From: Allobosea sp.
Lineage (GTDB): Bacteria; Pseudomonadota; Alphaproteobacteria; Rhizobiales; Beijerinckiaceae
NCBI RefSeq assembly: GCF_030695125.1
Contig: NZ_JAUYTP010000022.1
Span: 62,001 to 126,000 of the forward strand
DNA: 64,000 nucleotides
Direction of reading: 5' to 3'
Numbering within the stretch: the first letter of the stretch is position 1; each line of letters starts with the position of its first letter. Positions 1 to 64,000 of this stretch are shown here, one piece after another. Both the position numbers and the translations under genes were made by a program. A model generated the notes under the pieces. The model ran no database searches and was not told where the DNA came from. It saw only the letters and a program-made list of their open reading frames with translations.

Positions 1-13
1 ACGGAGGTCGGCG

Positions 14-727
14 GTGACGCTGCTTTACGGGATCGCCGCCGTTCTGCTGATCTGGTGGCTGTCGAAGCTGTTTGCGAGCACCAATCCGAAGGTGCTCGCC
101 AAGGCGCTCAAGGGCGGAGGTGGGGTGCTGTCGCTGGGCGTCGCCGCCCTGCTGATGATGCGCGGCCGCGCCGACATGGCGATCTTCGTCGGCGGCATCG
201 GCGCCTGGCTGCTCGGCTGGAGCGCGACCGGGCCCGGCGGCATCCGCTTTCCCTGGGGGGCGTCCTCGACCGAGACGCCTGGGGCGCGCTCGCGCGTCGC
301 CTCGCAGCTGCTGGCGATGGAACTCGATCATGACAGCGGCGGCATGACCGGGACGGTCAGCGCCGGCCGCTTCGCCGGCCGCAGCCTCGATGATCTGACG
401 CTGGCGGAGATTGCCGATCTGATGCGCGAATGCCTCGCGCAGGATCCCGAGGGCGCCCGCCTGCTAGAGGCTTATCTCGACCGCCGGTCGCCCGGCTGGC
501 GTGAAGACGCTGATCGTCACCGCGACGCGGGGCAGGGCCGCGCGACGGGCTCGGGCGCGATGTCGCATCAGGAGGCCTACGAGATCCTGGGGCTTCAGCC
601 TGGGGCGGGAGAGGAGGCGGTCCGCGAGGCCCATCGCGCCCTGATGAAGCGCATCCACCCGGATGCCGGGGGCACCAGCGGACTTGCCGCCCGCGTCAAC
701 CAGGCCAAGGACGTCCTTCTGAAGTGA
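14..727 (+). CDS. DnaJ-domain protein, membrane-anchored N-terminus
   Basis: ORF; C-terminal J domain (YEILGLQPGA...HRALMKRIHPDAGG) and N-terminal hydrophobic helices. Confidence 0.85.
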   Translation: MTLLYGIAAVLLIWWLSKLFASTNPKVLAKALKGGGGVLSLGVAALLMMRGRADMAIFVGGIGAWLLGWSATGPGGIRFPWGASSTETPGARSRVASQLLAMELDHDSGGMTGTVSAGRFAGRSLDDLTLAEIADLMRECLAQDPEGARLLEAYLDRRSPGWREDADRHRDAGQGRATGSGAMSHQEAYEILGLQPGAGEEAVREAHRALMKRIHPDAGGTSGLAARVNQAKDVLLK

Positions 728-790
728 GCCGCCGGCGGGAAACAGGGATGAGGTCTGGTACGACATGTCAGCGATCCTTGTCCTTGTCCG

Positions 791-2476
791 TCAGCCGCGG
801 GCGGCGAAGCAGGCGAAGCCGTCGCGCTTGAGCCTGGCGCAGGCCCGCTCGGCATCCTTGGAGTCGTCGAAGCCGGCGAAGCGGGCGCGGAACAGCGTCG
901 TGCCGCCCTTTTCGACCTTTTCCGTCAGCGGCGTTGCGTCGGCGAGGGGGCCCGCCGCCTTGGTCCGGGCCCGGGCCAGGATGTCCCTGGCCTTGGCCTC
1001 GTCGTCGGTGGCGCCGAGCTGAATGATCCACTTGCCGGCCGTGGCGACGACGGGGCGGCTCTCGCTGGTCCTGGCCGGCTCGGCGGCCTTCTCGGCCACC
1101 TTGGCGAGCGTGGTCACGCCAGCGTCCGGGGCGGGCGGGACGTGAACCGCTGCGACCTTGACGGGCTGGGCGGCCTCAGGCTCGGCCACCTTCGCGATCG
1201 AGGAGGTGACGTCGACATTCGCCGGCGGCCGCAGGATCTTGCCGTCGGCGGCGGGGGCGCCGATCGACCAGCGCATGGCGGGCGGCGTCGTTGTCGCGGC
1301 GACCGGGCGCATGCCGGAGAGCTGCAGCTGCTGCGCACCGGCGCTGACCGGACGCGGCGGGGCGATCGGGGTGGTGGTCGGCACCGGAGCGTAGGCGCGG
1401 GCGGCGGCGGGGAGCGGCGCCTGCGTTTCGACGCGCGGACGCGGCACCGGCAGCGGGGCAGGCTCGGCGACGGCGGCGGCCACGACCGGCGCGGCCGGGC
1501 GCGGACGCTCCTGGATGCGCTCGGGTGCCCGCTCGGGAGCGCGCTCCTCGGCCTCGGGCGCCTCGGCGACGAGGGTCGAGGCGCGGCCGCTGGTCGCGGC
1601 CCTGGGCAGCGTCGCGACGACGAGATCGGCCATGATCTTGTCGCGCGAGGCGCCGGAGCGGCCGCCCAGCACCACCGAGACGACATGGCGGCCGTCGGCC
1701 TTGGCCGAGGTCATCAGGTTGAAGCCCGAGAGGCGGGTGTAGCCGGTCTTGATCCCGTCCACGCCTTCGATGCGGCCGAGCAGCTTGTTGTGGTTGCGAT
1801 AGGCGCCGCCGGCGTAGTTGAACACGCGGGTCGAGAACATCGGGTAGTAGCGCGGGAAACGCTCCTGGATGGCGCGGGCGAGGATCGTCAGATCGCGCGC
1901 CGTGGTCATGTTCGGCGGGCTGTGAGGCAGGCCGTGGGGGTTGTAGAAGGTCGTGCGGCCCATGCCGAGCGAGCGGGCCCGCGCCGTCATCATGCGGGCG
2001 AACTCATCCTCCGAGCCGCCGACATTCTCGGCGACCGTCATGGCCACGTCATTGGCCGATTTGGTGATCAGCGCGAGGATGGCGTCGCGGACGGTGATGG
2101 TCTCGCCGGGGGCGAAGCCGATCTTGGAGGGCTCCTGGCGGGCGGCATGGGCCGAAACCGTCAGCTCCGAATTCATGTTGAAGCGGCCGCGCTCCATCTG
2201 CTCGAACAGCACATAGAGCGTCATGACCTTGGTGATCGAGGCGGGGATGCGGGGCGCATCCTCGTTGACCGCATGCAAGGTCCGGCCCGTTCTGGCGTCG
2301 ACGACCATCGCTGCATAGGGCGGGGCATAGCCGCCGCCGGCCGGGCGCTTCTTCTTGCGCGCCGCCTCGGCAGGCGAGGCGACCGCCGCAACCGCGACTG
2401 CCACGATGCCGATCATTGCCACGAGCGCGCGAGAGCGCACGCGCCTGGACACAACGCAACCAAAAGCCATGAACAC
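791..2476 (-). CDS. D-alanyl-D-alanine carboxypeptidase (S11 family) with C-terminal SPOR domain
   Basis: SxxK (ASITKVM), SAN-like (SANDVA) and KTG (IKTGYT) motifs; C-terminal SPOR-like WIIQLGA...FRARFAGF. Confidence 0.9.
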   Translation of the reverse strand: MFMAFGCVVSRRVRSRALVAMIGIVAVAVAAVASPAEAARKKKRPAGGGYAPPYAAMVVDARTGRTLHAVNEDAPRIPASITKVMTLYVLFEQMERGRFNMNSELTVSAHAARQEPSKIGFAPGETITVRDAILALITKSANDVAMTVAENVGGSEDEFARMMTARARSLGMGRTTFYNPHGLPHSPPNMTTARDLTILARAIQERFPRYYPMFSTRVFNYAGGAYRNHNKLLGRIEGVDGIKTGYTRLSGFNLMTSAKADGRHVVSVVLGGRSGASRDKIMADLVVATLPRAATSGRASTLVAEAPEAEERAPERAPERIQERPRPAAPVVAAAVAEPAPLPVPRPRVETQAPLPAAARAYAPVPTTTPIAPPRPVSAGAQQLQLSGMRPVAATTTPPAMRWSIGAPAADGKILRPPANVDVTSSIAKVAEPEAAQPVKVAAVHVPPAPDAGVTTLAKVAEKAAEPARTSESRPVVATAGKWIIQLGATDDEAKARDILARARTKAAGPLADATPLTEKVEKGGTTLFRARFAGFDDSKDAERACARLKRDGFACFAARG

Positions 2477-2657
2477 GCCTCAACTCGTACTGTCGCCCCG
2501 ATCCCGGATCCGCGCCTTGCGGCGTGGCATATGGGACACAGTTTTGGAGGTTAGGCGGGTGCGGTTACGGAGCCGTTAAAAAGCGAACGATCTCGCCGTC
2601 TGCCGTAGCGGCAGCGTGATGCGTTTGGCGCATTGCAGCATCGCCTTGACATTCATG

Positions 2658-2675
2658 TTGCGCTGCACAATATCA
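2658..2675 (+). promoter_or_regulatory. TGC-dyad motif upstream of phasin gene (possible PhaR-type site)
   Basis: gttgcgctgcacaatatc, about 100 bp upstream of the phasin ATG; near-copies at 36954 and 37196. Confidence 0.4.
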
Positions 2676-2777
2676 GTGGCGTCCCGGTGGTGAACGCTTT
2701 TCATCTGACCCAGGGGCGCCAAACCCGGGCCTTCAGGCTCGTCAGCAAGAGGCGGCATCCGTGCCGAGGGAAGAAAC

Positions 2778-3119
2778 ATGATCCAGCAGTTCGAAACCAT
2801 CCAGAAGGCTTCCAAGGACAACGTCGATGCGGCCCTGAAGGCTTTCGGCGCGACCTCCAAGAGCGTCCAGACCATCGCCGTCGAGGCGACCGACTACGCC
2901 AAGAAGTCGTTCGAGACCGGCACCGCTGCGCTCGAGAAGCTCGCCGCCGTCAAGACCATCGACAAGGCCATCGAGATCCAGACCGACTACGTCAAGACCG
3001 CCTTCGAGGGCGCCGTCGCCCAGATGACGAAGATGGGCGAGCTCTACACCGCCCTGGCCAAGGACGCTTACAAGCCGTTCGAAGGCATCGTCGCCAAGGG
3101 CGTCCCGGCCGCCAAGTGA
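2778..3119 (+). CDS. phasin family protein
   Basis: MIQQFETIQKASKDNVDAALKAFGATSKSVQTIAVEATDYAKKSFE typical of the phasin_2 family. Confidence 0.9.
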   Translation: MIQQFETIQKASKDNVDAALKAFGATSKSVQTIAVEATDYAKKSFETGTAALEKLAAVKTIDKAIEIQTDYVKTAFEGAVAQMTKMGELYTALAKDAYKPFEGIVAKGVPAAK

Positions 3120-3168
3120 GCTGAGCCCGCGCCGCTGACGCGGCGCGCAGGTTCGCTGACACGCTATC

Positions 3169-3196
3169 AAACCCGGCCGCGAGGCCGGGTTTTTCT
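3169..3196 (+). terminator. Rho-independent terminator after phasin gene
   Basis: acccggccgcgaggccgggtttttctt. Confidence 0.8.
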
Positions 3197-3333
3197 TTGC
3201 CCGACTCGGGCCCTGATGCTGCGCTGCAGCAGCTGGAAGCCTCTTTGAACCGATTGAAAACTGGCGCGAGGAAGCGCATGTCTTGGGCATCGCCGCGGTG
3301 GGCCGTGGCTTGCTAGCCAGTGGTTCTCATCCG

Positions 3334-4863
3334 ATGCTCGACAAAGCCATCCCGCCGCGCACCCTCAGGCTGAACGCGATCGACAATGTCGCCGTCGCCG
3401 TCGATCCGATCGATCTCGGCGTGACGGCCGCCGGGGTGACGGCGCTGAAGCGGATTCCGCGCGGCCACAAGCTGGCGCTGAGCGCCATCGCCACCGGCGA
3501 GCCGATCCGCAAGTTCGGCCAGATCATCGGCTTCGCCACTGTCGACATTCCGCCCGGCGAATGGGTTCACGAGCACAACACCGGCTTCCACGCGTTCGAG
3601 CGCGACTATGCCTTCTGCGCCGAGGCCAAGCCCGAATTCGTGCTGCCGGTGGAGCAGCAGGCGACTTTCGAAGGCTTCCGCCGCGCCAATGGCAAGGCCG
3701 GCACGCGCAACTATGTGGGCATCCTGACCTCGGTGAACTGCTCGGCCTCGGCCGCCCGCTTCATGGCCGAGGAGGTCAAGCGCTCCGGGCTGCTCGCCGA
3801 TTATCCGAATGTCGACGGCGTCATCGCGCTGACCCACGGCACGGGCTGCGGCATCGACTACAATGGCGAGAGCTTCGAGGTGCTGAAGCGCACCACCTGG
3901 GGCTATGCCTGCAACCCGAACATGGCTGCGGTTCTCGTGGTCGGTCTCGGCTGCGAGGGTTTTCAGATCAAGCGGATGAAGGACGCCTATGGCGTCGAGG
4001 AGAGCGACGTCTTCCGCACGCTGACGATTCAGGAGACCGGCGGCACCCGCAAGGCGGTCGCCGCGGGAATCGAGGCGCTCAAGGTGATGCTGCCGATCGC
4101 CAACCGCGCGCGGCGCGAGACCGTGCCGGCGTCCGAGTTGATGCTGGCCCTGCAGTGCGGCGGCTCGGACGGCTATTCCGGCATCACCGCCAACCCGGCG
4201 CTGGGCAAGGCGGTCGACATCCTGGTCGAGCATGGCGGCACGGCCATCCTCTCCGAGACGCCGGAGATCTACGGCGCCGAGCATCTGCTCACCCGTCGCG
4301 CCGCCAACCGCGAGACCGGCGAGAAGCTCGTCGGCATCATCAAGTGGTGGGAGGACTACACGGCGCGCGCCCGCATGGACATGAACAACAATCCCTCGCC
4401 TGGCAACAAGGCGGGCGGGTTGACGACCATCCTGGAGAAGTCGCTGGGCGCCGCCGCCAAGGGCGGCACCAAGACGCTGGCCGCCGTCTACCACTATGCC
4501 GAGCCGGTGCGCTCCAAGGGCTTCGTCTACATGGACACGCCCGGCTACGATCCCGTCTCGGCGACGGGTCAGGTGGCAGGCGGGGCCAACATCCTCGCCT
4601 TCACGACCGGGCGCGGCTCCGCCTATGGCTGCAAGCCGACGCCCTCGATCAAGCTCGCCACCAACACGCCGATGTATCTCAAGCAGACCGACGACATGGA
4701 CATCAATTGCGGCGATGTCCTCGACGGCGTGACGCTGGAGGAGAAGGGCCAGGAGATTTTCGACTATCTGCTGAAGGTCGCCTCGGGCGAGAAGTCCAAG
4801 TCCGAGGAGATGGGCTATGGCGACGCCGAATTCGTGCCTTGGCAGATCGGCGCGACGATGTGA
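3334..4863 (+). CDS. UxaA-family altronate dehydratase/hydrolase
   Basis: NYVGILTSVNCSASAARFMAEEV, THGTGCGIDY, LQCGGSDGYSGITANPALG; start moved to the ATG at 3334. Confidence 0.88.
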   Translation: MLDKAIPPRTLRLNAIDNVAVAVDPIDLGVTAAGVTALKRIPRGHKLALSAIATGEPIRKFGQIIGFATVDIPPGEWVHEHNTGFHAFERDYAFCAEAKPEFVLPVEQQATFEGFRRANGKAGTRNYVGILTSVNCSASAARFMAEEVKRSGLLADYPNVDGVIALTHGTGCGIDYNGESFEVLKRTTWGYACNPNMAAVLVVGLGCEGFQIKRMKDAYGVEESDVFRTLTIQETGGTRKAVAAGIEALKVMLPIANRARRETVPASELMLALQCGGSDGYSGITANPALGKAVDILVEHGGTAILSETPEIYGAEHLLTRRAANRETGEKLVGIIKWWEDYTARARMDMNNNPSPGNKAGGLTTILEKSLGAAAKGGTKTLAAVYHYAEPVRSKGFVYMDTPGYDPVSATGQVAGGANILAFTTGRGSAYGCKPTPSIKLATNTPMYLKQTDDMDINCGDVLDGVTLEEKGQEIFDYLLKVASGEKSKSEEMGYGDAEFVPWQIGATM

Positions 4864-4923
4864 GCGCCGGAACCGGGGCGCTGGTTTGGGCGTTCCCTCC
4901 CATCAAATGGGAAAAGGGATGCC

Positions 4924-5292
4924 ATGACCCGTCACGCGCTCACCACCGCCGTTCTCGCGGCCTTTCTGCTCGTTGCAGGGCCCGCGATCGCCACACCGGT
5001 TTCGGCCCCGGCCGCCTCGACCGGTCTTCTCGGCGCGGCTCAGCCCCTCGATATCGAGACTGTTCAGGTCCGTGGCAATGAGCCTCAATATCGGGGAAAC
5101 CGGCAGTTTCGTGGCAACCAGCAGTATCGCCGCGGTGGTCCCGGTGTTCGGCGCTACGGGCCGCGCCCGCGCTATGCGCCCGGCGCCCGCTTTCGCTCCG
5201 CCCCTCCCGGCTATCGCCGTTACGGCGCACGGCCCGGGAACTGGCGCACCCGCGGCTGCGTCACCGTCGGGGCGATCTGGTTCTGCCCGTGA
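4924..5292 (+). CDS. small secreted Arg/Tyr/Gly-rich repeat protein
   Basis: signal peptide followed by YRGNRQFRGNQQYRRGG repeats; terminator directly downstream. Confidence 0.6.
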   Translation: MTRHALTTAVLAAFLLVAGPAIATPVSAPAASTGLLGAAQPLDIETVQVRGNEPQYRGNRQFRGNQQYRRGGPGVRRYGPRPRYAPGARFRSAPPGYRRYGARPGNWRTRGCVTVGAIWFCP

Positions 5293-5318
5293 TCGATCAC
5301 GCACCATCGACGATACGG

Positions 5319-5347
5319 AAAGCCGGGCTCGCGCCCGGCTTTTTTAT
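5319..5347 (+). terminator. Rho-independent terminator
   Basis: aaagccgggctcgcgcccggcttttttatt. Confidence 0.8.
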
Positions 5348-5448
5348 TCGAGATCGTGAACCCCGACGCAGGCTGAAATGACGATGTAACGGAGCCGCGC
5401 CAATAGCCAGCGCGCCGGCTTGTTCTCGTCCTTCGCCTGAGGTTCGTT

Positions 5449-5841
5449 ATGAAGACCCTTCTGCTCGTCACGGTTCCGCGCGTCTTGCTGGGGCTGCTCT
5501 TCCTCGTCTCCGCCGTCGACGGCTTCTGGTGGCTGGCCACCGGCACGCATCTGATCCATCCGCCGACCAGCAGCCGCGGTGTCGCCTTCGAGCAGACGCT
5601 GCAGGCCTCCGGCTTCGTCTGGCCACTGCTGAAGACGGTCAACCTCGTCGGCGCGTTGAGCCTGCTGGGCAATATCGCGCCGGCGCTCGGGCTCGCGCTG
5701 ATCGCGCCGGTGATGGCGGTGATCGTGCTGTTCCACCTGGTGCTCAATCCGCAAGGACTGCCTGTCGCGGTGATCCTGGTGGCGCTGGGATCGCTGCTGG
5801 TCTGGGCGTATCGGGATCGCTATGCGGCGCTGCTGCGGTAG
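5449..5841 (+). CDS. small membrane protein, DoxX-like
   Basis: 130-aa ORF with 4 predicted TM helices. Confidence 0.6.
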   Translation: MKTLLLVTVPRVLLGLLFLVSAVDGFWWLATGTHLIHPPTSSRGVAFEQTLQASGFVWPLLKTVNLVGALSLLGNIAPALGLALIAPVMAVIVLFHLVLNPQGLPVAVILVALGSLLVWAYRDRYAALLR

Positions 5842-5850
5842 CGGTCGCGC

Positions 5851-5979
5851 GTCATTCTCGGGCGCAGCCCTCGGGTCCGATCTTCGATCGGCCCAAGGAT
5901 AAACGCCGCGAAGACCCGAGAATCTCAGGACGAGAATGGGCGGGTTTCCGTGATGCTCGGGTCAAGCCCGAGCATGACG
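5851..5979. repeat. intergenic palindromic repeat, family C
   Basis: gtcattctcgggcg...gtgatgctcgggtcaagcccgagcatgac. Confidence 0.7.
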
Positions 5980-5986
5980 CGTCACG

Positions 5987-7171
5987 TCACAGCGTAAACC
6001 CGCGCAGCCGCTCGCTCAGCGCGCCGATCCGGTCGGCGGCGACATTGGCGATGGCGATGCGCAAATGCCGCTCCTGGCCCGGGCCGAAATAGGGGCCGGG
6101 CAAGGCGAGCACGCCGCGCTCCTGCACCAAAGCGCGCACCACATCCGCCGCCGGTACACCGGGGAAGGGGTGCGCGACATAGGCGAAATAGGCGCCGGCC
6201 GCGAGCACGCGCCAGTCATTGAGCGGGGCCATCGCCTCGCGGAACAGCGCGGCGCGGGCGTTGATCTCGGCCCGGTTGGCCTCGCGCCAGTCGCGGATGC
6301 CGTCGATGCCCCAGGTCACGGCCGTCTGGCCGGCCCGCACCGGACTGATCTGGACACAGTCGAGCACCTTGGCGATCTCGGCCATCACGGCTTCGCCGGC
6401 CGTGATCGCGCCCAGCCGCCAGCCCGGCACAGCATAGGCCTTGGAGAAGCTGTAGAGGCCGATGACGGAGTCCTGCCAGGGCGTTGCGGCGAAGACCTCA
6501 TGCGGGGCCGCAGCGCCGGCAGGCAGGAAATCACGATAGGTCTCGTCGAGCACCAGCCAGAGACCGCGCCGCGCGCACAGCTCCGCGAAGGCGGCGATGG
6601 TGGCGGGCGGATAGATCGCGCCCGTCGGATTGTTGGGTGTCACCAGCACGATGGCGCGCGTGCCGGTGTCGATCAGCGCCTCCGCCGCGGCGACATCGGG
6701 CACGAAGCCGGCCGCCGGATCGCAGGGCAGCGGCCGTGCCTCGATGCCGAGCATGCGCAGCGTCATCTCGTGGTTGAAGTACCAGGGCGCCGGCAGCAGC
6801 ACGTTCTGGCCAGCCCGCGCCACTGCCATCATCGTCATGACGAAGGCCTGGTTGCAGCCCGAGGTGATCGCGACCTCGCCCGCCTTGAAGGGGGCACCGT
6901 AGACCCGGGCGATTTCGGCCGCATAGGCCTCGCGCAGGGGCATGTCGCCGGTGATCGGGCCGTAGCGCGTGGCGTCGGGAGAGGCGGCGGCCTGCGCCAG
7001 CCGCTCCAGCAGCGCGGCTGGCGGGGGCGAGCCCGGCACGGCCTGCGAGAGGTCAACCAGCGGGCCGCTGCGCCCGTCATAGGCGCGCGCCCAGGCTTGC
7101 GCCTGCGGGATCGGCGGCGTGGCGGTGTCGAGGAGATCGGGGTTCAGGGCGGCGTGAGACGGGGCAAGCAT
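5987..7171 (-). CDS. PLP-dependent aminotransferase (class I/II)
   Basis: VTPNNPTGAIYPP, SFSKAYAVPGWRLG. Confidence 0.9.
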   Translation of the reverse strand: MLAPSHAALNPDLLDTATPPIPQAQAWARAYDGRSGPLVDLSQAVPGSPPPAALLERLAQAAASPDATRYGPITGDMPLREAYAAEIARVYGAPFKAGEVAITSGCNQAFVMTMMAVARAGQNVLLPAPWYFNHEMTLRMLGIEARPLPCDPAAGFVPDVAAAEALIDTGTRAIVLVTPNNPTGAIYPPATIAAFAELCARRGLWLVLDETYRDFLPAGAAAPHEVFAATPWQDSVIGLYSFSKAYAVPGWRLGAITAGEAVMAEIAKVLDCVQISPVRAGQTAVTWGIDGIRDWREANRAEINARAALFREAMAPLNDWRVLAAGAYFAYVAHPFPGVPAADVVRALVQERGVLALPGPYFGPGQERHLRIAIANVAADRIGALSERLRGFTL

Positions 7172-7253
7172 GGTGCGCAGCTTTGGGACGCGGGTGGGCC
7201 TTCGTCAATCGGCGCGGGCAAGCTCCTCACAGCACAGCGCCCTATCCCGCAAG

Positions 7254-7368
7254 CCTCATCCTGAGGAGCGATCTGAAAGATCGCGTCTCGAAGGATCGTT
7301 CAGGAGGTGCCGGCGCCAGGCTGGAGCATCCTTCGAGACGCCGCGTATCGCGGCTCTTCAGGATGAGG
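7254..7368. repeat. intergenic inverted repeat, family A
   Basis: cctcatcctgaggagc...tctcgaaggat...ggagcatccttcgagacg...ttcaggatgagg. Confidence 0.75.
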
Positions 7369-7448
7369 GCGTCGAATGCGATGAAAAGACGCTGCCCGGA
7401 CTGTGGCTGCATCTTATATCCTCTTGATAACGGAGAGGGACGACCTGG

Positions 7449-8195
7449 ATGCCAGACGACGCCATCGAGGCGCTGCACGACCTGCTCGACCGGGCCGGCA
7501 GCATCGTCGCCTTCACCGGTGCCGGCATCTCGACCGAATCGGGCGTGCCGGATTTCCGCACGCCCGGCTCGCCCTGGATGGTCAACAAGCCGATCCCCTT
7601 CGAGGCCTTCGTCAGGAGCCGGGAGGCGCGCATCGAGGCGTGGCGGCGGAAATTCGCGATGGACGATCATTACGCGGACGCTGTGCCGAACATCGGGCAT
7701 CGGGCTCTGGCCCGATTGGTCGGGGAGGGCCGCTCGCCCGCTATCATCACCCAGAACATCGACGGTCTGCACCAGGCCTCGGGCGTGCCCGACGACCGCG
7801 TCATTGAGCTGCATGGCAACGGCACCTATGCGACCTGCCTGACCTGCGGCTGGCGGCACGAACTGGCGGCGATCCGGCCCGTCTTCGAGGCCACCGGCGA
7901 ACCGCCCGACTGCCTGATCTGCGCCGGGCCGGTGAAATCCGCCACGGTCTCCTTCGGCCAAGCGATGCCGCAGGACAAGATGAGCCGGGCCCAGCAACTG
8001 GCGCTGGAGGCTGAGCTTTTCCTGGTCGTCGGCTCGTCGCTCGTGGTCTATCCGGCGGCGACGCTGCCGATCATCGCCAAGAAGCAGGGCGCGCGGCTGG
8101 TCATCGTCAACCGCGAGCCAACCGAACTCGACGCCATCGCGGATCTCGTCGTGCGGGCCGAGATCCGGGCGGTGCTGGGGCGGTTGGCGGGCTGA
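7449..8195 (+). CDS. Sir2-family NAD-dependent deacylase
   Basis: GAGISTESGVPDFR, TQNIDGLHQASG, ELHGNG, Zn Cys pairs. Confidence 0.92.
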   Translation: MPDDAIEALHDLLDRAGSIVAFTGAGISTESGVPDFRTPGSPWMVNKPIPFEAFVRSREARIEAWRRKFAMDDHYADAVPNIGHRALARLVGEGRSPAIITQNIDGLHQASGVPDDRVIELHGNGTYATCLTCGWRHELAAIRPVFEATGEPPDCLICAGPVKSATVSFGQAMPQDKMSRAQQLALEAELFLVVGSSLVVYPAATLPIIAKKQGARLVIVNREPTELDAIADLVVRAEIRAVLGRLAG

Positions 8196-8310
8196 AGCCC
8201 CTGCGACGTTTGCGACCGGACGCCGCAAGAGGGCTTGAGGCTGCGGCAAAACAGGCTATGGGGCAGGGCGCCCGCCGCCCTCTTGTCCGCATCCCCGTCG
8301 AAGGCTAGCC

Positions 8311-8766
8311 ATGTCCAGCGAGAAAACCATTCCGCCCGCCGCTCTGGCGCTCGGTGTCGCCGGCATCATCCCGTTCCTGGCCTGCACCGTCGGAATCCTG
8401 GCCGGGCTGACGCTGCCGGTGCTCGGCGGCGGTGGCCGGCTGACGCAGGCCCTGATCGTCTACGGCGTCGCGATCCTGTCCTTCCTCGGGGGCGTGCGCT
8501 GGGGGATCGCGATCGGCTATGAGAACGAGGCCGTGCAGCGGCGGGATTTCATCATCGCGGTGGTGCCGGCCCTGATCGGCTGGGGCGCCACGCTGCTCGC
8601 GCCCGTCGGCGCGCTATGGACCCTTTGCGCGGCCTTCATCCTGCTCGGCCTGCTGGATTTCGGCCTCTACTGCCGCGATGTCGCGCCCGAATGGTATGGC
8701 CGGCTGCGACTGGGCCTGTCGGGCGCGGTCGCCGTGCTCCTGGGCGTGGCTGCGGCTGCGGCCTGA
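8311..8766 (+). CDS. DUF3429-like membrane protein
   Basis: LGVAGIIPFLACT...YGVAILSFLGGVRWGIAI. Confidence 0.75.
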   Translation: MSSEKTIPPAALALGVAGIIPFLACTVGILAGLTLPVLGGGGRLTQALIVYGVAILSFLGGVRWGIAIGYENEAVQRRDFIIAVVPALIGWGATLLAPVGALWTLCAAFILLGLLDFGLYCRDVAPEWYGRLRLGLSGAVAVLLGVAAAAA

Positions 8767-8788
8767 CGGGTCCGTCGCCGAAAGGCCG

Positions 8789-9856
8789 TCACGGGTTCGC
8801 CTGCGAGGCCTGTTTCTCCAGTTCGGCCCTGATGGTCGCGGTCGGCTCGCCGCGCGCCATCATCGCGGCCGCACGCTGGCCGTGGCGCGCGAGCCCGTGC
8901 CGCGTCTTGTCGGCGGCCGTCATCAGCACATGCAGTGGTTCGAAGCCTGTTGCCTGCAGCCGTCGCACATAGGCCAGCTGGCTTTCATAGGGAACGATCC
9001 GATCCTCGCGATCCGACAGAACGACGATCGACGGCCTGGGCTGCGTGGGGATGCGCCCGACATGGTCGATCGGATCGTGAAGGGCCTGGATGTTGGTGCT
9101 TTGAACGGTGCGCCGCTTGTCCCAGTGTCGCGTGACCTCACGGACGGACAGCAAGGCCGACGACAGCGCCGCGGCTGAAATGTCGTGGCGCCGGTTCAAG
9201 AGGGCCGCCGCGATCTGCCCGCCGCCGGACTGACCCGCCAGAATGAAACGCGAGACACCATAGCGATTCTTGATCGCGTTGAGCGCGCGGTCCATCAGCA
9301 TCACCTCACGCAACTCGCGGCGCGCGTTGTGGTCGCCCGACGATCCGTACATGCCCGGACGCGCCAGGAAGATGGTGGGACGCCCCGCCTCCCGGGACCA
9401 TCGCGCCATGTCGCGCTGGAGCCCATCGGGCGAGCGCCGCTCATAGCCGGGCGCGATGAAGCGAACGGCCGTTCTCGTCTTCAGCATCACGTCGCCGCTG
9501 AAATAGACCAGGACCACCGGATTTTCGGCTGAGTTCAACCCGTGCGAATAGGCGCGGATGCAATCGCCTTTGCCGTCGAATTCGACCCAGAAGCCGTCAG
9601 GCACGGTCAAACACTGGGCCGGTGAGCTGCGCGAGCCATGCAGCGCTTCGTAAGGATCGAACGGTTCTCCGGCACGCGGGATCGCGAGCTCTCTGGGCGT
9701 GGTCGGCGCCCCCGCCGGGAGTTCCAGCCTCTGCGCCAGAGCTGCCTGGGCCTGCCCGACCATCAAAACGGCGATGGCCCACCTTGATAGCCGCTGCATG
9801 TGCCAGCCCGACCTTCCAGTCACCGGCTCCAGCCGGCCGTTCAAACGCATCGGCAC
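8789..9856 (-). CDS. secreted alpha/beta-hydrolase
   Basis: signal peptide; nucleophile motif GQSGGG. Confidence 0.7.
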   Translation of the reverse strand: MPMRLNGRLEPVTGRSGWHMQRLSRWAIAVLMVGQAQAALAQRLELPAGAPTTPRELAIPRAGEPFDPYEALHGSRSSPAQCLTVPDGFWVEFDGKGDCIRAYSHGLNSAENPVVLVYFSGDVMLKTRTAVRFIAPGYERRSPDGLQRDMARWSREAGRPTIFLARPGMYGSSGDHNARRELREVMLMDRALNAIKNRYGVSRFILAGQSGGGQIAAALLNRRHDISAAALSSALLSVREVTRHWDKRRTVQSTNIQALHDPIDHVGRIPTQPRPSIVVLSDREDRIVPYESQLAYVRRLQATGFEPLHVLMTAADKTRHGLARHGQRAAAMMARGEPTATIRAELEKQASQANP

Positions 9857-9961
9857 AAGCCTGTCGGACCTGCGCGACGGCGCGATGATAATGGGTCGGT
9901 CGTTATCAATCTCGTGCGTTGCGCCGGACCACCGAGCCTGCGTTTCCGATTTGGGCGGCCA

Positions 9962-10630
9962 TCACTCCCGCGAGGCCAAAGCGAGCCGCAGGGCCAGCAT
10001 CCCGAACACCGCGCCCATCAGCTTCTGCGGCCAGCGGGCGAGATGGGGGCGGGCGGCGAGCGCCTGACCGAGCCGGCTCGCGGTCAGGATGACCACACCG
10101 TTGGCGAGCAGCCCCATCAGGTTGAGGATCGTCGCCAGCACCACGACCTGCAGCGCGATCGAGCCGGCCTCGGGCTTCAGGAACTGCGGCAGCAGCGCCA
10201 GCATGAACAGCGCCATCTTGGGATTGAGCAGATTGGTCAGCAGGCCCTGCAGAAAGATTCTGCGCAGCGGCAGGCGGGTTGCGTCGGCGCTCGGGGCGAA
10301 CAGGGGCGCCTGGGCGCGCAGGGTCGTCCAGGCGAGCCAGGCGAGATAGGCCGCGCCGAGAAAACGCAGCGCGTCATAGGCCGCGGGCACCAGCAGGAAG
10401 AGCTGCGACAGGCCAAAGGCCGCGGCAAAAGCCTGGAGATAGCTGCCGGCCGCGATGCCGGCATAGGTCAGGAAGCCGGCGCTGCGCCCCTGACCGAGGC
10501 TGCGCGAAGCGATCAGCAGCATGTCGGGGCCCGGCGTCGCGGTCAGCACCGCGCAGGCGGCGGTGAACAGCGCCAATGTCGCGAGATCGGGCATCGCATC
10601 CTCCGCGGACGCGCCTGCCGCGTCGGTCAT
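9962..10630 (-). CDS. LysE-family translocator
   Basis: TPGPDMLLIASRSLGQGRSAGF...LNPKMALFMLALLPQF. Confidence 0.9.
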   Translation of the reverse strand: MTDAAGASAEDAMPDLATLALFTAACAVLTATPGPDMLLIASRSLGQGRSAGFLTYAGIAAGSYLQAFAAAFGLSQLFLLVPAAYDALRFLGAAYLAWLAWTTLRAQAPLFAPSADATRLPLRRIFLQGLLTNLLNPKMALFMLALLPQFLKPEAGSIALQVVVLATILNLMGLLANGVVILTASRLGQALAARPHLARWPQKLMGAVFGMLALRLALASRE

Positions 10631-10769
10631 GATCTAGCGCAAACCGCAGGACCAATCGAGTTTTTCGACCATCGCGGATGTGGATGACGCGAAGCCGGCT
10701 GTATCGCGACTCGTCAGCAATGGTATCTTCGCCCTGCGAATCAAGCGTTTCGGGCGGGGGTGGCGGCAG

Positions 10770-11384
10770 ATGTCCGATGAGTTCGGAGAGAGTGGGCGGA
10801 GGCCGATCGGGCCGATCCAGTCGCTCAACCGCGTCATGCGGCTCGACGGGCCCGAAGGGCTCGGCCCGGAGACCGGCGTCGAGGTCAGCGGCCATGTCAA
10901 ATGGTTCGACGTCAGCAAGGGCTACGGTTTCGTCGTGCCCGAGGATGGCGGGGCCGACGTCCTCGTCCATGTCACGATCCTGAAGCGCGATGGTTTCAAC
11001 GCCATCGCCGAAGGCGCTCACATCGTGCTTGAAGCAATCGAGAAGCCGCGCGGCCGACAGGCGATCCGCGTGCTCTCGATCGACACCACCGCGGCCCGCC
11101 ACCCGGCCGAGATGCCGCTGGCGCGCACCAATGTCCAGGTCACCCCGACGAGCGGGCTCGAGCGGATGACGGTGAAGTGGTTCAATCGCCTGCGCGGCTT
11201 CGGCTTCGTCTCGGCCGGCGAGAACGCGCCCGACATCTTCGTGCATATGGAGACGATGCGGCGCTACGGGCTGGTCGAACTGATTCCCGGCCAGGTCGTG
11301 CTGGTGCGCTACGGACCCGGGCCCAAGGGCCTGATGGCGGCCGAGATCCGGCTGGAGCAGGGCGGGGCGCCGATCTCGCACTGA
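10770..11384 (+). CDS. protein with two cold-shock domains
   Basis: GHVKWFDVSKGYGFVVPEDGGADVLVH and MTVKWFNRLRGFGFVSAGENAPDIFVH; start moved to the ATG at 10770. Confidence 0.9.
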   Translation: MSDEFGESGRRPIGPIQSLNRVMRLDGPEGLGPETGVEVSGHVKWFDVSKGYGFVVPEDGGADVLVHVTILKRDGFNAIAEGAHIVLEAIEKPRGRQAIRVLSIDTTAARHPAEMPLARTNVQVTPTSGLERMTVKWFNRLRGFGFVSAGENAPDIFVHMETMRRYGLVELIPGQVVLVRYGPGPKGLMAAEIRLEQGGAPISH

Positions 11385-11402
11385 GCTGAGTTCGGCGATG
11401 CC

Positions 11403-11489
11403 GTCATGCTCGGGCTTGACCCGAGCATCTCCCGCCGCAGAGGGCACTTCTTCTTGCCGGAGATGGTCGGGTCAAGCCCGACCATGACG
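11403..11489. repeat. intergenic palindromic repeat, family C
   Basis: gtcatgctcgggcttgacccgagcat...gatggtcgggtcaagcccgaccatgac. Confidence 0.75.
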
Positions 11490-11491
11490 TG

Positions 11492-11842
11492 TCAGAGCGC
11501 AAACGACGTCCCGCAGCCGCAGGAACTCGTCGCGTTCGGGTTGGTGATCTTGAAGGACTGGCCTATCAGGTCGTCGACGAAGTCGATGGTGCAGCCTTCG
11601 AGAAGATCGAGCGAGGTCTCGTCGATCAGCACGGTGGCGCCGTCGCGCTCGATGACCAGGTCGCCAGGCGCCTTCTCCTGGTCAACGTCGAAGATGTACT
11701 GAAAGCCCGAGCAGCCGCCGCCGACGACGCTGACGCGCAGCATCGAGCCCGGCGGTTCCTTCGCCATCACCGAGAGAATGCGGGTCGCGGCCTTCCCGGT
11801 CACGGCGATGCCGCGCGGTTGGGCCTGAAGATCGGTCGTCAT
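11492..11842 (-). CDS. erpA: iron-sulfur cluster insertion protein
   Basis: RVSVVGGGCSGFQY...NPNATSSCGCGTSF. Confidence 0.92.
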   Translation of the reverse strand: MTTDLQAQPRGIAVTGKAATRILSVMAKEPPGSMLRVSVVGGGCSGFQYIFDVDQEKAPGDLVIERDGATVLIDETSLDLLEGCTIDFVDDLIGQSFKITNPNATSSCGCGTSFAL

Positions 11843-11927
11843 CGGCAGATGCTCCTTGCACCTTCGTTACCCGCAAAGGTAAGTGCGCCGCAACGCCTCC
11901 ACAAGCCGGGGCAGCGACGGGCCCGCC

Positions 11928-13175
11928 ATGCCGCAGCCAGACACCACCGCCTTCGGGGCCGTTTCCGCGCGCGAGCCCGGCGATCGCTGGCGCGCGCCTT
12001 ACGCCTGCCGGACCGCCACCAGCCGCGGCCGGCTGATCGCGGAGCCGGCCTCGCCGACGCGCAATCCGTTCCAGCGCGACCGCGACCGCATCATCCACTC
12101 CACCGCCTTCCGCCGGCTCAAGCACAAGACGCAGGTCTTCGTCTCGCATGAGGGCGACCATTTCCGCACAAGGCTGACGCATACGATCGAGGTGGCGCAG
12201 ATCGCGCGCGCCCTGGCGCGGGCGCTGGGGCTCGACGAGGACCTCGCCGAGGCGCTGGCGCTGGCGCATGACCTCGGCCATACGCCCTTCGGTCATACCG
12301 GCGAGGATGCGCTGGCCGACTGTATGGCCGATGCCGGCGGCTTCGACCACAACGCCCAGACGCTGCGGATCGTGACCCGGCTGGAGCGGCGCTATGCCGG
12401 TTTCGACGGGCTGAACCTGACCTGGGAGACGCTGGAGGGGCTGGTCAAGCACAACGGCCCGCTGCTGCTGGCGGACGGCTCCCCGACCGACCGCTATGCG
12501 CAGACGGGCATCCCCGCAGCGATCGTCGAATACCAGGCCAGGCAGGACCTCTGGCTCGACTCCTATGCCTCCGCGGAAGCGCAGGTCGCGGCGCTCGCCG
12601 ACGACATCGCCTACAACGCGCACGACATCGACGACGGCTTGCGGGCCGGGCTGTTCGGCCATGCGGAACTGCGGGCCGTGCCGTTCCTGGCCGCCCTGCT
12701 CGACGAGATCGAAGGCTTGCATCCGGGGCTGGAGACGGCGCGCGCCACCAATGAGCTGGTGCGCCGGGTGATCACGCGCTTCGTCGAGGGCGTCATCTCC
12801 GAGTCGCAGGCGCGGCTGGCGGCGCTGGCGCCGGCTGATGCCGATGCGATCCGGCGGGCGGGGCACCCGGTCATCGCCTTCCCGGCGGGAATCGAAGCCG
12901 CCGACCGTGACATCAAGGCCTTCCTCTATCCCAACATGTATCGCCATGCCCGGATCGCGCCGATCCGCCGCGACGCGGCCCAGGTGGTGCGGGACCTGTT
13001 CGGCCGCTTCAGCGCCGATCCCGCACTGATGCCGGCCGAGTGGGCGGCGGGGTGCGAGAGTCTCGACGCTCATCGGCGGGCGCGGCGCATCGCCGACTAC
13101 ATCGCCGGCATGACCGACTGGTACGCGCTCGACGAGCACCGCCGCCTGTTTGACGCAACCCCCTCGCTGCGATAG
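11928..13175 (+). CDS. dgt: deoxyguanosinetriphosphate triphosphohydrolase-like protein
   Basis: HD motif [43 protein letters not shown]; likely ATG at 11928. Confidence 0.92.
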
Positions 13176-13201
13176 GGCCGGGCTCTCCTTTTCAGCAGAT
13201 C

Positions 13202-14974
13202 TTGGCCGCTATGAACCTGTTCGAGACCTATTCCGCCCGCGTCACCGCCGCCCTGTCGGCGCTGTCGGCGCGCGGTGCGCTGCCGGCCGGGCTCGATCTC
13301 GGCCGCGTCGTGGTCGAGCCGACGCGCGATGCCAGCCATGGCGATCTCGCGACCAACGCCGCGATGGTGCTGGCCAAGGAGGCCGGCACCAACCCGCGCG
13401 CGCTGGCCGCGCTGCTGGTCGAGGAACTCGTCAAGGACGGCGAGATCGTCAAGGCGGAGATCGCGGGGCCCGGCTTCATCAATCTGACGCTGCAGCCGGC
13501 CGTCTTCACCGCCATCCTCAGGGATGCGGTGGCGCGCGGGCTCGATTACGGGCGTGGCGCGGCCAAGCCGGAGCCGAAGATCAATGTCGAATATGTCTCG
13601 GCCAATCCGACCGGGCCGATGCATGTCGGCCATGGCCGCGGCGCCGTGTTCGGCGATTCGCTGGCCAACATCCTCGCCTTCGCCGGCCATGAGGTGACGC
13701 GGGAATACTACATCAACGATGCCGGCGCGCAGGTCGACGTGCTCGCCCGCTCGGCCTTCCTGCGCTACCGCGAGGCACTGGGCGAGACGATCACGATTCC
13801 GGAAGGGCTCTATCCCGGCGATTATCTCGTCTCGGTCGGCGAGACCCTGGCGAAGGTGCATGGCGATGCACTTCTCGCCCTGCCGGAAGCCGAATGGCTG
13901 CCGCTGGTGCGCGGCGTGGCGATCGACGGCATGATGGCGATGATCCGCGACGACCTCGCCGCGCTAGGCGTCGTCCATGACGTGTTCTTCTCGGAGCGCT
14001 CGCTGCAGAGCGTCGCCGGTGGCGGCGATGCGGTCGCCGAGACGATCGCGGATCTGCGCGCCCGCGACCTGATCTATCAGGGCCGGCTGCCGCCGCCCAA
14101 GGGCCAGAAGGACGAGGACTGGGAGGATCGCGAGCAGGCGCTGTTCCGCGCCACCCAGTTCGGCGACGATGTCGACCGGCCGCTGCTGAAGTCGGATGGC
14201 AGCTACACCTATTTCGCCAACGACATCGCCTATCACCGCTCGAAGTTCACCCGCGGCTTTGCCCAGATGATCGACGTCTGGGGCGCCGACCATGGCGGCT
14301 ACGTCAAGCGCATGCAGGCGGCGGTTAAGGCCGTCACGCATGAGAAGGGTTCGCTCGACGTCAAGCTGTGCCAGCTGGTCAAGCTGCTGCGCCATGGCGA
14401 GCCGGTGAAGATGTCGAAGCGCTCGGGCGATTTCGTCACGCTGCGCGAGGTGATCGACGAGGTCGGCCGCGATGCGGTGCGCTTCATGATGATCTTCCGC
14501 AAGAACGACGCGACGCTCGACTTCGACCTCGCCAAGGTGGTCGAGCAGTCGAAGGACAACCCGGTCTTCTATGTCCAGTATGCGCATGCGCGCTGCGCCT
14601 CGATCTTCCGGCAGGCGCGCGAGGCCTTTCCCGATCTCGATCTGTCGCCCGCCGCTCTCGTCGGCGCCGACCTGGCGCGCCTCGACGACGAGGCGGAGGT
14701 GGGTATCGTCAAGTTGATCGCGGCCTATCCGCGAATCATCGAAGGCGCGGCGAGCGCCCATGAGCCACATCGCGTGGCCTTCTTCGTGCATGAGCTGGCC
14801 AGCGCTTTCCATTCTTTGTGGAACAAGGGCAAAGACTCGCCGCAATTACGGTTCGTTAATCAAACTGATCGAGAGTTGACTGTGGCGAGGTTGGCGTTTG
14901 TGCATGCGGTGCGCAGCGTCCTTGCTTCCGGTCTGGCAGTCGCGGGAGTTGCGGCGCCGGAAGAGATGCGCTGA
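13202..14974 (+). CDS. argS: arginyl-tRNA synthetase
   Basis: [36 protein letters not shown]. Confidence 0.96.
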
Positions 14975-15016
14975 CGGCCCCCTGGCCCTCGGCGCGCACA
15001 AGGTCAGGTTGACCGC

Positions 15017-16780
15017 GTGGCGCATTGGGGGTTCCCATGGCAGCCATCGGCCTGCGCTGGAATGGATCATGCCATGAGTGAGCCAGCTAGAAACCGTTTC
15101 GCCCTCGATCTCGAAGATCTCGAGCGCCAGCTTCGCAGCGCCGGGCAGGCGCCCAGGGTCGGGCAGCCGGCCGACCCGCTGGCGGAGCTGACGCGCATCG
15201 TCGATCAGGGCGATCCGCTGAAAGACATCTTCGGCCATCGCGGCCAGGCGGCTGCGCCCCAGCTCGTGCCGGGTTCGCGGCCTGCGCAGGTCCAGCCCCG
15301 GCCCGAAATCGGCCGCCAGGAGGCGGATCGTCCCGAGATCTCGCGTCACGAGCCGTCCTTCGACGCCGTGCAGCAGTTCCAGGCAGTCGCGGAGCAGTCG
15401 CCGCCGCCCGCCGAACTCCGCGGTGCGCTCGACGAATTCGAGGCCCTGCTGCGTCGCAGCGATGCCGGACGTCCCGCGCCCGCCGCGGTCGCCCCGCTGC
15501 GGGCCGAGCCGCGCTTCGACGAGTCCGACGAGAGCTTCGCGCGGCCTGCGCCGCAGAGCTATCAGCGCGCCGCCGTCGCGCCCGATCTCGCCCCGGCTCC
15601 GCGGGACCTGGACGAGGAGCGCGGTTATCCGGCGCCCTACGACCAGCAGATGCCCGGCGAGGTCCCGTCCTTCCAGTCGGTCCTGCCTGTCCATGACGAT
15701 GGGCCGGTCGATGACGACATGCCGGATCTGGAGCCGCGCCGGTCCCGCAAGGGGCTCTATGCCGCCGCCGCGATCCTGGTGGTCGGTGTGGTCGGCGTCG
15801 GCGCCGTGATGTCGCTGCGCAGTCCGACGAAGAGCACGGACGGGCTGCCCCCGACCATCACGGCCGCCGCCGGGCCGACCAAGGTCGAGCCGGTCAATCC
15901 CGGCGGGGCTGAAATTCCCAACCAGAACAAGCAGATCTACGAGCGTCCGGGCGAGACGGCACCTGCGCAGACGAAGGTCGTCAGCCGCGAGGAACAGCCG
16001 GTCGACGTGCAGCAGGCGGCCCGCTCTCTGCCGACCCGCGTCGTGCTGCCCGGCCCGGGTACGGGCACGGCGACGACGCCGGCCGCCACCCCGGTCGCGC
16101 CGGCCCAGGCTCCGGGCGCTGCCGCCTCCATCGTGACACCGTCCGAGCCTCTGCTCACTCCGGTGCCGCCGGTTCCGGGGCTGGGCGAGCCGCGTCGCGT
16201 GCGGACGGTCTCGATCCGTCCCGATGGCACGCCCGCGCCGCCGGCCAATGGCGTGTCCGGTTACACCAACGGCGCCGTGCCGCTGTCTACCGGTTCGGCT
16301 CCGCCGGCCCGCCCGGCGGCGATCGCCCCGGCCAACCCGACCACCGCGGCGGTGCCGCCGCGCCCTGCCGCGACGCCTGCCGCAGCGCCTGCCGCCGAAG
16401 CCGCCAAGGTGCAGGAGCGCGCCGCAGCGCCCGCGACGACGCCTTCGGCGCCGCTGCGCATCGCCAATGTGGCTCCGGCTGCGCAGACGCCGGCCGCGCC
16501 GGCGCCCGCCACTGCCGCCATCCGCAGCGGAACCGGCGATTTCGTGGTCCAGCTCGGTGCGCCGGGCAGCGAATCGGAGGCGCGTGCGACCTTCGCGGCG
16601 CTGCAGCGCAAATATCCCGGCCAGCTCGGCGGTCAGTCGCCGATCGTGCGCCGGACTGAACTGGCCGGCGGCAAGACCGTGTTCCGCCTGCGCGTGGGCC
16701 CGTATTCGCGCGAGGACGCCACCTCGATGTGCACGGCGCTCCAGGCGGCGGGCGGGCAGTGCTTCATCGCCAAGAACTGA
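15017..16780 (+). CDS. SPOR-domain protein, single TM, Pro/Ala-rich linker
   Basis: TM KGLYAAAAILVVGVVGVGAV; C-terminal SPOR FVVQLGAPGSESEARATF. Confidence 0.88.
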   Translation: MAHWGFPWQPSACAGMDHAMSEPARNRFALDLEDLERQLRSAGQAPRVGQPADPLAELTRIVDQGDPLKDIFGHRGQAAAPQLVPGSRPAQVQPRPEIGRQEADRPEISRHEPSFDAVQQFQAVAEQSPPPAELRGALDEFEALLRRSDAGRPAPAAVAPLRAEPRFDESDESFARPAPQSYQRAAVAPDLAPAPRDLDEERGYPAPYDQQMPGEVPSFQSVLPVHDDGPVDDDMPDLEPRRSRKGLYAAAAILVVGVVGVGAVMSLRSPTKSTDGLPPTITAAAGPTKVEPVNPGGAEIPNQNKQIYERPGETAPAQTKVVSREEQPVDVQQAARSLPTRVVLPGPGTGTATTPAATPVAPAQAPGAAASIVTPSEPLLTPVPPVPGLGEPRRVRTVSIRPDGTPAPPANGVSGYTNGAVPLSTGSAPPARPAAIAPANPTTAAVPPRPAATPAAAPAAEAAKVQERAAAPATTPSAPLRIANVAPAAQTPAAPAPATAAIRSGTGDFVVQLGAPGSESEARATFAALQRKYPGQLGGQSPIVRRTELAGGKTVFRLRVGPYSREDATSMCTALQAAGGQCFIAKN

Positions 16781-16834
16781 GCCTTCCGAAGGCATCGCGG
16801 CCGACCGCCGCGACCTGATCTGTCAGACCTCCCG

Positions 16835-16864
16835 ACCGGCGGCGCCCTCGCGCCGCCGGTTTTG
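16835..16864 (+). terminator. Rho-independent terminator
   Basis: accggcggcgccctcgcgccgccggtttt. Confidence 0.65.
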
Positions 16865-17009
16865 CTTTGGCGTCCGGCGCAAGGCGTCCCCGTCGGCCGG
16901 TCGGTGGTCCGCCATCGGGTTTCGTGCGAAGAGGCGCGCAGCAGAGTCGCTGGAGGCGCTCCTCGAGGGGCGCGGCGACCGAAGACCGAAAGCCTATCTG
17001 GAGGACACC

Positions 17010-18104
17010 ATGGATCGTCGCAACTTCGTCAAGACCGCCGCGGGCGGCGCCGCCGGCAGCGCGCTGATCGCGGCACCCGCCATCGCCCAGACGCAGCCCA
17101 AGATCAGCTGGCGGCTGACCTCGAGCTATCCCAAGAGCCTCGACACGCTGTTTGGGCTCTCGACCCAGGTCGCCAAGCGCGTCGCCGAGGCGACCGACGG
17201 CAACTTCCAGATCCAGGTCTTCGCGCCCGGCGAGATCGTGCCCGGTCTGCAGGCGCTCGATGCCGTGCAGAACGGCACGGTCGAATGCAGCCACACCCTG
17301 TCGAGCTTCTATATCGGCAAGGACCCGGCCTTCGCCTTCGAGACCTCGCTGCCCTTCGGCTTCAACACCCGCCAGCAGAACGCCTGGCTCTATGCTGGCG
17401 GCGGGCTCGAGCTCTGCCGCGCCTTCATGAAGAAGCAGGGCCTCTACACCATCCCCTCGGGCAACACCGGCGCGCAGATGGGCGGCTGGTTCCGCAAGGA
17501 GATCAAGTCGCTCGAGGATCTCAAGGGCCTGAAGATGCGCATCGCCGGGCTCGGCGGGCAGATCATGTCCAAGCTCGGCGTCGTGCCGCAGCAGATCGCC
17601 GGCGGCGACATCTATCCGGCGCTGGAGCGCGGCACGCTCGATGCGGTCGAGTTCTCCGGCCCGCTCGACGACGAGAAGCTCGGCTTCCAGAAGGTCGCGA
17701 AATACTACTACTACCCCGGCTTCTGGGAGGGGAACGCCAATGTCAGCTTCCTCGTCAATCTCGAGAAGTGGAACGCGCTGCCCGCGTCCTACAAGGCGAT
17801 CGTCGAGGCGGCCTGCGCCGAGGCGAACGCGCTCTGCGTTGCCAAATACGACCACGGCAATCCCGATGCGCTGGTGCGTCTCGCCGGCACGGGGGCGGAG
17901 CTGCGGCCCTTCCCGCAGGAGGTGATGCTGGCGGCCTTCAAGGAGGCCTTCGCCATGTATGCCGAGCTGGCCGCCAAGAACGCCGAATTCAAGACGTTCT
18001 ACGACTCCTTCCTGCCCTACTGGAAGAAGGAGAACCTCTGGTTCCGCGTCGCCGAGCTGCCCTTCGACGCCTTCAACGCCCAGATGGCGCAGCAGATGCG
18101 CTGA
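17010..18104 (+). CDS. TRAP transporter substrate-binding protein (DctP family), Tat signal
   Basis: MDRRNFVKTAAGGAAG signal; DctP-type LEDLKGLKMRIAGLGGQIMSKLGVVPQQIAGGDIYPALERGTLDAVEF. Confidence 0.92.
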   Translation: MDRRNFVKTAAGGAAGSALIAAPAIAQTQPKISWRLTSSYPKSLDTLFGLSTQVAKRVAEATDGNFQIQVFAPGEIVPGLQALDAVQNGTVECSHTLSSFYIGKDPAFAFETSLPFGFNTRQQNAWLYAGGGLELCRAFMKKQGLYTIPSGNTGAQMGGWFRKEIKSLEDLKGLKMRIAGLGGQIMSKLGVVPQQIAGGDIYPALERGTLDAVEFSGPLDDEKLGFQKVAKYYYYPGFWEGNANVSFLVNLEKWNALPASYKAIVEAACAEANALCVAKYDHGNPDALVRLAGTGAELRPFPQEVMLAAFKEAFAMYAELAAKNAEFKTFYDSFLPYWKKENLWFRVAELPFDAFNAQMAQQMR

Positions 18105-18127
18105 GGCGTTTCGTCCGAACCTCAACC

Positions 18128-18231
18128 GTCATCCCGGGCGACCGCAGGTCGCCCGGGATCCATCCTGGGGCTCCGACGCCCTGTGATGGCTCCCGGGCCG
18201 CGCCGCTTCGCGGCCCGGCCAGGATGACGGC
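18128..18231. repeat. intergenic repeat, family B
   Basis: gtcatcccgggcgaccgcaggtcgcccgggatccat...ggatgac. Confidence 0.7.
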
Positions 18232-18272
18232 GGAGGGTTGACCGCGCCCGCGGCGCTTCCTACCCCAGCACC

Positions 18273-19283
18273 ATGACCTCACGCGCCTTCATCGCCGGCT
18301 GCCTCGGCACGAGCCTCACTCCTGACGAGCGCGCCTTCTTCAGGGAGGCGCGGCCCTGGGGTTTCATCCTGTTCCGGCGCAACACGCAGGATCCGGCTCA
18401 GGTTGCTGCCCTGACGGCCGAAATGCGCGAGACGGTGGGCTGGCATGCGCCGATCCTGATCGACCAGGAGGGCGGGCGGGTGCAGCGCATGGCCCCGCCG
18501 CACTGGCCGAAATATCCGGCCGCACAGGCCTTCCTCGCGATCAACGACCCCGTGGCGCAGCGCGAGATCGTCAGGCTCTCCGCCCGGCTGATGGCGCATG
18601 ATCTGAAGTCCGTGGGCATCGATGTCGACTGCCTGCCGGTGCTCGACGTTCCCGTCGCCGGCAGCCACGACGTCATCGGCGACCGCGCCTATGCGCATGA
18701 GCCCGACCGTGTCGCCCAGCTCGGGCGCGCCGCGGCGGAGGGGCTGATGGCCGGCGGCGTGCTGCCGGTGATCAAGCACATGCCCGGCCACGGCCGCGCG
18801 CGGGCCGACAGCCATCACGACCTGCCGATCGTCGAGGCCTCGCTGGCGGAGCTGCGGGCGCATGATTTCCGGCCCTTCCGGCATCTCGCGGACATGCCGA
18901 TGGCGATGACGGCGCATGTCGTCTTCACCGCGCTCGACCCGAAGAACCCGGCGACGGTGTCGCGCAAGGTCGTGCAGGAGATCATGCGCGGCGAGCTGCG
19001 CTATGACGGGCTGATCATGACCGACGACATCTCGATGAAGGCGCTTTCGGGTGGTTTTGCGCAGAAGGCGCGCGCCGCGATCCGCGCCGGGGTCGATGTC
19101 GTGCTGCATTGCCACGGCATCATGGAGGAGATGGTCGCCATCGCCGGGGCCGTGCCGGCGATGAAGGGCGACCGAGCCCGCCGCGCCGCGATGGCGCTGG
19201 CCCGCATCCGCCATGAACCCGAGCCGCTGGATGTCGAGGCCGCCCGCGCGCAGGTCGCGAGCGCGCTTGCGTTGAGCGGCTGA
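18273..19283 (+). CDS. nagZ: beta-N-acetylhexosaminidase (GH3)
   Basis: IDQEGGRVQRM, KHMPGHGRARADSHHDLP. Confidence 0.93.
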   Translation: MTSRAFIAGCLGTSLTPDERAFFREARPWGFILFRRNTQDPAQVAALTAEMRETVGWHAPILIDQEGGRVQRMAPPHWPKYPAAQAFLAINDPVAQREIVRLSARLMAHDLKSVGIDVDCLPVLDVPVAGSHDVIGDRAYAHEPDRVAQLGRAAAEGLMAGGVLPVIKHMPGHGRARADSHHDLPIVEASLAELRAHDFRPFRHLADMPMAMTAHVVFTALDPKNPATVSRKVVQEIMRGELRYDGLIMTDDISMKALSGGFAQKARAAIRAGVDVVLHCHGIMEEMVAIAGAVPAMKGDRARRAAMALARIRHEPEPLDVEAARAQVASALALSG

Positions 19284-19332
19284 ACGTCCGAACGTGGCTG
19301 TCGGGGCGTAGCGCCTGTCCCCACCCCACAGC

Positions 19333-19445
19333 CCTCATCTTGAGGAGCAAGCCGCAAGGCTTGCGTCTCGAAGGATGCTCCAGATCGCTTGGGCGCCTCC
19401 TGGAGCATCCTTCGAGACGCCGCTGCGCGGCTCCTCAGGATGAGG
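19333..19445. repeat. intergenic inverted repeat, family A
   Basis: cctcatcttgaggagc...cgtctcgaaggatgctcc...ggagcatccttcgagacg...ctcctcaggatgagg. Confidence 0.75.
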
Positions 19446-19489
19446 GCTGCGGATGGGATCGGCGCGATCGAAGCAGGGGATGGCCGGCC

Positions 19490-20320
19490 ATGGCGGCGCA
19501 ACTGCCATTCGAGGATGACGGCGCGCATCGCGATGACGAGCCGGCGCTGCTCGTCGACGTCGACGGCTATGAAGGCCCGCTCGATCTTCTGCTCGATCTG
19601 GCGCGCCGGCAGAAGGTCGATCTGCACCGCATCTCGATCCTGGCGCTGGCCGAGCAATACCTCGTCTTCGTCGAGCAGGCGCGGGCGCTGCGGCTTGAAC
19701 TCGCGGCCGATTATCTGGTGATGGCGGCGTGGCTGGCCTATCTCAAGTCGCGGCTGCTGCTGCCCGAGCCGCCCAAGGGCGAGGAGCCGAGCGCGGCCGA
19801 TCTCGCCACCGCGCTCGCCTTGCGCCTGCGCCGGCTGGAGGCGATCCGGGCGGCGGCGCGCAAGCTGTCCTCGCGCGAGCGGCTGGGGCATGACGTGTTC
19901 GCGCGCGGGGCGCCGGAGGCGATCGTCGCCGGGGCCCGGCCGGTCTGGGAGGCGGAACTCTACGATCTGCTGGCGGCCTATGCGCAGCAGCGGATGAAGC
20001 GCGTGCAGGGCCATATCTCGGTCGGCCAGCGCGTCGTCTGGTCGCTGGTCGAGGCGCGTGAGGCCTTGCAGCGGCTGGTCGGGCAGGCCGGCGACTGGAC
20101 GCAGATCGATCCCTATCTGACGCGCTACATGGTCTCGCATGGGCTGCCCGCCCGCGAGATGGCGGCGACGGTGCGGGCATCCGCGCTCTCGGCCATGCTC
20201 GAGATGGTCAAGGAGGGCGTGCTCGATCTGCGCCAGGACGATGCCTTCGCGCCGCTTTATCTGCGCCGCCGCTCGGCCCGCCCGCCGGTGCTGCCGTTGG
20301 CGAGCGGGGACGCGTCATGA
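19490..20320 (+). CDS. scpA: segregation and condensation protein A
   Basis: YEGPLDLLLDLARRQKVDLHRISILALAEQYL; start moved to MAAQLPFEDD. Confidence 0.93.
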   Translation: MAAQLPFEDDGAHRDDEPALLVDVDGYEGPLDLLLDLARRQKVDLHRISILALAEQYLVFVEQARALRLELAADYLVMAAWLAYLKSRLLLPEPPKGEEPSAADLATALALRLRRLEAIRAAARKLSSRERLGHDVFARGAPEAIVAGARPVWEAELYDLLAAYAQQRMKRVQGHISVGQRVVWSLVEAREALQRLVGQAGDWTQIDPYLTRYMVSHGLPAREMAATVRASALSAMLEMVKEGVLDLRQDDAFAPLYLRRRSARPPVLPLASGDAS

Positions 20321-20997
20321 CGGACGCGACGACGCAGCCGGCCCAGGCCGAGATCGAGGACGGCCTTGAAGCCTTCGCGCAGGCGATGCGCGTGGTCGAG
20401 GCGCTGCTGTTTGCCTCCGCCCAGCCGCTGCCGGCCGAGGAACTGGCGCGCTGCGTGCCCGCGGGTATCGACATCGGCCAGGTCCTGGCGCGGCTGACGG
20501 CGCTCTACGAGCCGCGCGGGGTCAACCTGCGCGCGGTCGCCGGGGCTTACGCCTTCCGCACCGCGCCCGATCTCGGCTATCTGCTGGCGGCGGAGGCCGA
20601 GCCCCCGCGCAAATTGTCGCGGGCGGCGCTCGAGGTGCTGGCGATCATCGCCTATCACCAGCCGGTGACGCGGGCCGAGATCGAGGAGATCCGCGGCGTC
20701 GCCACCGCCAAGGGCACGCTCGATATCCTGATCGAGGCGGGCTGGGTGCGCCTGCGCGGCCGGCGCCGGTCGCCGGGGCGGCCCGTCACCTTCGGCACGA
20801 CGCCGGGATTCCTCGATCATTTCGGGCTCGGCCGCATCGACGACCTGCCGGGACTGGAGGAACTCAAGGGCTCGGGCTTCATCGAGGGGCGGCTGACGCG
20901 CGACCTCGCCATGCCGGTTCCCGACGACGATCCAGACCTGCGCGCCGACGAGGATCCGCTCGGCGACCTGTTCACGCCGCTTGACGAGAACGGCTGA
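20317..20997 (+). CDS. scpB: segregation and condensation protein B
   Basis: RVVEALLFASAQPLPAEEL, ALEVLAIIAYHQPVTRAEIEEIRGV. Confidence 0.93.
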   Translation: MTDATTQPAQAEIEDGLEAFAQAMRVVEALLFASAQPLPAEELARCVPAGIDIGQVLARLTALYEPRGVNLRAVAGAYAFRTAPDLGYLLAAEAEPPRKLSRAALEVLAIIAYHQPVTRAEIEEIRGVATAKGTLDILIEAGWVRLRGRRRSPGRPVTFGTTPGFLDHFGLGRIDDLPGLEELKGSGFIEGRLTRDLAMPVPDDDPDLRADEDPLGDLFTPLDENG

Positions 20998-21038
20998 GCG
21001 CCGCACAGGGCGGGCATCTTTCGGCACCAGCCTTCCCC

Positions 21039-21144
21039 GTCATCCTGGACAAGCGGCGAAAGCCGCGCCGTCCGGGATCCATCATCGGGCTCCGTCGCGC
21101 CCTTCGATGGATCCCGGGACGACCTCCGGTCGCCCCAGGATGAC
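21039..21144. repeat. intergenic repeat, family B
   Basis: gtcatcctggacaagc...gggatccat...atggatcccggg...ggatgac. Confidence 0.7.
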
Positions 21145-21246
21145 GAAGCAGGCCGTTGCAAACTGGAGCATCCGTTGGTCGCCAACGAAACCAAATCGCG
21201 CTGGCTGAGCTGGGGGCGCCGTGGCACGGCGGGCGCCGCGATTCCG

Positions 21247-22293
21247 ATGGCGCTGGGCTTCGACGGCGTGACCCAGCGCTTCGGCGATGTCACTGCGCTC
21301 AAGAACGTCTCGCTGTCGGTCGAGCCCGGCGAGATCGTCGCGCTGCTTGGCCAGTCGGGCTGCGGCAAGACGACCCTGCTGCGGCTGGCGGCAGGCGTCG
21401 AGCGGCCGAGCGCGGGCCGCGTCCTGCTTGAGGGCCGCGACGTGTCCTCGCGCGACAGCTTCGTCGAGCCCGAGCGGCGTGGCGTCGGGCTGGTGTTTCA
21501 GGACTATGCGCTGTTTCCGCATCTCTCGGTGCGCGAGAATGTCCGCTTCGGGCTCTCCCGCCGCGGCCAGAGCGAAGCCTCCGCCGATGCCACCGCGCTG
21601 CGCGCTATCGCCCGCGTCGGCCTGGCCGATCTCGCCGAATCCTATCCGCATATGCTCTCGGGCGGCGAGCAGCAGCGCGTCGCGCTGGCGCGCGCCGTGG
21701 CGCCGCGGCCCGGCGTGCTCCTGATGGACGAGCCGTTTTCCAATCTCGACCGGCGCCTGCGCGACGTGGTGCGCGACGAGACGGCGGCGCTGCTGCACGA
21801 AACCGGCGCCACCTCGATCATCGTGACGCATGACCCCGAGGATGCGATGCGCATCGCCGACCGGATCGTGCTGATGCGCTCGGGCGCGATCGTGCAGATC
21901 GGCACCGGCGAGGATCTCTACCGCCGGCCCGGCAGTCTCTTTGCCGCCCGATTCTTCTGCGACTTTACCGAGGTCGCCGGTCGCGTCCGGCGCGGGGCGG
22001 TCGATACGCCGTTCGGGCGGTTTCCGGCGCCGGCTCTGGCGGAGGGCAGCGAGGCGGTGGCCTGCATCCGGCCGCATGCGATCCGGATCGTTCCGAAGGG
22101 CTTCTGCCTGCCGGGGCGGGTGGTGACCCGGCGCTTCCTCGGCGAGGTCGATCACCTGCTGATCGCGGTCGACGGGTTCGAGCGCCTGCTGTCGGTGCGG
22201 GCCTCGCTGGCGGGCGTCATCGGGGAGGGCGACGATGTCGGCCTCGACATTCCCACCGACGAAGTTCTTGTGTTCCCTGCGGGGGACACATAG
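21247..22293 (+). CDS. ABC transporter ATP-binding protein (FbpC/PotA-like)
   Basis: Walker [10 protein letters not shown], signature [14 protein letters not shown], Walker [16 protein letters not shown]-like C-terminus. Confidence 0.92.
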
Positions 22294-22360
22294 GTTCCGC
22301 CGCGACAGCTTGATCCGGGGTCGCAAGCCCCCGGCAACATTCAAATCGAGGGAGTTCGCC

Positions 22361-22600
22361 ATGGGTGGCGTCAGCATCTGGCACTGGATCGTCGTCGGCG
22401 TCATCGTGATGCTGCTGTTCGGTCGCGGCAAGGTTTCCGAGTTGATGGGCGACGTCGCCAAGGGCATCAAGTCGTTCAAGAAGGGTATGGCCGAGGACGA
22501 GACCCCGCCGGCGCCCACAGCCGCGACCCCTGCCGATCCCAAGATCATCGACGCGCAGGCCACCCCTTCCGCGCCCGCGAAGGCCGAGACCAAGGCCTGA
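22361..22600 (+). CDS. tatA: Sec-independent translocase TatA
   Basis: [43 protein letters not shown]. Confidence 0.95.
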
Positions 22601-22644
22601 GGCCTGGCCTTCCCTTCGCGGGAGGCTGAGAGGACGAACTGTCG

Positions 22645-23190
22645 ATGTTCGACATCGCCTGGAGCGAATTCATGCTGGTCGGGGCCGTCGCGCTCGTCGT
22701 GATCGGCCCCAAGGACCTGCCGAAGGCGATGCGGGCCGTCGGCCAGGCGGTCGGCAAGATGCGTCGCATGGCTACCGAGTTTCAGGGCCAGTTCAACGAC
22801 GCGATGCGCGAGGCCGAGCTCCACGACCTGAAGAAACAGGTCGAGGATGTCGGTGGCTCGGTGTCGACGGCGATGAACAGCGAGAGCTGGAGTTCCGATT
22901 TCAAGCCGATCGAGATGCCGGCCTCGACCGGTCTCGACGATGCGGCGCTGAAGGAGGCCGAGGCCAAGCTCGCGGCCATTCCCGTGCCCGACCCGCTGCC
23001 GCCGGTCACGATCGCGCCGTCCGAGGTCGCGGCCGCCGCCGAGCCGGCGCCCGAACCCAAGCCCAAGCGCGTCCGCAAGGCCGCGCCCGAGGCGGCCGAG
23101 GCCGAACCGGCGGCGCAGCCCGCGCCTGAGAAGACGCCGCGCAAGCGCAAGACCGCAGCCGCCGATTCCGGCGAAGGGAGCGCGGCATGA
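22645..23190 (+). CDS. tatB: Sec-independent translocase TatB
   Basis: [34 protein letters not shown]. Confidence 0.95.
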
Positions 23191-24011
23191 CCATCGCCAA
23201 CACCCGCGACGGCGAAGACGAGATCGAGGCCTCCCGCGCGCCGCTGATCGACCATCTGATCGAACTGCGCGCCCGGCTGATCAAGTCGCTGGTCGCCTTC
23301 CTGGTGATGTTCTTCATCTGCTTCGCCTTCGCGACGCAGATCTACAACGTGCTCGTTCAGCCCTATGTCTGGGCGGCGGGGCCGGGCGCCAATGTCCAGC
23401 TGATCTACACCGCACCGCTGGAATATCTCTTTACCCAGATCAAGATCGCGGCCTTCGGGGCGGGCTTCTTCGCCTTCCCGGTGATCGCGACGCAGATCTA
23501 CAAGTTCGTCGCGCCGGGGCTCTACAAGAACGAGCGCGCCGCGTTTGCGCCCTATCTCGCGGCGACGCCGATCTTCTTCGTCGCGGGCGCGGCGATGGTG
23601 TTCTTCTTCGCCATGCCGGTGCTGATGAAGTTCTCCATCGGCATGCAGCAGGCGGCCACCGACGGGCAGGCCGGCATCGCGCTGTTGCCCAAGGTCAGCG
23701 AATATCTCTCGCTGATCATGACGCTGATCTTCGCCTTCGGCATCTCCTTCCAGCTGCCGGTGATCCTGACCCTGCTCGGCCAGGCCGGCATCCTCGACAC
23801 CGTGTTCCTGAAGGAAAAGCGCCGCTACGCGATCGTCTTCGTCTTCGTCGTCGCCGCGATCCTGACCCCGCCGGACGTGATTTCGCAGCTCATGCTCGCC
23901 GTGCCGATGCTGCTGCTCTACGAGCTGTCGATCTTTTCGGTCGGCTATGTCGAGCGCAAGCGCGCGGCCAAGCAGGCGGCCGACGACGCTGCGGATGCGG
24001 CGAGCGAGTAG
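23187..24011 (+). CDS. tatC: Sec-independent translocase TatC
   Basis: [16 protein letters not shown]...six-TM TatC. Confidence 0.95.
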
Positions 24012-24035
24012 TATTCGTCCTTCAGGGGACTTGGC

Positions 24036-24126
24036 GTCATGCTCGCCCTTGTGGCGAGCATCCACGTCTTAGTCATAGGGCTCGACGAGAGAAGACGTGG
24101 ATGGTCGGGACAAGCCCGACCATGAC
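24036..24126. repeat. intergenic palindromic repeat, family C
   Basis: gtcatgctcgcccttgtggcgagcat...gatggtcgggacaagcccgaccatgac. Confidence 0.7.
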
Positions 24127-24211
24127 GGAGAGGGCTGGTAGGGGCTCGTTCGTCACGAACCCTGTTCCCTCGCGCGCGATCCCGGTCTAGAGCAACGGCC
24201 TGTTCCCCTGA

Positions 24212-25792
<1,581 letters not shown>

Positions 25793-25816
25793 GTGCGTGT
25801 CGCGTGGGAAATGATG

Positions 25817-25978
25817 CGCGGGGAACCCTCTCCCATAGGGAGAGGGCAGGGTGAGGGTCGGCCGTTTGACGCTTTGGCTGCAACCTCACCGCTCCCGTCG
25901 TCAGATCGTCGCGCGACTGGTCCAGGGGCCGACACCTCACCCCTGCCCCTCTCCTTACAGGAGAGGGGTTCCCCGCGA
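25817..25978. repeat. intergenic inverted repeat, family D
   Basis: cgcggggaaccctctcccatagggagagggcagggtgagggt...ctcacccctgcccctctcc...gagaggggttccccgcg. Confidence 0.75.
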
Positions 25979-26019
25979 TCATCCATCCCTGTTGCGGCCT
26001 TATTGAAAGACCTCTGACC

Positions 26020-26781
26020 ATGCGCATTCTCGTGACCAATGACGACGGCATCCACGCCGAGGGCCTCGCTGTGATGGAGCGCATCGCGGCGCAGCTCTCC
26101 GACGATGTCTGGGTCGTCGCGCCGGAGACCGACCAGTCGGGCGTGGCGCATTCGCTGTCGCTGTCGAACCCGCTGCGGCTGCGGCAGATCGGCGAAAAGC
26201 GCTTCGCCGTGACGGGCACGCCGACCGATTGCGTGATCATGGCAGTGCGCTCGATCATGATCGACAACCGGCCGGACATCGTCCTGTCGGGCGTCAACCG
26301 CGGCCAGAACGTTGCCGAGGACGTGACCTATTCCGGCACCATCGCCGCCGCCATGGAGGGCACGCTGCTCGGCATCCCCGCGATCGCGGTGAGCCAGGGA
26401 TACGGTCCCGGCGGGCGCGAGAACATCCACTGGGACTGCGCGGAACACCATGCGCCCGGCATCATCCGCCGGATTCTCGAGGAGGGGATCCCCAAGGAGA
26501 TCCTGTTCAACCTGAACTTCCCCAATGTCGCGCCGGCCGAGGTTGCGGGGATCGCGGTGACGGTGCAGGGCCGGCGCGACCAGGAGCTGATGCAGCTCCA
26601 GCCGCGCCAGGACGGGCGCGGCAACCCGTATTTCTGGATCGCCTTTGCCCGCGGCAAGAGCGAGCCGGCCAACGGCACCGATCTGCGCGCGCTGGCGGAG
26701 AAGAAGATCTCGATCACGCCGCTCGAACTCGACCTGACGCATGAGCCGACGCTGACGCGCTTTGCGCGGGTGTTTGCTTGA
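26020..26781 (+). CDS. surE: 5'-nucleotidase SurE
   Basis: [41 protein letters not shown]. Confidence 0.96.
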
Positions 26782-26803
26782 GCGACGCTTCTCTCACCTG
26801 CGC

Positions 26804-26900
26804 CATCATCCTGGCCGGAGCGAAGCGCAGCGCCGGGATCCATCGTAGAGCCCTGCGCCCGACATTGGATCCCGGTCGACCTCCGGTCGCCCAGGATGAC
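26804..26900. repeat. intergenic repeat, family B
   Basis: atcatcctggccgg...gggatccat...ggatcccggt...ccaggatgac. Confidence 0.65.
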
Positions 26901-26936
26901 GACGTGGTTGTCATGTCGGTCGGCGCGGACTGAACC

Positions 26937-27623
26937 ATGACCGACGGCGAGGGCGACGCCATGAGCGAGGAGTTGCCGGCCAGCGAGGGCGAGCGGACCG
27001 TCGCCTTCCTGTTGTCGCTGCGCGCGCAAGGGGTGCGCGATCTCGCCGTGCTGCGCGCCATGGAGAAGGTCGCGCGCGAGCGATTCGCGCCGTCGCGCTT
27101 CGCCGATCTCGCCCGGCAGGACGTGTCCGTGCCGCTGCCCTGCGGCCAGACGATGACGGCGCCGCACACGGTCGCGGCGCTCCTCACCGCGCTCGACCTG
27201 CAGGCCGGCGCACGCGTGCTCGAGGTCGGCACCGGCTCGGGCTATGTCACGGCCCTGCTGGCGGCGATGGGCGGGGCGGTGGTCTCGCTCGAGCGTTACC
27301 GCACGCTGGCGCTGGCGGCCCATGAGCGCGTCGCGGGCAGCGGCTATGGCGCTTCGGTCGAACTGCGCCATGCCGACGGCTTCCAGGCCGACCGGACGCT
27401 GGGCCGGTTCGACCGCATCCTGGTCAATGGCGTCACCCATGCGATCCCCGAGGCGCTGCTGCTGCGGCTGGCGCCCGGCGGACGGCTGGTCGGGGCGCTG
27501 CGGGTCGAGGGCGCGGCGCGGCGCGTGGTGGTGACGCGGCTGGCCGATGGCGGCTTCGACCATGTGCCGGGCCCCGCCGTGCGCCTGCCGCCGCTGATCC
27601 CGGGGCTGGCGCGGGCGCTCTAG
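26937..27623 (+). CDS. pcm: protein-L-isoaspartate O-methyltransferase
   Basis: QTMTAPHTVAALLTALDLQAGARVLEVGTGSGYVTALLA. Confidence 0.92.
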   Translation: MTDGEGDAMSEELPASEGERTVAFLLSLRAQGVRDLAVLRAMEKVARERFAPSRFADLARQDVSVPLPCGQTMTAPHTVAALLTALDLQAGARVLEVGTGSGYVTALLAAMGGAVVSLERYRTLALAAHERVAGSGYGASVELRHADGFQADRTLGRFDRILVNGVTHAIPEALLLRLAPGGRLVGALRVEGAARRVVVTRLADGGFDHVPGPAVRLPPLIPGLARAL

Positions 27624-27787
27624 GCACTGCCGATCCGGCATCCGGCCTCCAGCCGGCGCCGGTTCCGCGCCGGTCGCGGCCGTTCCGCGAAAAAGCAAAC
27701 GCGACGGGGCGGTGCGAAACGCTTTCGTAACCTGAACACGGCTTTAATGCTGGCTATCGAGTTGCGTCGTTTGCGAGTGCCAGTTCC

Positions 27788-29224
27788 ATGCGTAGCCCAG
27801 CCGGATCGGTCAAATTCAGTGTCGTTCTGCGCGCTTCGACGGCGTGCCTGCTCGCCCTGGGTGTCAGCGCCTGCTCGTCGGAAACGATGCGCTTCACCGA
27901 CACGCCCTTCGCCAGCCCCTTCAAGACCGCCGAAGCTGCAGCGCCAGGACGCGATCCGGCCACGACAGGCTCGATCGGTCGCTCGGCCAGCACGGCCGTC
28001 TACGCGGCGCCCGCGCCGGCGATGACGGCGGTGCGCTCCCAGCCCTTGCCGCCGCCGCAATCGGCCGTCGCCCTGCGAAGCGCCGCGCCGCAGCCGATGG
28101 CCGGCAATGCTTCGGGCTGGTCGGCTCAGGGTGGCACGCCGATCGTCGTCGCCCAGGGCGAGACGCTCGACATGATCTCGTCGCGCTACGGCGTGCCGCG
28201 CGCGGCGCTGATCTCGGCCAATGGCCTGTCGAGCCCCACGATCGCGCCGGGCTCGCGCCTGACGATTCCCGTCTACAACGCGGCAGGCGCGACGCCTGCA
28301 GCCGCGCCGGCTCCGCGTCAGCAGTTCGCCCAGGCCCCGGCCGAGGTTCGCGCCGATATGCCGCGCTCGGATGCCTCGCGCTTCGTTACCGGCCCGGCGC
28401 CTGCCGCTTCGCTCGCGCCGGTTCGTCCCGCTGCGCCGGTCCAGGCCAGCCGGACGTCGGTGCAGGCCGCCGCCGACACCAAGGCCAGTGCTGCCCAGGC
28501 CAAGGCGGCGGCTGCTGCCGAAGCCAAGGCGAAAGCTGAGGCCGATGCGCTGGCGATGCGCGAATCGCGGGCTCGTTTTGCCGCCGAGGCGAAGGCCAAG
28601 GCCGCCGCGAAGGCGTCCACGCCGGTTGCAGCCACTCCCGTGGCCAAGCCGGCCGTCGCCGCCGTCGCTCCCAAGCCTGTCGCCGCCACCAGGCCCGCCA
28701 GCGCTGAGGTGAAGCCCGCTCGCCCGGTCGAGGCCGCCAAGCCGGTCGTCGTCGCCAGTGCGCCCGCCGCCGAGCCCAAGGCCAGCGCCGTGCCGAAATC
28801 CGCGCCGGAGCCTGCCACCACCGCGAGCCTGCCGAAAGCCGAAGAGACCAGCGAGAAGGCCGATTTCCGCTGGCCCGCGCGCGGCCGCGTCATCGCCGGC
28901 TTCAGCGGCCGGGGCGGCAATGAAGGCATCAACATCGCCGTGCCGGAAGGCACGCCGGTCAAGGCGGCCGAGGGCGGCACCGTGGCCTATGCCGGCAACG
29001 AGCTGAAGGGCTACGGCAACCTCGTCCTGATCCGCCATCCCAACGGCTACGTCTCGGCCTATGCCCATAATGGCGAGATCAAGGTGAAGCGCGGCGAGAC
29101 GGTGAAGCGCGGACAGGTCGTCGCGAGTTCAGGCCAGACCGGCAACGTCTCCTCGCCGCAGCTGCATTTCGAGCTGCGCAAGGGCTCCGCGCCGGTCGAT
29201 CCGACGCCCTATCTCAACAACTGA
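27788..29224 (+). CDS. LysM + M23 peptidase (NlpD/EnvC-type) lipoprotein-like
   Basis: LysM VAQGETLDMISSRYGVPRAALISANGL; M23 C-terminus GNVSSPQLHFELRKGSAPVDPTPYL. Confidence 0.92.
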   Translation: MRSPAGSVKFSVVLRASTACLLALGVSACSSETMRFTDTPFASPFKTAEAAAPGRDPATTGSIGRSASTAVYAAPAPAMTAVRSQPLPPPQSAVALRSAAPQPMAGNASGWSAQGGTPIVVAQGETLDMISSRYGVPRAALISANGLSSPTIAPGSRLTIPVYNAAGATPAAAPAPRQQFAQAPAEVRADMPRSDASRFVTGPAPAASLAPVRPAAPVQASRTSVQAAADTKASAAQAKAAAAAEAKAKAEADALAMRESRARFAAEAKAKAAAKASTPVAATPVAKPAVAAVAPKPVAATRPASAEVKPARPVEAAKPVVVASAPAAEPKASAVPKSAPEPATTASLPKAEETSEKADFRWPARGRVIAGFSGRGGNEGINIAVPEGTPVKAAEGGTVAYAGNELKGYGNLVLIRHPNGYVSAYAHNGEIKVKRGETVKRGQVVASSGQTGNVSSPQLHFELRKGSAPVDPTPYLNN

Positions 29225-29270
29225 GTTCAGCTTCGACCGGTCTCCGCGAGACCCCACCGGTCGGAACACA

Positions 29271-29309
29271 GCGGGGCGGCCCCAGGAATGGCCGCCCCGC
29301 TCTTTTTTT
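29271..29309 (+). terminator. Rho-independent terminator
   Basis: gcggggcggcccc-aggaat-ggccgccccgctcttttttt. Confidence 0.8.
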
Positions 29310-29320
29310 GCCTGATGACC

Positions 29321-29412
29321 GTCATGGTCGGGCTTGACCCGACGATCTCGTTATCGAGCCTCTTCCTGTCTGAGATTCTCGGGTCTTCGCTGCGCTTAGC
29401 CCGAGAATGACG
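29321..29412. repeat. intergenic palindromic repeat, family C
   Basis: gtcatggtcgggcttgacccgacgat...gagattctcgggtcttcgctgcgcttagcccgagaatgac. Confidence 0.7.
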
Positions 29413-29422
29413 GGGTGCCGGC

Positions 29423-30310
29423 TCATCCCTCCAGCTTCGTCCCCAGCCGTCCCGCGAGGTCCTGGATGTACTGCCAGGCGGTGCGGCCGGAGCGCGAGCC
29501 GCGCGTCGTCGCCCATTCGAGCGCCTCGTGGCGCAGGGTCTGCGCATCGATCGTCAGCCCGAAATGGCCGGCATAGCCCTCGATCATCGCGAGATACTCG
29601 TCCTGGCTGCATTTGTGGAAGCCGAGCCAGAGGCCGAACCGGTCCGAGAGCGAGACCTTCTCCTCGATCGCCTCGCCCGGATTGATCGCGGTCGAACGCT
29701 CATTGTCCATCATGTCGCGCGGCATCAGATGGCGGCGGTTCGAGGTCGCGTAGAACACGACATTGCCGGGCCGCCCCTCGACGCCGCCATCGAGCGCGGC
29801 CTTCAGCGATTTGTAGGAGGTGTCGTCGCCGTCGAAGGAGAGATCGTCGCAGAAGACGATCGCGCGGTGCGCGTCCGGGCGCAGCAGGCCCATCAGCACG
29901 GGCAGGCTCTCGATGTCCTCGCGGTGGATTTCGATCAGCTTGAGGGGCAGGGCCTGGCCGGCGAGGCGCGTGTTGGTGTCGGCATGGACCGACTTGACCA
30001 GCGACGATTTGCCCATGCCGCGGGCGCCCCAGAGCAGGACATTGTTGGCCGGCAGGCCGCGCGCGAAGCGCTCGGTGTTCTCCGCCAGCGTGTCGCGGAC
30101 GCGGTCGACGCCGCGCAGCAGCGACAGCGCCACGCGGTTGACGCGGGCGACGGGCGAGAGTTCGCTGCCGGCCGGATGCCAGACGAAGGCGTCGGCGAGC
30201 GTCAGGTCGGCGGGCTTGCGCGCGGGCGGCGCGATCCGCTCGAGCGCATCGGCGATGCGCAGCAGGGCGGTCAGCGTCGCATCGGTGTCGGTCTTGAAGG
30301 GGACGGTCAT
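29423..30310 (-). CDS. DUF815-family AAA ATPase
   Basis: LLWGARGMGKSSLVKSV, IVFCDDLSFDGDDTSYKSLKAALDGGVEGRPGNVVFYATSNRRHLMPRDM. Confidence 0.9.
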   Translation of the reverse strand: MTVPFKTDTDATLTALLRIADALERIAPPARKPADLTLADAFVWHPAGSELSPVARVNRVALSLLRGVDRVRDTLAENTERFARGLPANNVLLWGARGMGKSSLVKSVHADTNTRLAGQALPLKLIEIHREDIESLPVLMGLLRPDAHRAIVFCDDLSFDGDDTSYKSLKAALDGGVEGRPGNVVFYATSNRRHLMPRDMMDNERSTAINPGEAIEEKVSLSDRFGLWLGFHKCSQDEYLAMIEGYAGHFGLTIDAQTLRHEALEWATTRGSRSGRTAWQYIQDLAGRLGTKLEG

Positions 30311-30577
30311 GGCGGGCCTTCGGGCGGGTCTCGACAACGGCCGTACCCGGCGGTACGGCGCTCCAGAGGGTAAACGGCGTGTCGCGCCAAAGCGCAAGCC
30401 CATTGCGCGAACAGCGCCAAGCCCATAGGTGATGAGCGCTGCCGGCGAGCCAGGCGCGTCCGATTGATTTAACGGCGTCTCTGGCTATAGTCCGCGCGTT
30501 TTTAGAGGCCTGTGACGATTTCTGCCGCGCCCTGCGGCCGGGGGCGTGCTGCGCCGCCGCGATGAAGGAGCCCTTTC

Positions 30578-30904
30578 GTGATCACCCCCGCTTTCGCCCA
30601 GGCTGCCGGCGCCGGTGGTTCCACCGACATGCTGATGTCGCTGGTGCCCTTCGTGCTGATCTTCGTGATCATGTGGTTCCTGATCATCCGTCCCCAGCAG
30701 AAGCGGGTGAAGGCGCATCAGGAGATGATCAAGAACGTGCGGCGCGGCGATACGGTCGTGACCTCCGGCGGTATCATCGCCAAGGTGACCAAGGTGACGG
30801 ACGATGCTGAACTCGAGGCGGAAATCGCCGACGGCGTCAGGGTCAAGCTCGTCAAGGGCATGATCACCGACGTTCGCGCCAAGGGCGAGCCGGTCAAGAG
30901 CTGA
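30578..30904 (+). CDS. yajC: preprotein translocase subunit YajC
   Basis: LVPFVLIFVIMWFLIIRPQQKRVKAHQEMI. Confidence 0.95.
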   Translation: MITPAFAQAAGAGGSTDMLMSLVPFVLIFVIMWFLIIRPQQKRVKAHQEMIKNVRRGDTVVTSGGIIAKVTKVTDDAELEAEIADGVRVKLVKGMITDVRAKGEPVKS

Positions 30905-30976
30905 ACAAGGCCCCGCCGGGCTGACGATGCCGGCCCCTGAACGGGCTGGCGCGCGACAACAAGGCTTTACACGCAG

Positions 30977-32587
30977 ATGCTCCGTTTCCAGACCCGCAAG
31001 GTCATCGTCGTCCTGCTCGTGCTGCTCTTCGGCTGCGGTTTCGCGCTGCCGAACCTGTTTTCGCCCGAGACCCGCAAGGCGATCGAGCAGGGCGCGCCGT
31101 CCTGGATTCCGCGCATCCTGCTGCCGATCCATGCCGTCGTTCTCGGCCTCGATTTGCAGGGCGGCTCGCATGTGCTGCTCGAGATCGACCGCGCCGATCT
31201 GGTGCGCAGCCAGGTGACGCAGCTGCGCGACGACGTGCGGCGCATCCTGCGCGAGGAGCGTGTCGGGTTCTCGGGCGGCATCGGCATGACCGGGCGCGGC
31301 GTGAGCGTGCGCGTTCCCGAGGCCGCCGACCGGGCCAAGCTTCTGCCGAAGCTGCGCGAACTCGCGCAGCCGATCGGCACCCTCGGCGCCTTCGGGCCGT
31401 CGGGCAACCAGACCATCGACATCGCCGAACAGCCCGATGGGCTGATCCAGCTGTCGGTCACGGAGGCCGGCGCCAATGAGCGCGTGCGCCGTGCCGTCGA
31501 GCAGGCGATGGAGGTGCTGCGCCGCCGCGTCGATGCGCTCGGGACGACCGAGCCCAACATCCAGCGCCAGGGCCTCGACCGCATCCTCGTCCAGGTGCCG
31601 GGCCTGCAGGACCCGCAGCGGCTGAAGGATATTCTCGGCCAGACCGCCAAGCTGCAGTTCCGCATGGTCGCCGACAGCCAGGGTGGCGATGTCGACATGC
31701 TGCCCTCGCAGGATGCCGGCGGCTCGCTGGTGCCGGTCGAGCGCCGTGTCATCGTCGAGGGTGAGGATCTGATCGACGCGCAGCCCGCCTTCGATTCGCG
31801 GACCTCGCAGCCGATCGTGAATTTCCGCTTCAACATCCGCGGCGCCCAGCGCTTCGGCCAGGCGACGACCGAGAATCTCGGCCGGGCGCTCGCCATCGTG
31901 CTCGACAACAAGGTCATCTCGTCCCCGGTCATCCAGTCGCCGATCACCGGCGGCTCGGGCCAGATCTCCGGCAACTTCACCGTCGAATCGGTCAACAACC
32001 TCGCCATCCTGCTGCGCGCCGGCGCGCTGCCGGCGAAGATGACGATCGTCGAGGAGCGCACCGTCGGCCCAGGCCTGGGCGCCGATTCGATCCAGGCCGG
32101 CAAGATGGCGACGCTGATCGCCTGCGTGCTGGTGATCCTTTACATGATCGGCACGTATGGCGTGTTCGGCCTGATCGCCTCGATCGCGCTATTGGTGCAT
32201 GTCTGCCTGATCTTCGGGCTGATGTCGGTTCTGGGCGCGACGATGACGCTGCCGGGCATCGCCGGCATCGTCCTGACGATCGGCACGGCGGTCGATTCCA
32301 ACGTGCTGATCTATGAGCGCATGCGCGAGGAATCGCATCAGGGACGCTCGCTGGTCTCGGCGCTGGAGGCGGGTTTCCAGCGCGCCTTCGCCACGATCAT
32401 CGATTCCAACGTCACCATGCTGATCGCGGCGCTGGCGCTGTTTGCGCTGGGGTCGGGCCCGGTGCGCGGCTTCGCCGTCGTGTTCATTCTCGGCATCCTG
32501 ACCACCGTCATCACGGCGGTGACGCTGACCCGGATGCTGATCGCGCTGTGGTATCGCTGGGCCCGCCCCAAGGCCCTGCCTTTCTGA
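30977..32587 (+). CDS. secD: protein translocase subunit SecD
   Basis: GLDLQGGSHVLLEID...VLTIGTAVDSNVLIYERMREE. Confidence 0.96.
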   Translation: MLRFQTRKVIVVLLVLLFGCGFALPNLFSPETRKAIEQGAPSWIPRILLPIHAVVLGLDLQGGSHVLLEIDRADLVRSQVTQLRDDVRRILREERVGFSGGIGMTGRGVSVRVPEAADRAKLLPKLRELAQPIGTLGAFGPSGNQTIDIAEQPDGLIQLSVTEAGANERVRRAVEQAMEVLRRRVDALGTTEPNIQRQGLDRILVQVPGLQDPQRLKDILGQTAKLQFRMVADSQGGDVDMLPSQDAGGSLVPVERRVIVEGEDLIDAQPAFDSRTSQPIVNFRFNIRGAQRFGQATTENLGRALAIVLDNKVISSPVIQSPITGGSGQISGNFTVESVNNLAILLRAGALPAKMTIVEERTVGPGLGADSIQAGKMATLIACVLVILYMIGTYGVFGLIASIALLVHVCLIFGLMSVLGATMTLPGIAGIVLTIGTAVDSNVLIYERMREESHQGRSLVSALEAGFQRAFATIIDSNVTMLIAALALFALGSGPVRGFAVVFILGILTTVITAVTLTRMLIALWYRWARPKALPF

Positions 32588-32617
32588 CGCAAGCCCACTG
32601 TTCAAGGAGATCAGCGC

Positions 32618-33571
32618 ATGCGTCTGCTTCGCATCGTTCCCGATGGTACGACTTTCAAATTCGTCCGCTTCCGGCGTTTCAGCTACCCGTTCTCGGCTGC
32701 CTATTCGCTGCTGGTGCTCTTCCTGTTCCTGACGGTCGGGCTGAATTTCGGCATCGATTTCCGCGGCGGTACGCTGATCGAGATGCAGTCCAAGGCGGGA
32801 CGGCCGGATATCGCGCAGGTCCGGCAGAGCGCCAATGCGCTGGGCTTCGGCGAGGCCGAGGTCCAGGAATTCGGCGCGGCCGGCGAAATCTCGATGCGCT
32901 TTGCCCTGCAGCCGGGCGGCGAGGTGGCGCAGCAGCAGGTCGTGGTCAAGGCGCGCGACGCCTTCTCGGCGGCTTATGATTTCCGCCGGGTCGAGACGGT
33001 CGGTCCGCGCGTCTCCGGCGAGCTGGTCCAGGCCGGCACGCTCGGCGTCGTGCTCGCGATCATGGGCGTGCTGATCTATCTCTGGTTCCGCTTCGAGATG
33101 CAGCTCGCGATCGGGGCGATCCTGGGCACGCTGCACGACATCGTGCTGACGCTGGGCTTCTTCCTGATCACGCAGCTCGAGTTCAACCTGACCTCGATCG
33201 CGGCGATCCTGACCATCGTCGGTTATTCGCTGAACGAGACCGTGGTGGTGTTCGACCGCACGCGCGAATTGCTGCGACGCTACAAGACGATGTCGATTCC
33301 CGACCTGCTCGACCTTTCGGTGAACTCGACGCTGTCGCGCACGGCGATCACCTCGACCACGACGGTGCTGGCGCTGGTCGCGCTGGTGATCTTCGGCGGC
33401 ACGGCGATCGAGGGCTTTGCGCTGGTGATGCTGTTTGGCGTCGTCGTCTGCACCTATTCCGCGATGTTCATCTCGACGCCGGTCCTGCTCTATCTCGACG
33501 TCCGGTCGGGTTTCAGCCGCTCCGAGGGCGCCGACGACAAGCTGCCCGCCGGGGCCAAGGCCAAGAACTGA
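32618..33571 (+). CDS. secF: protein translocase subunit SecF
   Basis: LNFGIDFRGGTLIEM...GYSLNETVVVFDRTRE. Confidence 0.96.
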   Translation: MRLLRIVPDGTTFKFVRFRRFSYPFSAAYSLLVLFLFLTVGLNFGIDFRGGTLIEMQSKAGRPDIAQVRQSANALGFGEAEVQEFGAAGEISMRFALQPGGEVAQQQVVVKARDAFSAAYDFRRVETVGPRVSGELVQAGTLGVVLAIMGVLIYLWFRFEMQLAIGAILGTLHDIVLTLGFFLITQLEFNLTSIAAILTIVGYSLNETVVVFDRTRELLRRYKTMSIPDLLDLSVNSTLSRTAITSTTTVLALVALVIFGGTAIEGFALVMLFGVVVCTYSAMFISTPVLLYLDVRSGFSRSEGADDKLPAGAKAKN

Positions 33572-33591
33572 GCGACGCGGGCCGGCCCGGC

Positions 33592-33969
33592 ATGCCCCGC
33601 TTCGACGGTTTCGTTCCCGGCCGCCACCCTCTCGACGCCTTCGGCGCCGGCGGCTTCCGCTTCGCCGGCATGGGCCATGTCGGCTCGATCCTGGCGACGC
33701 CGGCGGGAATCGCGATCTGGCCGGTGACCTGTTTTGCCGACGTCACCGCACAAAGCTTCCAGCGGGTGCTGGACGAAGCCGACACGATCGACTTCCTGCT
33801 GATCGGCACCGGCGCCGACATCGCCTTCATTCCCCACGCCTGGCGCGCCCTGCTCAAGGAGCGCGGCATCACGGTCGAGGGCATGGCGACCGGCGCCGCG
33901 GCGCGAACCTACAATGTGCTCGTCGGCGAGGATCGCCGCGTCGCCGCCGCGCTGATCGCGGTGGATTAG
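33592..33969 (+). CDS. Mth938-like domain protein (NDUFAF3 family)
   Basis: 125 aa; TIDFLLIGTGADIAFIPHAWRALLKERGITVEGMATGAAARTYNVLVGEDRRVAAALIA. Confidence 0.88.
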   Translation: MPRFDGFVPGRHPLDAFGAGGFRFAGMGHVGSILATPAGIAIWPVTCFADVTAQSFQRVLDEADTIDFLLIGTGADIAFIPHAWRALLKERGITVEGMATGAAARTYNVLVGEDRRVAAALIAVD

Positions 33970-34148
33970 GGCGGCCTGCGCCGCTGCGCGGCCTTTGCGG
34001 GTGAGGCTGCGCCCGGCGTCGCGTGGTCCGGCCCCATTCGCGTCGGCCAAATCGCGTCCCCCATGTCCGAGAGGCGTAGCCAGCGACCCGCGCCTCGTCC
34101 TACACTGCCGCATACGTGGCCAGGGGGCAGGCACCGGATCGAGGCCAG

Positions 34149-35045
34149 ATGATGCCGCAGGCAACCGAGACCGACCGTCGCAGCGAGACCACGCCTTCGG
34201 CGCTGCCGCAGGCCTATGCGCACTGCGCCAGCGTGGTGCGCGAGCAGGATCACGACCGCTACATCGCCTGCCTCTACGCGCCCGAATCGCAGCGCCCGGC
34301 CTTGATGGCGCTCTATGCCTTCAGTCTGGAGATTGCCCGCGTGCGCGCGCTGGTCAGCGAACCGCTGCCGGGCGAGGTGCGGATGCAGTGGTGGCGCGAT
34401 CTGCTCGAGGGGCAGAGTGCCGGCGAAGTGCAGGCCCATCCGGTCGCGGCCGCGCTGCTCGACACCATCGCCCGCTACCGCCTGCCGATCGCGCCGCTGA
34501 CCGGGCTGATCGAGGCGCGCATCTTCGATCTCTATGACGACCCGATGCCGTCGCAGCGCGATCTCGAGGGCTATGCCGGCGAGACCGCGAGCGCGCTGAT
34601 CCGGCTGGCCTCGATCATCCTCGCCAATGGCCGCGATCCCGGCGGGGCGGCGGCCGCGGGCTATGCCGGCGTCGCTTATGCGCTGACGGGGCTGATGCGC
34701 GCCTTCCCCTGGCATGCGGCCGAGGGGCAGGTCTATCTGCCCGGCGACATCCTCGCCCGCAACGGCGTCACCCGCGACGACATCGTGCGCGGGCGCGGCG
34801 GGCCGGGCGTGCTCTATTCGCTGAAGGAGATGCGCGCGATCGCGCGCGGGCATCTGGGGAAGCTGCGCGAGTTGCGGGCGACGATCCCGCCCGCGGTGAT
34901 GCCGGCCTTCCTGCCGGTGGTGCTGGTCGAGCCCTATCTCAAGCGCATGGAGCGCTCGGGCTACGATCCCTACCGCACGATCATCACCATGCCGGCTTGG
35001 CAGCGGCAATGGGCGATCTGGCGCGCGGCGAAGGCGGCTGGCTGA
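34149..35045 (+). CDS. squalene/phytoene synthase family protein (NDUFAF6-like)
   Basis: DRYIACLYAPESQRPALMALYAFSLEIARVRALVSEPLPGEVRMQWWRD. Confidence 0.88.
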   Translation: MMPQATETDRRSETTPSALPQAYAHCASVVREQDHDRYIACLYAPESQRPALMALYAFSLEIARVRALVSEPLPGEVRMQWWRDLLEGQSAGEVQAHPVAAALLDTIARYRLPIAPLTGLIEARIFDLYDDPMPSQRDLEGYAGETASALIRLASIILANGRDPGGAAAAGYAGVAYALTGLMRAFPWHAAEGQVYLPGDILARNGVTRDDIVRGRGGPGVLYSLKEMRAIARGHLGKLRELRATIPPAVMPAFLPVVLVEPYLKRMERSGYDPYRTIITMPAWQRQWAIWRAAKAAG

Positions 35046-35052
35046 GCAACCT

Positions 35053-35157
35053 CGTCATTCTCGGGCGGAGCCGAAGCGCAGACCCGAGAATCTCTGGCCG
35101 GAGATGCTCGCACGCTTTCTCGTCCTGAGATGCTCGGGTCTGCGCCCGAGCATGACG
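35053..35157. repeat. intergenic palindromic repeat, family C
   Basis: gtcattctcgggcgg...gagatgctcgggtctgcgcccgagcatgac. Confidence 0.7.
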
Positions 35158-35165
35158 AGCCTTGG

Positions 35166-36572
35166 TTACTCCGCCGCCTGAGCCTGCTCCCCGCCGGCCC
35201 AGGCCTCCATCTCGACCTTCGCGCGCGCGGTCAGCGCATGCTTGCGGGCGACGCTCTTGGCCGGGCCCTTCAGCTTCTTGCCGTCGGGGCCATGCGTCGC
35301 CTGGCCCTCGATATGGGGAAACAGCCCGAAATTGATGTTCATCGGCTGGAAGGAGCGCGGGCCTTCGTCGATGGTGACGATGTGGCCGCCGGTGATGTGG
35401 TTGACCAGCGCGCCCAGCGCCGTTGTCGCGGGCGGCAGGTCGAGCGCCTGGCCGAGCCGCTCGGCCGCCGCCATGCGGCCCGCCAGCAGGCCGATCGCGG
35501 CGCTTTCGACATAGCCCTCGCAGCCGGTGATCTGCCCGGCAAAGCGCAGGCGCGGATCGGCTTTCAGGCGGAGCCGCTCGTCGAGCAGTTTCGGCGAGTT
35601 GAGATAGGTGTTGCGGTGGATACCGCCGAGCCGCGCGAACTCGGCGTTCTGCAGGCCCGGGATCATCCGGAAGATCGCGGCCTGCTCGCCATATTTCAGC
35701 TTGGTCTGGAAGCCGGTCATGTTGAACAGGGTGCCGAGCGCATTGTCCTGGCGCAGCTGCACCACCGCATAGGCCTTGACCGTCGGGTTATGCTTGTTGG
35801 TCAGGCCGACCGGCTTCATCGGGCCCCAGCGCAGGGTCTCGCGGCCGCGCTGCGCCATCACCTCGATCGGCAGGCAGCCGTCGAAATAGGGCGTGCCCTC
35901 CCATTCCTTGAACTCGGTCGTCTCCGCCGCGAGCAGCGCGTCGATGAAGGCCTCGTACTGGTCGCGGTCGAGGGGGCAGTTGATGTAGTCGGCGCCGGTG
36001 CCGCCTGGACCCGCCTTGTCATAGCGCGACTGGAACCAGGCCTGGTCCATGTCGACCGAATCGAAATGCACGATCGGGGCGATGGCGTCGAAGAAGGCGA
36101 GCGCATCCTCCCCGGTCAGCGACTGGATGCCAGAGGCGAGGGCGGGCGAGGTCAGCGGGCCGGTGGCGATGATGACGCTGTCCCAGTCCGCCGGGGGGAG
36201 GCCCGCGATCTCGGCGCGGTCGATCGTGACCAGCGGATGGGCCTCGAGCGCCGCGGTGACGCCCTGGGAGAAGCCGTCGCGGTCGACGGCCAGCGCGCCG
36301 CCGGCCGGGACCTGATGGGCGTCGCCGGTCGCCATGATCAGCGAATCGAGCCGGCGCATCTCCCAGTGGAGCTGGCCCACCGCGTTGGAGAGCGAATCGT
36401 CGGAGCGGAAGGAGTTGGAGCAGACGAGCTCGGCCAGCCCTTCCGTCTTGTGCGCCTCGGTGCCGCGGACGGGCCGCATCTCGTGGAGGATGACGGGGAC
36501 GCCGGCCCTGGCGATCTGCCAGGCGGCTTCGGAGCCGGCGAGACCGCCGCCGATGATGTGAACGGGTTCCAT
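35166..36572 (-). CDS. trmFO: methylenetetrahydrofolate--tRNA-(uracil-5-)-methyltransferase
   Basis: [56 protein letters not shown]. Confidence 0.95.
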
Positions 36573-36625
36573 CGCCTCGATGTGTCGCCCGCCGCCGCCG
36601 ACGTCAAGGGAAGCCGGGCCCGAAA

Positions 36626-36652
36626 TGCAAAATGCCCGCCTTGCGGCGGGCA
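36626..36652 (-). terminator. Rho-independent terminator of the DUF1127 gene
   Basis: on minus strand: gcccgccgcaaggcgggcattttgcattt. Confidence 0.7.
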
Positions 36653-36743
36653 TTCGCTCTTCAACCGGACGTCGCGAGGGAGGGTCGCTTCGTCCAGGAG
36701 ATACCAGGCGTGACCGGCGCCCCGGTTGCGGAGCGCCGAGCCT

Positions 36744-36899
36744 TCAGACGGCGGCGTGGGTGCGCGCGACGAAGGTGATTTCCGAGCGCGACAGGCCGAG
36801 ATCATCGAGCTCGCGGTCGGTCAGGCGGGAGAGCTCGCGAACGGTCTCGCGATAGCGCAGGTAAGAGCGGATCTTGGCGGCGATCATGGTGACGAACAT
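36744..36899 (-). CDS. DUF1127 small protein (51 aa, missing from ORF track)
   Basis: MFVTMIAAKIRSYLRYRETVRELSRLTDRELDDLGLSRSEITFVARTHAAV; typical DUF1127 RELxxLxDRELxDIGLSRxEI. Confidence 0.9.
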   Translation of the reverse strand: MFVTMIAAKIRSYLRYRETVRELSRLTDRELDDLGLSRSEITFVARTHAAV

Positions 36900-36953
36900 A
36901 ACGGGGTCCTACTAGGTTTCCGGAGCGGGTCGGTGCCCACAGCGACGAATTCG

Positions 36954-36971
36954 TTGTGCAGTGCATATAAG
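36954..36971 (-). promoter_or_regulatory. TGC-dyad motif upstream of DUF1127 gene
   Basis: plus strand ttgtgcagtgcatataag; similar to 2658 and 37196. Confidence 0.35.
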
Positions 36972-37195
36972 TGAGCCAGTGCGGCGCAAACAGAGGCATC
37001 ACGTCAGTTCCGTTATGCGATCAGCGCATGAACCATTCTCAAAACCTTCACTTTTGCCGCTTCGCCCGCGTCCAGCGGTTAACGGATCGGTAAGATTCGT
37101 CGCGTTTCTGCCTAATCGCTGATCAAGGGCCGTGGCTGCTCAGGGGCCAGGGTCCGATCTGCCGCCGGTTTGGGCAGGATAGGCCCCTTAACGAT

Positions 37196-37213
37196 GTTGC
37201 GCTGCATATAAGC
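37196..37213 (-). promoter_or_regulatory. second TGC-dyad motif
   Basis: plus strand gttgcgctgcatataagc. Confidence 0.35.
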
Positions 37214-37312
37214 GTCGATTCACCATTCTCGTGGCGAATCGGCGCGTTCGGGAGCGCAAACCGGGCCGGGCGGCGCGAATCCGGCGATTCGGCCGGCCGC
37301 CCGGCCTCCTTC

Positions 37313-37819
37313 TCAGTCGCAGGCCGCGAGATGGCGCGAGGCGGCGGTGACGCCGGCGAGCGAGAACGCGTAGCGCGTCTCGTTGCCGCGGCCGGAGCGG
37401 GCCTCCAGCTCCATGATGCGGCCGGCGCGCATCGCCGCCAGCAGCTCCGGCTCGCGCTCGACCCGGCGCAGCCAGGCATGGCTTCCCTGGGTGATCATGC
37501 GGAAGGTGTCGTCGCCGATGGTGACGGTGACCTCCGAGCCGGTGGCGAACTCATAGCCGGCCTGCAGGCTGGCTTCGGTGCGCTGCGGCGTCTCGCTCTC
37601 CTTGACGAAGAAATACACGTCGCCATGGCGCAGCGTCTCGGGCGCGGCGCTGGTGGGGGTGGCGAGGATGTAGCAGCTGCGCGCCTCGCCCTGGCCGAAG
37701 GCGGCGGCGTTCCAGCTGCCATACTGGCCGAGCGGGGTGGCGGTGGCGGCTGCGGCCGGCAGAGGGCCAAGGCCGAGCGTGGCGGCGATGAGGGCGGCGC
37801 GGGTGGCGGATCTCGTCAT
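37313..37819 (-). CDS. IalB (invasion-associated locus B)-like secreted protein
   Basis: signal peptide; YGSWNAAAFGQGEARSCYILATPTS...VYFFVKESETPQ. Confidence 0.75.
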   Translation of the reverse strand: MTRSATRAALIAATLGLGPLPAAAATATPLGQYGSWNAAAFGQGEARSCYILATPTSAAPETLRHGDVYFFVKESETPQRTEASLQAGYEFATGSEVTVTIGDDTFRMITQGSHAWLRRVEREPELLAAMRAGRIMELEARSGRGNETRYAFSLAGVTAASRHLAACD

Positions 37820-37971
37820 CCTGTCTCCTTTCCTACGAAGCGGGCAGGGTGCGAGGGTAGCGGTTAACGAGGCGTGACCATGGCGGGCGGGTCTGGCTTG
37901 GCGCTCCCATGGGTGCCCAAGGGGCATGCCGGGGCGGGTCCGTCCGACCAGATGGCCTCACCCTCACTGCC

Positions 37972-38123
37972 GTCATCCCGGACAAGCCGCGTCAGCGGCG
38001 CCGATCCGGGATCCATTCCGGACCCTCTCGGAACCAGCGTTCCGGCATGGATCCCGGGTCTCCGCGGAGTTTATCCTTGGGCCGATCTTAGATCGGACCC
38101 GAGGGCTGCGCCCGGGATGACGG
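37972..38123. repeat. intergenic repeat, family B (long variant)
   Basis: gtcatcccggacaagc...gggatccattccgg...ccggcatggatcccggg...cccgggatgac. Confidence 0.7.
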
Positions 38124-38167
38124 CGAGGGGGAAGGGCACGGATAGGCCTCCTGAGCCGCCGCGCCGC

Positions 38168-38494
38168 TCACCCGCCGTCCTGCGCGATCTCCTCGGCGAC
38201 GCGGGCATCGGCGCGGCGGCAGGCCTCGTCCGGGTCGAGCCCGGCCTGCCGGTTCTCGATGGCGTATCGGAAGCGGCGGCGTTCCGTGTCGGGGGCAGCC
38301 TGCATGAAGGCGATGAAGCATGCTCCGTCGCTGCGCCGGCAGCTCCGCTGGCGCCGGCAGGTCCGGTTCGGGCAGAAGCTCCAGACCTGGACGAGATCGC
38401 CGCAGCGATGCAGCAGCAGCGGCCGCACCCTCTGGCAGCTCTCGAAATCGGTGATGGGCGGGATGTCGGCGAAGCGGCCGCGTCGTTGCGTCAT
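38168..38494 (-). CDS. hypothetical Cys/Arg-rich protein
   Basis: 108-aa ORF with multiple Cys; no family recognised. Confidence 0.5.
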   Translation of the reverse strand: MTQRRGRFADIPPITDFESCQRVRPLLLHRCGDLVQVWSFCPNRTCRRQRSCRRSDGACFIAFMQAAPDTERRRFRYAIENRQAGLDPDEACRRADARVAEEIAQDGG

Positions 38495-38603
38495 GGATCG
38501 TCTCCCTTGCGGGGAGGGGGCGAGCGCCGGCCCCCGCCCGCTGTTGCAGCGTCGGTTTGCGAGAACGGGGCTGGCGGAGCGCCGCGAGGCGCGGGGTATA
38601 GAG

Positions 38604-38687
38604 GCCGCAACCGTTGAGCCAGGCTGCGGCGCGACAGGATTGAGCCACCCGTCGCACGCCCCCCGGCGCTCCGCCTTCGGCGTTTTT
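38604..38687 (+). ncRNA. candidate sRNA: two hairpins with near-identical loops plus terminator
   Basis: gccgcaacc[gttgagcca]ggctgcggc, gcgacagg[attgagcca]cccgtcgc, then acgcc...cgccttcggcgttttt. Confidence 0.4.
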
Positions 38688-39205
38688 CGTCTCCGGGCCG
38701 CGCTTATCGGGTCGAAGGCCGGCCATCGCCGCGAGCCCTTTCGACGCCAGTGCCCCTCATCGGGTTGTCGCGTCTATTTGGGCATGGGACGACGGCGTTT
38801 GCCGACGACCGTTCCAGCGAGCTCCTCGCACAGGGGCCGTAGTACCCCCAGGGCGGTGCCCCGAAACCTCCCGGGACTGGCGTGTGAAACCAGCCGCAGG
38901 CGCCGACCCTTCACCCAGCCACTGGCACACCTCCGGTTGGCCGCCCCGTTTGGGTGATGGGCGAGGGGAGTATGGGGGATGCGGGGAGGGCGGGGATAAG
39001 GTTGCGTGGGAACCGCGATGAGATTGGCACCGCATGTGACCAGTCACAGTTGACAGGGACCATGTTGCTTCAGTCTGCGTCTGCCATAGTACTCAAAAGC
39101 GAGCGTGGTCGATAATCAGCCAATTCAAAAAATGAATATCAATATTATTACAATAAAACGTATACACGTGAACAAATGATTTAGTTTTTTGATATTATTG
39201 TTTTA

Positions 39206-39853
39206 TTACCAGCCGAGAAGCATATCTGGCCTTAATGGACCAATAAAAGAGCTGCGCGATACTTTATCTGTCGCCGCTAAGGAATCGTATGACCTGCATA
39301 TAGCAAAATACGACCTCATAAATATTGGGCTATCTCGACTATTATGCATGATCAGCCCCCCTGTGCCGGCCCAATTTGGGTGGACCGCCTCGCATAGAAC
39401 GTTATAGATGTCAGATGCTTCGGGCATATGCTTGTCTAGAAACCTGATTCCATCAGCGACATGTGGCGATTTTATTCCTAGCTCTGTCTCGAATTCTCGA
39501 GATGCAAAGAAATGTTTTCTTAAAGTATTGCGAAATTTCTCTTTATCATTGGCGTTTCGCGCTCTAATCATCTTGTCGATAAAATCAATAAACGTCCCTG
39601 CTGTTTCCAGCAAGCCTCTTGCTGTCATACTTGCCGTTATCATGCGGCCACGTTCTAAACTTTCAATGCAATCTTCAGACAGCTCCAAAAGTCTGTTTAC
39701 TATAGATATAGAGTATTCCCTAATCGTTATACCGGAGGCTGAATGCTTATAAAATAATTTGTTAAGATCGAATCCCAGTTGGCGCACAATATCGATTTCA
39801 TGCAGCAGTTTGATTTTCATACTGTTTTCATTTAGATGATTTTGGTCAAACAA
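39206..39853 (-). CDS. helical protein, possible HEPN/DUF5677-like
   Basis: AT-rich 215-aa ORF overlapping the upstream gene by 8 bp; RNTLRKH (Rx5H) and YNVLCEAVHPNWAG motifs. Confidence 0.65.
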   Translation of the reverse strand: MFDQNHLNENSMKIKLLHEIDIVRQLGFDLNKLFYKHSASGITIREYSISIVNRLLELSEDCIESLERGRMITASMTARGLLETAGTFIDFIDKMIRARNANDKEKFRNTLRKHFFASREFETELGIKSPHVADGIRFLDKHMPEASDIYNVLCEAVHPNWAGTGGLIMHNSRDSPIFMRSYFAICRSYDSLAATDKVSRSSFIGPLRPDMLLGW

Positions 39854-41546
39854 TTTTGCTATCCCTATAAATCGCTATAAGCATATTATATGAAGCGACA
39901 TTACGCGCCGCCTTTAGTGTTGATCCGAATCCAGTCGTTGTATTATTTTTGTATTTGCAGACGACTTTGTGGTTTGGAGCATGCATGTTTTTGGTATCGG
40001 GATACGTCAAGAAATCAGGCTTTGCTCGGTCAGAAAATGATTGAGTAAATTCTTGAAGGATTTGAGAGTATGGAGCTTTATCATTAAAACGTGCGTTGAT
40101 ATCAATAAACGTCTCGATCTGCCCTGCAGATCTATCTCCAAGATCAAATTTTTTATTATAGTTTTCGAGGCTACTTTCAAAAATTGACTTTAGAAATTGA
40201 AAATTTTCTTCTGTTGAAACCACTGAATTAGCGTACATTAAACTCTGTATTATGTCGTGTAATTGTGCTTTGCTAATTTCATGATGTTTAATAAAAATTT
40301 GTTTCTCTCCAGCTTCTACGCAGTAAATCTCTCTGAGTTTATCTGTAGCGACCGGTACTCTGATGTTGTTGGGTGCGTTGCTTTGACAGGATAGGGCTAT
40401 TGCTGCTATAAATTGACTGCCAACTAATGCTGCGGTGCCGCTACAATGCGTACACGCGCCATTCTGATCATAGGTTGATGTCGTTGAGAAACAAGAAATT
40501 GTATCTTTATCGCTGACGTTCCATCGCAACTTATGGGTGTTAATCCAGGAACGCGCCTGCTTGACTTGTCTATCAGAGGGAACCCAACGTAATGCTGTAC
40601 AGCGTGTTTTGTTATAGTATTCGTTTATTCGTTTTTCTTGATACTTCCTAAATTGTGGCTGATTTAGGTCTTCCAGTTTGGATAGTATGGATTCCGCTAC
40701 AAGGACCGTTGCGGCTCGCTTTGAGCTACCAACTTCTTGTATCTCGCCGACCCCTGGGATCGATGTAGAAGCTTCAAATGCTGGGTCGTGCTCGGGGCGG
40801 CCCTCAATCTTTGTGACGACGTATGATGGTGTATTTCCAAAACAATCCTGAGTATATTCCTGCAAAAAAGTCTTTGGATCTCGTATAATTAAAATATCGT
40901 ACTCATATTTTGCTAAAGTGCCTACTGGATCGGCAGTGCGAATTATAAAATCCTCAATATCCGAGAAACTTGAACCGTTTATGTGTAGCGAATGAATAGT
41001 TTCGAAATATGCTCGAGAAAGATCTGACTCCGAGAATATATGATTTTGATCTGTGCAAATATTACCTAGATCGGATTTTTGCCAAACAGTTGCAATAAAA
41101 TCCAAGCGCCCAAGGTGGTTGCAGGCAAACGATCCGTGTTCTCTGCCTCTCGATAAAAAGAAACCCGATCGTATAAGTATTCTGAGAGTTAAGTAATTAT
41201 AGATCGACTTACCGGCCGAAGCGGTAGTTGAACTTATATTTTGATAGAAATGAGAAAATTCACTATCTATTTGCCCAGCTTCGTGTCCAATCAAAGAACT
41301 GTGTCGTATAGAATATATAAATTCATATTTTTTTGGTGCATTTATATAATGATTGACGCGTTGCGAAAAATAATCGCAGTAAATTTTGTGAGATTCAATC
41401 ATACTTACTATCGCAGCTAGTCGATTCTCCATCGCCGTGATCGACGCATCAAAACGCTCGATCTCGGAGGTATATATATCCCGAACGCGCGCTGACATTT
41501 CGGCGAGAACATGATTTAGCCGAAGTGTTGATAGTTCAAGGCTCAT
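39846..41546 (-). CDS. candidate tandem degenerate RNase III-like/dsRBD protein
   Basis: 566 aa; aa 223-293 resembles the E. coli RNase III dsRBD; aa 490-562 second dsRBD; aa 68-204 and 345-465 align by eye with RNase III domain; manual alignment only. Confidence 0.7.
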   Translation of the reverse strand: MSLELSTLRLNHVLAEMSARVRDIYTSEIERFDASITAMENRLAAIVSMIESHKIYCDYFSQRVNHYINAPKKYEFIYSIRHSSLIGHEAGQIDSEFSHFYQNISSTTASAGKSIYNYLTLRILIRSGFFLSRGREHGSFACNHLGRLDFIATVWQKSDLGNICTDQNHIFSESDLSRAYFETIHSLHINGSSFSDIEDFIIRTADPVGTLAKYEYDILIIRDPKTFLQEYTQDCFGNTPSYVVTKIEGRPEHDPAFEASTSIPGVGEIQEVGSSKRAATVLVAESILSKLEDLNQPQFRKYQEKRINEYYNKTRCTALRWVPSDRQVKQARSWINTHKLRWNVSDKDTISCFSTTSTYDQNGACTHCSGTAALVGSQFIAAIALSCQSNAPNNIRVPVATDKLREIYCVEAGEKQIFIKHHEISKAQLHDIIQSLMYANSVVSTEENFQFLKSIFESSLENYNKKFDLGDRSAGQIETFIDINARFNDKAPYSQILQEFTQSFSDRAKPDFLTYPDTKNMHAPNHKVVCKYKNNTTTGFGSTLKAARNVASYNMLIAIYRDSKIV

Positions 41547-41713
41547 GATTGATCAACGCATCTTTGACACGCGCAGATTACAGCAGGCAGGCGGTGCCAA
41601 TGCAAGCGATGATCAAAAAACTTTCAATTTGATGACGATTCGGGGTCGCCAAGGTCTTTTGCGGTACGCTGCCCATTGTTCGGAGTTCGTCGCCGTGGCG
41701 TGCCTCCCGAGCC

Positions 41714-41740
41714 GCAGGATTGGTGCAGGATTGGTGCAGG
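41714..41740. repeat. 11-bp tandem repeat, about 2.4 copies
   Basis: gcaggattggt gcaggattggt gcagg. Confidence 0.8.
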
Positions 41741-41780
41741 CGCTACCGTGGGAGACGGGTGAGGAATTGCGCCCGAACCG

Positions 41781-44798
<3,018 letters not shown>

Positions 44799-44972
44799 GG
44801 GGGCGTCCGGTCAGGGATGAAGCGTAGAGATAGGGCAAAAGCCGCGCCACACCAGCCCATGGGGCGGGCGGCGGCGTTGTCTATCACGCAAGCCGCCAGC
44901 GGCGCGTCGTCGCGGGGCGCGATGCTGACAGGGTGTGGCAGGAGTGGGGGGGCGGCTCGTCGCCTGACGCGC

Positions 44973-45114
44973 CGTCGTCCCGGGCGACCCCTCGGGTCCG
45001 GCCTTCGGCCGCCCCAAGGGCAGGCTCCGGGAGACCCGGGATCCATTCCGGAAGCTGACCGAGCAGCGTTCCGGAATGGATCCCGGGTCTGCGCTTCGCT
45101 CCGCCCGGGATGAC
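44973..45114. repeat. intergenic repeat, family B (long variant)
   Basis: cgtcgtcccgggcgacc...gggatccattccgg...ccggaatggatcccggg...cccgggatgacc. Confidence 0.7.
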
Positions 45115-45151
45115 CCCGCCTTACGACTTGGTCACCAGAACTGGAGAACGC

Positions 45152-46333
45152 TCAGGCTGTCGCAGCCCCGAGATACGCCACCGCCGCATCGACGCCGCCG
45201 GAACCGTGCGGCACGCCCTTCGCCTGCAGCGCCATCTCGACGACGCCGAGCGTTCCCAGCACGGTCGGCGCGTTGACATGGCCCATATGGGCGATGCGGA
45301 AGGCCTTGCCGGTGAGATCGCCGATGCCGAGCCCGAGCGAGACGCCGCCGATATCGCGGGCGAAGTTGGTGATCACGGTGGATTCGACGCCCTGGACCAG
45401 GATCGGCGTGACGGAGGGGGCGCGCTGGGCGGGGTCTGTGATGTTGAAGGTCACGGCCTGGCCTTGCGACCAGCGTGCCACGGCGGCATGGGTCGCGCCG
45501 GCGAGGAGGCGGTGGCGCTCCCAGACGGCCTCCAGCCCCTCCTCGAAGATCATGTCGAGCGCCGCGCGCAGGCCGAAGAGCAGATGCTCGGGCGCGGTGC
45601 CGCAATGCTTCATATAGGCGAGCGTGTTCATCCGCGACGACCAGTCCCAGTAGAGCGTCTTCATCGTCGCGGTCTTGTGCGCGGCAATCGCCTTCTCGTT
45701 GGCGGCGACGAAGGCCAGCCCCGGCGAGGTCATCAGCCCTTTTTGGGAGGCCGACATGGCGACGTCGACGCCCCAGGAATCCATCTCGAAGGGCATGCAG
45801 CCGACCGAGGCGACGCCGTCGACCATGAACAGGGCCGGGTGGCCTGCGGCGTCGATGGCGCGGCGCACGGCCGGGACGTCGTTGACGACGCCCGAGGCGG
45901 TGTCGATCTGCACCATCAGCACGGCCTTGATGGCGTGGCCGTCATCGGCGCGCAGCCGTGCCTCGACGGCGGCGGGGTCGATCGCAGCGCGCCAGCTTCC
46001 CGGCAGAACCTCGACATCGGCGCCCATGAAGGCGGCCATCTCGCCCCAGCCGATGGCGAAGCGGCCGCTCGCCAGCACCAGCACCTTGTCGCCGCGCGAC
46101 AGCACATTGGTCAGCGCCGCCTCCCAGCCGCCATGGCCGTTGGCGGCGTAGACGAAGGTCTCGCCGGTGGTGCGGAAGACGCGCTTGAGATCGGCCAGCA
46201 CCGACTCCGTCAGATCGACGATCGGCTTCGAGCTCAGCTCCTCGGCCGGGCGCATCATCGCCTGGAGCACGCGGTCGGGGATATTGGTCGGCCCCGGCAT
46301 CGCGAGGATGTGCCGGCCGTTGGCGACGCTCAT
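45152..46333 (-). CDS. class V aminotransferase (serine/alanine-glyoxylate aminotransferase-like)
   Basis: MPGPTNIPDRVLQAMMRPAEELSS, SASQKGLMTSPGLAFVA. Confidence 0.9.
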   Translation of the reverse strand: MSVANGRHILAMPGPTNIPDRVLQAMMRPAEELSSKPIVDLTESVLADLKRVFRTTGETFVYAANGHGGWEAALTNVLSRGDKVLVLASGRFAIGWGEMAAFMGADVEVLPGSWRAAIDPAAVEARLRADDGHAIKAVLMVQIDTASGVVNDVPAVRRAIDAAGHPALFMVDGVASVGCMPFEMDSWGVDVAMSASQKGLMTSPGLAFVAANEKAIAAHKTATMKTLYWDWSSRMNTLAYMKHCGTAPEHLLFGLRAALDMIFEEGLEAVWERHRLLAGATHAAVARWSQGQAVTFNITDPAQRAPSVTPILVQGVESTVITNFARDIGGVSLGLGIGDLTGKAFRIAHMGHVNAPTVLGTLGVVEMALQAKGVPHGSGGVDAAVAYLGAATA

Positions 46334-46551
46334 CTGACGGGAATCCTGTGTGGCGGCGGGGTGCCTGAGGGGGGGCCCTGTCGCCATAGCGACAGTGCCG
46401 GCCCACAAGCAAGAGCCGTGCACGCCGCAGGGTCATGCCGTCACCGGCGGGCTGCTGCATGGCGCCCCTGCATTCATTTCGCTGGCTTAGCGGCTCGCGC
46501 CGGTTCAATGGCTAGCAAAATGGCCTGGCTCGAACCGGATACCCCTCGGAC

Positions 46552-47778
46552 ATGACCGCCACCACGCCGCCCGCCCGCATCGCCCAGGCCGCCGCCATGC
46601 CGGTGCTGCTGGCGCTCAGCGCGACGCATCTGCTCAACGACATGATGCAGTCGCTGATCCCGGCGATCTACCCGATCATCAAGACCGCCTATGGCCTGGA
46701 TTTCGGGCAGATCGGCCTGATCACCCTGACCTTCCAGATCACCGCCTCGCTGTTTCAACCGCTGGTCGGGGCCTATACCGACAAGAACCCGATGCCCTAT
46801 TCGATGGTCGCGGGCATGGGTTTCACGCTCGCCGGGCTGATCGGGCTGGCCTATGCCGGCAGCTACCCGCTGCTGCTGCTCTCGGCGGGCTGCGTCGGGC
46901 TCGGTTCCTCGATCTTCCACCCGGAGGCGACGCGCATGGCGCGCAACGCCTCGGGCGGGCGTCACGGGCTGGCGCAGGGCATCTTCCAGGTCGGCGGACA
47001 GACGGGCGGGGCGCTCGGGCCTCTGCTGGCCGCCTTCATCATCGTGCCGCGCGGGCAGGCGAGCCTGGCCTGGTTCTCCGCCGCGGCTCTGGTCGCGATG
47101 ATGCTGATGACCTGGACCGCCGGGCGCTATGCGCAGCTGCAGCGCCAGCAGGCGGCGGCACCTGCAAAGGCGAAGGCGGCTGCGGCGGCCCCAGCGCGCT
47201 CGACGGCGGCGGTTGCCTTCGCGGTCACGATCCTGGTGATCCTGCTGTTCTCGAAGAACGCCTATTCGCAGAGCTTCAGCTCGTTCTACACCTTCTACCT
47301 GATCGGCAAGTTCGGGGTCAGCGTGCAGACCTCGCAGGTCATGCTGTTCCTGTTCCTCGGCTCCTCGGCGGCGGGCGCGATCTTCGGCGGCATCATGGGT
47401 GACCGGATCGGCCGCAACAAGATCATCTGGTTCTCGATCCTGGGCGCGCTGCCGTTCACGCTGATGCTGCCCTTCGCCGACCTGTTCTGGACCGGGGTGC
47501 TGACGATCGTCATCAACCTGATCATGTCCAGCGCCTTTGCCGCGATCCTGATCTACGCGATGGAGCTGATGCCCGGCCGCATCGGACTGGTCGGCGGGTT
47601 GTTCTACGGCCTGTCCTTCGGGCTGGGCGGGGTGGCTGCCGCGCTGCTCGGCGAACTCGCCGACCGGATCGGGATCGACGCGGTCTATGCGATCTGCGCC
47701 TTCCTGCCGGCGATCGGCCTGCTCGCCTGGTTCCTGCCGAAGCTGACGCCGCAAGGGGCGGGTGCGCCTGCTCATTGA
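46552..47778 (+). CDS. MFS transporter (fosmidomycin-resistance Fsr-like)
   Basis: LSATHLLNDMMQSLIPAIYPIIKTAYGLDFGQIGLITLTFQ. Confidence 0.88.
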   Translation: MTATTPPARIAQAAAMPVLLALSATHLLNDMMQSLIPAIYPIIKTAYGLDFGQIGLITLTFQITASLFQPLVGAYTDKNPMPYSMVAGMGFTLAGLIGLAYAGSYPLLLLSAGCVGLGSSIFHPEATRMARNASGGRHGLAQGIFQVGGQTGGALGPLLAAFIIVPRGQASLAWFSAAALVAMMLMTWTAGRYAQLQRQQAAAPAKAKAAAAAPARSTAAVAFAVTILVILLFSKNAYSQSFSSFYTFYLIGKFGVSVQTSQVMLFLFLGSSAAGAIFGGIMGDRIGRNKIIWFSILGALPFTLMLPFADLFWTGVLTIVINLIMSSAFAAILIYAMELMPGRIGLVGGLFYGLSFGLGGVAAALLGELADRIGIDAVYAICAFLPAIGLLAWFLPKLTPQGAGAPAH

Positions 47779-47897
47779 GGCACCGGCACAGAGCGAGAAT
47801 TGATCTCGCCCAAAGCGGCGCTGGCGGCTTGCGCTAGCATCCCTCCCCAAACCGCGCCCCGACCGCTCAGGCCGGAGGCGCAAGCAGGGGGGACGCC

Positions 47898-48689
47898 ATG
47901 ACGGACACGCAGACAACAGAGGCGCCGCGGCCCGACCCGGTGGTGCGCCGGATCGGCGTGCATGATGTGGTCGAAGCCTTCATCGCGGGCCTGCGCGATT
48001 TCCAGGCGGCCCCGCTCTTCGGCCTGTTCTTCGGCGGGCTCTATGCGCTGGCGGGGCTGGCGATCCTGATGTCGCTGACGCGTTTCGGCATGCCCTATCT
48101 GGCCTATCCGCTGGCGGCGGGCTTCGTGCTGATCGGGCCTTTCGTCGCGGTCGGGTTGTACGAGGTGTCGCGGCGGCGCGAGGCCGGGGAGCCGCTGGCC
48201 TGGGGCAAGGTGCTCGGCGTCGTCTTCGCACAGAGCCAGCGCGAACTCGGCTGGATGGCCTTCGTCACGTTGTTCGTGATGATGATGTGGCTCTACCAGG
48301 TGCGGCTTCTGCTGGCGCTGTTCCTGGGCTTCCAGTCCTTCGCCAGCTTCAACGGCTTTCTCAGCGTGATCGTGACGACGCCGGAGGGGCTGATGTTCCT
48401 CGCCGTCGGCAATCTCGTCGGGGCGGTGCTGGCGGCGGCGTTGTTTTCACTGACGGTGGTGTCGTTTCCGCTGCTGCTCGACCGCGAGGTCGACTTCATC
48501 ACCGCGATGATCACCAGCGTGCGTGCCGTCGCCGCCAACCCGGTGCCGATGCTGGGCTTCGCGGCGGCGATCGTCGCCCTGTCGGCGATCGCGATGCTGC
48601 CGATCTTCCTCGGCCTCATCGTGCTCCTGCCGGTGCTCGGCCATGCGACCTGGCATCTCTACCGGCGGGTGGTCGAGCCGGCGGCCTGA
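47898..48689 (+). CDS. DUF2189 membrane protein
   Basis: LFFGGLYALAGLAILMSL...GPFVAVGLYEVSRRREAGEPL. Confidence 0.85.
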   Translation: MTDTQTTEAPRPDPVVRRIGVHDVVEAFIAGLRDFQAAPLFGLFFGGLYALAGLAILMSLTRFGMPYLAYPLAAGFVLIGPFVAVGLYEVSRRREAGEPLAWGKVLGVVFAQSQRELGWMAFVTLFVMMMWLYQVRLLLALFLGFQSFASFNGFLSVIVTTPEGLMFLAVGNLVGAVLAAALFSLTVVSFPLLLDREVDFITAMITSVRAVAANPVPMLGFAAAIVALSAIAMLPIFLGLIVLLPVLGHATWHLYRRVVEPAA

Positions 48690-48774
48690 TCCGCGCCGGC
48701 GGCGATGCGGGGCCGGCCTGCTGTCATGACGTGTCGCACGGCCCGTGCCAGTCTGCCTCCGTGAGGAGAGGACG

Positions 48775-49350
48775 ATGGACGAACGGCGACCCTACCGCGC
48801 GATGGCCTTCAACAATCTCTGGGCCAACCACCGGCTGCTGCGCAGTTGCGCGGGCCTCTCGCAGGCCGAATGGGTGGCACCGCGCACCGGGTTCTTCCCG
48901 AGCCTGCGGGCGACGCTCAACCACATCCTGATCATCGACCACTTCTATGTCGATGCGATGGAGGGCGGGACACTCGGCCCCGCCGCCTGGGCCAACCGCG
49001 AGCCCTGCGCGACGCTGCCCGAGCTTCAGGCCGCGCAGGAGGCGATGGACCGGCGCCTGATCGCCGTGGTCGAGGCGGCGGGCCAAGGTGCGGAGAAAGG
49101 CGGGCTGGAGCGGATCGTCAGCGTGCATCGCGGCGCCCGCATCCAGCGCGAGCGGCTCGACCGGCTGCTGCTGCACCTGTTCCAGCACCAGATCCACCAT
49201 CGCGGCCAGGCCCATGCCATGCTCAGCGGCACGTCGGTGGCGCCGCCGCAGCTCGACGAGTTCTTCTCGGTCGGCGAGGCGGAGCTGCGGGAAGGCGAGT
49301 TCGCCGCGCTGGGGCTGAGCGAGGCGGCGGTGTGGGGGGAGGAGGGCTAG
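48775..49350 (+). CDS. DinB-family protein
   Basis: MAFNNLWANHRLLRSCAGL...LLLHLFQHQIHHRGQAHAML. Confidence 0.9.
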   Translation: MDERRPYRAMAFNNLWANHRLLRSCAGLSQAEWVAPRTGFFPSLRATLNHILIIDHFYVDAMEGGTLGPAAWANREPCATLPELQAAQEAMDRRLIAVVEAAGQGAEKGGLERIVSVHRGARIQRERLDRLLLHLFQHQIHHRGQAHAMLSGTSVAPPQLDEFFSVGEAELREGEFAALGLSEAAVWGEEG

Positions 49351-49378
49351 ACATTGCCGATCCCGAACGGAGCCACCG

Positions 49379-49474
49379 CGTCATCCCGGGCTTGCCCCGG
49401 GATCCATCGGAGGGCTCCGGAGCTTTACGATGGATCCCGGATCTGCGCCGCTGCGCGGCTTGTCCGGGATGACG
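49379..49474. repeat. intergenic repeat, family B
   Basis: gtcatcccgggcttgccccgggatccat...atggatcccgg...ccgggatgac. Confidence 0.7.
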
Positions 49475-49665
49475 GCGCGCTTGTGGTTTCTGGGCAGCCT
49501 CGAGAGGACGGGGCGAGATCATCGCAGGCCCCACGAAATCAGGGGACAACCCTGCAAATGGCGCTTGAACAAAACAGGAACATCATTGATAGTGGCGCGG
49601 TCGGCCGGTAGGGTCGCGCTCCGGTGAAAAGCCGGTTTCGATGTGCGCAGGAAATGGAGCCTCTC

Positions 49666-50205
49666 ATGGCTGGTAGCGTCAACAAGGTCATTCTGGTCGG
49701 CAATCTCGGCCGCGATCCCGAGGTCCGGCGGCTCGGCTCGGGCGAGCCGGTCGTCAATCTGCGCATCGCCACCTCCGAAACCTGGCGCGACAAGCAGTCG
49801 GGCGAGAAGAAGGAGCGCACCGAGTGGCACTCGGTGGTGATCTTCAACGAGAACCTCGCCAAGGTCGCCGAGCAGTATCTGAAGAAGGGCTCGAAGATCT
49901 ATATCGAGGGCCAGCTCCAGACCCGCAAATGGCAGGACCAGTCGGGCGTCGAGAAGTACACCACCGAAATCGTGCTGCAGCGCTATCGCGGCGAACTGAC
50001 GATCCTCGACAGCCGCGGCCAGGGCGGCGGTTCGGACGAATACAGCGAGGGCGGCGGCGGCATGGTCGAGGAGCGCTCCTCGGGCTCGTCCTTCGGCCGG
50101 TCGGGCCCGGCGAGCGGCGGCGGTTCGCGCCAGCCGGCGATGGCGGGCGGTAGCGGCGGGGGGCGTTCGTCCTCGAGCCATCTCGACGACGACATCCCGT
50201 TCTAG
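49666..50205 (+). CDS. ssb: single-stranded DNA-binding protein
   Basis: [29 protein letters not shown] tail. Confidence 0.97.
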
Positions 50206-50240
50206 GCCGGACTCGCCGTTCGAGGCCGCATGCGACAGCA

Positions 50241-50268
50241 AGGCCGGGGCATCGCCCCGGCCTTCTTC
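50241..50268 (+). terminator. Rho-independent terminator after ssb
   Basis: aaggccggggcatcgccccggccttctt. Confidence 0.7.
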
Positions 50269-50363
50269 ATTCAAGCGGCTCTCGCCATGCCATCAGGGCA
50301 GGGCGCCCCTGTCGCGCGGTGTGCTTGCCGGCTTGTCGTGGTGCGGCCAAGGTCGCGTCCATC

Positions 50364-51476
50364 ATGAACAAGCCCGATCCCGTCTCCGCCCTGTCCGTCT
50401 GGCTCGCTTTGGAGAGCCCCACCCACCACGCCCCCGGCGTCAACGGCATGATGGATCTCGTCGCCGCCGAGGTCGCAGGGCTGCCGATCGCGGTCGAGCG
50501 CATCCCCGGCTGCGACGGGCTCGGCGACAGCCTGATCCTGCGGGCCGGACCCGCCAAAAGCGAGCCGGCGATCGCGGTGATGTCGCATCTCGACACGGTC
50601 CACCCGGTCGGGACCAGCGCGCGCGATCTGCCCGTGCGGGTCGAGGGCGACCGGCTTTACGGGCCGGGCGTCTACGACATGAAGGGCGGCGCCTTTCTGG
50701 CGCTGCAGGCCTTCAAGCAGGTCGCGCTCGCCGGCAACGCGAAGCGGCCGCTGGTCTTCCTGTTCACGCCCGACGAGGAGATCGGCTCGCCGACGACGCG
50801 CGGGCTGATCGAGGAGATCGGCCGGGCCTCGGCCGCGGTCCTCGTCACCGAGCCGGCGCGCGAGGGCGGCAAGATCGTCACGGCGCGCAAAGGCGTCGGG
50901 CGCTTCGAGGTCAAGCTGGAAGGCCGGCCGGCGCATTCGGGCGCGCGCCATGCCGATGGCCGCAGCGCGATCCGCGAGGCGGCGCATCAGATCCTGGTGA
51001 TCGAGGCGATGACCGATTATGCGCGCGGCGTCACCACCACGGTCGCGCTGATGGGCGGCGGCACGGCCGCCAACGTCATTCCCCAGCATGCCTGGTTCAG
51101 CGTCGATCTGCGCGTCGCCAGCGCCGCCGACGGCCGGGTGATGGAAGAGCGCATCCTTAGCCTCGCGCCGAAGGATCCGGACGTCCGCATCACCGTGAGC
51201 GGCGGCATGAACCGGCCGCCCTATGAGAAGTCACCCGAGGGCGCGGCCTTGTTCGAGACGGCGCGCGCGATCGCGGCCGGCATCGGCTTCGACCTGCAGG
51301 ATTGTGCGATGACCGGCGGCGGCTCCGACGGCAACTTCACCGCAGCCCTCGGCGTGCCGACCCTGGACGGGCTTGGCATCGACGGCGAGGGCGCGCATAC
51401 GCTGTCGGAATACGGGCTGATCTCGTCGATCGCGCCGCGGCAGGCGCTGATCAAGGGGCTGCTCGAGACGGTGTGA
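50364..51476 (+). CDS. M20-family metallopeptidase (CPG2-like)
   Basis: VMSHLDTVHPVG, GPGVYDMKGGAFLALQAF, TPDEEIGSPTTRGLIEE. Confidence 0.9.
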   Translation: MNKPDPVSALSVWLALESPTHHAPGVNGMMDLVAAEVAGLPIAVERIPGCDGLGDSLILRAGPAKSEPAIAVMSHLDTVHPVGTSARDLPVRVEGDRLYGPGVYDMKGGAFLALQAFKQVALAGNAKRPLVFLFTPDEEIGSPTTRGLIEEIGRASAAVLVTEPAREGGKIVTARKGVGRFEVKLEGRPAHSGARHADGRSAIREAAHQILVIEAMTDYARGVTTTVALMGGGTAANVIPQHAWFSVDLRVASAADGRVMEERILSLAPKDPDVRITVSGGMNRPPYEKSPEGAALFETARAIAAGIGFDLQDCAMTGGGSDGNFTAALGVPTLDGLGIDGEGAHTLSEYGLISSIAPRQALIKGLLETV

Positions 51477-51508
51477 GGTTTCTCCTCGTCTGGCGTTGAG
51501 ACGCGGGT

Positions 51509-51546
51509 GTCATCCCGGGTCTCCGCTTCGCTCCGTCCGGGATGAC
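51509..51546. repeat. intergenic repeat, family B (short)
   Basis: gtcatcccgggtctccgcttcgctccgtccgggatgac. Confidence 0.6.
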
Positions 51547-51576
51547 CGGCCTCCTGTGAGGGCCGAGAAACCAACG

Positions 51577-51606
51577 AAAAAGGGGCTGCAGCGATGCAGC
51601 CCCTTT
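51577..51606 (-). terminator. Rho-independent terminator of gyrA
   Basis: minus strand: aaaggggctgcatcgctgcagccccttttt. Confidence 0.8.
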
Positions 51607-51632
51607 CCATATCTTTGCAGGCAGCGACGCGC

Positions 51633-54425
51633 TTACGCCTCGCTCGCGCCCTCGGACGCCGGGCCGGCCTCGGCCTCGCCGTCCTCGCTCTCGCCCTCGT
51701 CGCCGATGCGCTCGACCGAGACGACCTTCTCGCTGGCGTCGGTGTTGAACACCGTCACCCCTTGCGTCGAGCGACCGGCGATGCGGATGCGGTTGCCCGG
51801 GCCGGCATCGACCGGCACGCGGATCACCTGGCCGCCATCGGTGACCAGCATGATCTGGTCGCGGTCGTCGACCGGGAAGGAGGCGATGAGCTTGCCGTTG
51901 CGGTCGTTGACGACCATGGCGACGATGCCCTTGCCGCCGCGCCCGGTGACCCGGTACTCGAAGGAGGAGCTGCGCTTGCCGTAGCCCTTCTCCGACACCG
52001 TCAGGATGAACTGCTCGGCGAGCTGCATCTCCAGCCGCTTGGCGCCGAGCTCGACCTCACCGGCCGTCTCCTCGCCGTCGCCATTGGCCGGCGCCTCGGC
52101 CACATCCTCGGCCTCGCCGTTGAGGGCGCGGCGCTGGGCGGCAGCGTCCTTCAGATAGGTCGCGCGCTCTTCCGGCGTGGCATCAAGGTGCCTGAGGATC
52201 GAGAGCGAGATCACCTCGTCGTCCTTGGCAAGCGTGATGCCGCGCACGCCGGTGGAATCGCGGCCCTTGAAGACGCGCACCTCGGTGACCTCGAAGCGGA
52301 TGCACTGGCCGGCCGAGGTCGTCAGCAGCACGTCGTCGTTCTCGGTGCAGATCTGCACGTCGACGATGTGGTCGCCCTCGTCGAGCTTCATCGCGATCTT
52401 GCCGGCGCGGTTGACGTTGACGAAGTCCGACAGCTTGTTGCGGCGGACGCCGCCGGACGCGGTCGCGAACATCACGTCGAGCGTCTCCCAGCTCGCCTCG
52501 TCCTCGGGCAGCGGCATGATCGTGGTGATGCGCTCGCCCTTGTCGAGCGGCAGCATGTTGACGAGGGCCTTGCCCCGGGCGTTCGGCGCCGCCAGCGGCA
52601 GGCGCCAGACCTTTTCCTTGTAGACCTGGCCGAGCGAGGAGAAGAACAGCACCGGCGTGTGGGTGTTGGCGACGAAGAGGCGGGCGACGAAATCCTCGTC
52701 CTTGGTCGCCATGCCGGAGCGGCCCTTGCCGCCGCGCTTCTGGGCGCGATAGGTCGAGAGCGGCACGCGCTTGATGTAGCCGCCATGCGACACGGTCACG
52801 ACCATGTCCTCGCGGGCGATCAGATCCTCGTCGTCGAGGTCGGAGCCCCAATCCTGGATCACGGTGCGGCGCGGCGTGGCGAAGGCGGCCTTCACCTCGG
52901 CCAGCTCGGCCTTGATGATGTCCTGGATGCGGATGCGCGAGCGCAGGATGTCGAGGTAATCGGCGATCTCGGTGGCGAGCTTCTGCAGTTCGTCGCCGAT
53001 TTCGTCGCGGCCGAGAGCGGTCAGGCGGGCGAGGCGCAATTCGAGGATCGCCCGGGCCTGTGCGTCCGACAGGCGATAGGTGCCGTCGGCGTTGATCGGG
53101 TGGCGCGGATCGTCGACCAGCGCGATCAGCGGTGCGATGTCCTCGGCCGGCCAGTCGCGGTCCATCAGCGAGGCGTGCGCGGCGGCGGGCGTCGGCGCGG
53201 TGCGGATCAGGCGGATGACCTCGTCGATATTCGCCACCGCCGTCGCCAGCCCGCAGAGCACATGGGCGCGCTCGCGGGCCTTGTTGAGCAGGTAGCGCGT
53301 GCGCCGCGAGACGACCTCCTCGCGGAACTCGACGAAGGCGACGATGAAGTCGCGCAGGTTGAGCACTTCCGGCCGGCCGCCATTGAGCGCCACGAAATTG
53401 CAGCCGAAGGAGGTCTGCAGCTGGGTGAAGCGGTAGAGCTGGTTGAGGACGACGTCGGAGAGCGCATCGCGCTTGATCTCGATGACGACGCGCACGCCCT
53501 CGCGGCTGGATTCGTCGCGCAGGTCGGAAATGCCCTCGATGCGCTTCTCGCGCACCATGTCGGCGATCTTCTCGACCATCGAGGCCTTGTTCACCTGGTA
53601 GGGCACCTCGGTGACGATGATCGCCTCGCGCTCCTTGCGCAGCTCCTCGATATGCGTCTTCGAGCGCATCACGATCGAGCCGCGGCCGGTGTGGTAGGCG
53701 GCGTGGATGCCGCTGCGGCCCATGATCGAGGCGCCGGTCGGGAAATCGGGGCCGGGCACGATCTCGATCAGCTCGTCGATCGTGATCTCGGGGTTGTCGA
53801 TCAGCGCGACGCAGGCGTCGATGACCTCGCCGAGATTATGCGGGGGTATGTTGGTGGCCATGCCGACCGCGATGCCGCCGGCGCCGTTGACGAGCAGGTT
53901 GGGATAGCGCGCCGGCAGGACCTTGGGCTCGCGCTCCTTGCCGTCATAGTTCGGCTGGAACTCGACGGTGTCGAGGTCGAGGTCCTCGAGCAGCGGCATC
54001 GCCGCCTTGTCGAGCCTGGCTTCGGTGTAACGATCGGCGGCGGGGGAATCGCCGTCCATCGAGCCGACATTGCCCTGGCCGTCGATCAGCGGCAGGCGCA
54101 GCGAGAAATCCTGCGCCATGCGCACGAGCGCGTCATAGACCGCGAGATTGCCGTGCGGATGGTATTTACCCATCGTGTCGCCGACGATGCGGGCGCATTT
54201 GGTGTAGGGCCGGTCGGGCAGGTTCTTGTTCTCGTGCATCGAGAACAGGATGCGCCGATGCACGGGCTTGAGGCCGTCGCGGACGTCGGGCAGAGCGCGG
54301 CTCACGATCACGCTCATGGCGTAATCAAGATAGCTCTTCTTCATCTCGTCGGTGATGGCGATGGGCTTGATGTCGCCGCCGAACTGCGGCTCGCCCGGGC
54401 GCTTGTCGTCTGTGTCGTCGCTCAA
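51633..54425 (-). CDS. gyrA: DNA gyrase subunit A
   Basis: [30 protein letters not shown]; GyrA box QKRGGKG. Confidence 0.97.
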
Positions 54426-54658
54426 GGGATAAGGTCCCGATTCCGGTTATTTTTCAGTCCTCTGGCTAACCGATTCCGGCGCTTTAGGCCAGCCGCGCCG
54501 CCGGCTTTTCGGTGGAAAATAAGATCAATGAAATCAGTTGCTTGGGCGTCATTTTCGAAACGCCTTCCGCTGCGCTCCACATTCCCGCCTCGATTGAGCG
54601 TCGGCGCGGCTCGAAACGGCCTCGTCCGCAGGTTGGGGGCATGGGCCGATCTCCAGCC

Positions 54659-54769
54659 TTCATCCTGAGGAGGTCGCTTCAGAGACCGTCTCGAAGGATG
54701 CTCCAGCTCATCCCAGAGCCTCCTGGAGCATCCTTCGAGACGCTGCTGCGCAGCTCCTCAGGATGGGGG
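54659..54769. repeat. intergenic inverted repeat, family A
   Basis: ttcatcctgaggagg...cgtctcgaaggatgctcc...ggagcatccttcgagacg...ctcctcaggatggg. Confidence 0.75.
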
Positions 54770-54842
54770 CCTAGATTCGGCAGCTGCCCTGGGCAGCCGT
54801 CGGCTCTTCCGAAGCGGCGCGCGGCATGCCTTAAGTGCCGCC

Positions 54843-55475
54843 ATGCAACTCGACTTCCTCACCTCCGCGCTCGTCACCCTGCTCGTCACGCTCGATCCGC
54901 CGGGGCTCGCGCCGATCTTCCTGTCGCTGACGCAGGGCATGTCGGTGGCTGAACGCCGGCAGGTCGCGATCCGCGCCTGCATCATCGCCTTCGGCATCCT
55001 GGCCTTCTTCGGCGTGGCCGGCGACATCGTGCTGAAGGCGCTCGGCGTCTCGCTGCCGGCCTTCCGCATCGCCGGCGGTCTCCTGCTGTTCTGGATCGCC
55101 TTCGAGATGGTGTTCGAGCGGCGTACCGAGCGCAAGCAGCAGACCGCGACCACCGCGATCACGCAGGATCACATCCGCAACGTCGCCGCCTTCCCGCTGG
55201 CGATCCCGCTGATGGCGGGGCCGGGCGCGCTGACCGCCATCATCCTGCTGGCCGGGCGGGCCGAGGGCGACCCGCTGCGGCTGACGGCGCTGGCGATCAT
55301 CTGCGGGCTCGTGATCCTCTCCTGCCTCGCCGTGTTCCTCCTGGCGACTCCGCTCGCCCGCCTGCTCGGCATCACCGGCAACATCGTCCTGACACGGCTG
55401 CTGGGCGTCATCCTCGCGGCGCTGGCGGTGCAGTTCGTGATCGACGGGGTCAGCGCGGTGGTCCGGGCGGGGTAG
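54843..55475 (+). CDS. MarC-family membrane protein
   Basis: TLLVTLDPPGLAPIFLSLTQGMS...IPLMAGPGALTAIILL. Confidence 0.9.
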   Translation: MQLDFLTSALVTLLVTLDPPGLAPIFLSLTQGMSVAERRQVAIRACIIAFGILAFFGVAGDIVLKALGVSLPAFRIAGGLLLFWIAFEMVFERRTERKQQTATTAITQDHIRNVAAFPLAIPLMAGPGALTAIILLAGRAEGDPLRLTALAIICGLVILSCLAVFLLATPLARLLGITGNIVLTRLLGVILAALAVQFVIDGVSAVVRAG

Positions 55476-55479
55476 GCGC

Positions 55480-56145
55480 TCACAGCCGCGCCAGAATCTC
55501 CTCGCGCGCCTTGCGGGACCCTGCGAGCCGCAGCCGCGCCGCCTGCAGGATGTCGGCAGGCGCCTCTCGCGGCGTGCCGGCATCGAAGGGTGGCTGCGGT
55601 GCGTATTCGATGGCGAGCTGGATCGTCTGCGCCTCGGTCTCGCCGAGCAGCTCGGCCACCACCGTCAGCCCGAAATCAATTCCCGAGGTGACACCGCCGG
55701 CGGTGATCAGCGTGCCGTCGCGGACAACCCGCTCCGGGACCGGCGTGGCGCCGAAGCGGGTCAGGAAGTCGAGCGCGTTCCAGTGAGAGGTGGCGCGCTT
55801 GCCCTTCAACAGCCCGGCCGCACCGAGCACCAGCGAGCCGGTGCAGACGGAGGTGAGATAGCGCAGGCTGGGCGCCCGCTCGCGCAGGAAGGCGAGCACC
55901 GTCTCGTCCTCCAGCAAGGCATTGACGCCGGCGCCGCCCGGCACGCAGAGCACGTCGAGCGGCGGGCAGTCGGCGAAGGTCACGGTCGGCGTCAGCATCA
56001 GCCCGGTGGCTGAGCGCAGCGGCTGCAGATCCTTCCAGATCAGATGGACCTCGCTGCCGGGCACCGACGCGAAGACTTCATAGGGGCCGGTGAGGTCGAG
56101 CTGCTGGACCTGGGGAAAGGCGAGAAGGCCGAAGCGAAGGGTCAT
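55480..56145 (-). CDS. DJ-1/PfpI-family protein
   Basis: LDLTGPYEVFASVPGSEVHLIWK...SVCTGSLVLGAAGLLKGKRATSHW. Confidence 0.9.
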   Translation of the reverse strand: MTLRFGLLAFPQVQQLDLTGPYEVFASVPGSEVHLIWKDLQPLRSATGLMLTPTVTFADCPPLDVLCVPGGAGVNALLEDETVLAFLRERAPSLRYLTSVCTGSLVLGAAGLLKGKRATSHWNALDFLTRFGATPVPERVVRDGTLITAGGVTSGIDFGLTVVAELLGETEAQTIQLAIEYAPQPPFDAGTPREAPADILQAARLRLAGSRKAREEILARL

Positions 56146-56204
56146 GGCGAAGCATCCTTGTTGACGCCACAACGATAGCCGCTCAGGGTCTGGCCGGATC
56201 GCCA

Positions 56205-57185
56205 ATGAGCCCTCGTTTCATGCCAAATTTGCTCCGTCGGATCGAAGTCGTCGCCTTCCCCAAGGTTCAGCTCCTGGATGTCGCGGGGCCGCTTCAGGTT
56301 TTCGCCACCGCCAACGACCTCGCCGCGCTCGACGGCCAAGCGCTGCCCTATGACCCCGTCGTCGTCGCGGCGGGCGCGCAGGTAAGGACCAGCGCCGGCC
56401 TCGATCTCGGCACCATCCCGTTGCCGCCCGTCGAGGCGCCGCTGCACATCCTGGTCGTCGCCGGCGGCTGGGGCGTCTACGAGGCCTGCGAGGATGCGCG
56501 GCTTGTCGACTGGATCGGCCGGCGTGCCAAGGCAGCGCGGCAAACGGCCTCCGTGTGCAGCGGCGCGTTCCTGCTGGCCTCGACCGGCCTGCTCGACGGG
56601 CGCCGGGCCGTCACCCATTGGCAGCGCTGCGCCGAATTTGCGCGCCGGTTCCCGAAGGTTCATCTCGACCCCGACCCGATCTTCATCCGCGACGGCGACA
56701 TCTGGACTTCGGCCGGCGTGACGGCCGGGATCGATCTGGCGCTGGCGCTGGTCGAGGCCGATCTCGGGCGCAAGGCGGCGCTGGCGGTCGCGCGACAGCT
56801 CGTCGTTTTCCTGAAGCGGCCCGGTGGACAGGCGCAGTTCAGCGCCGCGCTCTCCCTGCAGGAGCGGGACGGGCGCTTCGACGACCTGCATGGCTGGATC
56901 GTCGAAAACCTGCGCGGCGACCTCAGCCTCGACCGTCTCGCCGCTCGCGCCGGGATGAGCCTGCGCAGCTTCGCGCGCCATTACCGGCAGGCGACCGGCC
57001 GCACGCCGGCCAAGGCGGTCGAGACGCTCCGGATCGAGACGGCGCGGCGGCTGCTCGAGCAGGGCCTGGCGGTGGCGCGGGTCGCGTCCCGCTGCGGCTT
57101 CGGCTCGGAGGAGACGCTGCGCCGCGCCTTCCAGCGCCGTTTCGCCGCCAGCCCGCAAAGCTATCGCGAACGGTTCGCGGGATAG
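56205..57185 (+). CDS. GlxA-family AraC transcriptional regulator
   Basis: DJ-1-like N-terminus (SVCSGAFLLASTGLLDGRRAVTHW) plus AraC HTH (SLRSFARHYRQATGRTPAKAVETLRIETARRLLEQ). Confidence 0.93.
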   Translation: MSPRFMPNLLRRIEVVAFPKVQLLDVAGPLQVFATANDLAALDGQALPYDPVVVAAGAQVRTSAGLDLGTIPLPPVEAPLHILVVAGGWGVYEACEDARLVDWIGRRAKAARQTASVCSGAFLLASTGLLDGRRAVTHWQRCAEFARRFPKVHLDPDPIFIRDGDIWTSAGVTAGIDLALALVEADLGRKAALAVARQLVVFLKRPGGQAQFSAALSLQERDGRFDDLHGWIVENLRGDLSLDRLAARAGMSLRSFARHYRQATGRTPAKAVETLRIETARRLLEQGLAVARVASRCGFGSEETLRRAFQRRFAASPQSYRERFAG

Positions 57186-57398
57186 CGCGGCGTCGAGAGC
57201 CGAACGCGACGCCCGGTCGCGGTCAGCCGAAAGATCACGTCAGTCGGCCGGGGCTCGTCGCATCTTCCGCGCTCCGTCGCCACGGCCCGGGGTTGCCAGC
57301 CGCGCCATGTCCCGGCAAAATCTTGGCAGCGGGAGACGTGCAGCAGAGTTTGCCGGCGGATTATTCCGTCGGGCAGCAGACATGGAAAGCCTCCGATC

Positions 57399-58109
57399 AT
57401 GATCAGCGACGGTGAAAAGGCCGGTATCGGCACGCAGGACGAGACGGCCGGGCTCGGGCGTCGGGCGGGACGCCTCGACCGGCGGTCGTTCCTGGTCGGC
57501 TCGGCGGCGGGCCTCGGCGCGATCGGGCTCGGCGGTTGCGTCACGCCCGACGGGATGAGCCTCGCCGAGGCGCAGAAGCTGTATGGGCCGGTGCCGGAAG
57601 AAAAATTCCCGATCCCCGCGGCCGATGTCAGCAAGGTCGATCCGCGGTTTTTCCGTCGCACGGTCGCCTATGAGACCAAGGAAGCGCCCGGCACGATCAT
57701 CGTCGATCCCGGCAATTACCATGTCTACCGGATCGAGGAGGGCGGGCAGGCCACCCGCTACGGCGCCAATGTCGGGCGCGAGGGGTTCCTGTGGCATGGC
57801 GACGCCTATATCGGGCGCAAGGCCGAATGGGCGACCTGGACCCCGCCCAAGGAGATGATCAAGCGCCAGCCGGAGGCGGCCAAATATGCGCGCGGCATGC
57901 CCGGCGGTCTCGATAATCCGCTCGGCGCCCGCACGCTGTATCTCTACCAGAAGGGCGCCTACACGCTCTATACGATCTATGCCTCCCTCGATGAGGAATC
58001 GATCGGCTCGGGCATCACGAGCGGCTGCGTCGGCCTGCTGACTCAGGACATGATGCATCTCTACGATCGCACGCCGGTGAAGACGAAGGTCGTCGTGCTG
58101 CCGGCCTAG
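57399..58109 (+). CDS. L,D-transpeptidase, Tat/lipobox signal
   Basis: DRRSFLVGSAAGLGAIGLGGC; catalytic GSGITSGCVGLLTQDMMHLY. Confidence 0.9.
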   Translation: MISDGEKAGIGTQDETAGLGRRAGRLDRRSFLVGSAAGLGAIGLGGCVTPDGMSLAEAQKLYGPVPEEKFPIPAADVSKVDPRFFRRTVAYETKEAPGTIIVDPGNYHVYRIEEGGQATRYGANVGREGFLWHGDAYIGRKAEWATWTPPKEMIKRQPEAAKYARGMPGGLDNPLGARTLYLYQKGAYTLYTIYASLDEESIGSGITSGCVGLLTQDMMHLYDRTPVKTKVVVLPA

Positions 58110-58184
58110 CGCCGAGCGAGGCGGCTCGCCCGGGACGACTCGGGCGCGTCGCGACAGAGCGGCTGCCGCGCGACTGCGTCGGCC

Positions 58185-59381
58185 CTATTTCTCCAGAAAC
58201 GCCCGGATCGCGCCCTCGGCCTGCTTCATCGAGATGACGCCGTCGAGATGGCCGCGCGCGCCCTGGATGTGGACATGGCTGACGTCGACGCCGCCCTTCC
58301 TGAGCGTGTCGGCGGTCCGGTCGACCATGTCTGCGGTGAAGACGAGGTCTTTGGGCTGGGTGATCAGCAGCACCGGCGCCTTGATCTTCGTCGCCGCGTC
58401 CGTGAGCGAGGTGCCGCCTGCGGCGAAGAGCTGGTTGGCCTTGACCAGATAGAGGAAGTGGTTGGCGTCGGAGACTTTTGCGCGGGCCTCGCCGGCATTG
58501 TCGAGGATGCTCTGGACCTGGAACTTGCTGCCCAGTGATTTCGCCGGGTCCTCGCCCTCCTTGGCGGCGCGGCGGCCGAAGGTGGCGTTGGCCCAGTCGG
58601 CATGGTTGGCTTGCAGTGTCACCACCGTCAGCGCCTTGGCCAGCCCAGCATTGGGCGGCGTCTTGCCGTAATAGTCGCCCTTGTTCCAGTTGGGATCGAC
58701 CAGGATCGGCGCCGCCCAGACGTCGAGCCAGGCGATGAGCTGGGCGTCGGCCTCGCCCGCGCCGATGACCGGCATCGCCTTGGCGACCATCTCGGGGTAG
58801 CGCGCCGCCCATTCGAAGGTCTGGAGCGAGCCCATCGAGGGGCCGGCGACCAGGGCGAGCCGCTTGATGCCGAGACTTTCGACCAGCGCCTTCTGGACAG
58901 CGACGAAATCGCCGACCGTCACCACCGGAAAGTCGAGCGCATAGGGCTTGCCGGTGTCGGGATCGATCGAGGCCGGACCGGTGGTGGTGGTCTTGGGATC
59001 GCCGGTGTTGAGGTTCACCAGCGTGTCGGAGGACAGGACGAAATACTTGGTGGTGTCGATCGCCTTGCCGGGGCCGATGATCGCGTCCCAGTAGCCGGGC
59101 GCGGCGTCCGTGGCGGCGTATTTGCCGGCGGCGTGCGAGTTGCCTGAGAAGAAGTGGCAGATCAGCACGGCATTGGACTTGTCGGCGTTGAGCGTGCCGT
59201 AGCTCTCCCAGCCGACCTTGACGTCCTTGAGGGTGCGGCCGCTCTGCGTGGTGTAGCTCGGCAGCGTGAAGACCTTCTTCTCGGTCATCAGGTCCTGGGC
59301 GGCTGCCGGCTGTCCCACGCTCATCAGATCCATCGCCATCCATCCCACGACGCCGGCCGTGGCCGCAATCCAGTGTTTCAT
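58185..59381 (-). CDS. secreted alpha/beta-hydrolase, homoserine O-acetyltransferase-like
   Basis: signal peptide; VGWESYGTLNADKSNAVLICHFFSGNSHAAGKY, AGPSMGSLQTFEWAARYPEMV. Confidence 0.85.
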   Translation of the reverse strand: MKHWIAATAGVVGWMAMDLMSVGQPAAAQDLMTEKKVFTLPSYTTQSGRTLKDVKVGWESYGTLNADKSNAVLICHFFSGNSHAAGKYAATDAAPGYWDAIIGPGKAIDTTKYFVLSSDTLVNLNTGDPKTTTTGPASIDPDTGKPYALDFPVVTVGDFVAVQKALVESLGIKRLALVAGPSMGSLQTFEWAARYPEMVAKAMPVIGAGEADAQLIAWLDVWAAPILVDPNWNKGDYYGKTPPNAGLAKALTVVTLQANHADWANATFGRRAAKEGEDPAKSLGSKFQVQSILDNAGEARAKVSDANHFLYLVKANQLFAAGGTSLTDAATKIKAPVLLITQPKDLVFTADMVDRTADTLRKGGVDVSHVHIQGARGHLDGVISMKQAEGAIRAFLEK

Positions 59382-59497
59382 CGCCGCTCTCCCTCGTGGG
59401 GCCGCCATCCGCCCGGTGCGGCCGTCCCGTCGTGCGAGCGGCCTTGGCTGCATCCAAGCGGATTTCGCGGGCCGGCGAAAGCGGGAAAGCCGCGCCC

Positions 59498-61255
59498 TCA
59501 GCGCAGCGGCAGCGGTTCGCCGATGGCGGCGCCGGTGGGGCGCAGCAGCGCCTCGGCCTGGAGTTCGAAGGCGGGGGCCGCCAGGGTGCCGTTGAGGCGG
59601 AAGGGCAGCCGCAAAGGGCCGGTCACGGGCTGGAGCAGCGCCGCCATGTCGAGCGACCCGTCGGTCAGCGCGGCGCTGCCGACCAGAGTCAGCCGGTAGC
59701 CGGCGCCCGCCATCTGGGCCTCGCTCAGGGTCAGGACGCCGTCTGCGACAGTCAGGTTGGCGGCGGCGGTCTCGAAGGCCGTCTTGCCCTGGCGCCAGTC
59801 ACGCACGGCCAGGCTCGGGTTGCGCTCGGCCCTTCGCAGCAATTCGCCGAAGGAGAAACCGGCGAGCTCGCCCTGGCGCACCGCGACCGTGCCCCTGCCG
59901 CTGAGCGAGCCGAGAATGGCCGGCAGCGAGCGGCCGAGCCCGTCGAGGCTGAACTGGAGCGCGCCGGTGCCGCTGAGACGGGCCAATGGCGGCAGGTCGG
60001 CTCCGGCCCGGCCGAGATTGACCTTCTCGATGCCGCCGACGAACTTGACGTCGATGCCGCCCGGCGTCGCGGTGGCGAGCAGGCGCGCCTTGGCGCTGCC
60101 GCCATAGGCGCCGGCGCGCAGGATGCCAGCCTCGAAGCGGCCCTTCTTGACCAGGAGATAGGTCGCGACGTCGGTCAGCCGCGCACCCTCCAGACGCGCG
60201 GCCTCCACCGAGACGCGCAGGTCGATGTCCTGGGCCGTCCAGGCCTCGAAGGGCAGGGCGGCGGCGTCGGGCGCCGCATCGGCCGGCGGCAGATCCAGCC
60301 GCTGCACGAGCCGGCCGAGATCGAGCGTCGCGCCGGCCAGCGTGCCCGACAGGGCGGTGCGGCCGGCGATGCTGGTCAGATTGAGCGCGCCGTCGAGACG
60401 GTCGCCGTCCACCCGCACCGCGACATTGGTGAGCACGGTGTCGTGGGGCCTGATGCGGATGTCGGCCGTGAGGTCGACCGCCCCGACGGCCGAGGCAAGG
60501 CGCGGAGCCTCGCCGAACCAGCCGAGCAGGTCGCGCAGCGAGCGGGCCGTCAGGGTCATCTTCCCGGTGGTGATCGGCTCGGGCGCGCTGCTACGGGCGC
60601 CATCGAACTGCAGTTTCAGCGGCGGAGCGGCGATGCTGAGCATGGTCCGTCCCCGCGCGGTCGCCACGGGCCAGATCAGCTTCACTTCGGTCGGGACGCC
60701 GCGCCAGCTCAGGGTCCCGGCCACGGCCAGCGGGTCCTGCGCCCCGCGCTCGTCGATGACGAGATTGACCTCGCGCAGGATGGTCTGGATCGCGCCCTGC
60801 GCCCGCAGGAAGACCGACCCGGCGGTGATGACGATGCGGCTCTGGCCGCGCAGCCGCTCGATCGCCTCGAGCGGGACCGCGAGCCAGTCGGCCAGGCCGT
60901 CGCTCTGCGCGGGAACCACGACGTCGAGCTGCGGCCCGACCAGATCGATCCGGTCGAAATCGATCCGCCCCGCCAGCAGCGGCAGCAGCCGGGCCTGGGC
61001 ACGCAAGCGCAGCGCCTGACCCGACAGCGCCCCGTCACGCTGGCTGAAGGCGACCTGGGACAGGCTGATGCGCGGCCAGGGCAGCAAGGCGATCTCGGCG
61101 CGCTCCAGCGCGGTCACGACGAGGCCGGTACGGGTCTCGATCGCCGCGATGACGTGTTTCTCGACGCGCGAAACCGCGATGCCCCAGGACTGCAGGCCCA
61201 ACAGCCCGAGCGCCAGGACGAGAACATAGGCGAGGATCGAGGCGCGTCGCGTCAT
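59498..61255 (-). CDS. AsmA-family protein
   Basis: N-terminal TM; large beta-rich protein with AsmA-like C-terminus (LSGRGTVAVRQGELAGFSFGELLRRAE). Confidence 0.85.
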   Translation of the reverse strand: MTRRASILAYVLVLALGLLGLQSWGIAVSRVEKHVIAAIETRTGLVVTALERAEIALLPWPRISLSQVAFSQRDGALSGQALRLRAQARLLPLLAGRIDFDRIDLVGPQLDVVVPAQSDGLADWLAVPLEAIERLRGQSRIVITAGSVFLRAQGAIQTILREVNLVIDERGAQDPLAVAGTLSWRGVPTEVKLIWPVATARGRTMLSIAAPPLKLQFDGARSSAPEPITTGKMTLTARSLRDLLGWFGEAPRLASAVGAVDLTADIRIRPHDTVLTNVAVRVDGDRLDGALNLTSIAGRTALSGTLAGATLDLGRLVQRLDLPPADAAPDAAALPFEAWTAQDIDLRVSVEAARLEGARLTDVATYLLVKKGRFEAGILRAGAYGGSAKARLLATATPGGIDVKFVGGIEKVNLGRAGADLPPLARLSGTGALQFSLDGLGRSLPAILGSLSGRGTVAVRQGELAGFSFGELLRRAERNPSLAVRDWRQGKTAFETAAANLTVADGVLTLSEAQMAGAGYRLTLVGSAALTDGSLDMAALLQPVTGPLRLPFRLNGTLAAPAFELQAEALLRPTGAAIGEPLPLR

Positions 61256-61478
61256 GAGCTTCCGAAACGTCAGAGCCTCGACTCGCGCTCGCGCGCCGGG
61301 TCCTGCGGAGATGGATCGCCTGTGACGGATGTCGCGCAAGGCGCCGCCGCCAAGGCAGGAGCCGGCCCCGATCCGATGGGTCGAGACCAGCGATCGCCCG
61401 AAACGCGGCCCCCCGATTTCGGCAGATAAGCTGTCCTGTGCCCGGTTTAGGACGATGGCCCCGACTTGTCGAGCCGGC

Positions 61479-63158
61479 TCAGGCGGCCCGGCCGCCAGCG
61501 CGCGCCAGCCGGAAGGCCGGATAGAGGCCGGCCAGCACGATCAGGAGGCCGGCGAGCGCGCCATCCTCGAAGGCGCCGCGCGAGGCGTGGCCATAGACCG
61601 TGGTGGCGAGCGTCTCGACATTGAGCGGCCGCAGCAGCAGCGTGGCGGGGAGCTCCTTCAGGCAATCGACGAAGACGAGCAGCGCCGCCGCCGCCACCGC
61701 GGGGCGGGCGAGCGGCCAGTGCATCTGTCTGATGACCTCGGGCGCGGAGGCGCCGAGCGTGCGGGCGGCGTCGTCGATGCGCGGCGAGATCCGCGACAGC
61801 CCGCTTTCGACGCCGGAGATGGCGATGGCGAGGAAGCGCACGACATAGGCGAGGACGAGCGCCGCCCCCGTGCCGATCAGCAGCAGGCCCGGATTGACCC
61901 CGAGCCAGCGCTGGGCGGCATTGGCGACGATGTTGTCCAGCGCGGCCAGCGGCACCAGCAGGCCGAGCGCCAGCACTGTTCCGGGCACGGCATAGCCGAG
62001 CGAGGCCAGCCGCGACAAAGCCGGCAGCCAGGGTTCGCGCCCCTGGCGGCGGGCTGCGGCGATGCCGACGCCGAGCGCCACGACGATTCCCGCGGCCAGA
62101 CCGGAAAACAGCAGCGCGTGGACCAGGCTGCGCAGCAGGCCGGCGTCGAGCTGCAGCCAGAGGTCGCGCCGCAGCACCTCGCCGACGAGGAAGCCGATCG
62201 GCAGCAGGGCGCCGAGCACGACCGGCAGGGCGCAGGCCAGCGTGGCGGCCAGCGCGCGGCCGCCGCTCAGCGGCACCCGCCCGACGGCGCGCGGCTGGCG
62301 CACCGGCAGGGAAAAGCGGCGCTGGCCGCGCAAGCGCGCCTCGATCAGCATCAGCGCCACCACGAGCAGCAGCATGACGCAGGCGATCTGCGCAGCGCCG
62401 GCGAGCGAGTTGCGATTGACCCAGGTGGTGTAGATCGACAGCGTCAGCGAGCGCACGCCGAGATATTCGCTGGCGCCGATGTCGTTGAGCGTCTCCAGCA
62501 GAGCGAGCGTCAGGCCGGCCGCCAGCGCGGGGCGCGCCATCGGCAGACCGATGCGCCAGAACAGCGTGGCCGGCGTGGCGCCGAGCGTGCGGGCCGATTC
62601 GACGATCGCCGCCGCCTGCAGGCCAAACAGCGCCCGCACGCTGAGATAGACGTAAGGGTAGAGCACGATCGCCATGATGCAGATCGCGCCGGGCAGGTTG
62701 CGCGGATCGGGAAACCAGTAATCGCGCAGCGACTGCCAGCCGGTGAGGGCGCGCAGGCCCGTCTGAAGCGGGCCCTGGAAGCCGAGGATTTCGACATAGA
62801 CATAGGCCGTGATGTAGGTCGGCAGCGCGAGCGGCAGGACCAGGAGCCATTCGAGGCTGCGCCGGCCGGGGAACTCGAACTGCGTCACGAGCCAGGCGGT
62901 GCCGACGCCGATCAGCGCGCAGAGCAGCCCGACGCCGAGCAGCAGCCGGCCGGTGTCGGCGAGCGCGGCGGGAATGACGTTGGCGGCCAGATGCGGCCAG
63001 ATCGACGCGGCCTGCGAGGACAGGGCGGTGTAGCCCAGCGCCAGAACCGGCAGGGCGACGAGGCCCGCCCCCAGCAGCGAAGCGAAGACCAGACGCGTCG
63101 ACGGCCGCCACGCGAGTGGCGACCGTCGGATGTCGGAGAGGGACGTGCTCAGGCTCAA
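61479..63158 (-). CDS. Fe3+-type ABC transporter permease (FbpB-like), TTG start
   Basis: two BPD_transp_1-like domains; TTG start overlaps upstream TGA (ATTGA). Confidence 0.9.
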   Translation of the reverse strand: MSLSTSLSDIRRSPLAWRPSTRLVFASLLGAGLVALPVLALGYTALSSQAASIWPHLAANVIPAALADTGRLLLGVGLLCALIGVGTAWLVTQFEFPGRRSLEWLLVLPLALPTYITAYVYVEILGFQGPLQTGLRALTGWQSLRDYWFPDPRNLPGAICIMAIVLYPYVYLSVRALFGLQAAAIVESARTLGATPATLFWRIGLPMARPALAAGLTLALLETLNDIGASEYLGVRSLTLSIYTTWVNRNSLAGAAQIACVMLLLVVALMLIEARLRGQRRFSLPVRQPRAVGRVPLSGGRALAATLACALPVVLGALLPIGFLVGEVLRRDLWLQLDAGLLRSLVHALLFSGLAAGIVVALGVGIAAARRQGREPWLPALSRLASLGYAVPGTVLALGLLVPLAALDNIVANAAQRWLGVNPGLLLIGTGAALVLAYVVRFLAIAISGVESGLSRISPRIDDAARTLGASAPEVIRQMHWPLARPAVAAAALLVFVDCLKELPATLLLRPLNVETLATTVYGHASRGAFEDGALAGLLIVLAGLYPAFRLARAGGRAA

Positions 63159-64000
63159 TTGTCGAAGCCGACCTTGTCGACGAGATCGGCCGCAGCCTTG
63201 CGGTTCCTGGCGACGTCGCCGAGCGGGGTCGTGTCGGGAGTGATCGAACCGAGCAGCTTCACCGCGGCGCTTTCCTTGACGTCGGGATTGACCGGGAATT
63301 CGAAATTGCCGTCGGCATAGATCGTCTGCGCCTTTTCGCCGAGCATGTAGTCGATCAGCTTGATGGCATTGTCCTTGTTCGGCGCGTTCTTCGCAACCGC
63401 GGCGGCCGAGACATTCACATGCGTCCCGCCATTGGCGAAGGTGGTCTTGAGCGGCTTGATCGCATCGTACCAGCCCTTCTGCTCGTTCTTCGCCTGGCTC
63501 ATCAGGCCGATGTAATAGGTGTTCATCACCGCGATGTCGCACTGGCCCGACAGGATGTCGCGCGCCACGTCGCGGTCGCCGCCGCTGGGCTTGCGCGCGG
63601 TGTTGGCCTTCAGCGCCTTCAGATAGCTCTCGGTCTTCTCGGCGCCGTTGCGGGCGAGATAGGCGGCGAAGAAGGCGTTGTTATAGGGGTGCTGGCCGGA
63701 GCGGATGCAGAGCTTGCCCTTCCATTTCGGGTCGGCGAGATCCTCATAGGTGATCGCGTCCTGCTTCACGCGGTCCTTGGAGACGACGACGATGCGGGCG
63801 CGCTGGGTCAGCGTCACCCAGTTGTCGCCGGGGCCGCGCAGCGCGGCGGGGACGGTCTTCTCGATCATAGCCGACTTGGCCGGCTGGGTGATGCCGGCCT
63901 CGACCAGCCCATTGATCTGGCCGACATCGACCATCAGCATGACGTCGGCAGGGCTGTTGGCGCCCTCGGCGGCGACGCGCTCCTGCAGGCCGTCCTTGAG
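63155..64000 (-). CDS. Fe3+ ABC transporter substrate-binding protein (FbpA-like), truncated by window edge
   Basis: RARIVVVSKDRVKQDAITYEDLADPKWKGKLCIRSGQHPYNNAF; frame open to position 64000. Confidence 0.92.
   Translation of the reverse strand, partial: LKDGLQERVAAEGANSPADVMLMVDVGQINGLVEAGITQPAKSAMIEKTVPAALRGPGDNWVTLTQRARIVVVSKDRVKQDAITYEDLADPKWKGKLCIRSGQHPYNNAFFAAYLARNGAEKTESYLKALKANTARKPSGGDRDVARDILSGQCDIAVMNTYYIGLMSQAKNEQKGWYDAIKPLKTTFANGGTHVNVSAAAVAKNAPNKDNAIKLIDYMLGEKAQTIYADGNFEFPVNPDVKESAAVKLLGSITPDTTPLGDVARNRKAAADLVDKVGFDN

Follow-up and report, generated by a model that had tools for sequence, protein, structure and literature searches.

Animal antiviral immunity depends centrally on the sensing of viral double-stranded RNA (dsRNA). 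PKR, an animal dsRNA-activated kinase, has two dsRNA-binding domains (dsRBDs) that act as a sensor linked to the effector. In bacteria, RNase III is the main known carrier of dsRBDs, and the mitoribosomal RNase III-like protein mL44 (MRPL44) is regarded as inactive. In cyanobacteria, a HEPN domain fused to RNase III and a dsRBD has been proposed to form a two-headed RNase (PMC3710099). Among bacterial defence genes, the anti-phage activity of PD-Lambda-2 and PD-Lambda-5 has been established by experiment (PMC9519451). Here, we describe a two-gene island located downstream of uvrA in an Allobosea genome, within a contig stretch of 64,000 nucleotides analysed as a whole (hereafter the window), in which a degenerate RNase III-like protein with two dsRBDs is encoded together with a small partner (Table 1).

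Table 1. Features of the island and its flank (positions in the window)
Feature	Position	Strand	Residues	Description
AT-rich island	39006..41780	no strand		41.7% GC; fills the variable site downstream of uvrA
Gene 1 (P0001)	39846..41546	minus	566 aa	degenerate RNase III-like domain and two dsRBDs
Long N-terminal helix, perhaps a coiled coil	41346..41546	minus	aa 1-67	helix in both AlphaFold models, low confidence for gene 1
Degenerate RNase III-like domain	40881..41345	minus	aa 68-222	profile comparison; TIGR02191 match of the homologue
dsRBD-1	40668..40880	minus	aa 223-293	Pfam PF00035; solved RNase III C-termini
Middle helical region	40071..40667	minus	aa 294-492	site proposed for a second RNase III-like domain, which is not demonstrated
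dsRBD-2	39861..40070	minus	aa 493-562	Pfam best stretch 495-556
Gene 2 (P0002)	39206..39853	minus	215 aa	DUF5677-like partner
uvrA	41781..44798	minus		conserved hotspot flank; identified from sequence

Results

Two overlapping genes in an AT-rich island

The preliminary description of this DNA had reported an open reading frame of 566 codons at 39846-41546 in an AT-rich island. Its coordinates and length were correct, the strand, left unstated, is the minus strand, and the island is real, as judged from the contrast between the GC content of gene 1 (39.9%) and that of the remainder of the window (68.7%). The longest open frame found in shuffles of the island (n = 300) was 189 codons, against 566 for gene 1. 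Gene 1 overlaps by 8 nt with gene 2, which starts with a TTG inside the overlap, an ATG being present at 39820. Both frames are intact, and an ordinary RNase III gene is present elsewhere in the same genome. Missed in that description were the strand, the partner gene overlapping the first, the operon conserved in Leisingera and the defence-hotspot context, and it is these that point towards function.

Close to both edges of the island (39023-39036 and 41588-41601) lie the arms of a 14-nt inverted repeat (93%), 11 nt of which form an exact core. The chance expectation for 3 kb is estimated at about 0.8 such pairs, so chance may account for the repeat; it is also absent from the post-uvrA loci of the relatives.

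A variable site downstream of uvrA

The region following uvrA was compared in ten genomes of the same genus, in which uvrA itself shows 90 to 98% DNA identity. In nine of these genomes, homology to the window reaches the uvrA stop codon, give or take a few bases, before it ends; in the tenth (G001) it breaks off ~27 bases short of that codon. In six, it resumes at 38971-39005. Eight of the ten relatives carry a different AT-rich cargo at this site, including PD-Lambda-5 in one relative (E 3.6e-74), PD-Lambda-2 B and C (3.7e-67 and 3.4e-21), an OLD/AriA-like ATPase (1e-20), a NACHT protein, CHAT and HARE-HTH proteins, a SocA/Panacea antitoxin with a partner, and two uncharacterised sets. Since related strains carry anti-phage genes at the same spot, the two-gene island is probably an undescribed defence module, the location being correlative as defence evidence. 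We know of no report of a variable post-uvrA hotspot in this genus.

Several cargoes deserve mention in their own right. In G001, a partial duplicate of the uvrA 3' end lies beside the PD-Lambda-5 cargo (L058:7396-7571 and 8258-9130), a pattern compatible with an element having inserted at the uvrA end and brought its own copy of that end. Relative G009 encodes a 509-aa orphan (L051:946-2475) with a nuclease-looking ECKAKK stretch, and G010 encodes two orphans of 192 and 204 aa (L052:5320-5898 and 6654-7268); neither the former nor the latter two matched any Pfam or PADLOC model. In G004, the SocA/Panacea antitoxin gene is followed by an unmatched 236-aa gene (L060:1489-2717), the two probably forming a toxin-antitoxin (TA) pair.

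A second member of the pair in Leisingera

Searching with gene 2 led to the same two-gene operon in Leisingera sp. ANG1, with identities of 24% for gene 1 and 36% for gene 2. This closest relative found for gene 2 (36% over 110 aa) lies directly behind the gene for a 594-aa protein organised like gene 1; BLASTP aligned this protein with gene 1 across the first half (E 2e-21) and the last dsRBD (4e-8). Conservation of the operon therefore spans two orders. Beyond this, the pair is very rare: a full-length gene 1 relative was found in none of 100 relatives, no full-length gene 1 relative was found beyond its own genome in samples of 298 genomes of the order and 399 of the phylum, and Leisingera was the only genome with one among 395 of its own order (1,193 genome draws overall, some repeated). 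None of 384 other genomes of the class contained gene 2. The Leisingera operon aside, searches of both genes against plasmids, viral contigs and GTDB contigs, and of gene 1 against phages, returned RNase III-type matches or nothing, which leaves two known members of the module, the host and Leisingera.

The Leisingera pair is also AT-rich, at 46 to 47% GC in surroundings of about 56 to 65%. At a distance of ~2 kb is a set of three genes, the last of which encodes a DndH-like protein (1.3e-61); a type II methylase and a nicking endonuclease follow, and an integrase lies further on. Two genomes thus independently place the pair among defence genes. The three-gene set itself (L061:6856-15952; 668, 487, and 1,870 aa) has SspF-like and DndH-like ends and an unmatched middle gene, and may represent variant Dnd restriction genes.

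Gene 1 keeps two dsRBDs and a degenerate RNase III-like domain

Pfam PF00035 (dsrm) matched gene 1 over two stretches, above its curated cutoff (E 1.5e-11, 45.1 bits, cutoff 23), and phmmer matched dsRBD-1 to the C-termini of solved RNase III structures. These results, which include the dsrm profile check that had been suggested, confirm the likening by eye of residues 223-293 to the E. coli RNase III C-terminus and the second dsRBD, proposed at 490-562 and found at ~493-560. A seadornavirus dsRNA-binding match of gene 1 starts at dsRBD-1 and was taken to reflect resemblance between dsRBDs and nothing more.

The RNase III-like domain proposed at residues 68-204 is supported as a fold ahead of dsRBD-1 and fails as an active site. 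The first domain of gene 1 had no library model match of its own, and HMMER with a catalytic-only RNase III profile found no significant match. When a two-sequence profile of gene 1 and its homologue (aa 53-222, dsRBD removed) was compared by hhalign with the RNase III catalytic profile, it scored 23.2 versus 12.4 ± 2.3 for column shuffles (maximum, 18.9), none of the 100 shuffles scoring as high. Single sequences gave a weaker signal than this profile for gene 1, with 3 of 127 decoys as high, and for the Leisingera homologue 2 of 127 decoys were as high locally and 0 of 127 globally. The TIGR02191 match of the homologue covers profile positions 93-216 and thus includes the end of the catalytic domain, at scores (43.5 for gene 1 and 59.1 for the homologue) that do not reach the cutoff of 166.25. 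Moreover, a full-length profile of the gene 1 type aligns with ordinary RNase IIIs across the catalytic C-terminus and the dsRBD. A weak Acinetobacter phage RNase III match (gene 1 aa 116-292, E 8e-3) agrees with RNase III ancestry and is not relied on. Altogether, a degenerate RNase III-like first domain ahead of dsRBD-1 is well supported.

Residues H82, S84, and G112 of gene 1 correspond to H29, S31, and G44 of E. coli RNase III and are kept in both proteins. Among the catalytic acids E38, E41, D45, E65, D114, and E117, at least five of six are lost in gene 1 and all six in the homologue. In gene 1 and the homologue, respectively, D45 is replaced by K (K113) and K, D114 by R (R178) and K, E117 by F (F181) and K, E65 by G and K, and E41 by H and G, with E38 and E41 sitting in a gapped stretch where their assignment is less certain. 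Retrieved phage-contig copies are 96 to 98% identical to the E. coli reference sequence used in this alignment. Loss of these acids makes nuclease activity of the familiar RNase III type unlikely, and the first domain should, judging from its residues, be a pseudonuclease and not a Dicer.

A second RNase III-like domain, proposed at residues 345-465, was not detected. Against the RNase III catalytic profile, 68 of 100 shuffles scored as high as the middle region in hhalign, as did 90 of 127 decoys for gene 1 and 13 of 127 for the Leisingera homologue, and in the homologue model this region has a pLDDT of ~35. With the second domain unsupported, so is the intramolecular RNase III dimer that the preliminary description had drawn from it, and the accompanying analogy with Dicer fails at the active site too. 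By eye, LMQALKTKSAG in the Leisingera copy can be set against LLQQALTHRSAS at the expected place in the middle region, a resemblance that is suggestive, and the middle region may possibly be a repeat of the first half of the gene 1 protein.

AlphaFold modelled the gene 1 protein poorly from the two-sequence alignment (pLDDT 38). The Leisingera homologue, modelled from an alignment including eight phage-contig RNase III rows, reached a pLDDT of ~65 to 80 across a large part of the first domain, and of ~90 and ~80 in dsRBD-1 and dsRBD-2, respectively. Its best PDB match was an RNase III (2nug; E 1.3e-6, ~240 columns), followed at lower ranks by mL44-containing mitoribosome entries, Dicer, and Drosha. 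Because of the RNase III rows in the alignment and a high rmsd, this model shows consistency and is not independent proof. Adding these rows bettered the model of the first domain, whereas the middle region stayed undefined.

Gene 2 encodes a DUF5677-like partner

Gene 2 matched Pfam DUF5677 at E 0.0018 and 18.8 bits, under the cutoff of 27.1, and its relatives scored 21.2 and 25.3 bits. Four partner sequences share the invariant motifs R-x3-E-T and E-x2-HPN, with R79, E83, T84, Y150, E155, H158, P159, N160, and G163 among the invariant residues, a conservation that suggests a catalytic or binding site. The canonical HEPN motif R-x4-6-H was not seen in these four sequences; an HEPN-like RNase is our leading guess for the product. 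No PADLOC model significantly matched gene 1 or gene 2, the match of gene 2 to the PD-T4-7 model being weak and non-significant (E 0.035). Two further DUF5677-like proteins from other genomes (L034:4775-5575 and L035:898-1596) carry both R-x3-E-T and E-x2-HPN without a neighbouring dsRBD gene, so the partner family is wider than the two-gene module.

Discussion

Both dsRBDs, an overlapping operon conserved in a distant genus, and a location in a defence hotspot characterize this gene pair, whose context is that of defence and for which we consider a defence role likely. The kept dsRBDs, the dead nuclease domain, the small overlapping partner, and the defence location point together to a sensor-effector pair and favour dsRNA as its signal; the trigger, the effector chemistry, and the direction of control are what we infer. 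We propose a model in which the gene 1 protein, the predicted sensor, would bind dsRNA made during infection, from overlapping phage transcripts or structured phage RNA. The gene 2 product, the predicted effector, would be kept inactive or recruited by gene 1 and would be unleashed by the binding of dsRNA to gene 1, its release leading to growth arrest or phage RNA degradation. That the pair is a horizontally acquired anti-phage (or anti-mobile-element) module, with gene 1 as dsRNA sensor and gene 2 as effector, seems to us an evenly balanced proposition. The bolder idea of a bacterial immunity of the PKR/RIG-I type, in which a dead RNase III-derived receptor with two dsRBDs recognizes viral dsRNA and switches on a separate effector, is put forward tentatively. 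A full-text search of open-licence papers found no bacterial dsRBD-based phage sensor, an absence that is weak evidence. If true, a dead RNase III acting as receptor would show a housekeeping enzyme turned into an immune sensor, and direct sensing of phage dsRNA by bacteria would become testable with two small genes. The post-uvrA hotspot of the genus also offers a usable source of undescribed defence genes.

The main rival of the sensor-effector reading, which we hold to be rather unlikely, is a TA or addiction pair in which gene 1 would neutralise a gene 2 toxin, the dsRBDs of gene 1 binding its own transcript or the toxin, with no dsRNA alarm and with defence, if any, as a by-product. Overlapping genes in a mobile island, the smaller one with invariant polar residues, would suit such a pair, as would the SocA/Panacea antitoxin gene at the same site in a related genome; however, 566 aa with two dsRBDs would make a very large antitoxin, and searches of both genes matched no TA family. 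An RNA-binding factor outside defence, e.g., a regulator, an RNA chaperone, or a ribosome-assembly factor comparable to the inactive mL44, is improbable. Dead RNase III proteins with non-nuclease roles do exist and mL44-containing entries are among the structural matches, but housekeeping factors are conserved, whereas gene 1 is very rare and AT-rich and occupies a variable hotspot of a genome with a normal RNase III gene elsewhere.

The loss of the catalytic acids from the first domain, together with a second domain unrecognisable as RNase III, makes it very improbable that gene 1 is an active Dicer-like single-chain enzyme cutting phage dsRNA, an idea that the joining of an RNase III-like domain to two dsRBDs could otherwise recommend. 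We give least credence to a non-functional remnant of a duplicated RNase III, now in decay: the catalytic region has diverged strongly, but neither frame is broken, and a protein of this layout recurs in a distant genus, paired with the same partner gene and its conserved motifs.

Compared with bacterial RNase III (TIGR02191, PF00035 dsRBD), gene 1 shares the order of an RNase III-like domain followed by a dsRBD, the residues equivalent to H29, S31, and G44, and a closely aligned dsRBD-1, but it has lost the catalytic acids, carries in addition an N-terminal helix, a middle region, and a second dsRBD, stays below the TIGR02191 cutoff, and lies in an operon with a DUF5677-like gene. Like Dicer and Drosha, both among the structural matches, it joins RNase III-like and dsRNA-binding parts in one chain, whereas its active site is lost, its second RNase III domain is not demonstrated, and no helicase or PAZ domain was matched in the profile libraries. 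With mL44 it shares the fold of an RNase III-like domain plus dsRBD; mL44, in contrast, is ribosomal, has a single dsRBD, and has no DUF5677-like partner gene. The likeness to PKR concerns the proposed sensor logic only, with no homology claimed; the pair has no kinase, and its effector would be a separate protein.

To our knowledge, no dsRBD or RNase III-like component is known in PD-T4-7 or the other TA-like Abi systems. The locus resembles these systems (PMC9519451) as a compact defence module and through the weak gene 2 match. The cyanobacterial HEPN-RNase III-dsRBD fusion (PMC3710099) links a presumed HEPN RNase to RNase III and a dsRBD in a defence setting; it is, however, one protein with an RNase III described as active, whereas the island described here encodes a separate partner, a dead domain, and two dsRBDs.

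Follow-up and report, generated by a model that had tools for sequence, protein, structure and literature searches.

The two genes described here lie on the minus strand of a 64,000-nt window, by which we mean the whole stretch of Allobosea sp. DNA that was analysed. Gene A (39846..41546) is a 566-aa ORF for a dsRNA-binding protein with an RNase III-like N-terminal half, and gene B (39206..39853) is a 215-aa ORF for a divergent DUF5677/HEPN-like putative effector. An earlier note on this DNA gave no strand. It did describe a 215-aa ORF that overlaps the upstream stop by 8 bp, and both details are borne out in the sequence: B starts with TTG and overlaps the TGA stop codon of A by 8 bp. A Shine-Dalgarno-type site (AGGGA, 39862-39866) precedes this TTG; an alternative in-frame ATG at 39820 would leave a 25-nt gap to A and has no purine-rich site. 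The translational coupling that the note implied is credible, because the B homologue of Leisingera sp. ANG1 likewise has a TTG start, with GGAGG ahead of it and a 4-bp overlap.

The pair occupies a low-GC segment (39040..41690) with a GC content of 0.37-0.50, compared with ~0.70 on both flanks. The drop in GC spans precisely A and B, and the segment is therefore a foreign two-gene insert directly 3' of uvrA (41781..44798, minus strand). Hence, the A-B pair was acquired horizontally. The 3' end of uvrA is one border of an insertion slot that is found across the genus, and the border opposite uvrA carries a multi-copy structured element of ~430 bp (38565..39006, plus strand). Promoter and terminator counts in the region were not above those of shuffles, and an Rfam scan of the region found no family. 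A second dispersed repeat, short (~60-150 bp), is present at 37959-38126 of the window and has dozens of copies in two genomes (G604 and G539).

Protein A: dsRBDs and an RNase III-like half

The dsRNA-binding partner that the earlier note had assigned to B was recovered by Pfam: PF00035 matches A at 45.1 bits (cut-off 23; E = 1.5e-11), in two copies, with domain E-values of 5e-20 and 5e-5 by a local model. Both copies are significant in the window protein and in its Leisingera counterpart. dsRBD1 (residues 222-292; 40671..40883, minus strand) keeps the canonical RNA contacts, with a T-x-LQE helix, H253 in a PEH loop, and SKR at 275-277 on the second helix. dsRBD2 (residues 495-556; 39879..40064, minus strand), detected by PF00035 and by the local model, is the more degenerate of the two.

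We compared the region ahead of dsRBD1 with an RNase III domain profile derived from 24 genomic sequences of this enzyme. Residues ~77-208 of A (40923..41318, minus strand) align with this domain from end to end, with an hhalign score of 33.0 (P ~2e-4, probability 46%); the reversed control scored 15.8, and the best of 200 column shuffles reached 24.6. In the Leisingera A protein, TIGR02191 covers residues 203-324, running from the dsRBD into the RNase III-like domain. These profile matches indicate that dsRBD1 of A derives from an RNase III-dsRBD and that an RNase III domain is the most likely origin of the N-terminal half. The predicted structure of A, made from a two-sequence alignment, has a pLDDT of 37 and is unusable, so the case for RNase III ancestry is one built from sequence profiles.

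The carboxylates of RNase III bind its catalytic metals. In the profile alignment, all four (E38, D45, D114, and E117, E. coli numbering) are replaced in both A proteins, by Q/R, K/K, R/K, and F/K, respectively (window/Leisingera). A should therefore bind dsRNA without cutting it, as a presumably dead RNase III-like scaffold. The middle region (residues 300-480; 40107..40649, minus strand) is without a recognised domain; tandem RNase III domains were considered for A and rejected, as this region carries no RNase III signal (score 11.9).

Protein B and its conserved residues

The Pfam model of DUF5677 (PF18928) matches B at 18.8 bits (E = 0.0018), under its gathering score of 27.1 bits. Profile-profile comparison is far stronger: the window and Leisingera B proteins together match a profile built from eight genome-derived DUF5677 proteins with a probability of 95.3% and an E-value of 2e-8 over residues 54-170, at a score of 58, whereas 100 column shuffles reached no more than 18. 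This match covers both conserved helices. We conclude from these profiles that B is a divergent DUF5677 member, and the likeness to this family that the earlier note had claimed thus gains support. B and the DUF5677 sequences that we read have a common signature, R-x3-E in helix 2 followed later by S/C-x3-H. In B, its counterparts are R79 and E83 (39605..39619, minus strand; from a five-sequence alignment and the profile comparison) and C154...H158, the histidine falling ~75 residues after R-x3-E. H158 lies at the end of a later helix, in the string CEAVHPNW, within a conserved segment, YNVLCEAVHPNW (39371..39406, minus strand), that also holds Y150, E155, and P159.

The earlier note had placed a HEPN active site elsewhere, at RNTLRKH (R108-H114; 39512..39532, minus strand), and had likened two further segments, TARGLLETAGTFIDFID and YNVLCEAVHPNWAG, to DUF5677/HEPN proteins. 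All three strings are present in B as claimed, and the latter two hold the conserved R79, E83, Y150, L153, E155, H158, and P159. The proposed active site did not survive. A R[NDH]x3-5H pattern arises in 24% of composition shuffles of B and any Rx4-6H in 86%; neither R108 nor H114 is invariant in the five-sequence alignment; and the Leisingera homologue is without any Rx4-6H, with a tyrosine at the position of H114. RNTLRKH is thus a chance-level motif that homologues do not conserve. The H158 segment, rather than R108-H114, is the real candidate for an active or functional site of B.

Whether B is a HEPN protein was approached from several sides. No arginine stands 5-7 residues ahead of H158, so B lacks a conserved Rx4-6H. 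A survey of HEPN proteins places their histidine at the end of helix 3 and an acidic residue in helix 2, and describes families that keep the histidine without the arginine (PMC3710099). The predicted model of B is helical and of low confidence (mean pLDDT 59.7; core helices 70-82); in it, E83 lies within helix 71-100 and H158 just after helix 146-157. These positions fit the HEPN layout and make membership of B in the HEPN superfamily plausible. The profile of DUF4145, a recognised HEPN family, gave a weak signal with B (score 26.0, compared with at most 19.6 in shuffles), and DUF5677 and DUF4145 compared directly gave no signal. A Foldseek search of the PDB with the low-confidence model returned no significant match; the highest-probability hit, 2q00 (0.44, not significant), is a HEPN protein that lacks the arginine. 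We regard B as a putative RNase.

Distribution of the pair and cargo of the uvrA slot

Searching 84,980 species genomes with B gave a single clear relative, 36% identical over 110 residues, from Leisingera sp. ANG1. Directly upstream of it, with a 4-bp overlap, lies a 594-aa homologue of A. Gene order and overlap are therefore common to the window and a distant genome, at 23%-36% identity, and the Leisingera pair is likewise low in GC (~0.47-0.49 vs ~0.6). The co-occurrence of the two genes to which the earlier note looked is thus seen again, in two genomes in all. No further A-B pair came out of profile searches of 398 genomes of the order, 385 of the class, and, with the N-terminal region of A as query, 399 from across the phylum; another 66 genomes of the genus likewise lack it. 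A search of 240 genomes of the class with full-length A matched chromosomal rnc genes alone, through dsRBD1. Because these genome and profile searches gave two genomes alone, from different lineages, the pair is rare and patchy. No dsRBD gene adjoins the remote relatives of B (L034-L036 and L129/L130) in the flanking sequence examined; for L044 and L045, the ORF list alone was inspected. A plasmid search found no relatives beyond the dsRBDs of RNase III, and a search of viral contigs found none of the pair. A phage origin was rejected on this ground; the lone phage-record match, MT835512, proved to be a standard RNase III.

Adjacent to the Leisingera pair are a P-loop ATPase gene (L002:10761-12767) that weakly resembles SspF (E = 7e-4) and an ORF (9092-9772) that resembles a phage tail assembly protein by eye and has no Pfam match. 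With such neighbours, the Leisingera pair, too, may belong to a region of mobile or defence genes.

Across 42 genomes of this genus, we surveyed the sequence that follows the 3' end of uvrA. Low-GC cargo, scored as a GC content below 0.60 in the adjacent 1.2 kb, is present in 34 of these slots; each holds between one gene and a few, and the genes vary among species. PADLOC models were run on 22 slots, mostly with one protein per slot, and 10 gave a match at 1e-8 or better, a raw count without matched background. Among the matches are a complete Olokun system (L060:4050-7642; OloA, 5.5e-107; OloB, 2e-207), Lamassu LmuB in another species (L070:5623-9094; 9e-189), a type II methyltransferase (9e-276), and PD-Lambda-2 B (4e-67). 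Matches to AriA/PARIS, Dsr1, DpdB, a Gabija helicase, and two restriction enzymes are weaker or partial; those to Olokun, Lamassu, and the methyltransferase run over the full length and are specific. Pfam domains among the cargo include SIR2, NACHT, TIR, reverse transcriptase, ABC-3C, DndB, and Mrr. The site of A-B is thus a defence hotspot throughout the genus.

Some of the slot cargo has no recognised defence family. Slots without a PADLOC match at 1e-8 are L059 (4039-6454), L066, L067, L072, L075, L080, L085, L088, L095, L096, L102, and L105, and we regard their cargo as uncharacterised defence candidates. A protein encoded in one of them (L059:4039-4848) contains RRNIAAHPS, which resembles the HEPN R-N-x3-H motif. 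PADLOC matched no system to A and B (best E-values 0.025-0.035) or to the Leisingera pair; the PD-T4-7 and PDC-M09A matches of the window pair (E ~0.03) were judged to be noise.

The structured element accompanies the cargo, being present in 32 of the 34 occupied slots vs 1 of the 8 unoccupied ones. Copies were located in L059-L105, L132, and L134-L140. Six genomes searched have 3-9 matches each, some of which are fragments of one copy, and low-GC DNA lies on the same side, within ~1.2 kb, at 8 of 10 further copies with enough flank. Twenty-nine copies align at a mean identity of 80%. In their consensus fold, 98.4% of cells are paired, compared with 44%-54% when the alignment is slid by 1-3 columns, and 40 cells are compensatory, compared with 11.6 in shuffles. 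No Rfam family matched. Possible identities are a structured RNA and a structured site of recombination, perhaps novel in either case, that would belong to a mobile (defence) cassette. Its last 80-110 bp occur twice in direct orientation around a ~1-kb module in L060 (2592-3904) and also in L073 and L101; such duplicated ends would suit a serial addition of cassettes. Elsewhere, the element has as neighbours a 791-aa ORF that is SIR2-like by sequence (L136) and, also by sequence, a 299-aa D12-type methyltransferase-like ORF with a large 781-aa partner (L137).

Proposed function and comparison with known systems

The case for an immune role of A-B comes mainly from the slot that it shares with known anti-phage systems. 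We tentatively favour, at somewhat below even confidence, a mobile, translationally coupled immune module made of a dsRNA sensor and an effector. A would be the dsRNA-binding sensor or adaptor, with two dsRBDs on a dead RNase III-like scaffold, and would bind structured or viral dsRNA without cleavage. B, a DUF5677 (HEPN-like) effector, would be held by A and then released or activated once A has bound dsRNA in the course of a phage infection; active B would stop the infection or the cell, perhaps by cleaving RNA with H158 as a key residue. The defence role, a physical A-B complex, the dsRNA trigger, and the nuclease nature of B are what we infer here, and it is the domain type that suggests dsRNA as the trigger. 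dsRNA is a classic viral alarm signal in animals. Rather more doubtful is the full form of the proposal, in which a dead RNase III/dsRBD receptor senses dsRNA and fires a DUF5677 effector with an R-less HEPN-like site, as an equivalent in bacteria of the way PKR or OAS-RNase L senses dsRNA. The literature that we searched, with incomplete coverage, held no description of a dsRBD-based phage sensor in bacteria.

The earlier note had offered a sensor-effector or a toxin-antitoxin pair. The uvrA slot supplies a defence setting; toxin-antitoxin is not specifically indicated. As a toxin, B would inhibit growth, as an RNase or otherwise, and A would be its antitoxin, in a stabilising or phage-responsive pair whose dsRBDs autoregulate on their own mRNA. 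Two overlapping genes in a mobile low-GC insert would suit this, and HEPN-like toxins are common in such pairs (PMC3710099), but A lies upstream of B and is large for an antitoxin (566 aa, three RNA-related modules), and domain searches of A and B found no toxin motif and no antitoxin fold; we consider this explanation unlikely. A defence module might instead have an effector whose target is not RNA, e.g., the membrane, nucleotides, or a phage protein, with B a DUF5677 helical bundle without nuclease activity. The Rx4-6H arginine is missing from B and from the DUF5677 sequences read, the HEPN fold is plausible at most, and no structural match is significant; yet H158 and R79-x3-E83 are strictly kept, as in the HEPN families that retain the histidine and lack the arginine (PMC3710099), and such an effector seems to us rather doubtful.

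It is very unlikely, in our judgement, that A and B are phage-derived or regulatory RNA-processing genes, such as RNase III modulators, carried as neutral cargo without a defence role. An RNase III-like scaffold, an occurrence in two genomes only, and the presence in the slot of some cargo without a recognised defence family would agree with this, but the slot is enriched for immune genes, phage contigs hold no relatives, and the pair is conserved at low identity and is thus under selection. If the pair acts as the immune module that we favour, protecting against phage and needing dsRNA binding to do so, it would show dsRNA sensing in a simple bacterial form, made out of a dead RNase III, and would give DUF5677 a function. 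For this genus, the uvrA slot also offers a ready list of other uncharacterised candidates for defence genes.

The systems found in this slot in congeners, Olokun and Lamassu among them, have the insertion site in common with A-B, but their proteins are unrelated. B has the R-x3-E helix and S/C-x3-H motif of DUF5677 (PF18928), but a dsRBD gene adjoins B and not the four remote relatives examined (L034-L036 and L130). R-less HEPN families (PaREP1/8, PDB 2q00; c2405; PMC3710099) resemble B in the histidine at a helix end and the acidic residue in helix 2; they differ in operon context and give no significant sequence or structure match. Compared with RNase III (TIGR02191) and the dsRBD family (PF00035), A lacks all four carboxylates and has dsRBD2 and a middle region in addition. 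Among published architectures, the closest are the cyanobacterial HEPN-RNase III-dsRBD fusions (Lyngbya gi 119489560), which Anantharaman et al. (2013, PMC3710099) describe as a two-headed active RNase, together with the animal CXorf38 proteins, which are HEPN-dsRBD fusions (PMC3710099). The cyanobacterial fusion brings together a HEPN-type domain, RNase III, and a dsRBD, a combination of which A-B would have putative counterparts. It does so in one polypeptide with both nuclease domains predicted to be active, whereas A-B consists of two genes with an apparently dead RNase III-like part, an extra second dsRBD, and a DUF5677 partner without Rx4-6H. A-B thus follows a known HEPN/RNase III/dsRBD theme; what is new is the split into two genes, the presumably dead RNase III-like part, the two dsRBDs, and the R-less DUF5677 partner.
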